The notes under the pieces were generated by a model, which was not told where the DNA came from, searched no databases, and saw only the letters and a list, made by a program, of their open reading frames with translations. From positions 1 to 33,327 of the forward strand of contig MGAN01000020.1 in assembly GCA_001789745.1 (NCBI GenBank): DNA of 33,327 nucleotides, written 5' to 3'. Position 1 is the first letter of the stretch, and every line of letters starts with the position of its first letter. This document shows positions 1 through 33,327 of this stretch, piece after piece. The position numbers and the translations under genes were made by a program. This DNA is from Candidatus Roizmanbacteria bacterium RIFCSPLOWO2_01_FULL_40_13. GTDB lineage: Bacteria; Patescibacteriota; Microgenomatia; UBA1406; GWC2-37-13.

Positions 1-92
1 TGATAGCGAAGAGGTATGAGTTACTCAGTATATGCCCGTCTAAATCCGCTTTTTCGCTCCGGCGAGCTGTAAACTGGAGTAAGACGGGTATA
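1..92 (+). repeat. Two-hairpin dispersed element, copy 1
   Basis: The main imperfect stem-loop is at 29-92. Its left arm begins TATGCCCGTCTAA and its right arm is TAAGACGGGTATA. The centre (CCGCTTTTTCGC ... GAGCTGTAAA) resembles copies 2 and 5. The 5' flank GAGTTACTCAGTATA resembles the flank of copy 2. The window edge may cut the 5' part. The copy lies upstream of the tRNA-Val promoter. There is no T-run, so it does not look like an intrinsic terminator. Confidence 0.75.
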
Positions 93-108
93 GTTACGTT
101 AGAAACAT

Positions 109-137
109 TTGAACTTAAACAAGTTTTAAAATATAAT
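109..137 (+). promoter_or_regulatory. Sigma70-type promoter for tRNA-Val
   Basis: A -35 TTGAAC (109-114), a 17-bp spacer and a perfect -10 TATAAT (132-137) lie 22 bases before the tRNA. Transcription should start near 144. It is one of the best promoter matches in the window. Confidence 0.75.
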
Positions 138-159
138 TGATAGTTGACTGCAGAGGTTG

Positions 160-233
160 GGACTCGTAGCTCAGTTGGCTAGAGCGTTACATTGACATTG
201 TAAAGGTCAGAGGTTCAAGTCCTCTCGAGTCCA
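160..233 (+). tRNA. tRNA-Val (anticodon GAC)
   Basis: The cloverleaf is complete. The acceptor stem GGACTCG pairs with CGAGTCC. The anticodon stem TTACA/TGTAA encloses the loop TTGACAT, giving anticodon GAC. The T arm is AGAGG-TTCAAGT-CCTCT. The discriminator is A233. The 3' CCA is not encoded (the next bases are CAA), so a CCA-adding enzyme is needed. Confidence 0.95.
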
Positions 234-242
234 CAATCTAGT

Positions 243-270
243 TTGACACAGCTAAAATTAGTTTTAGAAT
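243..270 (+). promoter_or_regulatory. Promoter giving a leaderless transcript for the ORF at 277
   Basis: A consensus -35 TTGACA (243-248), a 16-bp spacer and -10 TAGAAT (265-270). The ATG at 277 is only 6 bases past the -10 box, so the start codon would sit at or next to the 5' end of the RNA. This is a likely promoter for the thrS-infC-rpmI-rplT run. Confidence 0.65.
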
Positions 271-276
271 AAAATT

Positions 277-585
277 ATGCTCGTAAAGAAAGATAAAATC
301 GAAATAGGCGAAATTGTTGGAAAAGTTGTAAATGCAATTGTCGAAAAGAAAATTTCTCCAAGATTTAAAAAAGTCTATGAAGATATGGTAGGTCTTTTTA
401 CTTTTACAAATGAGCGTATTGGTTTAATGAGCCTGGAAATTAAGGATTAACGGCGTGATATTAAAAAAATAGATGACAAGCTTACCGGAGTCAAAGATCA
501 CATAAAAGATCACCATATGATTATCAAGGAGCACGATAAACAAATTGAAGATTTAGAGCAAAAAGTTTTTGCAACTACTTCTTGA
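277..585 (+). pseudogene. Small coiled-coil protein gene split by an in-frame TAA
   Basis: Reading from ATG 277 gives 57 codons to TAA at 448-450. The same frame then continues open for 44 more codons to TGA at 583-585. The second half (RRDIKKIDDKLTGVKDHIKD ... IEDLEQKV) has heptad-like spacing and is clearly coding in character. One base change (TTA to TAA) between IKD and RRD would restore a single protein of about 102 residues. The final TGA overlaps the thrS ATG (TGATG), which suggests translational coupling when the frame was intact. Family unknown; short coiled-coil proteins of this general kind are common. The alternatives are a recent nonsense mutation, a sequencing error, or stop-codon readthrough. 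Confidence 0.6.
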
Positions 586-2327
586 TGGACAAAAGTCACT
601 TACAAAATCTTCGCCATTCTGCCGCTCATCTGTTAGCCGCAGCTGTTAAAGACCTTTATCATGGGGCTCAAAATGCTATCGGACCTGCCATAGAAAACGG
701 CTTTTATCAGGATTTTGATATGGGAAAATGGACAGTTTCCGAAGCTGATCTGCCAAAAATCGAAAAAAGAATGCGGGAAATGCTTAAGAAATGGGGTCCA
801 TTTGAAGAACAGGAAGTTACGGTTGAAAGAGCACTTAAAGACTTTAGGGATAATCCTTACAAAGTCGAACTTATAAATGATTTTGCCAAGGAAGGAAAAA
901 AAATAACAGAGAATAATCCCGGTAACTTTCTTGATCTTTGCAAGGGTGGACACAGTAAAAACCCAAAAGTTGAATTGAAAAATTTTAAGCTTCTTTCAGT
1001 TGCCGGTGCTTACTGGAAAGGTGATGAAAAAAAGAAAATGTTAACGCGAATTTACGGTACACTTTTTCCAACAAGAGAAGAACTGGATAAATATTTATGG
1101 CAGCTACAGGAAGCCAAAAAAAGAGATCACAGAAAACTAGGTCGAGAGTTGGATCTTTTTGTTATATCAGAGAATATAGGTAAAGGTTTGCCGCTACTAA
1201 CACCTAAAGGATACCAAATCCGCAGACAAATATTGGAATACGAATACAAATTAGAACAACAGTCGGGTTTTCAGCAAGTTTTTACTCCTCACCTAGCAAG
1301 ATCGGAGATGTACAAAAAGACTGGCCACTGGCAGCATTATCGTGATGTTATGTACGCTCCTTTCGGAATAGACGGTGACGAGTATGTGTTGAAGCCTATG
1401 AACTGTCCTCATCATTATATGATTTATGCCTCTAAACCCAGGTCGTACAGAGAGTTACCCATTCGATTATCAGAACCAGGAACTTGTTACCGTTACGAAA
1501 AAACTGGAGAGTTGGCTGGGCTTTTGAGAGTTAGAGCATTGAGCATAGACGATAGTCATATTCTCATGACCGACTCGCAAATAGAGTCAGAGTTCGCATT
1601 GTGCATCGCTATGGTGAAAAAAATGTTTACAGCATTTGCACTTAGAGATTTTTACGTACGCCTATCTCTGTCCGATCCGTCGGATGCTGTAAAGTATATT
1701 GCGGATTCCGCAACCTGGAAAAAAGCCGGTGATAAGCTTGAGAAAATCGTCAGGAATAATAAATTAAATTACAAAATAGCTAAAGGAGAGGCCTCTTTTT
1801 ATGGGCCAAAGTTAGACTTTATCGTCAAAGACTCTTTAGGTCGTGAGTGGCAGATGAGTACGCTTCAGCTTGACCTTTTTATGGCTAAGAGGTTAAATTT
1901 GGTTTATATTGATGAAAACGGTAAAGACGTAAATCCCGTCATTCTTCATCGAGGATTAACTGGTTCGATCGAAAGAACATTGGCTATTTTGATTGAACAT
2001 TTTGCCGGAGCTTTTCCTTTATGGCTATCCCCTGTTCAAGTCGCGATTTTGCCAATTTCAGATAAGCAAGTTGAATATTCGGATAAAATTAGGCAATTGT
2101 TGGAAGTAGAAGGAATAAGGGTTGAGCTAAACCCGGAAAACAAGACAATCGGTGCAAAAATCAGAGAATCTACCTTGCAAAAGATACCTTATATGGTTAT
2201 AATTGGTGCTGAGGAGATTCAAAGACTTTATATTTCGGTTAGAACCAGAGAAGGAAAAAATTTGGGAGTGATGAATATTAGTCAGTTCATCCAAAAATTA
2301 AAAGCACAAATTGAGAAGTTTCAATAG
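585..2327 (+). CDS. thrS: Threonine--tRNA ligase lacking the TGS domain
   Basis: Charges tRNA-Thr with threonine in the cytoplasm. The protein of 580 residues starts directly with the editing domain: zinc-site-like HSAAH (H11, H15) and later CKGGH (C119, H123). The class II catalytic core follows, with PMNCPHH (C274, a zinc ligand in this family), a divergent motif 2 (CYRYEKTGELAGLLRVRAL), DDSH (H325) and motif 3 HRGLTGSIERTL. A C-terminal HGTP anticodon-binding domain follows (PVQVAILPISDKQ). Full-length bacterial ThrRS is usually about 640 residues because of an N-terminal TGS domain, which is absent here. The frame has TTG at 582 and ATG at 585; I chose ATG, which overlaps the preceding stop. 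It is the first gene of a translation operon with infC, rpmI and rplT. Confidence 0.95.
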   Translation: MDKSHLQNLRHSAAHLLAAAVKDLYHGAQNAIGPAIENGFYQDFDMGKWTVSEADLPKIEKRMREMLKKWGPFEEQEVTVERALKDFRDNPYKVELINDFAKEGKKITENNPGNFLDLCKGGHSKNPKVELKNFKLLSVAGAYWKGDEKKKMLTRIYGTLFPTREELDKYLWQLQEAKKRDHRKLGRELDLFVISENIGKGLPLLTPKGYQIRRQILEYEYKLEQQSGFQQVFTPHLARSEMYKKTGHWQHYRDVMYAPFGIDGDEYVLKPMNCPHHYMIYASKPRSYRELPIRLSEPGTCYRYEKTGELAGLLRVRALSIDDSHILMTDSQIESEFALCIAMVKKMFTAFALRDFYVRLSLSDPSDAVKYIADSATWKKAGDKLEKIVRNNKLNYKIAKGEASFYGPKLDFIVKDSLGREWQMSTLQLDLFMAKRLNLVYIDENGKDVNPVILHRGLTGSIERTLAILIEHFAGAFPLWLSPVQVAILPISDKQVEYSDKIRQLLEVEGIRVELNPENKTIGAKIRESTLQKIPYMVIIGAEEIQRLYISVRTREGKNLGVMNISQFIQKLKAQIEKFQ

Positions 2328-2844
2328 ACCAAGACCTAAAAAAACTTTTTATATAATTAATCATCGGATTAATCATCCACAGTTAAGAGTAATTGATGCG
2401 GAAGGTAAGCAGATTGGGATATTAAGCAGATTTGAAGCTTTAAAACAAGCTCAAGATCAGGAAGTTGATCTCGTCTTGATCGCTCCAAATGCTAGTCCTC
2501 CTGTGGCAAAAATTATCGACTTAAAAAAATTTTTATATCAGGAAGGAAAAAGAATAAAAGAAGCTAAAAAAGGTATCAAAAAAAGTATCGTCAAAGATAT
2601 TAAATTATCCCTTTTTATAGCGCCGGCAGACTTCGATAGACTCATCAATAAAACCAGGAATTTCTTAAATGATGGTAATCAAGTAAGAATTAATCTGGTT
2701 TTTCACGGCAGGGAGATTGTCAAAAGATCCATGGGTTTTGATCTGGTTAATAAATTCTTGCAGACTTTGGAAGATATCAATATATCTAAAGAACCAAGAC
2801 TTATGGGAAGAATCATAAGTACGGTTGTTTCCAGAAAGAAATAA
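2311..2844 (+). CDS. infC: Translation initiation factor IF-3
   Basis: Binds the 30S subunit, keeps it apart from 50S and checks the start codon. The N-domain contains RINHPQLRVIDAEGKQIGILS, followed by LVLIAPNASPPVAKIID, then a basic linker. The C-domain includes VKDIKLSLFIAPADFDRLINK and ends EPRLMGRIISTVVSRKK. There is no ATG at the expected place. The only suitable codon before the conserved region is TTG at 2311, overlapping the last 17 bases of thrS and giving 177 residues. An AUU or AUA a few codons downstream is also possible, since infC in many bacteria uses a rare start codon for self-regulation. rpmI follows after one base. Confidence 0.93.
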   Translation: MRSFNRPRPKKTFYIINHRINHPQLRVIDAEGKQIGILSRFEALKQAQDQEVDLVLIAPNASPPVAKIIDLKKFLYQEGKRIKEAKKGIKKSIVKDIKLSLFIAPADFDRLINKTRNFLNDGNQVRINLVFHGREIVKRSMGFDLVNKFLQTLEDINISKEPRLMGRIISTVVSRKK

Positions 2845-2845
2845 T

Positions 2846-3043
2846 ATGACAAAACATCGGACCAGAAAATCAGCAGCTAAAAGGTTTAAGATAACTAAAA
2901 AAGGCAAGGTGTTACGCAGAAAACACTATTCAAGGCATTTGCGCGCTAAAAAGTCAAAAAAAAGAATAAGAAAACTTAAACAGATGCAACAGGTCAAAGG
3001 ACAATATCGAAAAAAGATCCGGAAAATGTTAGGAATTGGCTAA
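2846..3043 (+). CDS. rpmI: 50S ribosomal protein L35
   Basis: 65 residues, very basic, with the N-terminal L35 signature MTKHRTRKSAAKRFKITKKG and a core rich in Arg and Lys. The ATG at 2846 follows the infC TAA after one base. An upstream in-frame extension to 2825 runs into infC and does not fit the family. The infC-rpmI-rplT order is the classic bacterial arrangement, in which L20 often represses translation of the operon. I did not identify an L20 operator here. Confidence 0.95.
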   Translation: MTKHRTRKSAAKRFKITKKGKVLRRKHYSRHLRAKKSKKRIRKLKQMQQVKGQYRKKIRKMLGIG

Positions 3044-3047
3044 AATT

Positions 3048-3395
3048 ATGGTTAGAGTAAAATCAGGGGTTAATACCAGAAGAAGACATAAAAAAGTACT
3101 TAAACTGGCCAAAGGATACTGGATGACCAGGCACAAACAGTTTAAGAAAGCTAAAGAAGCTGTTTTACATAGCGGTGAGTATGCTTTTGCAGGAAGAAAG
3201 GATAAAAAGCGCGATTTCAGGAGACTTTGGATAACCAGAATAAGCGCAGCTACCAGATCTTTGGGGATGATTTATTCTACATTTACGCAAAAAATAGCCT
3301 CTAAAAAAATATCTCTGGACAGAAAAATCCTGGCGCAAATTGCCGTTGAATATCCTAAAGTTTTTGAAAAAATTGTTGAAAAAGTAAAGGTATAG
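3048..3395 (+). CDS. rplT: 50S ribosomal protein L20
   Basis: 115 residues. The N-terminal extension MVRVKSGVNTRRRHKKVLKL and the globular part (RDFRRLWITRISAATRSLG ... RKILAQIAVEYPKVFEKIV) match L20, an early 50S assembly protein. ATG 3048 is chosen over the in-frame TTG at 3036 because L20 normally starts MxRVK. It lies four bases after the rpmI stop. A GGAATTGG stretch ahead of the start is one of the few Shine-Dalgarno-like sequences in the operon. The gene ends just before the dispersed repeat at 3399. Confidence 0.95.
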   Translation: MVRVKSGVNTRRRHKKVLKLAKGYWMTRHKQFKKAKEAVLHSGEYAFAGRKDKKRDFRRLWITRISAATRSLGMIYSTFTQKIASKKISLDRKILAQIAVEYPKVFEKIVEKVKV

Positions 3396-3398
3396 TTT

Positions 3399-3506
3399 TG
3401 TCATCCTGAGGAAGCAACTGCTACCGAAGGATCTCTCGCAAAGGCGAGGGAAAGCGCAGGCAAGCTGCGAGATCCTTCCCCCGCCGAGGGCGGGATCAGA
3501 ATGACA
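3399..3506 (+). repeat. TGTCATCCTGA-type inverted repeat, copy A
   Basis: Ends TGTCATCCTGA and TCAGAATGACA are imperfect inverted repeats. Internal inverted segments GAAGGATCTCTCGC and GCGAGATCCTTC, plus a small palindrome CCCGCCGAGGGCGGG, lie between them. The element fills the gap between rplT and pheS and its right end is one base from the pheS ATG. It has the look of a non-coding miniature mobile element. Confidence 0.75.
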
Positions 3507-3507
3507 T

Positions 3508-4566
3508 ATGGAGCAATTAAACAAATATAAGATAGAATTCTCCCGTGAACTCAATTCAATTAAATCCCAATCGGACCTTGATAGTCTGCAAATAAAATAC
3601 CTAGGGCGAAAAGGAATCGTCAATTCCCTGCTTCAGTCTATTGATAAATTAAGACAAGAAGAGCGGAAAGAATTCGGGAAAAAGGTAAACGATCTTAAAA
3701 CTTCAATTAATCAATTAATTGATGCAATACGGCAGGAGTTGCTAAAAAATGCTGGTCCGGGAGAATTTATCGACGTGAGTCTGCCGGGAAAAAAATATCC
3801 ACGAGGAAGTCTCCACCTGGCAACCTACGCTATAGAAGAAATCAGTAAAATTTTCCAAAAAATCGGCTTCATTAGAATGTCTTATCCGGAAGTAGAATGG
3901 GAACATTATGCTTTCGACTCGCTCAACATGCCAAAAGAACATCCCGCACGGGATGACTTTGAGACTTTCTTTATTGACGCGCCTGAACACGAAAAATACG
4001 GAAAAATGGTATTGACTCCGCATACTTCTTCAGGCCAATTAAGAGAAATGCAAAGGGTCAAAAAGCCTCCCGTCAGGATGATAAATATCGCTAAATGTTA
4101 CCGACCTAACTGGGACACTTCGCATACTCCGATGTTTCATCAGTTTGAAGGTATGGTAGTCGATAAAGAAATCAATATCACTCATCTTAAAGGTACAATC
4201 GATTATTTTGCCAAGGAGTTTTTCGGAGCGAAAAGGGAAATACGTTTGAGACCCTTTCATTTTCAGTTCACCGAACCCTCGTTTGAAGTTGACATCACCT
4301 GTGGTATTTGCAGTGGTACAGGAGTTACGCGGAACCTTCAGGGTTCCGTTAAATGCCGCCTCTGCAAATCGGGTTGGCTCGAATTGGGAGGAAGCGGTAT
4401 GATCCATCCCAACGTCCTTAAGGCGGTAAACATCGATCCGGAGAAATTTTCGGGTTGGGCTTTTGGCATTGGAGTTGAGCGTGTTATAATGATGAAAGAA
4501 GACCTGAAACTCGATGATTTAAGGATAATGTATGAGAACGATATCAGGTTTTTAGAACAGTTCTGA
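3508..4566 (+). CDS. pheS: Phenylalanine--tRNA ligase alpha subunit
   Basis: Catalytic subunit of the alpha2-beta2 PheRS. The N-terminal coiled coil (about residues 1-80) is followed by the class II core: TPHTSSGQLREM, the motif 2 region INIAKCYRPNWDTSHTPMFHQFEG, the Phe-pocket segment FTEPSFEVDI and motif 3 GWAFGIGVERVIMM. Between FEVDI and the GGSGMIHP loop there is an insert with two CxxC pairs (C265, C268, C283, C286), which looks like a zinc knuckle. The usual E. coli-type enzyme lacks it. The start codon directly abuts the right end of repeat copy A, so the repeat supplies the whole upstream region. pheT follows after one base. Confidence 0.95.
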   Translation: MEQLNKYKIEFSRELNSIKSQSDLDSLQIKYLGRKGIVNSLLQSIDKLRQEERKEFGKKVNDLKTSINQLIDAIRQELLKNAGPGEFIDVSLPGKKYPRGSLHLATYAIEEISKIFQKIGFIRMSYPEVEWEHYAFDSLNMPKEHPARDDFETFFIDAPEHEKYGKMVLTPHTSSGQLREMQRVKKPPVRMINIAKCYRPNWDTSHTPMFHQFEGMVVDKEINITHLKGTIDYFAKEFFGAKREIRLRPFHFQFTEPSFEVDITCGICSGTGVTRNLQGSVKCRLCKSGWLELGGSGMIHPNVLKAVNIDPEKFSGWAFGIGVERVIMMKEDLKLDDLRIMYENDIRFLEQF

Positions 4567-4567
4567 T

Positions 4568-6529
4568 ATGAATATACGTATAACGCATAATTGGCTATTG
4601 GAATATTTAGACACGGACGCAAACCCCAGGGAAATTCAAAAATATCTATCGCTTTGTGGCCCTTCGGTTGAAAAAGTTGAACCATACGGGGACGACTTTG
4701 CGTATGATATTGAAATAACCTCAAATCGGGTCGATAGCGCGTCGGTGATGGGTATCGCCAGGGAAGCGGCGGCCATCCTCCCCCGTTTTGGCAAGAAAGC
4801 CTTATTCAGACATAAAAAATATAGAGAAGCGGAGCTTCCTGTAAATAATTTTACTTTGGCCATAGAAGATAAGCAAAAATTGTCAGCCAGAATTATGGCT
4901 GTAATTTTTGATCAGGTCAAGATAAAAGATTCTCCCGAATACATCAGGAAAAGATTAGCAGCGGTCGGAGTCAGGTCGCTTAATAACTTGGTTGATATTA
5001 CCAACTACGTTATGATTGAGACCGGCCACCCGGCCCATGTTTTTGATTTCGAACGGGTTAAGACGGGTAAGTTTATAATTCGTACGGCCAAAACCGGTGA
5101 AAAATTAGTAACTCTCGACAAGAAAAATTTTCTTCTCAAAGGAGGAGAAATTGTTTTTGACGACGGCACAGGCAGAATAGTAGATCTGCCCAGTATCATG
5201 GGAACCGAAAACAGCGTCGTGACAAATAAAAGCCAGCGTGTGATTTTTTTCATCGACAATATAGACCCTGTACTTGTTCGCAGAGCCTCAATGATTCATG
5301 GAATTCGAACCATGGCGGCTACCTATAATGAGAAGTCAATCGATCCGGAAATAGCCCAAACGACATTTTATCGGGGAATTGAACTTTTCGGAGAATTAGC
5401 AAATCCAAAATCAATCAGCCGTACGATTGACGTCTACCCGAATCCAACCAAGGTAAAGCAATTAAAGATCGGTTTGGAATTCATTCATTCTCGTATCGGA
5501 GTCCGTATTCCCGATAAAGATATCGTTTCCATTCTTAGAAATTTACAGTTCGGTACGGAATTAAAAGGAGATACTTTGCTTGTTGAACCTCCATCTTTTC
5601 GATCCAGAGACATGCACATACCGGAGGACGTGGTAGAAGAGATCGCGAGAATTTACGGTTACCATAATCTCCCAAGCAATCTCCAGCAGCCCGTTTTTGT
5701 CAAACAACCAAAAGCGGAAGAGAAATTTCTGGAATATCAATCCAAGATCAAATGGTTCTTGAAACATTTAGGATTGAACGAAATTATGAACTATTCGATG
5801 ATTTCCCGGGAAGCAATCGAGAAGGTCGGGTTGAAGATAGACGATCACTTGAAGATAAAAAACTCAATTTCCGAAGAAATCACCTATATGCGAACGCATC
5901 TGGGGTCTTCACTCATCCAGAATATAAAAAACAACGAAGGGAAAAGAGATCTGCTGAAATTTTTTGAGATTGCAAAAACCTATAAACCAAGAGAAAGCGA
6001 CTTACCGCTCGAGGAGTTTAAATTGGGAATCGCTACCAACAGCAATTTTTATGATATCAAAGGAATTTCCGAAGCGTTATTTCGGGAACTAAATTTGCCC
6101 GATTACGATTATGCCTCTTCGGACAACCCGCTATTAGATAAAAAACAGCAGGTTAAGGTGACAATCAACGGTACCAAATTGGGAACGTTGGGTACAATGG
6201 TCTTAAAATTTCGGCACCTGTTCGGAATTAAATCAAATGTCTGTCTGGCAGTTTTTGATTTTAATAATTTAATAAAGTACGCCAAAACAGTACCGAATTA
6301 CAAATCGATCAACCCTTACGCCGTCATAAAGTTGGATAAAACCTTTCAGTTGACGCCGAACTGCGCCTACAAGACGATAGCTAAAGCAGCAAATCAATCT
6401 GAATTGCTGCAAAGAGTCGACGTCGTGTCGGTTTATCAGAATAAGCTGACTTTACGCTTTTATTATGCTTCAACAAAAAGAAATTTAACCGAAGATGAAG
6501 CTAAAAAAGAATTGAGTAAAATTAGTTGA
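4568..6529 (+). CDS. pheT: Phenylalanine--tRNA ligase beta subunit lacking the OB domain
   Basis: Structural, tRNA-contacting and editing subunit of PheRS. 653 residues, against roughly 800 for typical bacterial PheT. The first 40 residues (ITHNWLLEYLDTD ... LSLCGPSVEKVEP) run straight into DIEITSNRVDSASVMGIARE, so the N-terminal EMAP/OB tRNA-binding insertion is missing. The B3/B4 editing region (SLNNLVDITNYVMIETGHP, HVFDFE), the B5 domain (VEPPSFRSRDMHIPEDVVEEIARIYGY, given here in two overlapping parts: VEPPSFRSRDMH and EDVVEEIARIYGY) and the catalytic-like domain are present. A divergent FDX-ACB domain ends the protein. Coupled to pheS (TGATATG). Its stop is 7 bases from the convergent PBP stop, with no clear terminator between them. 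Confidence 0.95.
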   Translation: MNIRITHNWLLEYLDTDANPREIQKYLSLCGPSVEKVEPYGDDFAYDIEITSNRVDSASVMGIAREAAAILPRFGKKALFRHKKYREAELPVNNFTLAIEDKQKLSARIMAVIFDQVKIKDSPEYIRKRLAAVGVRSLNNLVDITNYVMIETGHPAHVFDFERVKTGKFIIRTAKTGEKLVTLDKKNFLLKGGEIVFDDGTGRIVDLPSIMGTENSVVTNKSQRVIFFIDNIDPVLVRRASMIHGIRTMAATYNEKSIDPEIAQTTFYRGIELFGELANPKSISRTIDVYPNPTKVKQLKIGLEFIHSRIGVRIPDKDIVSILRNLQFGTELKGDTLLVEPPSFRSRDMHIPEDVVEEIARIYGYHNLPSNLQQPVFVKQPKAEEKFLEYQSKIKWFLKHLGLNEIMNYSMISREAIEKVGLKIDDHLKIKNSISEEITYMRTHLGSSLIQNIKNNEGKRDLLKFFEIAKTYKPRESDLPLEEFKLGIATNSNFYDIKGISEALFRELNLPDYDYASSDNPLLDKKQQVKVTINGTKLGTLGTMVLKFRHLFGIKSNVCLAVFDFNNLIKYAKTVPNYKSINPYAVIKLDKTFQLTPNCAYKTIAKAANQSELLQRVDVVSVYQNKLTLRFYYASTKRNLTEDEAKKELSKIS

Positions 6530-6536
6530 AGCTGAA

Positions 6537-9080
6537 TTATTCTCCCGTCGGGGTAGGACTGGCTGAATCCCATGGGATATTTACCCCAATATTAATTAGC
6601 GAATCACCGTCTTTGCCCTTTTCGTTCCAAGATCTTACCCTAATTTCATAAACTCCGTCTTCAAATTCGAAGCTTTCGTTAAACTCGCCGATATTGCCGT
6701 CTAGAGTACGCACCTCACTTCCGTTTATATAGATTTTGGTAGTTCTGATCGGATCAAGGCTGGCTGTTTTGCCTTTTATTGCGATGGTGTTTGAATTGAC
6801 TGTTGTTTTATCGCTTGGATCTTTAATCTGTACAACGACAATGTCTTCGGCAGCGCTTGAAGTTTCGGTCGGGGGGTGATATTTATCGTCACTCTGTTCT
6901 TTCAGCCAAGCATCTACGGCTTCCTGCCAGCGGTTCTCGCCGTCGCTGGAAATAGGATCATTTTCCGTGATGGCAATAAATTCCTTTTCTTCATAATTGC
7001 CGGTTTTGATCTCAATTTCGTTGGCCAGTTTTCCCGAGCTTTTGGATATTTTAAGTTTTTTGTAAAACGGTGAGAGGTCTTTTGGTTCCGTGCCTTCGAC
7101 AAAATACTCCGATCTGACGGGTACGGCTTCATGCGGAAGCCCGCCCAAAAACGAGTCGACAGTTAAAGCTTGGACTTTTGCCGGTTTTTCCATGATTCCG
7201 TCTTGGTATTTTTTTAATAAATCAAGCATCAGACGGTAGAAAATTTGTGAAGCCCCGGTAGCTCCGGATGCGATTTTTTGATTCATCGGTGAATTATCGT
7301 TATTACCGGACCAAATGCCGACAGTTATTTCTTTGCTGAACCCGACAGCCCAGTTATCGCGCTTGTCATTGGTGGTGCCGGTTTTGGCCGCTACGGTTTT
7401 TCCGGGGATATTTAAATAAGAATTTGCGCCGAAGACTTCAAGCCTGGCGTTGTTATCAGATAAAATGTGTGAAATAAGAAAAGACGCCTCTTCCGACAAT
7501 ACACGCCGTTTTTTAACTTTAGGTCTTTTGAAAACTGTTTTATTGTCAAAATCCCTGATTTCTAAAACGGACGATTCATCAACCTTTTCGCCTCCCCTGG
7601 CAAATACCGAAAAAGCGGAGGTTAGATCAAGCAAAGTGGTTTCGCCACCTCCCAGAGTGATCGCCAAACCAAAACGACGGAGATTGTCTTCTGACGGCGC
7701 CAGAGTATCAAGACCCATATCGCCGGCTAATTGCAGGAAGTCTTTTATACCAACCATGGCCAAAAGCTTGACCGCAGACACGTTTATCGAATTTCCCAGA
7801 GCGAATCTCAACTGGACGGGACCCCTGTATTTGCCGTCGTAGTTGACCGGAAGATAATCGTCCTGTCCGGACTGGGGAAAAGCCGTTTTCAGATCCATAA
7901 TCAAGGTAGCCGGGGTATAGCCTTTTTCAAAAGCAAGCGCATAAGTTATTGGTTTTATGGCGCTTCCGGGCTGGCGAAGACCAAGTGAGGCGTTGAATTT
8001 TCCGAACTCGTTATCGTTAAAGTCGTAAGAGCCCACCATGGCTAGGATTTCATTTGTCTGGCTATCCAACACGATGACAGCGCTATTGGTAAGATCAAAA
8101 TTCTTAAGTTTTTTGATTTCCTCCCTGACAATCTTTTCGGCAGTTTTTTGTACATCCAGCGACAGGGTGGTTTTGATTTTGACGCCGCGTTCAAGCAGTT
8201 TGCCGCCGTATTCCCTTTCTATTTGATCCCTGACATAGAAAACAAAGTGAGGAGCTTCTATTGCCAAGCTCTGTTGGGTAAAAGTCAATTTGTCCAGCGA
8301 TTTTAAGGAAGCATTTTCCTCCGACTTGTTGATATGACCGTCTTCCCGCATCCGTCTTAAGACATCTTTAGTTCTTTGCTTCCAGGCTGCATTTTTGCCG
8401 ATAAAAGGTGAGTATTCGCTTGGCCTTTGCGGTAAACCGGCCAAAAATGCCGATTCAGTAATTGTTAAATTTTTTGGCAATTTGGCAAAATACCCCTTTG
8501 ACGCGGAGCCGACTCCCCAATAATTACCTCCATATGGAGCTTCATTTAGATACATTTCCAAAATTTCGTCTTTGCCGTAACGCCTTTCTACCTCAAATGC
8601 CAGAATAATTTCTTTAATTTTGCGTGAAAAAGTTCTTTTCGAGTCAAGCAGGACATTTTTTATTAACTGCTGCGTTATGGTTGAACCGCTCTGTAGTCCT
8701 TTTCCCATTGTGATGTTAATCGCTGCCCTGATTATTCCCAATTCGGAAATTCCTCTATGCCGGTAAAAGTTCTTATCTTCTATAGCCAAAGTTGCCTCTT
8801 TTAAGTTGTCGGAGATTTCGTCAAACGCAACAGGATAACGGTTTTTATCTTTATACATCTCGAAAAGTAGTTTATCGTCTCTATCAAGAAAGATGGTGGA
8901 ACTTTGCGATAATTGAGTCAACTTCCCCGGAGAAGGTAAATCTCTGGCAAACCAGGCAAAAATAATCACGGTAAATAAAAAACCGAAAGATATAACTCCT
9001 GATATAATAAACACAGATAGGGTTATCAGCCGTTGACCGGTAAAACGGCGGGTAAAACGCCTTAGCCGTAATTTATTCAT
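6537..9080 (-). CDS. Class A penicillin-binding protein (transglycosylase/transpeptidase)
   Basis: Polymerises and cross-links peptidoglycan at the outer face of the membrane. A basic N-terminus and one transmembrane segment (about residues 18-43) are followed by a GT51 domain with catalytic-type Glu in AIEDKNFYRHRG (E101) and GGSTITQQ-like SGSTITQQLIKN. The transpeptidase domain carries SxxK (S373 in GSAIKP), SxN (SIN at 431-433) and KTG (566-568). Beyond the usual end there is a linker and a C-terminal Ig-like or glucodextranase-B-like beta domain (about residues 745-840) that ends in a Ser/Pro/Thr tail. 847 residues. The gene stands alone between two (+) strand groups. Confidence 0.93.
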   Translation of the reverse strand: MNKLRLRRFTRRFTGQRLITLSVFIISGVISFGFLFTVIIFAWFARDLPSPGKLTQLSQSSTIFLDRDDKLLFEMYKDKNRYPVAFDEISDNLKEATLAIEDKNFYRHRGISELGIIRAAINITMGKGLQSGSTITQQLIKNVLLDSKRTFSRKIKEIILAFEVERRYGKDEILEMYLNEAPYGGNYWGVGSASKGYFAKLPKNLTITESAFLAGLPQRPSEYSPFIGKNAAWKQRTKDVLRRMREDGHINKSEENASLKSLDKLTFTQQSLAIEAPHFVFYVRDQIEREYGGKLLERGVKIKTTLSLDVQKTAEKIVREEIKKLKNFDLTNSAVIVLDSQTNEILAMVGSYDFNDNEFGKFNASLGLRQPGSAIKPITYALAFEKGYTPATLIMDLKTAFPQSGQDDYLPVNYDGKYRGPVQLRFALGNSINVSAVKLLAMVGIKDFLQLAGDMGLDTLAPSEDNLRRFGLAITLGGGETTLLDLTSAFSVFARGGEKVDESSVLEIRDFDNKTVFKRPKVKKRRVLSEEASFLISHILSDNNARLEVFGANSYLNIPGKTVAAKTGTTNDKRDNWAVGFSKEITVGIWSGNNDNSPMNQKIASGATGASQIFYRLMLDLLKKYQDGIMEKPAKVQALTVDSFLGGLPHEAVPVRSEYFVEGTEPKDLSPFYKKLKISKSSGKLANEIEIKTGNYEEKEFIAITENDPISSDGENRWQEAVDAWLKEQSDDKYHPPTETSSAAEDIVVVQIKDPSDKTTVNSNTIAIKGKTASLDPIRTTKIYINGSEVRTLDGNIGEFNESFEFEDGVYEIRVRSWNEKGKDGDSLINIGVNIPWDSASPTPTGE

Positions 9081-9087
9081 AGTTATA

Positions 9088-9093
9088 AGTATA
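9088..9093 (-). promoter_or_regulatory. -10 box of the PBP gene
   Basis: TATACT on the (-) strand, 7 bases before the ATG at 9080. No good -35 is visible 17 bases upstream. The spacing implies a leaderless or nearly leaderless transcript. Confidence 0.45.
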
Positions 9094-9113
9094 ACAAAAA
9101 GCCGATATTGATT

Positions 9114-9230
9114 ATGAAACTCAAAAAACTATTCAGGTTGAAAAAGGAAACAATTTGGAAAATTATTATTATTATATCCAGCATTTTGCTAATCTTATCT
9201 TCGCTGGCTCCGATTTTGTTTTTGAGTTAA
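9114..9230 (+). CDS. Tiny single-pass membrane protein, function unknown
   Basis: 38 residues. A basic N-terminus (MKLKKLFRLKKETIWK) is followed by one long hydrophobic helix (IIIIISSILLILSSLAPILF) and then LS-stop. The Lys/Arg-rich start would orient the N-terminus to the cytoplasm. It sits between the divergent PBP start and recG, whose ATG is 12 bases after this stop, so it is probably co-transcribed with recG. Composition and the clean start/stop support a real gene, but I do not recognise a family. It could serve as a small envelope peptide or simply be a recG leader ORF. Confidence 0.55.
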   Translation: MKLKKLFRLKKETIWKIIIIISSILLILSSLAPILFLS

Positions 9231-9242
9231 AATAAATCCAGC

Positions 9243-11342
9243 ATGAATTTAGCCACTCCGATTGAGAAACTTCCGGGAACAAGTTTTTTAACCTTAAAAA
9301 AACTTAAAAATATCGAAATTAATAATTATTGGGAATTGTTAAATTACTTTCCCTTCAGATATGAAAACTATTCAATCGTCTCGCCAATCTCCAGTCTGCA
9401 AAACGGAGAAACAGTCACCATCAAAGGAAAACTTATCGAAATTGAAAATTTATACAGTAAAAGAGGATTAAAAATCCAAAAAGCGAAACTTGCCGACGCA
9501 AGCGGTCAGATTGACCTTATATGGTATAACCAGCCATATCTTTTACGCGTCTTAAAGTCTGGCATGTACTTGTCTTTGGCAGGCGAGGTCAAAGGTTTTT
9601 TTCATTCTTTAAGTTTTGTGCCGAAAGAATTTGACATTATCCGCGATTTTGGTCAGGAGACTATTCATACAGGACGACTTATTCCTATATACCCCGAAAA
9701 AAAGGGTTTATCGGCAAAACTTTTTCGCGAAAAAATCCATTACCTAATCGAACATCACTGCAAAGGTAATTATCAAGACAATTTAGAGGAATTACTTCCC
9801 CATGACATTACCAAAAAATTTGATTTATTAAGTGAATCAGCCGCTTATAAGCAAATTCACTTTCCCCGGAATTTGCAACTGGCTAAACAAGCAAGAGAAA
9901 GGCTTGCTTTTGATGAATTATTCCTTATTCAACTGTCTTCTCAAATAGTCAGACGGGATTGGGAAAAGGAAAATGTTGGAAACGCATTTAAGATGGAGAC
10001 TCAAAGCCTTGCGTCTCTACAGGATTTTATCAAAAATTTGCCTTTCGAATTAACCAGCGCTCAAAAAAGATCAACCCGAGAAATAATTTCTGATTTAAGA
10101 AAAACAAAACCTATGAACCGCTTTTTACAGGGAGATGTCGGATCGGGTAAAACCGTAGTCGCGGCTACCGCTTGTTATTTTTCTTATCTTAATGGTTATA
10201 AGTCGCTTTTTATGGCTCCAACTGAAATTTTAGCCTATCAGCATTACCAAACCCTAAAAAAATTATTCGCCCAATATCAATTTAATATTGCTTTGCAAAC
10301 TCGCACGATGAAGAATTTTATAAATCGGAAACGGGTAAGTAAAAACAATAATGTTAAAAAAAATAAGATAAATTATGATCTGATTATTGGCACCCACGCA
10401 TTAATTAATCAAAATTTGGAATTCGATAAGGTGGGCTTGGTGGTTATCGACGAACAGCACAGATTCGGCGTGGTCCAAAGAGCCAAGTTAAAAGAAAAAG
10501 GCTTGAACCCGCATCTTCTGACCATGACGGCAACTCCAATACCGCGCACAGTGGCCCTGACCCTTTATGGAGAGTTGGATATTTCGCTAATCGACGAATT
10601 GCCCCAAGGCAGAAAATCAGTTAAAACATACCTTGTTCCCAAAGAAAAAAGACAAGCAGGATATCAATGGATAAGAAAAAAAATCAATTCTGACAAAGCG
10701 CAAGTTTTTATAATCTGTCCTTTGATCGAGGAATCAGATGTCGAAACCATGAAGTCTGTCAAGGCGGCTAAAAAAGAATTTTTGAAGCTGCAAAGTGACA
10801 TTTTTCCTCAATTTAGATTAGCGTTATTGCACGGAAAAGTAAAAACTGATGAAAAAAATATAATCATGCGGGATTTTAAAGTCAAAAAATATGATATTTT
10901 GGTTGCCACTTCTTTAGTTGAGGTCGGAATTGATATTCCTTCAGCAACTATTATGATTATCGAGGGAGCGGACAGATTCGGCTTGGCTCAACTGCATCAG
11001 TTAAGAGGGCGAATCGGCAGAAGCGAAAAGCAATCTTACTGTTTTCTTTATACCGAATCAGGGGGCGCTAGCATAATTGAAAAGCTGAAATTCTTCGCCA
11101 AAACCAACAGCGGTATCAAAATCGCCGAATATGATCTGCAAAGACGGGGGCCGGGCGAGGTCTTTGGAACGCGCCAGCATGGATTTCTGAATCTTAAGAT
11201 TGCGTCGTTGGCAGATCTTGATCTGATAGAAAAATCAAGACAAGCCGTAATCCATTTTTTAAGAAACCACTCTTTAAAATCCGTTGCAAATCTTAAAACA
11301 AGATTTAAAGATTATAAGTTGACCCAGATCAGTCGTGACTGA
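9243..11342 (+). CDS. recG: ATP-dependent DNA helicase RecG
   Basis: Branch-migrates Holliday junctions and reverses stalled replication forks. 699 residues. An N-terminal wedge/OB domain (about 1-230, with VTIKGKLIEIENLYSKRGLK and LIWYNQPYLLRVL) is followed by the helicase core: FELTSAQKRSTREI, Walker A GDVGSGKT (starting at G297), the DEQH box in VVIDEQHRFGVVQR (D403), motif III MTATPIPRTVALTLYGELD, and the C-terminal helicase motifs VATSLVEVGIDIPSAT and HQLRGRIGRS. It ends with the RecG-specific QRRGPGEVFGTRQHG region. A short Lys/Asn-rich insert (NRKRVSKNNNVKKNK) sits just after the Ib region. No Shine-Dalgarno sequence precedes the ATG. Confidence 0.97.
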   Translation: MNLATPIEKLPGTSFLTLKKLKNIEINNYWELLNYFPFRYENYSIVSPISSLQNGETVTIKGKLIEIENLYSKRGLKIQKAKLADASGQIDLIWYNQPYLLRVLKSGMYLSLAGEVKGFFHSLSFVPKEFDIIRDFGQETIHTGRLIPIYPEKKGLSAKLFREKIHYLIEHHCKGNYQDNLEELLPHDITKKFDLLSESAAYKQIHFPRNLQLAKQARERLAFDELFLIQLSSQIVRRDWEKENVGNAFKMETQSLASLQDFIKNLPFELTSAQKRSTREIISDLRKTKPMNRFLQGDVGSGKTVVAATACYFSYLNGYKSLFMAPTEILAYQHYQTLKKLFAQYQFNIALQTRTMKNFINRKRVSKNNNVKKNKINYDLIIGTHALINQNLEFDKVGLVVIDEQHRFGVVQRAKLKEKGLNPHLLTMTATPIPRTVALTLYGELDISLIDELPQGRKSVKTYLVPKEKRQAGYQWIRKKINSDKAQVFIICPLIEESDVETMKSVKAAKKEFLKLQSDIFPQFRLALLHGKVKTDEKNIIMRDFKVKKYDILVATSLVEVGIDIPSATIMIIEGADRFGLAQLHQLRGRIGRSEKQSYCFLYTESGGASIIEKLKFFAKTNSGIKIAEYDLQRRGPGEVFGTRQHGFLNLKIASLADLDLIEKSRQAVIHFLRNHSLKSVANLKTRFKDYKLTQISRD

Positions 11343-11365
11343 CCGATTTACTCCAAAAATTTTGC

Positions 11366-11469
11366 TATACTTCGATAACTTAAGGTTTGCAACCGAGTTA
11401 CTTAGTTTATACTCATCTAATCCGCTTTTTCGCACTGGGTGAGCTGCAAATCGGAGTAAGACGGGTATA
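11366..11469 (+). repeat. Two-hairpin dispersed element, copy 2
   Basis: The 5' box TATACT (11366) is followed by a small hairpin (TAACT ... AGTTA). The main stem-loop is at 11408-11469: left arm TATACTCATCTAATCCG, right arm CGGAGTAAGACGGGTATA, with an inner CAC-TGG-GTG loop. It lies between recG and the kinase gene. Confidence 0.75.
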
Positions 11470-11486
11470 GTTGGTTTTTAATATTT

Positions 11487-11492
11487 TATATT
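11487..11492 (+). promoter_or_regulatory. -10 box of the PfkB-family kinase gene
   Basis: TATATT, 6 bases before the ATG at 11499. The -35 is weak. It falls 18 bases after the repeat copy, so the repeat occupies the normal upstream promoter region. Confidence 0.35.
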
Positions 11493-11498
11493 AAAAAT

Positions 11499-12410
11499 AT
11501 GTATGATTTGATATCAATTGGAAATATCAGTATAGATCTTTATTTTAAGGGTGATGCGCTGACTTTCCAAAACAATAGATTTCAACTGGCTGTGGGCGGT
11601 AAATACTTCGCCGACCATTTTTATACCGGTATAGGCGGCGGCGGGGTCAATATTGCAATCGGAGCAAGCAAATTTGGTCTAAATACAGCCGTGCTTGGCA
11701 CTGTCGGCGAAAATCCTTTTAAAGAAATAATCAATCAGATGCTCGATGATCATAAGGTATCAAGTAAATTATGCCACTTTGAGTCGAATTATTATAACCT
11801 CTCCAGCATTTTTTTAACCGATAAAGGCGAAAAAACAATCGTCCACTACACTACTCCTCATAAAAACATCTTGCGTAAAGCTTCCTCGATTAAGCATTTA
11901 GTCGAAGCTAAAGCGGTATTTATGGGAAATTTACCCGATGTATCCCTTACAGAGCGCGAAATTACCCTAAATCTCTGTAAAAAAAATCATATCCTGACGG
12001 TGCTTAATTTGGGAGTTGAAGACTGCCGCAGACCTAAGCATCAACTCGAGAATTTACTTAAGAAAGCTGACATATTGATTTTAAACGGTCATGAATTTGC
12101 CGAGCTGGTCAAAGCCCAATACAAAGATATTCATTTTCATGAGGACGTTGTTGAATGGTACCTGCCAAATTTAGCGGATAAAATGGTTGTTGTTACTGAG
12201 GGGAAAACGGGCAGTTATGCTTATAATCAACATCAAGTTTATCATCAAGACGCTGAACCGGCAGAAAAAATTCTGGATTCAACCGGAGCCGGTGATGCAT
12301 ATGCCGCTGGGTTTATCGCCGAATATTCTAAATCTAAAAGCATTGAAAAATCGATGGAGGAAGGATCAAAATATGCTGCGAAAATTCTAGCAAAGATAGG
12401 AGCGAATTGA
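11499..12410 (+). CDS. PfkB-family carbohydrate/nucleoside kinase
   Basis: Transfers phosphate from ATP to a sugar or nucleoside; the substrate cannot be told from sequence. 303 residues with the N-terminal family signature GIGGGGVNIAIGASKFGL (about 44-61) and the C-terminal anion-hole and catalytic motif DSTGAGDAYAAGF (260-272, catalytic base D266). The lid segment FQNNRFQLAVGGKYFADHFY resembles ribokinase/adenosine-kinase relatives. It is alone on its strand between recG and the convergent gpmI, so context does not give a substrate. Ribokinase, adenosine kinase and fructokinase-like activities are all possible. Confidence 0.88.
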   Translation: MYDLISIGNISIDLYFKGDALTFQNNRFQLAVGGKYFADHFYTGIGGGGVNIAIGASKFGLNTAVLGTVGENPFKEIINQMLDDHKVSSKLCHFESNYYNLSSIFLTDKGEKTIVHYTTPHKNILRKASSIKHLVEAKAVFMGNLPDVSLTEREITLNLCKKNHILTVLNLGVEDCRRPKHQLENLLKKADILILNGHEFAELVKAQYKDIHFHEDVVEWYLPNLADKMVVVTEGKTGSYAYNQHQVYHQDAEPAEKILDSTGAGDAYAAGFIAEYSKSKSIEKSMEEGSKYAAKILAKIGAN

Positions 12411-12444
12411 CGAAGATTTTTCCTTAATTCTTCGCTAGCAATTC
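12404..12444. terminator. Nested hairpin between convergent genes
   Basis: GAATTG at 12404 pairs with CAATTC ending at 12444. Inside it, CGAAGA pairs with TCTTCG around a T-rich loop. The structure overlaps the kinase stop codon and ends five bases before the gpmI stop. Its position suits a bidirectional terminator, but there is no strong flanking U-tract. Confidence 0.4.
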
Positions 12445-12448
12445 TACT

Positions 12449-14086
12449 TCATCCTAATCTTATTTCTTCCAACAAATCCCTACCAGTCATATCTTGTGGT
12501 TTAGGTAATTCAAGCAGAGTCAATACGGTAGGAGCAACATCAGCCAATATTCCTGATTGAAGTTTGATAAACCTTCCTTGATACTTATTGCTAATGGCAA
12601 TAAAAGGCACAGGATTGTCCGTGTGCTCTGTGGAAATTTCACCGGTTTGAGGGTTAATTTTTTCTTCCGCATTTCCGTGATCGGCAGTAATCAACAGGGC
12701 ATAATTTAATAATTTAGCGTGTTCTGCAAGTTTGGCTAAACAAAGATCAATAGTTTTGATAGATTTAATTGTAGCTTCAATATTTCCCGTATGGCCTACC
12801 ATATCAGGATTGGCAAAATTCACTAATATAAAGCGGTATTTTTTTTGTTGCATTTTTTCAATTAGCATATTCGTCAACTCGTAGGCCGACATCTCAGGTT
12901 TCATATCATAAGTGGGGACTTTAGGCGAAGGAATAATTAATCTATCTTCTCCGGGAAAAGAACTCTCAATTTGCCCGTTAAAATAGAAAGTAACAAATCT
13001 TTCCTTTTCAGACTCTGACATTCGCAGCTGTAAAAAACCGGCCTCCGAAATAATTTTCCCAAGCGGATTATTAACTCTGATCGGAGAAAAGGCAACGTAA
13101 GTAGACAGATTTTTTTCATACTCGGTCATCGAGACAAAAAAAAGATTATTTATTTTTTTTCCCCTGCTAAAAGGAGGATTAACTATTTTTTCTTTTGGAA
13201 GATGAGTTTTATAGTACTTGATGGCATAGGGATCAAACGACATTGATTTATTGGCTTCCTGCTCAAAATTATCTAGTACGAACGCTTTAGTCAGCTGTCT
13301 TGGCCTATCAATTCTGTAATTAAAAAAGATTATTGCGTCGTTTTCTTCAATTAAGGCTATCGGTTTACCACCGTCTGTTATGTTAGTGGGATCGATAAAT
13401 TCGTCGGTTTTGCCTTGATTATAGGAACTTTCAATTGCGGTATTTACGTCTTTAGCTTGAATTTCACCGCCACGAATTAAACATAAATAAGCTTTTTCCG
13501 TGCGTTCCCACCGGCGATCACGATCCATTGCGTAATATCGACCCATAATCGAAGCAATCTTACCTATTTTGAAAGCTTCTAGTTTTTCTTGAATATTTTT
13601 TACCGCATTTAATGCCGACTTGGGAGGAGAATCACGGCCGTCCGTAATTAAATGCAAATAAATTTTTTCGCAGGCTTGTTCTTTTAAAAAATATAAAAGC
13701 GCATAAAGATGTTCTATATGTGAGTGAACTGACCCTTCGCCAATCAAACCCAGAAGATGCATTTTACTGCTATTTTTTTTAGTATGATTAGCGGCCTGTA
13801 AAAATATATTATTTTTATAAAAATTTCCGTCCGCAATCGCCATATTTATTCTAGGCAAATCCTGATAAACAATTTTCCCTGCTCCTAGATTAAGATGGCC
13901 AACTTCAGTATTCCCCACTTCATCGGCTGGCAAACCTACTGCTGATCCTGAAGCTTTAAGCGTAGTATTGGGATAACTATAGAGAAAAGAATTTATATTG
14001 GTAGGATTTGCGAGATAGATAGCGTTACCCGGACCATGTGAGGCAATACCAAATCCATCAACAACTATTAGAATAACGGGTGTCAT
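12449..14086 (-). CDS. gpmI: 2,3-bisphosphoglycerate-independent phosphoglycerate mutase
   Basis: Interconverts 3- and 2-phosphoglycerate in the cytoplasm; alkaline-phosphatase superfamily, using two Mn ions. 545 residues. Metal-binding segments are visible: VVDGFG (D10), GEGSVHSHIEHL, TDGRDSPPKSA, FANPDMVGHTGN and TADHGNAEEK. The nucleophile motif, normally GNSEVGHLN, reads GNTEVGHLN here, so Thr60 replaces the catalytic serine. The C-terminus LPKPQDMTGRDLLE is typical. Its product feeds enolase, encoded at 21831. Confidence 0.95.
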   Translation of the reverse strand: MTPVILIVVDGFGIASHGPGNAIYLANPTNINSFLYSYPNTTLKASGSAVGLPADEVGNTEVGHLNLGAGKIVYQDLPRINMAIADGNFYKNNIFLQAANHTKKNSSKMHLLGLIGEGSVHSHIEHLYALLYFLKEQACEKIYLHLITDGRDSPPKSALNAVKNIQEKLEAFKIGKIASIMGRYYAMDRDRRWERTEKAYLCLIRGGEIQAKDVNTAIESSYNQGKTDEFIDPTNITDGGKPIALIEENDAIIFFNYRIDRPRQLTKAFVLDNFEQEANKSMSFDPYAIKYYKTHLPKEKIVNPPFSRGKKINNLFFVSMTEYEKNLSTYVAFSPIRVNNPLGKIISEAGFLQLRMSESEKERFVTFYFNGQIESSFPGEDRLIIPSPKVPTYDMKPEMSAYELTNMLIEKMQQKKYRFILVNFANPDMVGHTGNIEATIKSIKTIDLCLAKLAEHAKLLNYALLITADHGNAEEKINPQTGEISTEHTDNPVPFIAISNKYQGRFIKLQSGILADVAPTVLTLLELPKPQDMTGRDLLEEIRLG

Positions 14087-14092
14087 TACCTA

Positions 14093-14098
14093 AGTATA
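14093..14098 (-). promoter_or_regulatory. -10 box of gpmI
   Basis: TATACT on the (-) strand, 6 bases before the gpmI ATG. No convincing -35. The position implies a leaderless mRNA. Confidence 0.45.
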
Positions 14099-14152
14099 AT
14101 GGATCAAGTTTCTGGTATCTAGTATAAAAAAAACTAAAAATTTTGTCTTATG

Positions 14153-14635
14153 CTAATATAAAATACTTTTATTAAGGTAACAATAGGCCAATCCGCACGC
14201 GATTGCGTCAATTTCATCATCCTCTTTGATTTTTTTGGAGATATGTAAGGTTATATTGACCATTTTGCGAATAGACAATTTATCAGCTTGTCCGTAACCA
14301 GTAACAGTCTTTTTAATCTGTAGTGGAGTTAATAATTTTAAAGCTATTTTATGCTGCGCAGCCAAAAGCATGATCACCCCTTGAGTCTGGCTTACTGCTA
14401 TTGCCGTTTTTTTGTTCTTAAAAAAAAATAATTGTTCAATTACGATTACCTGAGGTCTAAATTCATTAATAACTTTATTTAGTTTTTGATAAATTTGTAA
14501 AAGCCTCTTTTCAATTGCGATTGTTTTATCGGTTTTTAATAATCCTGAAGTTCTCAAGTAAGAATCGATACCCTTATTATGAAAGACGCTATAACCAGTT
14601 TTCTCTAAACCCGAATCTATTGCGAGTACAATCAT
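14153..14635 (-). CDS. ruvC: Crossover junction endodeoxyribonuclease RuvC
   Basis: Resolves Holliday junctions by paired nicks. 160 residues with the RNase H-like fold and the four acidic catalytic residues visible: D7 (AIDSGLEKTGYS), E67 (VIVIEQLFF), D140 and D143 (EDDEIDAIACGLAY). The central NKKTAIAVSQTQGVIMLLA helix and VTGYGQADK loop are characteristic. The C-terminus is slightly divergent (YCYLNKSILY). ruvA and ruvB are not in this window. gpmI lies 66 bases downstream on the same strand but has its own -10 box. Confidence 0.95.
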   Translation of the reverse strand: MIVLAIDSGLEKTGYSVFHNKGIDSYLRTSGLLKTDKTIAIEKRLLQIYQKLNKVINEFRPQVIVIEQLFFFKNKKTAIAVSQTQGVIMLLAAQHKIALKLLTPLQIKKTVTGYGQADKLSIRKMVNITLHISKKIKEDDEIDAIACGLAYCYLNKSILY

Positions 14636-14645
14636 TACATATACA

Positions 14646-14651
14646 ATTATA
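14646..14651 (-). promoter_or_regulatory. -10 box of ruvC
   Basis: A perfect TATAAT on the (-) strand, 10 bases before the ATG. The -35 is poor. The predicted 5' leader is only a few bases long. Confidence 0.45.
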
Positions 14652-14696
14652 CGCGATGAGTCTATATTAATTCTTTATTGAAGTTTTAATTCATCC

Positions 14697-14790
14697 TATA
14701 TACCACTCGCAAATGAATTTGCTCGAGTATATACCCCTCTAAGCTGCTTTGACAACCCGATGGGTTGCAAACCAGCATAAGACGGGTATA
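14697..14790 (+). repeat. Two-hairpin dispersed element, copy 3
   Basis: The first hairpin has ACTCGCAAAT pairing with ATTTGC-t-CGAGT around a GA loop. The second is at 14730-14790: left arm TATACCCCTCTAAGCTG, right arm CAGCATAAGACGGGTATA, loop region CAACCCGATGGGTTG. Both stems are long and clear. It lies between ruvC and the 23S gene. Confidence 0.8.
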
Positions 14791-14816
14791 GCTACCGCAA
14801 TACGAAATGTCATATT

Positions 14817-14981
14817 TGTCATCCTGAATTTATTTCAGGATCTTGTTGTTTATACTTCTGTTAATTGATATAGCAATCAGTATATACCCCTCCTTAGTTG
14901 ATTTGATAAGATGACTTTAGTTGACAATTTGCAAAATTAACTAAGAGGGGGTATAGATGCTGATACAAGTTCAGCATGACA
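14817..14981 (+). repeat. TGTCATCCTGA-type repeat, copy B, interrupted by element copy 4
   Basis: The left part TGTCATCCTGAATTTATTTC with CAGGATCTTG forms one hairpin (CCTGAA ... TTCAGG). The right part ATGCTGATACAAGTTCAGCA forms another and runs into TGACA. The two halves are separated by the two-hairpin element at 14851-14955, so this repeat was the target of that insertion. Confidence 0.65.
14851..14955 (+). repeat. Two-hairpin dispersed element, copy 4 (nested)
   Basis: The 5' box TATACT pairs with AGTATA, with ATTG/CAAT inside. The main stem-loop is at 14883-14955: left arm TATACCCCTCCTTAGTTGAT, right arm ATTAACTAAGAGGGGGTATA. It is nearly identical to copy 6 at 25483, including the central ATAAGATGACTTTAGTTGAC. 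Confidence 0.8.
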
Positions 14982-15027
14982 TTTATCAAAACCGGTCATT
15001 TTGTTTTGCGCTGACTATAGTTTATTT

Positions 15028-15039
15028 TTACTAACAAAA

Positions 15040-15049
<10 letters not shown>
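15028..15049 (-). other. 3' arm of the pre-23S processing stem
   Basis: This 22-base arm pairs with 18024-18045 at every position, with one G-U. Together the arms bracket the 23S gene and form the long duplex expected for RNase III-type processing. Confidence 0.7.
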
Positions 15050-18023
<2,974 letters not shown>

Positions 18024-18031
<8 letters not shown>

Positions 18032-18045
18032 TTTCTTGTTAGTAA
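18024..18045 (-). other. 5' arm of the pre-23S processing stem
   Basis: Complementary to 15028-15049. On the (-) strand it reads TTACTAACAAGAAAGATGGG and then AG, immediately before the mature 23S 5' end. Confidence 0.7.
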
Positions 18046-18213
18046 TTTTCCCTGTTAAATATTTGCTTTAACAAATTTAACAGGGAGACCTATCTCAAAT
18101 TGTTAAGGTGCTAAATAAAATGTCCCACTTCGTTAGGGACACCCTCGCATTATAACTAAATAATATTTGTTTTCAATTTTAAAAATCGGACCGCCTCTCC
18201 CTGCTCTTTAAAT

Positions 18214-18224
18214 CTTTAAAGAGC
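18214..18224 (-). promoter_or_regulatory. boxA-like antitermination element
   Basis: GCTCTTTAAAG on the (-) strand, between tRNA-Ala and 23S, resembles the rRNA boxA core. It is also one arm of a palindrome (GCTCTTTAAA ... TTTAAAGAGC), so it may be a processing hairpin instead. Confidence 0.35.
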
Positions 18225-18230
18225 GAAGGG

Positions 18231-18304
18231 TGGACCTATGGGGAGTTGAACCCCAAACCTTCGGAATGCAAATCCGACGCTCTGGCCAATTGAGCTATAG
18301 GCCC
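18231..18304 (-). tRNA. tRNA-Ala (anticodon TGC)
   Basis: Acceptor GGGCCTA pairs with TAGGTCC (one G-U). The anticodon stem TCGGA/TCCGA holds the loop TTTGCAT, giving anticodon TGC. The T arm is TGGGG-TTCAACT-CCCCA. The CCA is not encoded. It sits about 200 bases upstream of 23S on the same strand, as in a normal 16S-23S spacer, but no 16S follows it. Confidence 0.95.
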
Positions 18305-18658
18305 GGTACAAATTATTGCTTAAAATGATCAAATTTAAAAATTTATTAGTCAAAATAACAATAACCTTCAACTTTTTTCCTGATCCGCTTTTACTTTTTG
18401 GTTTGAATACGGGGGCTGTTAGGAGAACTGTCTTGGAGTCTCCAATGCTGCCTTTATGCAAGATTTTTATTCATTGGTACAAACAGTTTAACAAATCGTT
18501 TTTTAATTGTCAATAAGTACATTTAAGATTTATAAACCCTCACAATATTTTTGCCTGAAATACATTAAAATTATGCCGCAGATTCATGAGAGAATTGCTT
18601 ATCTTGAAAGTCTTTCTCGAGAACTACAATAAGCAACCTGAAATAAGCTTAATTCGGG
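18305..18658. other. Intergenic region without a supported gene
   Basis: This should hold the tRNA-Ala/23S promoter on the (-) strand. A TTGACT -35 candidate is visible near 18347-18352, but its -10 is poor. A 19-codon (+) ORF at 18573 (MPQIHERIAYLESL ...) looks like a coiled-coil fragment and is not supported as a gene. I see no 16S sequence. Confidence 0.4.
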
Positions 18659-19309
18659 TCACTTAAATTTTTTTCTTATTTCTTCTAAAATTTCTTTGGC
18701 GATATCTTTACCCCCAAGTCCAAAGGCTAAACCTCCGGCAAGCGCTACCATGACGACTATTCCGGTAAACAGGATTCTAACCAGATCTTGAGCGACTCCC
18801 AACTGGTTAAGGACGATCAAAACAGTAAAGAAAACAATTGCCCATTTGGTGAATACGGATAGGGTATTAGCCGAAGTTGCGCCCAGTGTCTTAACACTGT
18901 GTTTGACCAGGTCGTAACCGAGATTTGAAGCCAGAAGACCTACAAACCCGATGACTACCGCCACGATTACATTGGGTAAGTAAAACAGGAATTGATTGAT
19001 TACTATGGTAGCTCTGGATAAATTCCAGACCTCAAGGGTGGGAATCAAAAATAAGATTACCACTGTCCATTTGAGAATCTCGGACAGTACATCCTCCCAA
19101 ATCTTTACCTCGCTTCTGCTTATGAGCTTCATCTTCTCCAAAAATGAATCAAGCCTGGCAAAGGAAAAAAGAGATAAAAGCGCTCTCTTTAATAGAGACG
19201 CCAAGGTCAATCCGATGATTAAGATCAACAGTCCGGTAAAGAAATTGGGAAGAAAATTAAAAAAATTCTGCAGGAAACTGTAAAAGATTGTATTCAATAG
19301 ATTCAACAT
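18659..19309 (-). CDS. Small MscS-like conserved TM-helix membrane protein
   Basis: 216 residues with four or more hydrophobic segments: FFTGLLILIIGLTLASLL, WTVVILFLIPTLEVW, FLFYLPNVIVAVVIGFVGLL and a C-terminal ILFTGIVVMVALAGGLAFGL. The last segment plus GGKDIAKEILEE resembles the pore-lining TM3 and following GLGG/AKD motif of mechanosensitive channels, and the upstream repeats fit the conserved TM-helix family linked to MscS. The cytoplasmic beta domain of true MscS is missing, so channel function is uncertain. GAGGTG seven bases before the ATG is a real Shine-Dalgarno sequence, unusual here. It is the third gene of an rplS-yraN unit, 11 bases after yraN. Confidence 0.75.
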   Translation of the reverse strand: MLNLLNTIFYSFLQNFFNFLPNFFTGLLILIIGLTLASLLKRALLSLFSFARLDSFLEKMKLISRSEVKIWEDVLSEILKWTVVILFLIPTLEVWNLSRATIVINQFLFYLPNVIVAVVIGFVGLLASNLGYDLVKHSVKTLGATSANTLSVFTKWAIVFFTVLIVLNQLGVAQDLVRILFTGIVVMVALAGGLAFGLGGKDIAKEILEEIRKKFK

Positions 19310-19320
19310 TCTAATTCACC

Positions 19321-19689
19321 TCACAATCCGTCAACTTGCTTAAAATGGTAAAATTTAGAGATTTTGAAATCGTCGGAAAAGGTAATTGATATCACGTCTA
19401 ATGACAGCTTATAACTTTTAAAATTATTTTGCAATAAGTAGAATTTGATTGCCCGCTTTAAGTTGACAATTTTCCGTAAACCAACGGCTTCGTAAGGCTT
19501 GCCCTTATGCTCGCCCATTCTGGTTTTAACTTCGACAAACGAAATAGTATTGTTTTTTTTGCCTATTATGTCAATCTCCCCCCAATGGCTATGATAGTTT
19601 TGCACCAGAATCTCGTAGCCCTTCTTCTGCAGATAGATGGCCGCTTCGTTTTCGCCCCGCTTACCGATATTTCTGTTATGGCTGTTCAT
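19321..19689 (-). CDS. yraN: YraN/UPF0102 family putative endonuclease
   Basis: 122 residues with the family pattern: NIGKRGENEAAIYLQKKGYEI at the N-terminus, then the restriction-endonuclease-like core NYHSHWGEIDIIGKKNN and FVEVKTRMGEHKGKPYEAV. Acidic residues in GEIDII and the ExK in VEVKTR form the putative metal site. Its cellular role is poorly known; a nuclease acting on branched DNA has been suggested for relatives. The ATG overlaps the rplS TGA (ATGA), so the two are translationally coupled. This rplS-yraN pairing is common in bacteria. Confidence 0.92.
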   Translation of the reverse strand: MNSHNRNIGKRGENEAAIYLQKKGYEILVQNYHSHWGEIDIIGKKNNTISFVEVKTRMGEHKGKPYEAVGLRKIVNLKRAIKFYLLQNNFKSYKLSLDVISITFSDDFKISKFYHFKQVDGL

Positions 19690-20009
19690 TTAATTTTGGC
19701 TTTGGCTTGTCGCTGGGTCAGATTTCGCAGAAAGTAAAGTTTAGCTTTTCCGGGTTTGGCTTTTTTGATAATTGAGACATTAACCAAAAAAGGAGAAACA
19801 AGCGGGATAATTCTTTCGACGCCCAAACCGGAACGCGATATTTTTCTGATTGTAAACATTCTAGCAGCTTCATTGTTGCCTTTAACTTTGATTAATATTC
19901 CTTTAAAAACTTGGGTTTTTTCCTTTTCGCCCTCCTTAAATTTATAGGTAACGCCGACAGTACTGCCCACCGGAATAACTTTGTCTTTGTATTTGAGAGC
20001 ATTTGCCAT
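19686..20009 (-). CDS. rplS: 50S ribosomal protein L19
   Basis: 107 residues. Recognisable L19 sequence: IPVGSTVGVTYKFKEGEKEK, QVFKGILIKVKGNN, TIRKISRSGLGVERIIPLVSP and the C-terminal KAKPGKAKLYFLRNL. L19 lies at the 30S-50S interface. The frame is open back to 20126, but that extension overlaps the pyrG coding start and does not fit the family; MANALKYKDKVIPVG is the proper N-terminus. The -10 box ends 5 bases before this ATG, which also fixes the start. Confidence 0.95.
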   Translation of the reverse strand: MANALKYKDKVIPVGSTVGVTYKFKEGEKEKTQVFKGILIKVKGNNEAARMFTIRKISRSGLGVERIIPLVSPFLVNVSIIKKAKPGKAKLYFLRNLTQRQAKAKIK

Positions 20010-20014
20010 AACAT

Positions 20015-20065
20015 ATTCTAGCATTATAAAAATGGTTTGACAAGACAAAGTTTGTTCTTTATACT
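20015..20065. promoter_or_regulatory. Bidirectional rplS/pyrG promoter with a shared -35
   Basis: The 7-mer TTGACAA at 20037-20043 reads TTGACA on (+) and TTGTCA on (-). Seventeen bases to the right is TATACT (20060-20065, for pyrG). Seventeen bases to the left is TAGAAT on the (-) strand (20015-20020, for rplS). Polymerase could not occupy both directions at once. The start codons are 8 and 5 bases from their -10 boxes. Confidence 0.65.
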
Positions 20066-20073
20066 TTTCAAGC

Positions 20074-21741
20074 GTGAGGACAAAATATGTATTCGTCTCC
20101 GGGGGCGTAATTTCCGGAATCGGCAAAGGGACAGTCGCCGCGTCAATCGCGTTGCTTCTTCAACGAATTGGTTATAGGGTAGCCCCAGTCAAATGCGAAA
20201 ATTATCTCAACATCGACGCCGGAACAATCAATCCGATTGAACACGGAGATCCTTTTTTATGCGAAGACGGAACAGAAGCCGATATGGATCTTGGTACGTA
20301 TGAAAAATTTTTGGGGGTTGAAGTCGGCAAAAGCAACTTCATCACCATGGGTCAGGTCTATCAGGAAGTTATCCAAAAAGAGCGGCGATTTGAATACGGC
20401 GGAGAAGACGTCGAAGCCATTCCACACATCACTGACGAGATACAAAGAAGAATTAATATAGCCGGGAAAAAAACTGGAGCTGAAATTGTGGTCGTTGAGT
20501 TGGGCGGGACAGCGGGCGAATACCAAAATGTATTTTATTACGAAGCGGCCCGCATTCTATCTTTTAAAAACCCGGGCGATGTAATTCATGTTCATGTCGG
20601 CTATATGCCAACTCCCAAACATCTGGGCGAACCAAAGACCAAGCCAATACAGCTGTCGGTTAAAACCTTAAATAGCATGGGCATCCAGCCTGACTTCATC
20701 ATCGCAAGATCGGAAAAAATAATGGACGAACGGAGAAAAAAACGCTTTGCGTTGTTTTGCAACGTCAGAACCGAGGACATTTTTTCGGTACCCGATCTTG
20801 CGATCATTTATGAGATTCCGCTGGTTTTCAAAAATCAGGGATTTCATAATTTATTATTAAAAAAATTAGGGTTGAAACAGAGAAAAGAAAATTTTGCGGA
20901 TTGGCAAGCGCTGATTGGCAAAATCAAACAGGTTAAAAAAAATAAGAAAAAGCTGCAAATAGCCGTAGTGGGCAAATACTTCACCACCGGCGAGTATCAG
21001 CTGCGTGATTCATACATTGCTCTTTTTGACGCTCTGGAGCATGCTTCTTGGCATCACGACGTCAATCTTGAGAGCCTGTGGATCGATGCTGAAAAAGTCG
21101 AATCCAAAAAAGACGTTCTACTTGAGAAAGATATCGACGGCATGATCGTACCGATAGGTTGGGGTCCGAGAGGAGCCGAAGGCATGATAGCGGCCGCCGG
21201 TTATGCCAGGCATAATAAAATTCCTTATCTTGGCTTATGTTATGGCATGCAGCTGGCGACCGTTTCTTTCGCAAGAGAAGCGCTTGGTTGGAAAGAGGCT
21301 GATACGACAGAAAATCATCCAAAAACAAAATTTCCCGTGATCCATCTTATGGAAAAACAAAAAGCGCATATGAAACGCCGGGCTTATGGCGGAACGATGA
21401 GATTAGGAGCATGGAAAGCAGTAGTTAAAAAAAATACACTGGCTTGGCAAGCTTATAGTAGTTACAACGGATTTATTAATGAAGCTGCCGGTTTGACAAG
21501 CGAAAGACACAGGCACAGATATGAGTTTAATAATAAATACCTAAAAAAATTCGAGGACGCCGGAATGATCTTTTCAGCCAAATCTACAATCGAAAATCTG
21601 GTCGAAATTATAGAGTTAGCCCCTTCTGACCACCCTTTTTATCTCGGGACACAAGGTCACCCCGAATATAAATCAAGCCCCCTGAAACCTCACCCGATCT
21701 TTCTGAAATTTATTGAAGCCTGTCTGGATAACGGAAAATAG
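20074..21741 (+). CDS. pyrG: CTP synthase
   Basis: Makes CTP from UTP with glutamine and ATP. 555 residues. The N-terminal synthetase domain has the P-loop-like KYVFVSGGVISGIGKGTVAA, VKCENYLNIDAGTINPIEHG and EVVVVELGGTAGEYQN-type regions. The C-terminal class I glutaminase domain has the nucleophile elbow YLGLCYGMQLA (C389) and the QGHPEY histidine/glutamate pair near residue 525. It starts with GTG at 20074, giving MRTKYVFVSGG; there is no ATG nearby. With the -10 box ending at 20065, the mRNA would be leaderless. Confidence 0.97.
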   Translation: MRTKYVFVSGGVISGIGKGTVAASIALLLQRIGYRVAPVKCENYLNIDAGTINPIEHGDPFLCEDGTEADMDLGTYEKFLGVEVGKSNFITMGQVYQEVIQKERRFEYGGEDVEAIPHITDEIQRRINIAGKKTGAEIVVVELGGTAGEYQNVFYYEAARILSFKNPGDVIHVHVGYMPTPKHLGEPKTKPIQLSVKTLNSMGIQPDFIIARSEKIMDERRKKRFALFCNVRTEDIFSVPDLAIIYEIPLVFKNQGFHNLLLKKLGLKQRKENFADWQALIGKIKQVKKNKKKLQIAVVGKYFTTGEYQLRDSYIALFDALEHASWHHDVNLESLWIDAEKVESKKDVLLEKDIDGMIVPIGWGPRGAEGMIAAAGYARHNKIPYLGLCYGMQLATVSFAREALGWKEADTTENHPKTKFPVIHLMEKQKAHMKRRAYGGTMRLGAWKAVVKKNTLAWQAYSSYNGFINEAAGLTSERHRHRYEFNNKYLKKFEDAGMIFSAKSTIENLVEIIELAPSDHPFYLGTQGHPEYKSSPLKPHPIFLKFIEACLDNGK

Positions 21742-21765
21742 TTGCCGGAAAACAGATAATAGAAG

Positions 21766-21821
21766 TATAATCCGCTTTTTCGCGCTCCGAAAGAGCTGTA
21801 AATCGGAGTAAGACGGGTATA
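21766..21821 (+). repeat. Two-hairpin element, copy 5 (left arm shortened)
   Basis: Reads TATA-ATCCGCTTTTTCGC ... GAGCTGTAAATCGGAG and then TAAGACGGGTATA. The centre and right arm match copies 1 and 2. The left arm lacks the CCCGTCTA block, so the outer stem cannot form. It lies between the convergent pyrG and eno genes, with no other terminator visible. Confidence 0.7.
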
Positions 21822-21830
21822 GAGCTAATT

Positions 21831-23102
21831 CTATTTTTTCAACTCCTCCCTTTCAATCTGCCACAAACGATTATATTTTGCCAACCTCTCACCACGGGCA
21901 GATGCTCCGAATTTCACAAAATCAGACTGCACAGCCACAGCAAAGTCCGCGATAAAGCTGTCGTTGGTCTCACCCGATCGATGGGAGACAATATAATTAA
22001 AACTGTTTTTTCTCGCTAGATCTATGACCTCAAGCGTTTCGGTAATTGTTCCTATTTGGTTGGGTTTGACAAGCACAGTAGTGCAGATTTTTTCCCGGAT
22101 GGCGCGCTCAAGTCTTTGCTTATTGGTCGTAAGAATATCGTCACCGACCAGATAGATATTCTTGGGAATTTTCAGATTAAAAGCGGCCCAATCCTGCCAG
22201 TTGTCTTCGTGGATGGGATCTTCAACTACCAAAAACGGGTAGGAGGTGACGAGTTTGTAAAGAAAATCAAGATATTCGTCAGATTTTAGTGGGTGGGGTT
22301 TATCTTTAATCTGATATCTGCCTTCTTTATAAAAATGCGAGGCGGCAATATCCAGGCCCAAAAAAACATCGAGGCCTATCTTGAGATTCTTTTGCCCGAT
22401 TGTTTCAATTAGAATTTCTATGGCATCCAGATTGGTGGGAAAGTCAGGCGCAAATCCTCCCTCTTCCCCAACCGAAATATTGGAATTTCGGTAGACCAGA
22501 ACTTTCTGCACTTCATGGTAAACCTCAACTCCAATCCTGTATGCTTCGGTAAAGGAAAACGACGATGAAGGTATGATCTGAAACTCCTGGAATTCCAAAT
22601 TGTTATTGGCGTGCTTACCGCCATTGATGATGTTAAAAATCGGGGCGGGCAATCTCTCTATGGGAATCTGGGATTTGAAGATAGACTGGTAGAGGCTGTT
22701 GATGTATTTGAACAGAGATATTTTGAGATCGTCTGCCGCCGCTTTAACTATTAATTGCGAGATGGTGAGAACGGTGTTGCCTCCCAGTTTGCTTTTATTT
22801 TTTGTTCCATCGGCTTTGATCAGCCAGCCGTCGATCTCTTGCTGTTTTAAGGGAGAAACACCTACCAGCTTCGGACCGATTAGGTCGTTAATATAAGATA
22901 CCGCCCTAGTGACACCCATTCCGTCGAATCGCGAATTATCATTATCTCTCAACTCCAAAGCTTCAGTCTTGCCTCTTGATGTACCGGCGGGTATTGAGGT
23001 AGTAACCGATATGCCGTTATCAAGTATGAGTCTCCCCTCTATAGTAGGGTAACCACGGGAATCAATGATCTCATAAGCGTAAATTTTTTTGATTTTAGCC
23101 AT
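21831..23102 (-). CDS. eno: Enolase (phosphopyruvate hydratase), divergent
   Basis: Converts 2-phosphoglycerate to PEP. 423 residues. Conserved parts: YEIIDSRGYPTIE, the Mg-loop PAGTSRGKTEALELRD (usually SGASTG; the loop serine is retained), NIINGGKHANNNLEFQEF, VGEEGGFAPDF, LDVFLGLDIAASHFY, VVEDPIHEDNW, VGDDILTTN, the catalytic lysine in TVLVKPNQIGT, and SHRSGET. All expected metal ligands and catalytic residues appear present, though surrounding sequence is unusually diverged. It lies 33 bases downstream of ppsA on the same strand, so the two are probably one transcript acting on PEP. Confidence 0.95.
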   Translation of the reverse strand: MAKIKKIYAYEIIDSRGYPTIEGRLILDNGISVTTSIPAGTSRGKTEALELRDNDNSRFDGMGVTRAVSYINDLIGPKLVGVSPLKQQEIDGWLIKADGTKNKSKLGGNTVLTISQLIVKAAADDLKISLFKYINSLYQSIFKSQIPIERLPAPIFNIINGGKHANNNLEFQEFQIIPSSSFSFTEAYRIGVEVYHEVQKVLVYRNSNISVGEEGGFAPDFPTNLDAIEILIETIGQKNLKIGLDVFLGLDIAASHFYKEGRYQIKDKPHPLKSDEYLDFLYKLVTSYPFLVVEDPIHEDNWQDWAAFNLKIPKNIYLVGDDILTTNKQRLERAIREKICTTVLVKPNQIGTITETLEVIDLARKNSFNYIVSHRSGETNDSFIADFAVAVQSDFVKFGASARGERLAKYNRLWQIEREELKK

Positions 23103-23135
23103 AAATATGATTTAGATGCTGCGGATCTTTGCGCA

Positions 23136-25478
23136 TCACAATTTTAACTTCTTTTCAATAAGGTAAACATTTTCACGCGTGCGGTCAATCGCGTCGGAAT
23201 TGACGGAAACGCTGGTGATACCCGATTTGACCAACTCTTCCACCAAATCAGGATAGTCGGAAGCAGCCTGCCCGCAGATTGAGGAAGTAATCTCATGCTG
23301 CGAAGCTGTAGTCACGACATCCTTGAGGACCTTGATAATAACCGGATGTCGCTCGTCATAGATTTCAGCCACTTCTTCATTGTCGCGGTCGACACCCAAA
23401 AGCATCATGGTCAGGTCGTTTGTTCCTATTGATATACCGTCTATTCCCACTTTGATGAATTCCTTGAGATTTAAAGCGCTTGACGGGACTTCAACCATGA
23501 TCAGAAGTTTAAACCCTTCCTGATTTAAGAGTCCGGAATTTTTTATTTGCTCTTTTATTTTGATTAATTCCCAAGGAACTCGAACAAAAGGGATCATCAG
23601 CTGAATGTTATTGTAGCCGGAAGAAAACACTTTTTTTATCGCTTCGAGTTCCAACTGAAAGACTTCCGGATTAGCAATATAGCGATAGGCACCTCTAAAT
23701 CCAAGCATAGGATTTTCTTCATGCGGTTCGTAATCTTTACCCCCTTTTAAATTGCGGTATTCATTGGTTTTGAAATCGGTTGCTCTATAGATTATTGGTC
23801 TGGGATAAAAGGATTTTGCAAAAGTTAGAATATCGTTAGTCAGTCTGTTAATAAAAACCGGCTGGTTTTTGTGCTTGATAAACTCCTTGGGGTGGGTTCC
23901 GATTTGAGCAATCATAAATTCGGCGCGCAGCAGACCTACTCCGTCGACGTTCATTTTGGCTACTTTTGCGGCCTGATCAGGCTCGGCAAGATTGACATAA
24001 ACGTGCGTTTTGGTTTTAATTTTTTTTGTTGCTTCCGAATTTCGAACAGACGCGCCAAGTCGTGCCTCTCCAGCCGAAATTGCTATCTTTCCCTTAAATA
24101 TTTCACCGCTGGCTCCGTTGACGGTAATAATCATCTCATTTTTAAGTTTTTTCGTGGCATTTCCCGCGCCGACCACGGCCGGAATTCCCAGTTCGCGTGA
24201 AACTATAGCGGCATGCGAAGTCCTGCCGCCTTTATCAGTTACGATAGCTGCCGATTTTTTCATCGCCGGTACATAATCGGGGTTGGTCATAGGTGCGACC
24301 AAGATGTCGCCACTCTTAATCTTGCTAATTTCCCGGGGCGAGAAGATAATTTTAACCGGACCAGTGGCAATTCCCGGGGATGCGGGACTACCGGTTACCA
24401 GCGGCAGTCGGTTATCAACTATCAGCTCTTCGGTTTTCGACTGTTTAGTATTTATCGTCGTAATCGGTCTTGACTGGACAATATAAACTTGATTAGCTTC
24501 GATTGCCCATTCAATGTCCTGGGGGAAAAAATAATGGTTTTCTATCTCTTTGACCAAAAGCGCAACTTTAATAATCTCGTGGTCTGAAATTTTTTGTTTA
24601 CCGACTTCGGATTGAGCTAATTTTACTTCGGCGTTGTTTTTATGAGATTTAATTAATTTGACTTTTTGTTGACTGATATCTTTTTTAAGTATTACAAATG
24701 ATCTTTTGTCAACTTCAAAATGGTCGGGTGTGACCTTACCTCCAACTATATATTCTCCCAAACCCAAAATTGCCTCAATTATAATTTTCGTTTTGTCATT
24801 GGTCACCGGTTCTAAACTAAAAGCAATTCCGGATTTTTCAGAATGCACCATTCTTTGGACGACTACCGCTAAACCCACTTTTATTTTGTCAAATCCTTGC
24901 CGGTGGCGGTAATAAATTGCTCGAGCCGTGAAAAGCGACGCCCAGCACTCCTTGATTTTGGTTAAAAGTACAGCATCACCTTGAACATTAAGAAATGTCT
25001 CCTGTTGACCGGCAAACGAAGCGGAAGGTAAATCCTCGGCAGTAGCTGATGATCTGACTGCCACCAATTCAGGATTGTAGAGATTTTTAATTTTCCCCCC
25101 TGCTGCTTTATAAACAGAAGTTTTTTTATTTAGATATTTTAGTTCTTTTGAATTTAATTCTTCGTAATAATTAATTATCGTATGGGCTAAACCGGCTGGG
25201 ATATCGGCATCGAGTACAAGATTTTGGCAGTGGGAGGAAGCCTGCTCTAACTCTGACGAATTTTCGTAATTGATAAATGAGGTGAATTCCTTGAGTCTTT
25301 TGGCAATGCCAACTTGCTCGATAAAATCAAAATATGCTTTAGACGTAATAATAAACCCGTAAGGAACGGGTAAATTTGCGTTAGTCATCTCACCCAAGTT
25401 AGCGCCTTTTCCACCGACCAACCCTACATCTTCCTTGACGACTTCTTCAAACCAGACTATATTTTTTTTAATAGGCAT
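23136..25478 (-). CDS. ppsA: Phosphoenolpyruvate synthase
   Basis: Makes PEP from pyruvate and ATP (pyruvate, water dikinase), a gluconeogenic step. 780 residues. An N-terminal ATP-grasp domain (NIVWFEEVVKEDVGLVGGKG, VRSSATAEDLPSASFAGQQE, GIAFSLEPVT) is followed by the mobile phosphohistidine domain GGRTSHAAIVSRELGIPAVV (H422) and the C-terminal PEP/pyruvate TIM barrel (GVGLLRAEFMI, NPMLGFRGAYRY, GIDGISIGTNDLT, SICGQAASDYPDLVEEL). The ATG is only 4 bases from repeat copy 6, which therefore occupies its promoter region. PPDK is a related alternative, but length and domain order fit PpsA. Confidence 0.96.
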   Translation of the reverse strand: MPIKKNIVWFEEVVKEDVGLVGGKGANLGEMTNANLPVPYGFIITSKAYFDFIEQVGIAKRLKEFTSFINYENSSELEQASSHCQNLVLDADIPAGLAHTIINYYEELNSKELKYLNKKTSVYKAAGGKIKNLYNPELVAVRSSATAEDLPSASFAGQQETFLNVQGDAVLLTKIKECWASLFTARAIYYRHRQGFDKIKVGLAVVVQRMVHSEKSGIAFSLEPVTNDKTKIIIEAILGLGEYIVGGKVTPDHFEVDKRSFVILKKDISQQKVKLIKSHKNNAEVKLAQSEVGKQKISDHEIIKVALLVKEIENHYFFPQDIEWAIEANQVYIVQSRPITTINTKQSKTEELIVDNRLPLVTGSPASPGIATGPVKIIFSPREISKIKSGDILVAPMTNPDYVPAMKKSAAIVTDKGGRTSHAAIVSRELGIPAVVGAGNATKKLKNEMIITVNGASGEIFKGKIAISAGEARLGASVRNSEATKKIKTKTHVYVNLAEPDQAAKVAKMNVDGVGLLRAEFMIAQIGTHPKEFIKHKNQPVFINRLTNDILTFAKSFYPRPIIYRATDFKTNEYRNLKGGKDYEPHEENPMLGFRGAYRYIANPEVFQLELEAIKKVFSSGYNNIQLMIPFVRVPWELIKIKEQIKNSGLLNQEGFKLLIMVEVPSSALNLKEFIKVGIDGISIGTNDLTMMLLGVDRDNEEVAEIYDERHPVIIKVLKDVVTTASQHEITSSICGQAASDYPDLVEELVKSGITSVSVNSDAIDRTRENVYLIEKKLKL

Positions 25479-25482
25479 AAGT

Positions 25483-25582
25483 TATACTTCTATTAATTGA
25501 AATCGCAATCAGTATATACCCCCTAAGTTGATTTGATAAGATGACTTTAGTTGACAATTTGCAAAATCAACTAAGACGGGTA
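25483..25582 (+). repeat. Two-hairpin dispersed element, copy 6
   Basis: TATACT ... AGTATA with ATTG/CAAT inside forms the first hairpin. The second is at 25515-25582: left arm TATACCCCCTAAGTTGAT, right arm ATCAACTAAGACGGGTA. It is a near twin of copy 4. It sits just upstream of ppsA on the opposite strand. Read on the (-) strand it contains TATACT about 29 bases before the ppsA ATG and could carry that gene's promoter. Confidence 0.8.
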
Positions 25583-25604
25583 GATATATAATATAACTGT
25601 GACC

Positions 25605-25716
25605 GGGACATAAGTGTCATTTCGAGCTTGTCTAGAAATCTTTTACAGCGGCGATTGAGACGGATTCCTCGATCCGCTTCGCGCCCTCGAAAATGACAAT
25701 GAAATAATTATGTCCC
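25605..25716 (+). repeat. GGGACATAA / TGTCAT-type inverted repeat, copy C
   Basis: Outer ends GGGACATAA and TTATGTCCC are inverted repeats. Inside them, GTGTCATTTCGAG faces CTCGAAAATGACA. The ends resemble the TGTCAT family at 3399 and 14817, but the core differs (GGATTCCTCGATCCGCTTCG). Non-coding. Confidence 0.65.
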
Positions 25717-25818
25717 ATCCATAATATAACTATAAAATAGCAGCGAAAGCAAGTTTTTTTAAATATTTTCAAAAAATACTGTTACTTTAAGCGTACTTAT
25801 GTCAAACCCGGATGAAAA

Positions 25819-25926
25819 TGTCATACCCCATAGTTTGTAATATTCCCGAATCTATACTTTCTCCACGGATGATTAACCGGCGGAATCCAGTTTGATTTGT
25901 GTTCCGTCAATACTGCCGGGGATGAC
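25819..25926 (+). repeat. Possible degenerate TGTCAT-type repeat
   Basis: Starts TGTCATACCCC and ends GGGGATGAC, with an inner CGGATGATTAACCGGCGGAA segment. The inverted ends fit the same family, but the match is weak. The ~560 bases between copy 6 and the malic enzyme start otherwise hold no gene I can support; an open 60-codon frame at 25937-26119 has no recognisable content. Confidence 0.35.
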
Positions 25927-25948
25927 TTAACTTTTAATGATTTATCAG

Positions 25949-25968
25949 GTGAAACTCTCTGGGCTTGC
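25949..25968 (+). repeat. Direct repeat upstream of malic enzyme gene
   Basis: GTGAAACTCTCTGGGCTTGC matches the 20-mer at 27293-27312 at 18 of 20 positions in the same orientation. The pair brackets the malic enzyme gene. Confidence 0.5.
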
Positions 25969-26150
25969 GCCAAGGGCATCTTCACATGCACCTATTGCTA
26001 CAACCTGGAGGAAAGAAATTGGCAAGCTCACATTTCATGTTGACTATGGGGAAAAAAGTAATTCAGGAGATAAGTATAAATTTAACGGAAAAGAAATTGA
26101 AGAAAAAAAGAAACCGTAGATCTTTAACCCGTCATGTTAGAATAATGCTT

Positions 26151-27296
26151 ATGGATTACGGTAATGAATCACTCAAAAAACACAAAAAGTTACAAGGCAA
26201 AATTGAAATAAAGAATAAATTTGGTGAAATAAGGAATCGAGACGATTTAAGCATCGCTTACACTCCGGGAGTTGCCGCTGTCTCCAGCCACTTAGCAGCA
26301 AATCCCAAAGATGCGAAAAATTACTCAATCAAAGGCAACGCAATCGCAGTCGTCTCTGATGGCTCGGCTGTACTTGGACTTGGCAATATAGGTCCCTTGG
26401 CTGCATTGCCGGTGATGGAGGGGAAGGCCCTGCTTTTAAAAGAATTTGCCGGAGTTGACGCCTACCCCATTGTTTTAAATACGCAAAACACCAAGGAAAT
26501 CATCGCTACGGTAAAGGCCATTTCTCCAACATTTGGAGGAATAAATTTGGAGGATATTTCCGCACCGCGTTGTTTTGAAATAGAAGAGAGATTGATTGAC
26601 GAGCTTGATATAACGGTGATGCACGATGATCAGCATGGCGCTGCGATAACAGTATTGGCAGCAGTAATTAACAGTTTAAGGCTGACAAAAAAGAAAAAAG
26701 GGGGTATTCACGTGGTTATAAGCGGAGCAGGAGCAGCAGGGACAGCAACAGCCAAACTTCTAAGATCATTCGGAGTAAAAAACATTCTGATGACTGATTC
26801 TAAAGGTATTATTTCAAAAGCCCGACTAATAAACCTCAATTCTGAGAAAATTAAGCTTTTAGAATTTATTAATCCGGAAAACTTAGAAGGCGGTTTGGAA
26901 GTGGCAATGAAAAGTGCAGATATATTTATCGGTGTGAGTGCCCCTGGAATTTTGACTGCAACAATGATTAGATCTATGGCGGAAAAACCGGTTGTGTTGG
27001 CCATGGCAAATCCGATTCCAGAAATAATGCCGGAGGTTGCAAAAGCTGCAGGAGCATTTATCGTGGGGACTGGGAGATCCGATTTTCCAAATCAGATAAA
27101 CAATGTCCTTGCTTTCCCAGGAATTTTCAGGGGTGCATTGGATAACGGAGTAAAAAAAATTACCGAGAAGATTAAACTTGCCGCGGCTTATGCAATCGCC
27201 GACTATGTCCCTGCAAAAAAACTTAATCCAAATAATATTCTTCCCTCTCCTCTTGATAAAGAAGTTGCAAAAGCTGTAGCAGGCGTGATTAAGTGA
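26151..27296 (+). CDS. Malic enzyme (NAD(P)-dependent, short bacterial type)
   Basis: Oxidatively decarboxylates malate to pyruvate, next to PEP synthase in metabolism. 381 residues from ATG 26151. The malic N-domain has RDDLSIAYTPGVAAVSSHLA (catalytic Tyr), AVVSDGSAVLGLGNIGPLAA, the lysine-bearing MEGKALLLKEFAGVDAYPI and metal-site EDISAPRCFEIEERL and MHDDQHGAAITVLAA. The Rossmann domain carries VISGAGAAGTATAKLL and MANPIPEIMPEVA. The frame is open to 25965, but that stretch is repeat-like and basic and does not fit the family. TAGAAT lies 7 bases before ATG 26151; ATG 26145 is a close alternative. Cofactor preference cannot be told. Confidence 0.93.
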   Translation: MDYGNESLKKHKKLQGKIEIKNKFGEIRNRDDLSIAYTPGVAAVSSHLAANPKDAKNYSIKGNAIAVVSDGSAVLGLGNIGPLAALPVMEGKALLLKEFAGVDAYPIVLNTQNTKEIIATVKAISPTFGGINLEDISAPRCFEIEERLIDELDITVMHDDQHGAAITVLAAVINSLRLTKKKKGGIHVVISGAGAAGTATAKLLRSFGVKNILMTDSKGIISKARLINLNSEKIKLLEFINPENLEGGLEVAMKSADIFIGVSAPGILTATMIRSMAEKPVVLAMANPIPEIMPEVAKAAGAFIVGTGRSDFPNQINNVLAFPGIFRGALDNGVKKITEKIKLAAAYAIADYVPAKKLNPNNILPSPLDKEVAKAVAGVIK

Positions 27297-27312
27297 AGCT
27301 CCCTGGGCTTGC
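27293..27312 (+). repeat. Direct repeat at the end of malic enzyme gene
   Basis: GTGAAGCTCCCTGGGCTTGC is the partner of 25949-25968. It overlaps the malic enzyme stop codon (GTGA). Confidence 0.5.
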
Positions 27313-27481
27313 CAAATGCGCCAACCCGACGCGCTTCCGAAAAAGCCAACACGAACTTTTTTTTGAAAGATTGTTACCTGTTGGCGACTTGGATTTTCCC
27401 TTCGACTCGATTTCTTTTTTGGTGAACGATTTCGAACAAATTCGAACGCATTTCAAAAAGGTAAGCTCCGGCGCGGATTAA
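27293..27481 (+). CDS. Short ORF of unknown function, possibly not a gene
   Basis: 62 codons starting at GTG, overlapping the malic enzyme stop. The product MKLPGLAKCANPTRFRKSQH ... FDSISFLVNDFEQIRTHFKK is basic at the front and has no motif I know. Its first codons fall on the direct repeat, and the same MKLPGLA/VKLSGLA reading recurs at 25949, so the frame may simply be repeat sequence. The 71 bases after it (to 27552) hold nothing I recognise. Confidence 0.25.
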   Translation: MKLPGLAKCANPTRFRKSQHELFFERLLPVGDLDFPFDSISFLVNDFEQIRTHFKKVSSGAD

Positions 27482-27552
27482 CTGCGCCTCCAAAAAGTCG
27501 GCTCGAAAGACTGCCGCATCAGCCTAAAAAAAAAGCGCGAAAATTTTTAATA

Positions 27553-28251
27553 TTAATGATGTCGAATTGTTTTAATATAACGGATAAAATATTTAAAACA
27601 ATAAAGGTATATTCCTTTTAAAATGTTCTCTTCTATTTTTCTGGTGGAACTAATAACTTGAAGGTTTGGGAGAAAAAATATTTTTCCTAACTTTGATAAA
27701 TGATAAGATATATCCAGATCTTCCAAAACTCCAGTTTCGTCATTGCAAACTTTTATTTTTTTCCAATCGGATTTTTTAAAAGCCATATTTGGGCCCAATA
27801 AACTATTTTGGCCAATAACTATTCTGTAAAAGAATTTAGCAGCAAGTGTTGAGTAAATTACACCAAAAGTACTGAATAAATTACCGTATTTAAAAATTGG
27901 ACCTGTAAGAGCAATAGCATTAGAATGATTATTAAATTCTAAAAGTATTGTTTCTAGCCAGTTTTCAGGAACAATAGTATCAGCATCAGTTCTTACTAAT
28001 ATAACCCCTTTTGCCTCCGAAAAGCCTCTTTCGCGAGCTTGAATCATTCCCTGTTTTTTTTCAAAAACCACTCTTGCTCCATATTTTTTTGCAATTTCGG
28101 ATGTATTGTCAGTTGAATTATTGTCGATAACAATCAATTCAAAATTTTTATAAGTCTGATTTGTAATTGATTCGAGACATTTTGACAAATATTTTCCTTC
28201 ATTGTACGCAGGTACAATTACAGAAATAAGAGCATCGGATGTTATCGTCAT
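27553..28251 (-). CDS. Family 2 glycosyltransferase
   Basis: Transfers a sugar from a nucleotide donor, probably in cell-surface polysaccharide synthesis. 232 residues with a GT-A fold: ISVIVPAYNEGKYLSKCLES at the N-terminus, ELIVIDNNSTDNTSEIAKKY, the metal-binding DxD in VRTDADTIVPENWLE, then GPNMAFKKSDW and the acidic segment ETGVLEDLDISYHLSKLG that usually holds the catalytic base. There is no strong transmembrane helix, though the hydrophobic, basic C-terminus (LYCFKYFIRYIKTIRHH) may touch the membrane. Donor and acceptor unknown. It is alone, with no other surface-polysaccharide genes nearby. Confidence 0.9.
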   Translation of the reverse strand: MTITSDALISVIVPAYNEGKYLSKCLESITNQTYKNFELIVIDNNSTDNTSEIAKKYGARVVFEKKQGMIQARERGFSEAKGVILVRTDADTIVPENWLETILLEFNNHSNAIALTGPIFKYGNLFSTFGVIYSTLAAKFFYRIVIGQNSLLGPNMAFKKSDWKKIKVCNDETGVLEDLDISYHLSKLGKIFFLPNLQVISSTRKIEENILKGIYLYCFKYFIRYIKTIRHH

Positions 28252-28257
28252 AAAGTC

Positions 28258-28263
28258 ACTATA
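28258..28263 (-). promoter_or_regulatory. -10 box of the glycosyltransferase gene
   Basis: TATAGT on the (-) strand, 6 bases before the ATG, without a clear -35. Leaderless arrangement. Confidence 0.4.
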
Positions 28264-28350
28264 GTGTAAACTAATTAAACATGGATCATAATTGTTAACA
28301 ATAAGATTTATGACCCAGATTGTTCTGGTACTTCACCCTCCTTCAAAAAA

Positions 28351-29331
28351 TTAAAGTCGGATTTCCCTTTCTAACCATGGGATTTTTTCATTCTTTCTTT
28401 TCCAAAACAAATCTTCCCAAATGTAATGCACGGCGAGCTGTTTGTATTTTCCAAATTTTTCAAAATGTTTCAATAATTTTTTGACAGGCACAGGATTTTC
28501 GGGGTCGCGGTCAAAAAATAATTTTGAATAAATTTTCTGTTCCCACGGCGAAACATGATTGAAAAAATCCCAATGATGGAAAACATCAAAAAGTAAATAC
28601 CAAACAGTTGCGGGACCAACGCCGTAAAGTTTCAGCAATTCTGTCATTTGCGTTTCTCTATCTTTGGCTCTCAATTCTTTTTCACTAATCAATCCTTGCG
28701 AGAAATAATCATCAAGTCTTTTGATTGATTTTGCTCGGTAGCCGACTTTCAGTGCCCTCAACTCACCTTCACTTACTTTTTGAAGTTTTCCAGGGCTCCA
28801 AAAACACCATAATTTTTTGTCGTCAAATTCAAGCTGTGTTCCGTAATTTTCTAAAAGTGCTTTGAACATTTGAACAGATCGCCGAACCGAGGCATTTTGC
28901 AAAACCATTCCAATTATCAGATATTCATACAAACAGCTCGGGTGTCCAGGTCGCATACCACGCCATTTTTTCAAAATTGGATTAAGAAAATCATCCTTCT
29001 TAAAAGTATTGTAAAAATCGCTTAAATCAAGATTGAAGTTATAGAGATATTTTATTTCTTCAATAAGCGAGTCAACAAAATTATTTGCCAATTTGTTTTT
29101 GGCATAAATCTTTATTTCTACGAGTGGATTTTCGAGCGTTCCTTTATTTGAAAACTTAATGCCAAGCGGTTTGTCTTGCCAATTCCAAGTTTGCCAACGA
29201 ATACCTTGCTCCCAATAATTATCTCCCGAAGTGAAATGGTCTGGTTTGTGAAAAGTTGGGTCAAAAGCAAATGGTTTTGTTGGTTTAATCTCGAGAATTT
29301 TTTGCAGCTTTAATTTAGTCGTTTTTTTCAT
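28351..29331 (-). CDS. HhH-GPD family DNA glycosylase (AlkA/OGG-like)
   Basis: Probably removes damaged bases in base-excision repair. 326 residues. A long N-terminal part (about 1-130) is followed by the helical glycosylase fold: YEYLIIGMVLQNASVRRSVQM, the family segment LRALKVGYRAKSIKRL (195-206), and a helix-hairpin-helix LLKLYGVGPATVWYLLF (232-248). After the HhH, most members have a PVDxHV-type loop with the catalytic aspartate. Here the sequence is HWDFFNHVSPWEQKIYSKL, with no aspartate at that exact place (D255 is seven or so residues earlier). Substrate unknown; it could be a divergent 3-methyladenine or 8-oxoguanine enzyme. It lies 41 bases downstream of a tiny ORF and the 592-residue gene on the same strand. 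Confidence 0.8.
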   Translation of the reverse strand: MKKTTKLKLQKILEIKPTKPFAFDPTFHKPDHFTSGDNYWEQGIRWQTWNWQDKPLGIKFSNKGTLENPLVEIKIYAKNKLANNFVDSLIEEIKYLYNFNLDLSDFYNTFKKDDFLNPILKKWRGMRPGHPSCLYEYLIIGMVLQNASVRRSVQMFKALLENYGTQLEFDDKKLWCFWSPGKLQKVSEGELRALKVGYRAKSIKRLDDYFSQGLISEKELRAKDRETQMTELLKLYGVGPATVWYLLFDVFHHWDFFNHVSPWEQKIYSKLFFDRDPENPVPVKKLLKHFEKFGKYKQLAVHYIWEDLFWKRKNEKIPWLEREIRL

Positions 29332-29372
29332 CTTGTAATTTTTCAGGCCATGAATAAGGCATCATAACAGCC

Positions 29373-29492
29373 TTAACCGTTTTGTTCAGATTCCTTTATT
29401 TTCTTAGCTCTAATTTCTAACCACTTTGAAATTACATTGACCCAATCAATCGCGAACTTAAGCCCCTTCCAATGCTGCTTATGTAATATCAA
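29373..29492 (-). CDS. Tiny ORF or gene remnant
   Basis: 39 residues if TTG at 29492 is the start. The sequence HKQHWKGLKFAIDWVNVISK and then WLEIRAKKIKESEQNG is protein-like, amphipathic and ends in a charged tail. It fills the gap between the 592-residue gene and the glycosylase. There is no ATG and no ribosome site, so it may be the tail of a lost gene. Confidence 0.3.
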   Translation of the reverse strand: MILHKQHWKGLKFAIDWVNVISKWLEIRAKKIKESEQNG

Positions 29493-29499
29493 TCACTCT

Positions 29500-31278
29500 C
29501 TAGCTTGGTTTCGCTAATTTTCTCTCTTTTACCCAAGGCATTTTACTAATGTAGTTGTCCCACATATCAACATAGTGTTTATCAGCAAAACTCTTGCCAT
29601 AACCATGGCTTTGACTTTTATATTCTATAAGCGGCGTAAACAAATCCCTTGCTCTGGTCCAATGTCTACGGATACCAACGTTAGTAATAGGATTATTATC
29701 AAGGTCGTCAATCATCGCAAACCAAACCTTCTCAACTTTGGTTTTGTCATCATAAATGACTTTTATCATATGCAGTTTTTTGCTATATTTAGCAGAATAA
29801 ATTTCAACCCTATGATATTTACCATCTACGTCTTTTTGTAACCATTCATCAACTAAATAATTAAAATCAGGTTTATCTTCATCATTGGCAAAATTAACTT
29901 TTTCGGGTGGAATTTTCTCTCTTCGGATATAAAAGTTTCCGGCTATATCACGGGGAGTTTCCACAACCTCTCCGAAATATGAATCTCTACCAGAAATAGA
30001 TCGAGAAGTACCGTAAAATAATAGTCTGGCATCTGCAGGAATTACCAGTTTTTCTTGCTTTTGAGTGGTTATCAGGGCCAGAGATTTTTGCATAGGAATA
30101 GGTAAATTAATACTTGATTCTTCAAAACCTTTTCCAAACATACCATATATATTGTAAGGTAAATATCTCCAAGTTCTATGTGAAGTGCTCATATAAAAAG
30201 TTCTAACGGTATATTTGCCTTCTCCGCGCCTAGCATCTGGAACATAGGCTACCACAGCTTGTCTTTTACTGTCACTTGCTTCGAATAAATAGGCATCAGA
30301 AAAATAAACGCTGTAATCCTTTCCGTTATCGGTAAATCTAACTTTATATTTAGGTCTCATTTCTTCCTGCTGCAATATTTCACGTGTCAGAAATTTTCCG
30401 GTTGTAGCATCACCATGAATTTCCGTATTCTTGAATACGCCATTTACTGCATCAGTATCTGCTTCGACAACTTCCGGGTCAGAATATAAGTTTTTTATCC
30501 TTGCTTCTCTCTTGAGCAGCTGTAACTGCTCCCAATACTCATACTGCTTACCGTAAAGTAAATGCCCACATGATCTAAATGCCAGTGAAATTTCGAAGGG
30601 AGACGGATTAATTTTCTCTAAAATGATATTCAAAAATTCTCGGACACGTTCAACATTCTCGTTAAAATGGTTAGGTGAAGGTGAAATCTCCCATATTGAT
30701 TTAAGTGTATCTGCGTCTAATCCGCTCACAAGAGTACTCTGATCTGATGTGGGATTATTAATCAAGTGGTAAAACCACAAAGTTCGACGCATTAATAATT
30801 TTATTCTATCCGCCTGATTTTTTGGCTCTTGATTTTCGTTTTTATCATATTGCAGGCTTTTGAGTATTTTGCCAAGAATTTCTCTTTCTTTATTTTTATA
30901 TTCGGTTTTGGACATAGTTTGACTATAAAAGTCCAGTATCGTACGTGTATTTACCCAAGACTCGGTAATTATCTCACGAGTAAAGTTATCAGGTATTTCT
31001 CCCTTAGCAAGTTTATCCAAAAAATCAATTCTTCCTGCTTCGCTAACTTGCAGTTTTAATTCACCGGTACTTCCAACATGTTCATTAAACTCCGCAATCT
31101 TTCTTTCTCTTTCTTGTCGTAGTAAATTAGCTGTATCTCTAGATATTTGATATAACTTTATAATTTTATTTTGTTGTCTAGTATTTGGTCTAGGTTCAAC
31201 GCTAGGAAATAAAAAACTATCATCACCTGGTATTTTATCTCGGTCAAAATTGGGTTGCCTATATTCACGATTATCCAT
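29500..31278 (-). CDS. 592-residue protein of unknown function
   Basis: Not recognised. There is no signal peptide and no transmembrane helix, so it is likely cytoplasmic or exported by an unusual route. The first 40 residues are polar and disordered-looking (DNREYRQPNFDRDKIPGDD). A mostly helical middle follows (about 40-260). The C-terminal half is beta-rich with many aromatic residues: YKVRFTDNGKDYSVYFSDAY, RTFYMSTSHRTWRYLPYN, GMFGKGFEESSINLP, and a final GYGKSFADKHYVDMWDNYIS. The repeated pattern of short strands ending in Tyr/Phe suggests a folded binding or enzymatic module, but no catalytic motif is evident. The gene is divergent from the tRNA-Glu/GIY-YIG locus and has its own -10 box. 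Codon use looks like its neighbours. Confidence 0.85.
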   Translation of the reverse strand: MDNREYRQPNFDRDKIPGDDSFLFPSVEPRPNTRQQNKIIKLYQISRDTANLLRQERERKIAEFNEHVGSTGELKLQVSEAGRIDFLDKLAKGEIPDNFTREIITESWVNTRTILDFYSQTMSKTEYKNKEREILGKILKSLQYDKNENQEPKNQADRIKLLMRRTLWFYHLINNPTSDQSTLVSGLDADTLKSIWEISPSPNHFNENVERVREFLNIILEKINPSPFEISLAFRSCGHLLYGKQYEYWEQLQLLKREARIKNLYSDPEVVEADTDAVNGVFKNTEIHGDATTGKFLTREILQQEEMRPKYKVRFTDNGKDYSVYFSDAYLFEASDSKRQAVVAYVPDARRGEGKYTVRTFYMSTSHRTWRYLPYNIYGMFGKGFEESSINLPIPMQKSLALITTQKQEKLVIPADARLLFYGTSRSISGRDSYFGEVVETPRDIAGNFYIRREKIPPEKVNFANDEDKPDFNYLVDEWLQKDVDGKYHRVEIYSAKYSKKLHMIKVIYDDKTKVEKVWFAMIDDLDNNPITNVGIRRHWTRARDLFTPLIEYKSQSHGYGKSFADKHYVDMWDNYISKMPWVKERKLAKPS

Positions 31279-31289
31279 TGTTATATTTT

Positions 31290-31295
31290 ATTATA
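31290..31295 (-). promoter_or_regulatory. -10 box of the 592-residue gene
   Basis: TATAAT on the (-) strand, 11 bases before the ATG. The -35 candidate (TTTAGG) is weak. The leader would be about four bases. Confidence 0.4.
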
Positions 31296-31321
31296 ATTCA
31301 AATCGCTGCAGTCCTAAATCA

Positions 31322-31350
31322 TTGTTAATCTTGTTTATTTTTGTTAAAAT
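31322..31350 (+). promoter_or_regulatory. Original tRNA-Glu promoter
   Basis: -35 TTGTTA (31322-31327), a 17-bp spacer and -10 TAAAAT (31345-31350). The predicted start is a few bases before the truncated tRNA 5' half at 31366, while the intact tRNA lies some 340 bases further on. Confidence 0.5.
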
Positions 31351-31365
31351 AGTTATTCTTTTGCA

Positions 31366-31445
31366 GGCCCCACCGTCTAGCGGCCTAGCCTGCCCGCTCT
31401 CACGAACAAAAAATGGTTCGGGAGCAGGCGGGGACAGTAGGTTTT
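31366..31445 (+). pseudogene. Truncated tRNA-Glu 5' half with a hairpin insert
   Basis: GGCCCCACCGTCTAGCGGCC and GGACAGTAGGTTTT match the 5' half of the intact tRNA-Glu at 31694 with one mismatch (C for T). The copy stops after TTTT, inside the anticodon (between positions 35 and 36). Its D-loop is interrupted at 31386-31432 by a GC-rich hairpin (CCTGCCCGCTC ... GAGCAGGCGGGG, inner CGAAC/GTTCG). The next three bases are the ATG of the GIY-YIG ORF. Confidence 0.8.
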
Positions 31446-31708
31446 ATGAAATACCATGTTTATATGTTCTCTTAAGTTTAAAAGACAATAGAAAATATTA
31501 CTGTAGAAGTATAAACGCCTACTCCAGATTAAAAGAACATAATGACGGAAAAGTAATTTCGACAAAAAATCGAAGACCTTTAAAATTAATTTATATAGAA
31601 GAAGTTTCATCTTTAGAAGCAGCAATTAAGAAAGAGAAATATTTTAAGACTGGATTCGGAAGAAAATATATTATAAATAAGTTGAAGCATAAAGGCCCCA
31701 TCGTCTAG
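31446..31708 (+). pseudogene. Decayed GIY-YIG nuclease domain ORF
   Basis: A short stand-alone GIY-YIG (UvrC N-terminal-like) protein. From ATG 31446 the reading is MKYHVYMFS-stop. After the TATAT run the correct frame shifts and continues YVLLSLKDNRKYYCRSINAY, RLKEHNDGK, KNRRPLKLIYIEEVSSLEAA, KKEKYFKTGFGRKYIINKLK. Removing two bases (one AT) from that run restores the usual MKYHVYVLLSLKD start. The YIG half of the signature reads YCR, so the conserved glycine is lost; the RLKEHN arginine and the glutamate in LIYIEE remain. The frame has no stop of its own and ends at a TAG inside the intact tRNA-Glu. Probably inactive. Confidence 0.75.
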
Positions 31709-31766
31709 CGGCCCAGGACAGTAGGTTTTCAGCCTACTAACACCGGTTCGAGTCCGGTTGGGGTCA
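31694..31766 (+). tRNA. tRNA-Glu (anticodon TTC)
   Basis: Acceptor GGCCCCA pairs with TGGGGTC. The anticodon stem GTAGG/CCTAC encloses TTTTCAG, giving anticodon TTC. The T arm is CCGG-TTCGAGT-CCGG, the discriminator is A31766, and CCA is not encoded. Its first 15 bases overlap the end of the GIY-YIG frame. dedA starts two bases after the discriminator. Confidence 0.95.
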
Positions 31767-31767
31767 C

Positions 31768-32406
31768 ATGCATTTTAATCTTCTAGAAATTTTACCCACT
31801 ATTGGTTATGTGGGTATTTTTGCCATTGTCTTTGCCGAATCAGGCTTATTGATAGGCTTTTTTCTTCCCGGTGACAGTCTTTTGTTCACCGCAGGTTTTT
31901 TAGCTTCACAAAACATCTTTGATATTAGGATTTTGTCTTTGCTTTGTTTTATCGGCGCAGTTTTAGGAGACAGCGTCGGCTATTTGTTTGGTCATAAAGT
32001 CGGCCGCAAGCTATTTCAACGCAAAGAGTCAATCTTTTTTCATAAAGACAATCTCATCCGAGCCGAGAAATTCTACGAAAGATACGGCAAAAAAACCATA
32101 GTCATCGCCCGCTTTATGCCGATGATCCGGACTTTTGCGCCGATTGTGGCAGGGATTGGCAGTATGGACTATAAAACCTTTGTTTCTTATAACGTCATAG
32201 GAGGCCTTCTCTGGGGAGTTGGGGTAACTTTGACCGGATTCTATCTGGGAAATCTAATCCCCGACGTCGATAAATATTTACTGCCTATTGTCCTTTTGAT
32301 TATTATAATATCTGTTGCTCCGCCTGCTCTCCATATCTTCAAAGACCCCCACCACCGCAGACAGCTCTTCAAATTTATGCAAAAACCTTTCAAAAAAATT
32401 ACTTAG
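31768..32406 (+). CDS. DedA-family membrane protein
   Basis: SNARE-associated/DedA family. Relatives support membrane homeostasis, and some flip undecaprenyl phosphate or phosphatidylethanolamine. 212 residues with several membrane segments. Family hallmarks are visible: FAESGLLIGFFLPGDSLLFTAGFLAS (shown in two parts here: FAESGLLIGFFLPGDS, LLFTAGFLAS), the FIGAVLGDSVGYLFGHKVG loop, FYERYGKKTIVIARFMPMIR with its conserved arginines, TFAPIVAGIGSM and LLWGVGVTLTGFYLGN. The ATG at 31768 is two bases past the tRNA-Glu discriminator, with no room for a promoter or ribosome site. Start choice is firm because the family begins close to this position. Confidence 0.92.
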   Translation: MHFNLLEILPTIGYVGIFAIVFAESGLLIGFFLPGDSLLFTAGFLASQNIFDIRILSLLCFIGAVLGDSVGYLFGHKVGRKLFQRKESIFFHKDNLIRAEKFYERYGKKTIVIARFMPMIRTFAPIVAGIGSMDYKTFVSYNVIGGLLWGVGVTLTGFYLGNLIPDVDKYLLPIVLLIIIISVAPPALHIFKDPHHRRQLFKFMQKPFKKIT

Positions 32407-32473
32407 TCTGCCCTACTAATCAAGCCGCTCGAAGATTGACGAATTTTACTAACAGTTAATATAGGATTTGCAC

Positions 32474-32482
32474 TGATATAAT
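32474..32482 (+). promoter_or_regulatory. Extended -10 promoter for the ORF at 32492
   Basis: TGATATAAT is an extended -10 (TGn + TATAAT at 32477-32482). The -35 is poor. The ATG is 9 bases past the -10 box, so the leader would be two or three bases. Confidence 0.55.
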
Positions 32483-32491
32483 AGACTAAAT

Positions 32492-32803
32492 ATGGAAATA
32501 TATACAACCCTAACGGGAGCTTTAGTAGCACGTTTTTTGAACGGAAATTATTCAGGAGATTTTTACGATCGGGTAAGGGAAAATGCTCTACGGGCATTAC
32601 AAACAATCGAAAAATACCCAACGGATTGTTCTACGTTTAATAGGCTCCATAATACTTATTCCGCAGTATTAAGATTAGCGTTAATTACAAACAACCTAGA
32701 ATTATTTGTTTTGGATCAAACAATGATGGAAGCGTTTACTGATATTCATGTCGGTTCATCCCACGAGCATGAAGATGACTGCTTGACTCTATTGTTTTCT
32801 TAG
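32492..32803 (+). CDS. Small acidic protein of unknown function
   Basis: 103 residues, soluble, mostly helical in appearance: ALVARFLNGNYSGDFYDRVR, ALRALQTIEKYP, NTYSAVLRLALITNNLELFV, and an acidic His-containing tail SSHEHEDDCLTLLFS. I do not recognise the family. The clear promoter, ATG start and normal codon pattern support a real gene. It stands alone between dedA and uvrB, both on the same strand, with its own promoter; uvrB also has one. The HEHEDDC tail could bind metal, which is a guess. Confidence 0.65.
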   Translation: MEIYTTLTGALVARFLNGNYSGDFYDRVRENALRALQTIEKYPTDCSTFNRLHNTYSAVLRLALITNNLELFVLDQTMMEAFTDIHVGSSHEHEDDCLTLLFS

Positions 32804-32909
32804 GAACATTTACCCTCCTTCGCGAAAAGCCCCGATAGTCAAATCGAGGGATGAATAGGATGTGAAGATACCATAGGCGTAAGTCAAAGGAGCTTTACTG
32901 ATCATTCTA

Positions 32910-32938
32910 TCGACTTTCCCGGTAAAAGATGCTAAAAT
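32910..32938 (+). promoter_or_regulatory. uvrB promoter
   Basis: -35 TCGACT (32910-32915), a 17-bp spacer and -10 TAAAAT (32933-32938). AAAGG follows and lies seven bases before the ATG, so it may act as a short Shine-Dalgarno sequence. No LexA-type operator is visible. The gap upstream (32804-32909) has only a small hairpin (CCCCGAT/ATCGAGG). Confidence 0.5.
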
Positions 32939-32950
32939 GAAAGGTTTACA

Positions 32951-33327
32951 ATGTTTAACCTACTATCCTCTTTTAAACCGACCGGAGACCAGCCGCAAGC
33001 GATTGAAAAATTAGTCCAAGGATTCAAATCCGGAGCAAAAAATCAGGTGCTTCTGGGTGTGACCGGGTCGGGTAAAACCTTTACCATGGCCAATGTCATC
33101 CAAAATTTGCAGCTGCCTGCCTTAATCATCTCCCATAATAAGACTCTTGCCGGTCAGCTCTACCAGGAAATGAGAGATTTTTTTCCCAAAAACGCGGTTT
33201 CGTACTTTGTCTCCTATTACGATTTTTACCAGCCGGAAGCCTATCTCCCCGCGACCGACACCTATATCGAGAAGGAAGCGGAAATCAACGAGCTTATCGA
33301 CAAATTAAGGCTGGCCGCCACAACCAA
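32951..33327 (+). CDS. uvrB: Excinuclease ABC subunit B (5' part, cut by window end)
   Basis: DNA-damage-loading helicase of nucleotide excision repair. 125 complete codons are visible. [20 protein letters not shown] is the UvrB N-terminus. Walker A GVTGSGKT spans 36-43. [15 protein letters not shown] is motif Ia. The beta-hairpin that locks DNA begins [20 protein letters not shown] (88-107), followed by [13 protein letters not shown]. The frame is open at the end of the window. Confidence 0.96.

Follow-up and report, generated by a model that had tools for sequence, protein, structure and literature searches.

A cofactor-independent phosphoglycerate mutase (iPGM or GpmI) with threonine in place of serine at the nucleophile position is encoded in a 33,327-nucleotide stretch of DNA from Candidatus Roizmanbacteria bacterium RIFCSPLOWO2_01_FULL_40_13, here termed the window. 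Judged from sequence comparisons and a structural model, the protein is very probably a working Microgenomates mutase in which threonine would serve as the phosphate-carrying nucleophile. On sequence grounds it is a GpmI by descent and a variant in its nucleophile, because orthologues with serine and with threonine interleave on phylogenetic trees. Serine is described as the phosphate carrier of iPGM, via a phosphoserine intermediate (PMC2964296, PMC5382265; papers are cited here by PMC number and from excerpts). A threonine nucleophile in iPGM was not found in the titles and abstract openings of open-licence PMC papers, among the matches listed. Threonine nucleophiles are already known elsewhere in the superfamily; threonine in iPGM adds to these, and its interest is that the swap recurs within a single enzyme.

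Gene product and active site

The features of the window are as follows. Rows are those of an alignment of 214 GpmI sequences, comprising 95 with threonine at the nucleophile position (Thr rows), 42 serine rows of the Microgenomates clade and 77 rows outside that clade (ordinary rows).

12449..14086 (-), gpmI, cofactor-independent phosphoglycerate mutase of 545 aa (TIGR01307; PF06415 and PF01676; model against 4my4, Z 47.9)
12623..12628 (-), Glu487-His488, metal site 1 histidine and the residue preceding it (His488 in 213/214 rows, with one gap; Glu487 in 91/95 Thr rows)
12677..12682 (-), Asp469-His470, metal site 2 ligands (both in 214/214 rows)
12791..12805 (-), Asp428 to His432, metal site 1 ligands (both in 214/214 rows)
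12995..13006 (-), Lys361-Glu-Arg-Phe364, the phosphate-binding lysine (Lys336 of 1ejj) and its changed neighbours, mostly Lys-Tyr-Ala-His in ordinary rows (row counts)
13172..13258 (-), inter-domain linker insert, residues 277-305, poorly modelled (alignment rows; pLDDT 54-56 at residues 281-300)
13724..13726 (-), His121, transferase-domain substrate residue equivalent to His123 of S. aureus iPGM (His in 214/214 rows; PMC5382265)
13889..13915 (-), nucleophile motif GNTEVGHLN, residues 58-66 (sequence; 1ejj alignment)
13907..13909 (-), codon ACT of Thr60, equivalent to Ser62 of B. stearothermophilus iPGM (phmmer alignment)
14057..14059 (-), Asp10, metal site 2 ligand (Asp in 214/214 rows; aligned by phmmer)
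21831..23102 (-), enolase, the next pathway enzyme (PF00113 and PF03952)

The gpmI frame at 12449-14086 (-) is complete and open, and its 545 amino acids represent the full length of GpmI. The translated sequence scores 596.8 bits with the TIGR01307 equivalog model (curated cut-off 330.65), carries the Pfam domains iPGM_N (PF06415) and Metalloenzyme (PF01676), and is 42% identical to E. coli gpmM. With another GpmI model, NF003897, it scores 520 bits, under the cut-off of 862. Scores with the phosphopentomutase (DeoB) models also fall under the cut-offs (TIGR01696, 19.9 against 341.2; NF003766, 44.1 against 256; NF009049, 44.6 against 254), as does that with the archaeal-type apgM model TIGR00306 (39.5 against 320). 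The best solved matches to an AlphaFold2 model of the protein (mean pLDDT 94.5, pTM 0.89) are the iPGMs 4my4 and 4nwj (Z 47.9, 503 residues, rmsd 2.2). Phosphopentomutases come next (4n7t, Z 25.4), and then NPPs and SPAP (3q3q, Z 23.7).

The gene is flanked by a PfkB-family kinase gene on one side and ruvC on the other. Enolase and a PEP synthase-like enzyme are encoded approximately 8 and 9 kb away, respectively, both past the 23S rRNA gene. The interval from ruvC to the 23S rRNA gene contains, at 14695-14892, two exact copies and one imperfect copy of the 14-nt sequence AGTATATACCCCTC. Elsewhere in the window, open reading frames of 326 and 592 aa at 28351-29331 and 29500-31278 (-) display no Pfam match at E 0.001. 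The assembly from which the window comes consists of 21 contigs.

Thr60 stands within GNTEVGHLNLG. The phmmer alignment places it opposite Ser62 of the B. stearothermophilus enzyme (1ejj) and opposite the alanine of the S62A mutant (1o99), which bears out a preliminary description of this DNA that had put threonine at the phosphorylated position. The serine nucleophile of GpmI, with its phosphoserine intermediate, is thus replaced in the window protein by Thr60. The same description had called the metal motifs intact, and all six ligands are indeed present: Asp428, His432 and His488 at site 1, and Asp10, Asp469 and His470 at site 2. Both sites are complete in the 95 Thr rows as well, and the ligands match the two metal sites of C. 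elegans iPGM as listed in PMC5382265. That paper gives the substrate residues of S. aureus iPGM as His123, Asp154, Arg185, Arg191 and two further arginines. In the transferase domain of the Thr proteins H121, D152, R183, R189, R258 and R261 are kept in 95/95 rows, and so is K361, which lies opposite Lys336 of 1ejj in the phmmer alignment. Lys336 of iPGM is named in PMC3145672.

Distribution of threonine and interchange with serine

Threonine occupies the site in 95/137 rows sampled from the Microgenomates (Patescibacteria) GpmI clade and in 0/77 rows outside it. It is therefore not peculiar to the window's genome, and the possibility, raised in the preliminary description, that threonine is common across ordinary GpmI is not borne out. 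Neither is the possibility that the true nucleophile lies elsewhere, as the 230 aligned hits comprise 122 with serine and 106 with threonine at the site, and two that do not cover it. All four threonine codons are used in the 106 hits, repeat loci counted (ACC 40, ACT 37, ACA 18, ACG 11). In the samples taken, these alignments show the substitution to be restricted to this clade.

Phyla beyond Patescibacteria were sampled only through 80 named loci, the best 80 of 582 relatives. These provide 83 GpmI sequences, 12 with threonine and 71 with serine. The 12 threonine loci (L003-L007 and L009-L015) have titles naming Woesebacteria, Roizmanbacteria, Beckwithbacteria, Gottesmanbacteria, the Microgenomates group and the Patescibacteria group, L003 being titled 'bacterium'; serine is found at the site in L008 (Patescibacteria group) and L017 (Shapirobacteria). 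Among the window's own and related genomes, 25/37 have a GpmI match. Threonine is present in 21/21 genomes, the own genome included, whose Microgenomates-type GpmI covers the motif region (here termed Thr genomes); in G017 the GpmI match lacks this region.

Across 286 genomes of the phylum, the threonine motif was detected in 9/24 genomes of the window's class and in 1/262 others. The single genome outside the class, G441, was rejected as a chance match: the frame holding its motif is not a GpmI, and a serine motif is found elsewhere in the genome. The serine motif, searched for as TCN codons with AGY serine left out, was detected in a phylum sample of the same size in 2/24 genomes of the class and 108/262 others. 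The motif pattern misses some true GpmI sequences (G030 has threonine yet no pattern match), and the sequences fetched represent part of the 178 genomes with pattern matches.

Other forms of GpmI were encountered in these searches. A second, divergent serine-type GpmI with the motif GGSEVGHLTIG is found at L105, L106, L108 and L109 (G019, G012, G025 and G022, respectively); it lies beside the Thr enzyme in G022 and G025 and is the sole GpmI found in G012 and G019. Pairs of GpmI motifs approximately 1.55-1.65 kb apart on one strand are seen in G402, G420, G437, G445, G466, G506, G591 and G629 and at loci L016, L038 and L072, and G559 has three motif copies on one strand with this spacing. The spacing is as for tandem gpmI duplicates, which in the G genomes are seen as motifs only; at the three loci both motif copies lie in long open frames. 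One copy of some pairs reads GNSEAGH. In addition, a TIGR01307 match is absent in 72/187 genomes of the same class (16 of the 20 listed are at least 95% complete), and part of the class may therefore use another mutase or none.

Phylogenetic trees were constructed from the 214 rows (95 Thr, 87 TCN-Ser and 32 AGY-Ser) that remained after removal of 11 duplicates and of L103, L112, L119, L124 and L158, which had less than 80% coverage or lacked the site residue (L119 and L124 have threonine). None of the three trees uses the nucleophile column, and the IQ-TREE and careful trees also leave out the linker and the columns around Lys361. With FastTree, all 95 Thr rows fall within the 137-row clade (support 97, starred), which includes an all-Thr clade of 75 rows (also support 97). 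A careful tree of 75 rows has a matching Microgenomates clade at 87/92, unstarred, and a 19-row all-Thr clade at 99/98. The serine/threonine changes needed number eight on the FastTree tree (214 rows), eight on the IQ-TREE tree (149 rows) and nine on the careful tree; starred branches force at least seven, at least six and at least six of these, respectively. Serine and threonine are thus shown by these trees to have interchanged at least six times on supported branches, and since the changes are repeated among orthologues, both residues would serve orthologous genes.

A serine of the AGY type appears among Thr rows (L190), and an AGY group (L177-L183) lies beside the Thr row L176. Ordinary TCN rows, too, give rise to AGY serine where no threonine is near, so that threonine is not singled out as the route between the serine codons (TCN to ACN to AGY).

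Residues that vary with Thr60

In comparison with GpmI as represented by 1ejj and E. coli gpmM, the window protein has the same fold, two domains, inspected ligands and motif position. It differs from ordinary GpmI in having threonine for serine, Lys-Glu-Arg-Phe for mostly Lys-Tyr-Ala-His, glutamate for mostly alanine ahead of the site 1 metal histidine, and a linker insert of approximately 30 residues that is shared by part of the clade's serine rows.

Phe364 is present in 95/95 Thr rows, 9/42 clade serine rows and 0/77 ordinary rows. At this position the other clade serine rows have histidine (19) or methionine (14), and the ordinary rows have histidine (76) or asparagine (1). Lys361 is followed by Glu-Arg-Phe in 93/95 Thr rows and by Tyr-Ala/Pro-His in 69/77 ordinary rows, and Lys361-x-Arg363 is found in 94/95 Thr rows. 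By parsimony, Phe364 was lost four times, always on serine or switching branches and never on a branch staying threonine. In two trees the serine or switching branches contribute 14.5-14.7% of the branch length at risk, and in the third 26.5%, against about 85% and 73%, respectively, for branches staying threonine.

A scan of 449, 450 and 428 columns on the three trees ranks Phe364 second in each (p 0.0005, 0.0004 and 0.005). Glu487 is first in two trees (p 0.0003) and falls below the tenth rank in the careful tree, and Arg363 and the linker residue His295 are within the first five in all three. No p value of the scan survives Bonferroni correction over approximately 450 columns in any of the three trees. 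With independent pairs, which are too few, sign tests do not reach 0.05 for residues 62, 259, 262, 359, 362 and 363. For residue 364, a mean over pairings of 3.9 of seven independent pairs differ in the same way, none in the opposite way and 3.1 show no difference. As an exploratory result, the occurrence of threonine only with Phe364 near Lys361 hints at an epistatic shell around the nucleophile. The model places residues 359-368 in a helix; by helix geometry, Phe364 should sit near the Lys361 face and Arg363 should point away from it.

The linker insert is common in the clade, and the stretch 273-307 has a median length of 33 residues in Thr rows versus 5 in ordinary rows. His295, within the insert, goes with Thr60. 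As a condition for threonine the insert is unsupported: L176 has threonine and no insert, and part of the serine rows carry it.

Mutase function and alternative explanations

In 16 of the 21 Thr genomes, neither gpmA nor apgM is matched over the cut-off and a second full-length GpmI is absent, a count that becomes 15/21 if a 156-aa GpmI fragment of G013 is included. Another possible mutase is found in five: G033 is alone in having gpmA over the cut-off, G023 and G027 are the only two with apgM over it, and G022 and G025 carry a second full-length GpmI. At E 0.001 no gpmA-family match is seen in nine of the 21, including the 98% complete G002, and the remaining 12 have at least one, under the cut-off except in G033. 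Completeness of these genomes is 77-99%. A phosphoglycerate kinase is present in G002. None was detected in the 89% complete genome of the window, so the pathway may not be whole there. A complete Microgenomates genome has an annotated phosphoglycerate mutase (PMC7143001). The distribution of mutase genes among the Thr genomes argues that the Thr enzyme would perform the mutase step in them; since no other mutase was found in 16/21, a working Thr mutase is the most likely reading. The enolase gene in the window also speaks for this reading, and the NF003897 score under the cut-off speaks against it.

In the reaction proposed, the Oγ of Thr60, held at metal site 2 (Asp10, Asp469, His470), would attack the phosphate of 3-phosphoglycerate with the help of Lys361, and a phosphothreonine intermediate would form at Thr60. 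The glycerate would then turn in the transferase domain (His121, Asp152, Arg183, Arg189, Arg258, Arg261), and the phosphate would go back to O2. We infer mutase activity and phosphothreonine in the Thr enzyme, with Phe364 and its neighbours probably making room for the extra methyl group of threonine.

The preliminary description had considered activity plausible because superfamily relatives of the NPP type use threonine. By alignment the general analogy would hold, and NPPs do use threonine; the closest threonine precedent, however, is phosphopentomutase (DeoB). Like GpmI, this enzyme is a mutase belonging to the alkaline phosphatase superfamily, and titles of its structure entries name phosphorylated forms and variants of T85. 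Its nucleophile is T85. The E. coli DeoB segment GKDTPSGHWE was set by eye against GNTEVGH and GNTETGH. DeoB differs in its substrate, 236/402 residues of 4n7t align with the model, and the window protein is under the deoB cut-offs. NPP/ENPP enzymes are diester hydrolases that lack a transferase domain. They share the threonine nucleophile, with ENPP6 as a serine exception, and a serine/threonine difference inside one family is thus already known (PMC11677397). SPAP has Thr89 as nucleophile among alkaline phosphatases that otherwise use serine (PMC3145672); unlike GpmI it is a hydrolase.

That the Thr enzyme has no mutase function now and acts as a phosphatase or on another substrate is unlikely. 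Residues near Lys361 do differ along with threonine, and E. coli alkaline phosphatase is badly impaired when threonine replaces its serine, with kcat approximately 4000-fold lower (PMC11677397, citing Wang and Kantrowitz); according to PMC3145672 it does not tolerate the swap. However, the six transferase-domain residues kept in every Thr row, the 16/21 genomes with no other mutase found and the interleaving of serine and threonine orthologues all speak for retained function. Convergence on an SPAP-type alkaline phosphatase site, threonine with Lys-x-Arg, is more improbable still. Such a reading draws on the SPAP active site of Thr89, Lys171 and Arg173, in which Lys171 superposes on Lys336 of iPGM (PMC3145672), and on Lys361-x-Arg363 in nearly all Thr rows, but an SPAP-like site is unsupported, since the helix predicted for residues 359-368 should turn Arg363 away from the Lys361 face. 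A fault of sequencing or assembly, or gene decay, has next to no probability and is ruled out by the open 545-aa frame, by threonine in 21/21 genomes and by the use of all four ACN codons across the 106 aligned hits.

Neutral toggling, whereby serine and threonine are equivalent in the clade and the neighbouring changes are mere clade markers, is a serious possibility, if short of an even chance, and is compatible with a working Thr mutase. Each step of TCN-ACN-AGY requires one base and at least six interchanges are seen; moreover, the independent-pair sign tests miss 0.05, Phe364 is retained in nine serine rows and the column scan fails correction. On the other side, threonine never occurs without Phe364 and never in the ordinary rows, and 4/4 losses of Phe364 fall on serine or switching branches (p 0.0004-0.0005 and 0.005). 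A fuller form of the working-mutase reading is put forward tentatively: a phosphothreonine mutase may run lower glycolysis in much of the class, and a small epistatic shell, Phe364 by Lys361 and perhaps Glu487 by the site 1 histidine, may permit threonine and be released on return to serine.

A motif rule based on GNSEVGH would miss or doubt the enzymes of this clade. The interleaved serine and threonine orthologues represent ready pairs for determining the cost of the swap and the compensating neighbours. As the only mutase detected in 16/21 genomes, the threonine version would demonstrate that a central enzyme of glycolysis can change its nucleophile, and more than once. If the epistatic-shell reading is true, the clade holds a series of nucleophile swaps, natural and reversible, within a single essential enzyme.

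Follow-up and report, generated by a model that had tools for sequence, protein, structure and literature searches.

Nested insertion of one miniature element into another between ruvC and the 23S rRNA gene in a Candidatus Roizmanbacteria genome

Among the short mobile repeats of bacteria, the Correia elements of Neisseria end near TATAG and show duplication of TA, and elements of the IS200/IS605 type use a fixed target of 4-5 nt that is not duplicated. A cognate transposase in the same genome is not a defining feature of a MITE. The closest known kind to the elements A, B and C described below is RUP of Streptococcus pneumoniae, a MITE of the IS630-Spn1 type that is about 107 bp long, contains no gene, has IS630-like ends and is present in about 100 copies, all of which is similar here (PMC3049150). 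In the pneumococcus, BOX, RUP and SPRITE have been reported to be inserted into one another (PMC3049150). ISY100, a member of the IS630 family, chooses TA for nearly all of its insertions and duplicates it, and its 24-bp imperfect ends were inferred by its authors to be the minimum needed (PMC2170065).

The window analysed here, which is the whole stretch of 33,327 nt (G000:C20:1-33327), belongs to a Candidatus Roizmanbacteria assembly (G000) of 1.04 Mb in 21 contigs with 89% completeness. In this window, a mini-element, A, lies within a host element, O, and related mini-elements, B and C, are also present. Our search of a library of open-access papers found none joining miniature inverted-repeat elements with the Candidate Phyla Radiation.

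Host element O and the insertion of A

The site of O and A is flanked by ruvC and the 3' end of the 23S rRNA gene, and the features of this locus are as follows.

14153-14635, minus strand: ruvC
14699..14790, plus strand: element C, a putative 92-nt IS630-type MITE (fold z -5.5)
14789..15017, plus strand: host element O, 126 nt when empty and 229 nt when filled by A
14817..14842, plus strand: first REP-like hairpin of O, TGTCATCCTGAATTTATTTCAGGATC (fold z -4.3)
14851..14955, plus strand: inserted element A, a putative two-hairpin MITE of the IS630 type, made up of 103 nt and the duplicated TA
14956..14980, plus strand: second REP-like hairpin of O, GATGCTGATACAAGTTCAGCATGAC (fold z -2.7)
15039-18032, minus strand: 23S rRNA

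The termini of O are inverted repeats (TIRs), TAGCTACCGCAATACGAAATG and TAGTCAGCGCAAAACAAAATG, with TA at both outer ends, and pairs of these TIRs with the outer TA were found at independent sites with dissimilar flanks. The core of O is a pair of REP-like hairpins, each of which folds better than its shuffles, and the first of them is also present alone in many related genomes. The earlier note had placed the host repeat at 14817-14981; both hairpins do lie there, but this interval covers only the middle of O, which has its own TIRs at 14789-15017. Element C adjoins O, the TA at 14789-14790 being common to both, and its copies are 98-99% identical within the genome and about 90% identical in related genomes. 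Three further copies of O (G000:C10:27537-27614, C10:58314-58393 and C2:35062-35141; L121-L123) are only about 78-80 nt long and have no two-hairpin core, which was apparently lost by deletion between CTGA/TGACA repeats. In the adjoining 23S rRNA gene, a CCCCGCCAAAGGCGG hairpin was seen twice (16012-16035 and 16327-16350), and it also lies between ruvC and the 23S rRNA gene in G007 (L106).

A search of the same genome with O joined across A as the query revealed two empty copies, one of them an intact 126-nt copy with 96% identity (G000:C19:81198-81323; L031), in which the second hairpin is continuous with the first, and the other slightly shortened, with 93% identity (G000:C21:12576-12694; L032). 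When filled and empty copies were aligned with MAFFT, the difference between them was 103 nt and one extra TA: the empty copy reads TTGTTGTT-TA-GAAGCTG, whereas the filled copy reads TTGTTGTT-TATACTTC...GGGTATA-GATGCTG. Element A spans TATAC to GTATA, with one TA counted per end, and deletion of 103 nt with one TA kept and no other flanking bases yields TTGTTGTT-TA-GATGCTGA. The ends assigned to A at 14851-14955 proved exact. Its removal joins the two hairpins as had been proposed, but the few flanking bases thought to leave with it stay in place, one TA and nothing more being left behind, and a duplication of TA, which was not obvious to the earlier note, becomes visible once an empty copy is aligned.

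That A was inserted precisely between the two hairpins of O, as a nested insertion, is close to certain. The junction pattern is not a product of chance, because the left junction was found in 12 distinct genomic contexts and the right junction in 11, partial copies included, against 2 empty ones. In addition, more than 25 other sites hold A by itself, A is also present within other elements, and relatives of O with the same TIRs and without A were found in the same genome, in the congener G003, and in G035, G028 and G408. Because the empty copies of O in this genome and all relatives of O read elsewhere are without A, the comparison indicates that O without A is the older state and A the younger insertion. 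The nesting, the mobility of A and its younger age, all claimed in the earlier note, were borne out in this way by uninterrupted copies of O in the same genome and by the many copies of A at other sites and within other elements.

The earlier note had also set against an insertion the case that the composite is carried everywhere as one element. Most copies of O of this subtype in the genome are indeed composite, with 12 left junctions and 2 empty copies, which would agree with an indivisible O+A whose empty copies arose by loss of A, but empty copies exist and no composite was seen in the relatives. Such an origin by loss is hardly credible, given the solo copies of A at more than 25 sites, the relatives of O without A in the same genome, G003, G035, G028 and G408, and the single clean TA of the empty copy, which bears no excision footprint. 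A single indivisible element was ruled out by the empty copies of O and the solo copies of A.

Target sites and ends of elements A, B and C

Elements A, B and C are multicopy and 92-105 nt long, and no open reading frame of at least 80 aa was found within them. Their internal junction, with up to 2 mismatches, occurs 105 times in the 1.04-Mb genome and once in the reversed control. Exact matches were found in 14 of 374 genomes of the class, several of them in another family, and in other genomes the elements have other stem sequences but retain the plan of two hairpins. In one congeneric copy of A (L297, G004:C27), the right hairpin is interrupted by an additional stretch of TTCAGGGTGAAC repeats. 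Apart from A and C beside ruvC, the window contains the following copies.

31..92, plus strand: B-like element that is complete on its right side and whose left part, close to the edge of the window, was not delimited
11366..11469, plus strand: element B, a complete, putative 104-nt IS630-type MITE between recG and a pfkB-like gene
21763..21822, plus strand: right half of B, joined to the final bases of an A copy and following directly on the CTP synthase gene
25483..25585, plus strand: solo A without O

The fused copy at 21763..21822 is interpreted as a truncated remnant of a nest of A in B. Elsewhere in the window, 24 nt from the 5' part of tRNA-Glu are repeated with 92% identity at a distance of 328 nt upstream of the gene itself (31365-31388 / 31693-31716), possibly as a remnant of duplication or integration.

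Nesting is not confined to O. A was found in B at GCGGAT-TA-GATGGG in 7 contexts, against 20 uninterrupted copies of B, and B was found in A at the internal TATATA of A in 10 contexts, against 38 uninterrupted copies of A; triple nests of O > A > B, with O outermost, were also among the copies. In every comparison of filled and empty sites (A in O, A in B and B in A), one TA became two, a pattern in which duplication of TA and insertion beside a fixed TA look the same by sequence alone. Among 37 flanks of A, the left side had nothing in common beyond TA, and the right side showed only a weak preference for G/A/T. No fixed target motif of 4-5 nt was found in these 37 flanks of A and 26 flanks of B, copies that share a nest being set aside. 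This TA rule is the signature of IS630/Tc1-mariner transposition.

DDE_3 was present in 1 of 37 relatives, G010, whose protein (encoded at L141:144-1187) belongs to the IS630 family by NF033545 (208 bits, cut-off 100), and the ends of its transposon are TATATTCCCCTAACTCAGG-TTTGCAA and TATACCCCTCTTCAATGAA-TTTGCAA. IS630 relatives in G265, G363, G107 and G400 have similar ends, TATAC-like and with TTTGCAA at position 20. A position-weight matrix was built from six IS630-family transposon ends, all of them from other genomes; plain inverted-repeat identity was uninformative as a TIR search, because the ends of insertion sequences are imperfect. All of the top ten window positions of the matrix were ends of A, B or C, with scores from 27.7 down to 10.5, of which only the first five are clear of chance, because the maximum in 30 simulated windows was 14.3. 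The best-scoring end in the window was that of B at 11366..11469. The left end of A is degenerate here (ATCGCAA), and it reads TTTGCAA in the congener G004. Because of the TA rule, the lack of any wider flank motif and the first ranks of their ends with the IS630 matrix, A, B and C are best read as MITEs of the IS630/Tc1-mariner type and not as IS200-like elements, and we hold with high confidence that A would transpose in the IS630 manner.

The earlier note had proposed IS200-like transposition of single-stranded DNA, so that A would be an IS200/IS605-type element made of fused left-end and right-end hairpins, without a transposase gene, and inserted at a fixed target without duplication. A is in fact made up of two hairpins, Y1 transposases do exist in the genome, and a TA that is fixed at each end could imitate a duplication. 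However, neither end of A adjoins a conserved target of 4-5 nt, the ends match the TIRs of IS630, and the two Y1 transposases found in the genome (open frames of 227 and 286 aa), both RAYT-like, are flanked by other, unrelated palindromes. No TGTCATCCTGA hairpins were seen beside these two loci in the 4-kb stretches read, and no A-like ends were recognised beside either gene. The doubling of TA, the 37 flanks of A, the IS630-like ends and the context of the Y1 genes speak against the proposal, and we regard it as very improbable; IS200-like transposition was accordingly set aside on flanks, TIRs and Y1 context. At one of the two Y1 genes (G000:C4:31253-31474; L232), a palindrome, CTCTAACCT...AGGTTAGAG, stands on both sides, and these copies are probably the REPs of that gene itself.

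The host assembly yielded no IS630 transposase and no DDE_3, NF033545 or L141-like match, and no such transposase was found in the genus of the host at the family cut-off. In the class sample, the genomes with the transposase and those with exact MITEs were disjoint, G107 being the only genome in which near-exact MITEs were found together with a transposase fragment. The enzyme may have been lost from the assembly rather than from the cell, because completeness is 89% and some contigs end inside these repeats.

Spread of the composite

Seven full O+A composites were found, and the other six are 95-98% identical to the window copy. Their 300-nt flanks are mutually dissimilar, and the outer ends of O adjoin TA. 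In five related genomes ruvC and the 23S rRNA gene are kept adjacent, with a spacer of 17-103 nt from which the composite is absent, and O+A was seen in none of the relatives. Because about 12 O+A sites have unrelated flanks, we infer that the composite reached the ruvC-23S locus as a unit and that the entry of A into O happened elsewhere. That A had recently been inserted at this very site was ruled out, as the composite has unrelated flanks elsewhere. In one of the five genomes with this spacer, the congener G002 (L118), it holds a pair of TGTCATCCTGA hairpins without the TIRs of O, which may be a remnant or may stem from a separate REP insertion.

A single founding insertion of A into O is favoured as the source of most composites. 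In all composites read, A lies at the same TA in the same orientation, and the start TTCTGTTAAT was present in 5 of the 5 composite copies of A in the tree against 2 of 26 solo copies, while the end AGAGGGGGTATA was present in 4 of 5 composite copies and in no solo copy. The common TA and orientation, together with the frequency of TTCTGTTAAT and AGAGGGGGTATA among composite copies, are the reasons for this preference; the 103 nt of A are too few for the tree of its copies to resolve a single founding event. If the TA between the hairpins were instead a hot spot that A entered independently in many copies of O, the composite copies of A would not have to form a firm group in the tree, which they do not; moreover, the composite L005 has a different right end of A, and TA-rich junctions in A and B have also been hit repeatedly. 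Against such repeated entry stand the uniform orientation and TA and the bias of TTCTGTTAAT and AGAGGGGGTATA towards composite copies, and we consider it unlikely, although not negligible.

The explanation that best fits these results, and which we consider highly probable, is that O and A represent two kinds of MITE, short, non-autonomous and with TA targets, that the termini of A, B and C are recognised by IS630-type enzymes, and that A entered O and the composite then spread. Stepwise, both O and A would be short non-autonomous DNA transposons directed to TA, and a DDE transposase of the IS630/Tc1-mariner family would recognise the ends of A, B and C, excise the element as double-stranded DNA and join it to a TA, which would be duplicated in this cut-and-paste process. 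One copy of A would have been inserted at the TA that separates the hairpins of O, and the composite would then have been carried by whatever enzyme moves O to at least 10 further sites, 14789-15017 among them. Because the ends of O stayed intact, the composite would have remained mobile by the enzyme of O, presumably of a TA type, which took A along.

No autonomous element with the TIRs of O was found in 83 genomes of the order or in the IS630-like loci. The O-type TIR pattern is patchy, being present in 5 of the 83 genomes, and only short O-type copies were seen. At five loci in other genomes (L205, L209, L220, L221 and L226), the TIRs of O surround quite different REP pairs (GTCATCCCCG..., TCATTCCTGAC... 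and TGTCATGCTGAA...), as if the frame of O had exchanged its cargo. We tentatively raise the possibility that two unrelated TA-type MITEs build stacked composites (O>A, O>A>B and B>A), which multiply as whole units in a reduced genome, possibly one without any of the needed transposases, with O as an interchangeable carrier of other repeats; the idea of such a carrier arises because the ends of O are constant while the REP hairpin pairs differ among lineages.

Comparison with known systems

A repeat spotted by eye has here become an ordered series of events, in which the host element came first, the insertion second and the spread of the composite last, and for which exact ends and a target rule are given. 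The streamlined genome of an uncultivated Roizmanbacteria-type organism carries about 100 IS630-type mini-elements with no IS630 enzyme visible, and the TIR signature, TATAC followed by TTTGCAA at position 20, can be used to annotate other Patescibacteria.

Elements A, B and C differ from RUP in their TIR sequences, in having two hairpins each and in the TATATA junction inside them, and, unlike the RUP system, the host assembly is without an IS630 element and the nested composite has itself multiplied. ISY100 and the bacterial IS630/Tc1-mariner elements, in which TA is duplicated and about 24 bp of terminal sequence seem to be enough (PMC2170065), follow the same TA rule as found here, but A, B and C encode nothing, and their mobilising enzyme is deduced from other genomes. 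By description, the Correia elements are like O in being short TIR-bounded repeats of high copy number, and their ends resemble those of O; however, the TIRs of O continue as GCAAAACAAAATG, and O carries a REP-like hairpin pair. The derivatives of IS200/IS605 and the REP/RAYT systems have two subterminal hairpins alike, and REP-like palindromes lie inside O, but the target flank of A is not conserved beyond TA and the RAYT-like genes of this genome adjoin other palindromes.

Nested MITEs are not new, because the small repeats of the pneumococcus have been inserted into one another; the kind is known, and the detail is new for Patescibacteria of the Roizmanbacteria type. What is less usual is that the composite has multiplied, that the enzyme is apparently absent and that the frame of O holds differing REP cargo in other lineages.
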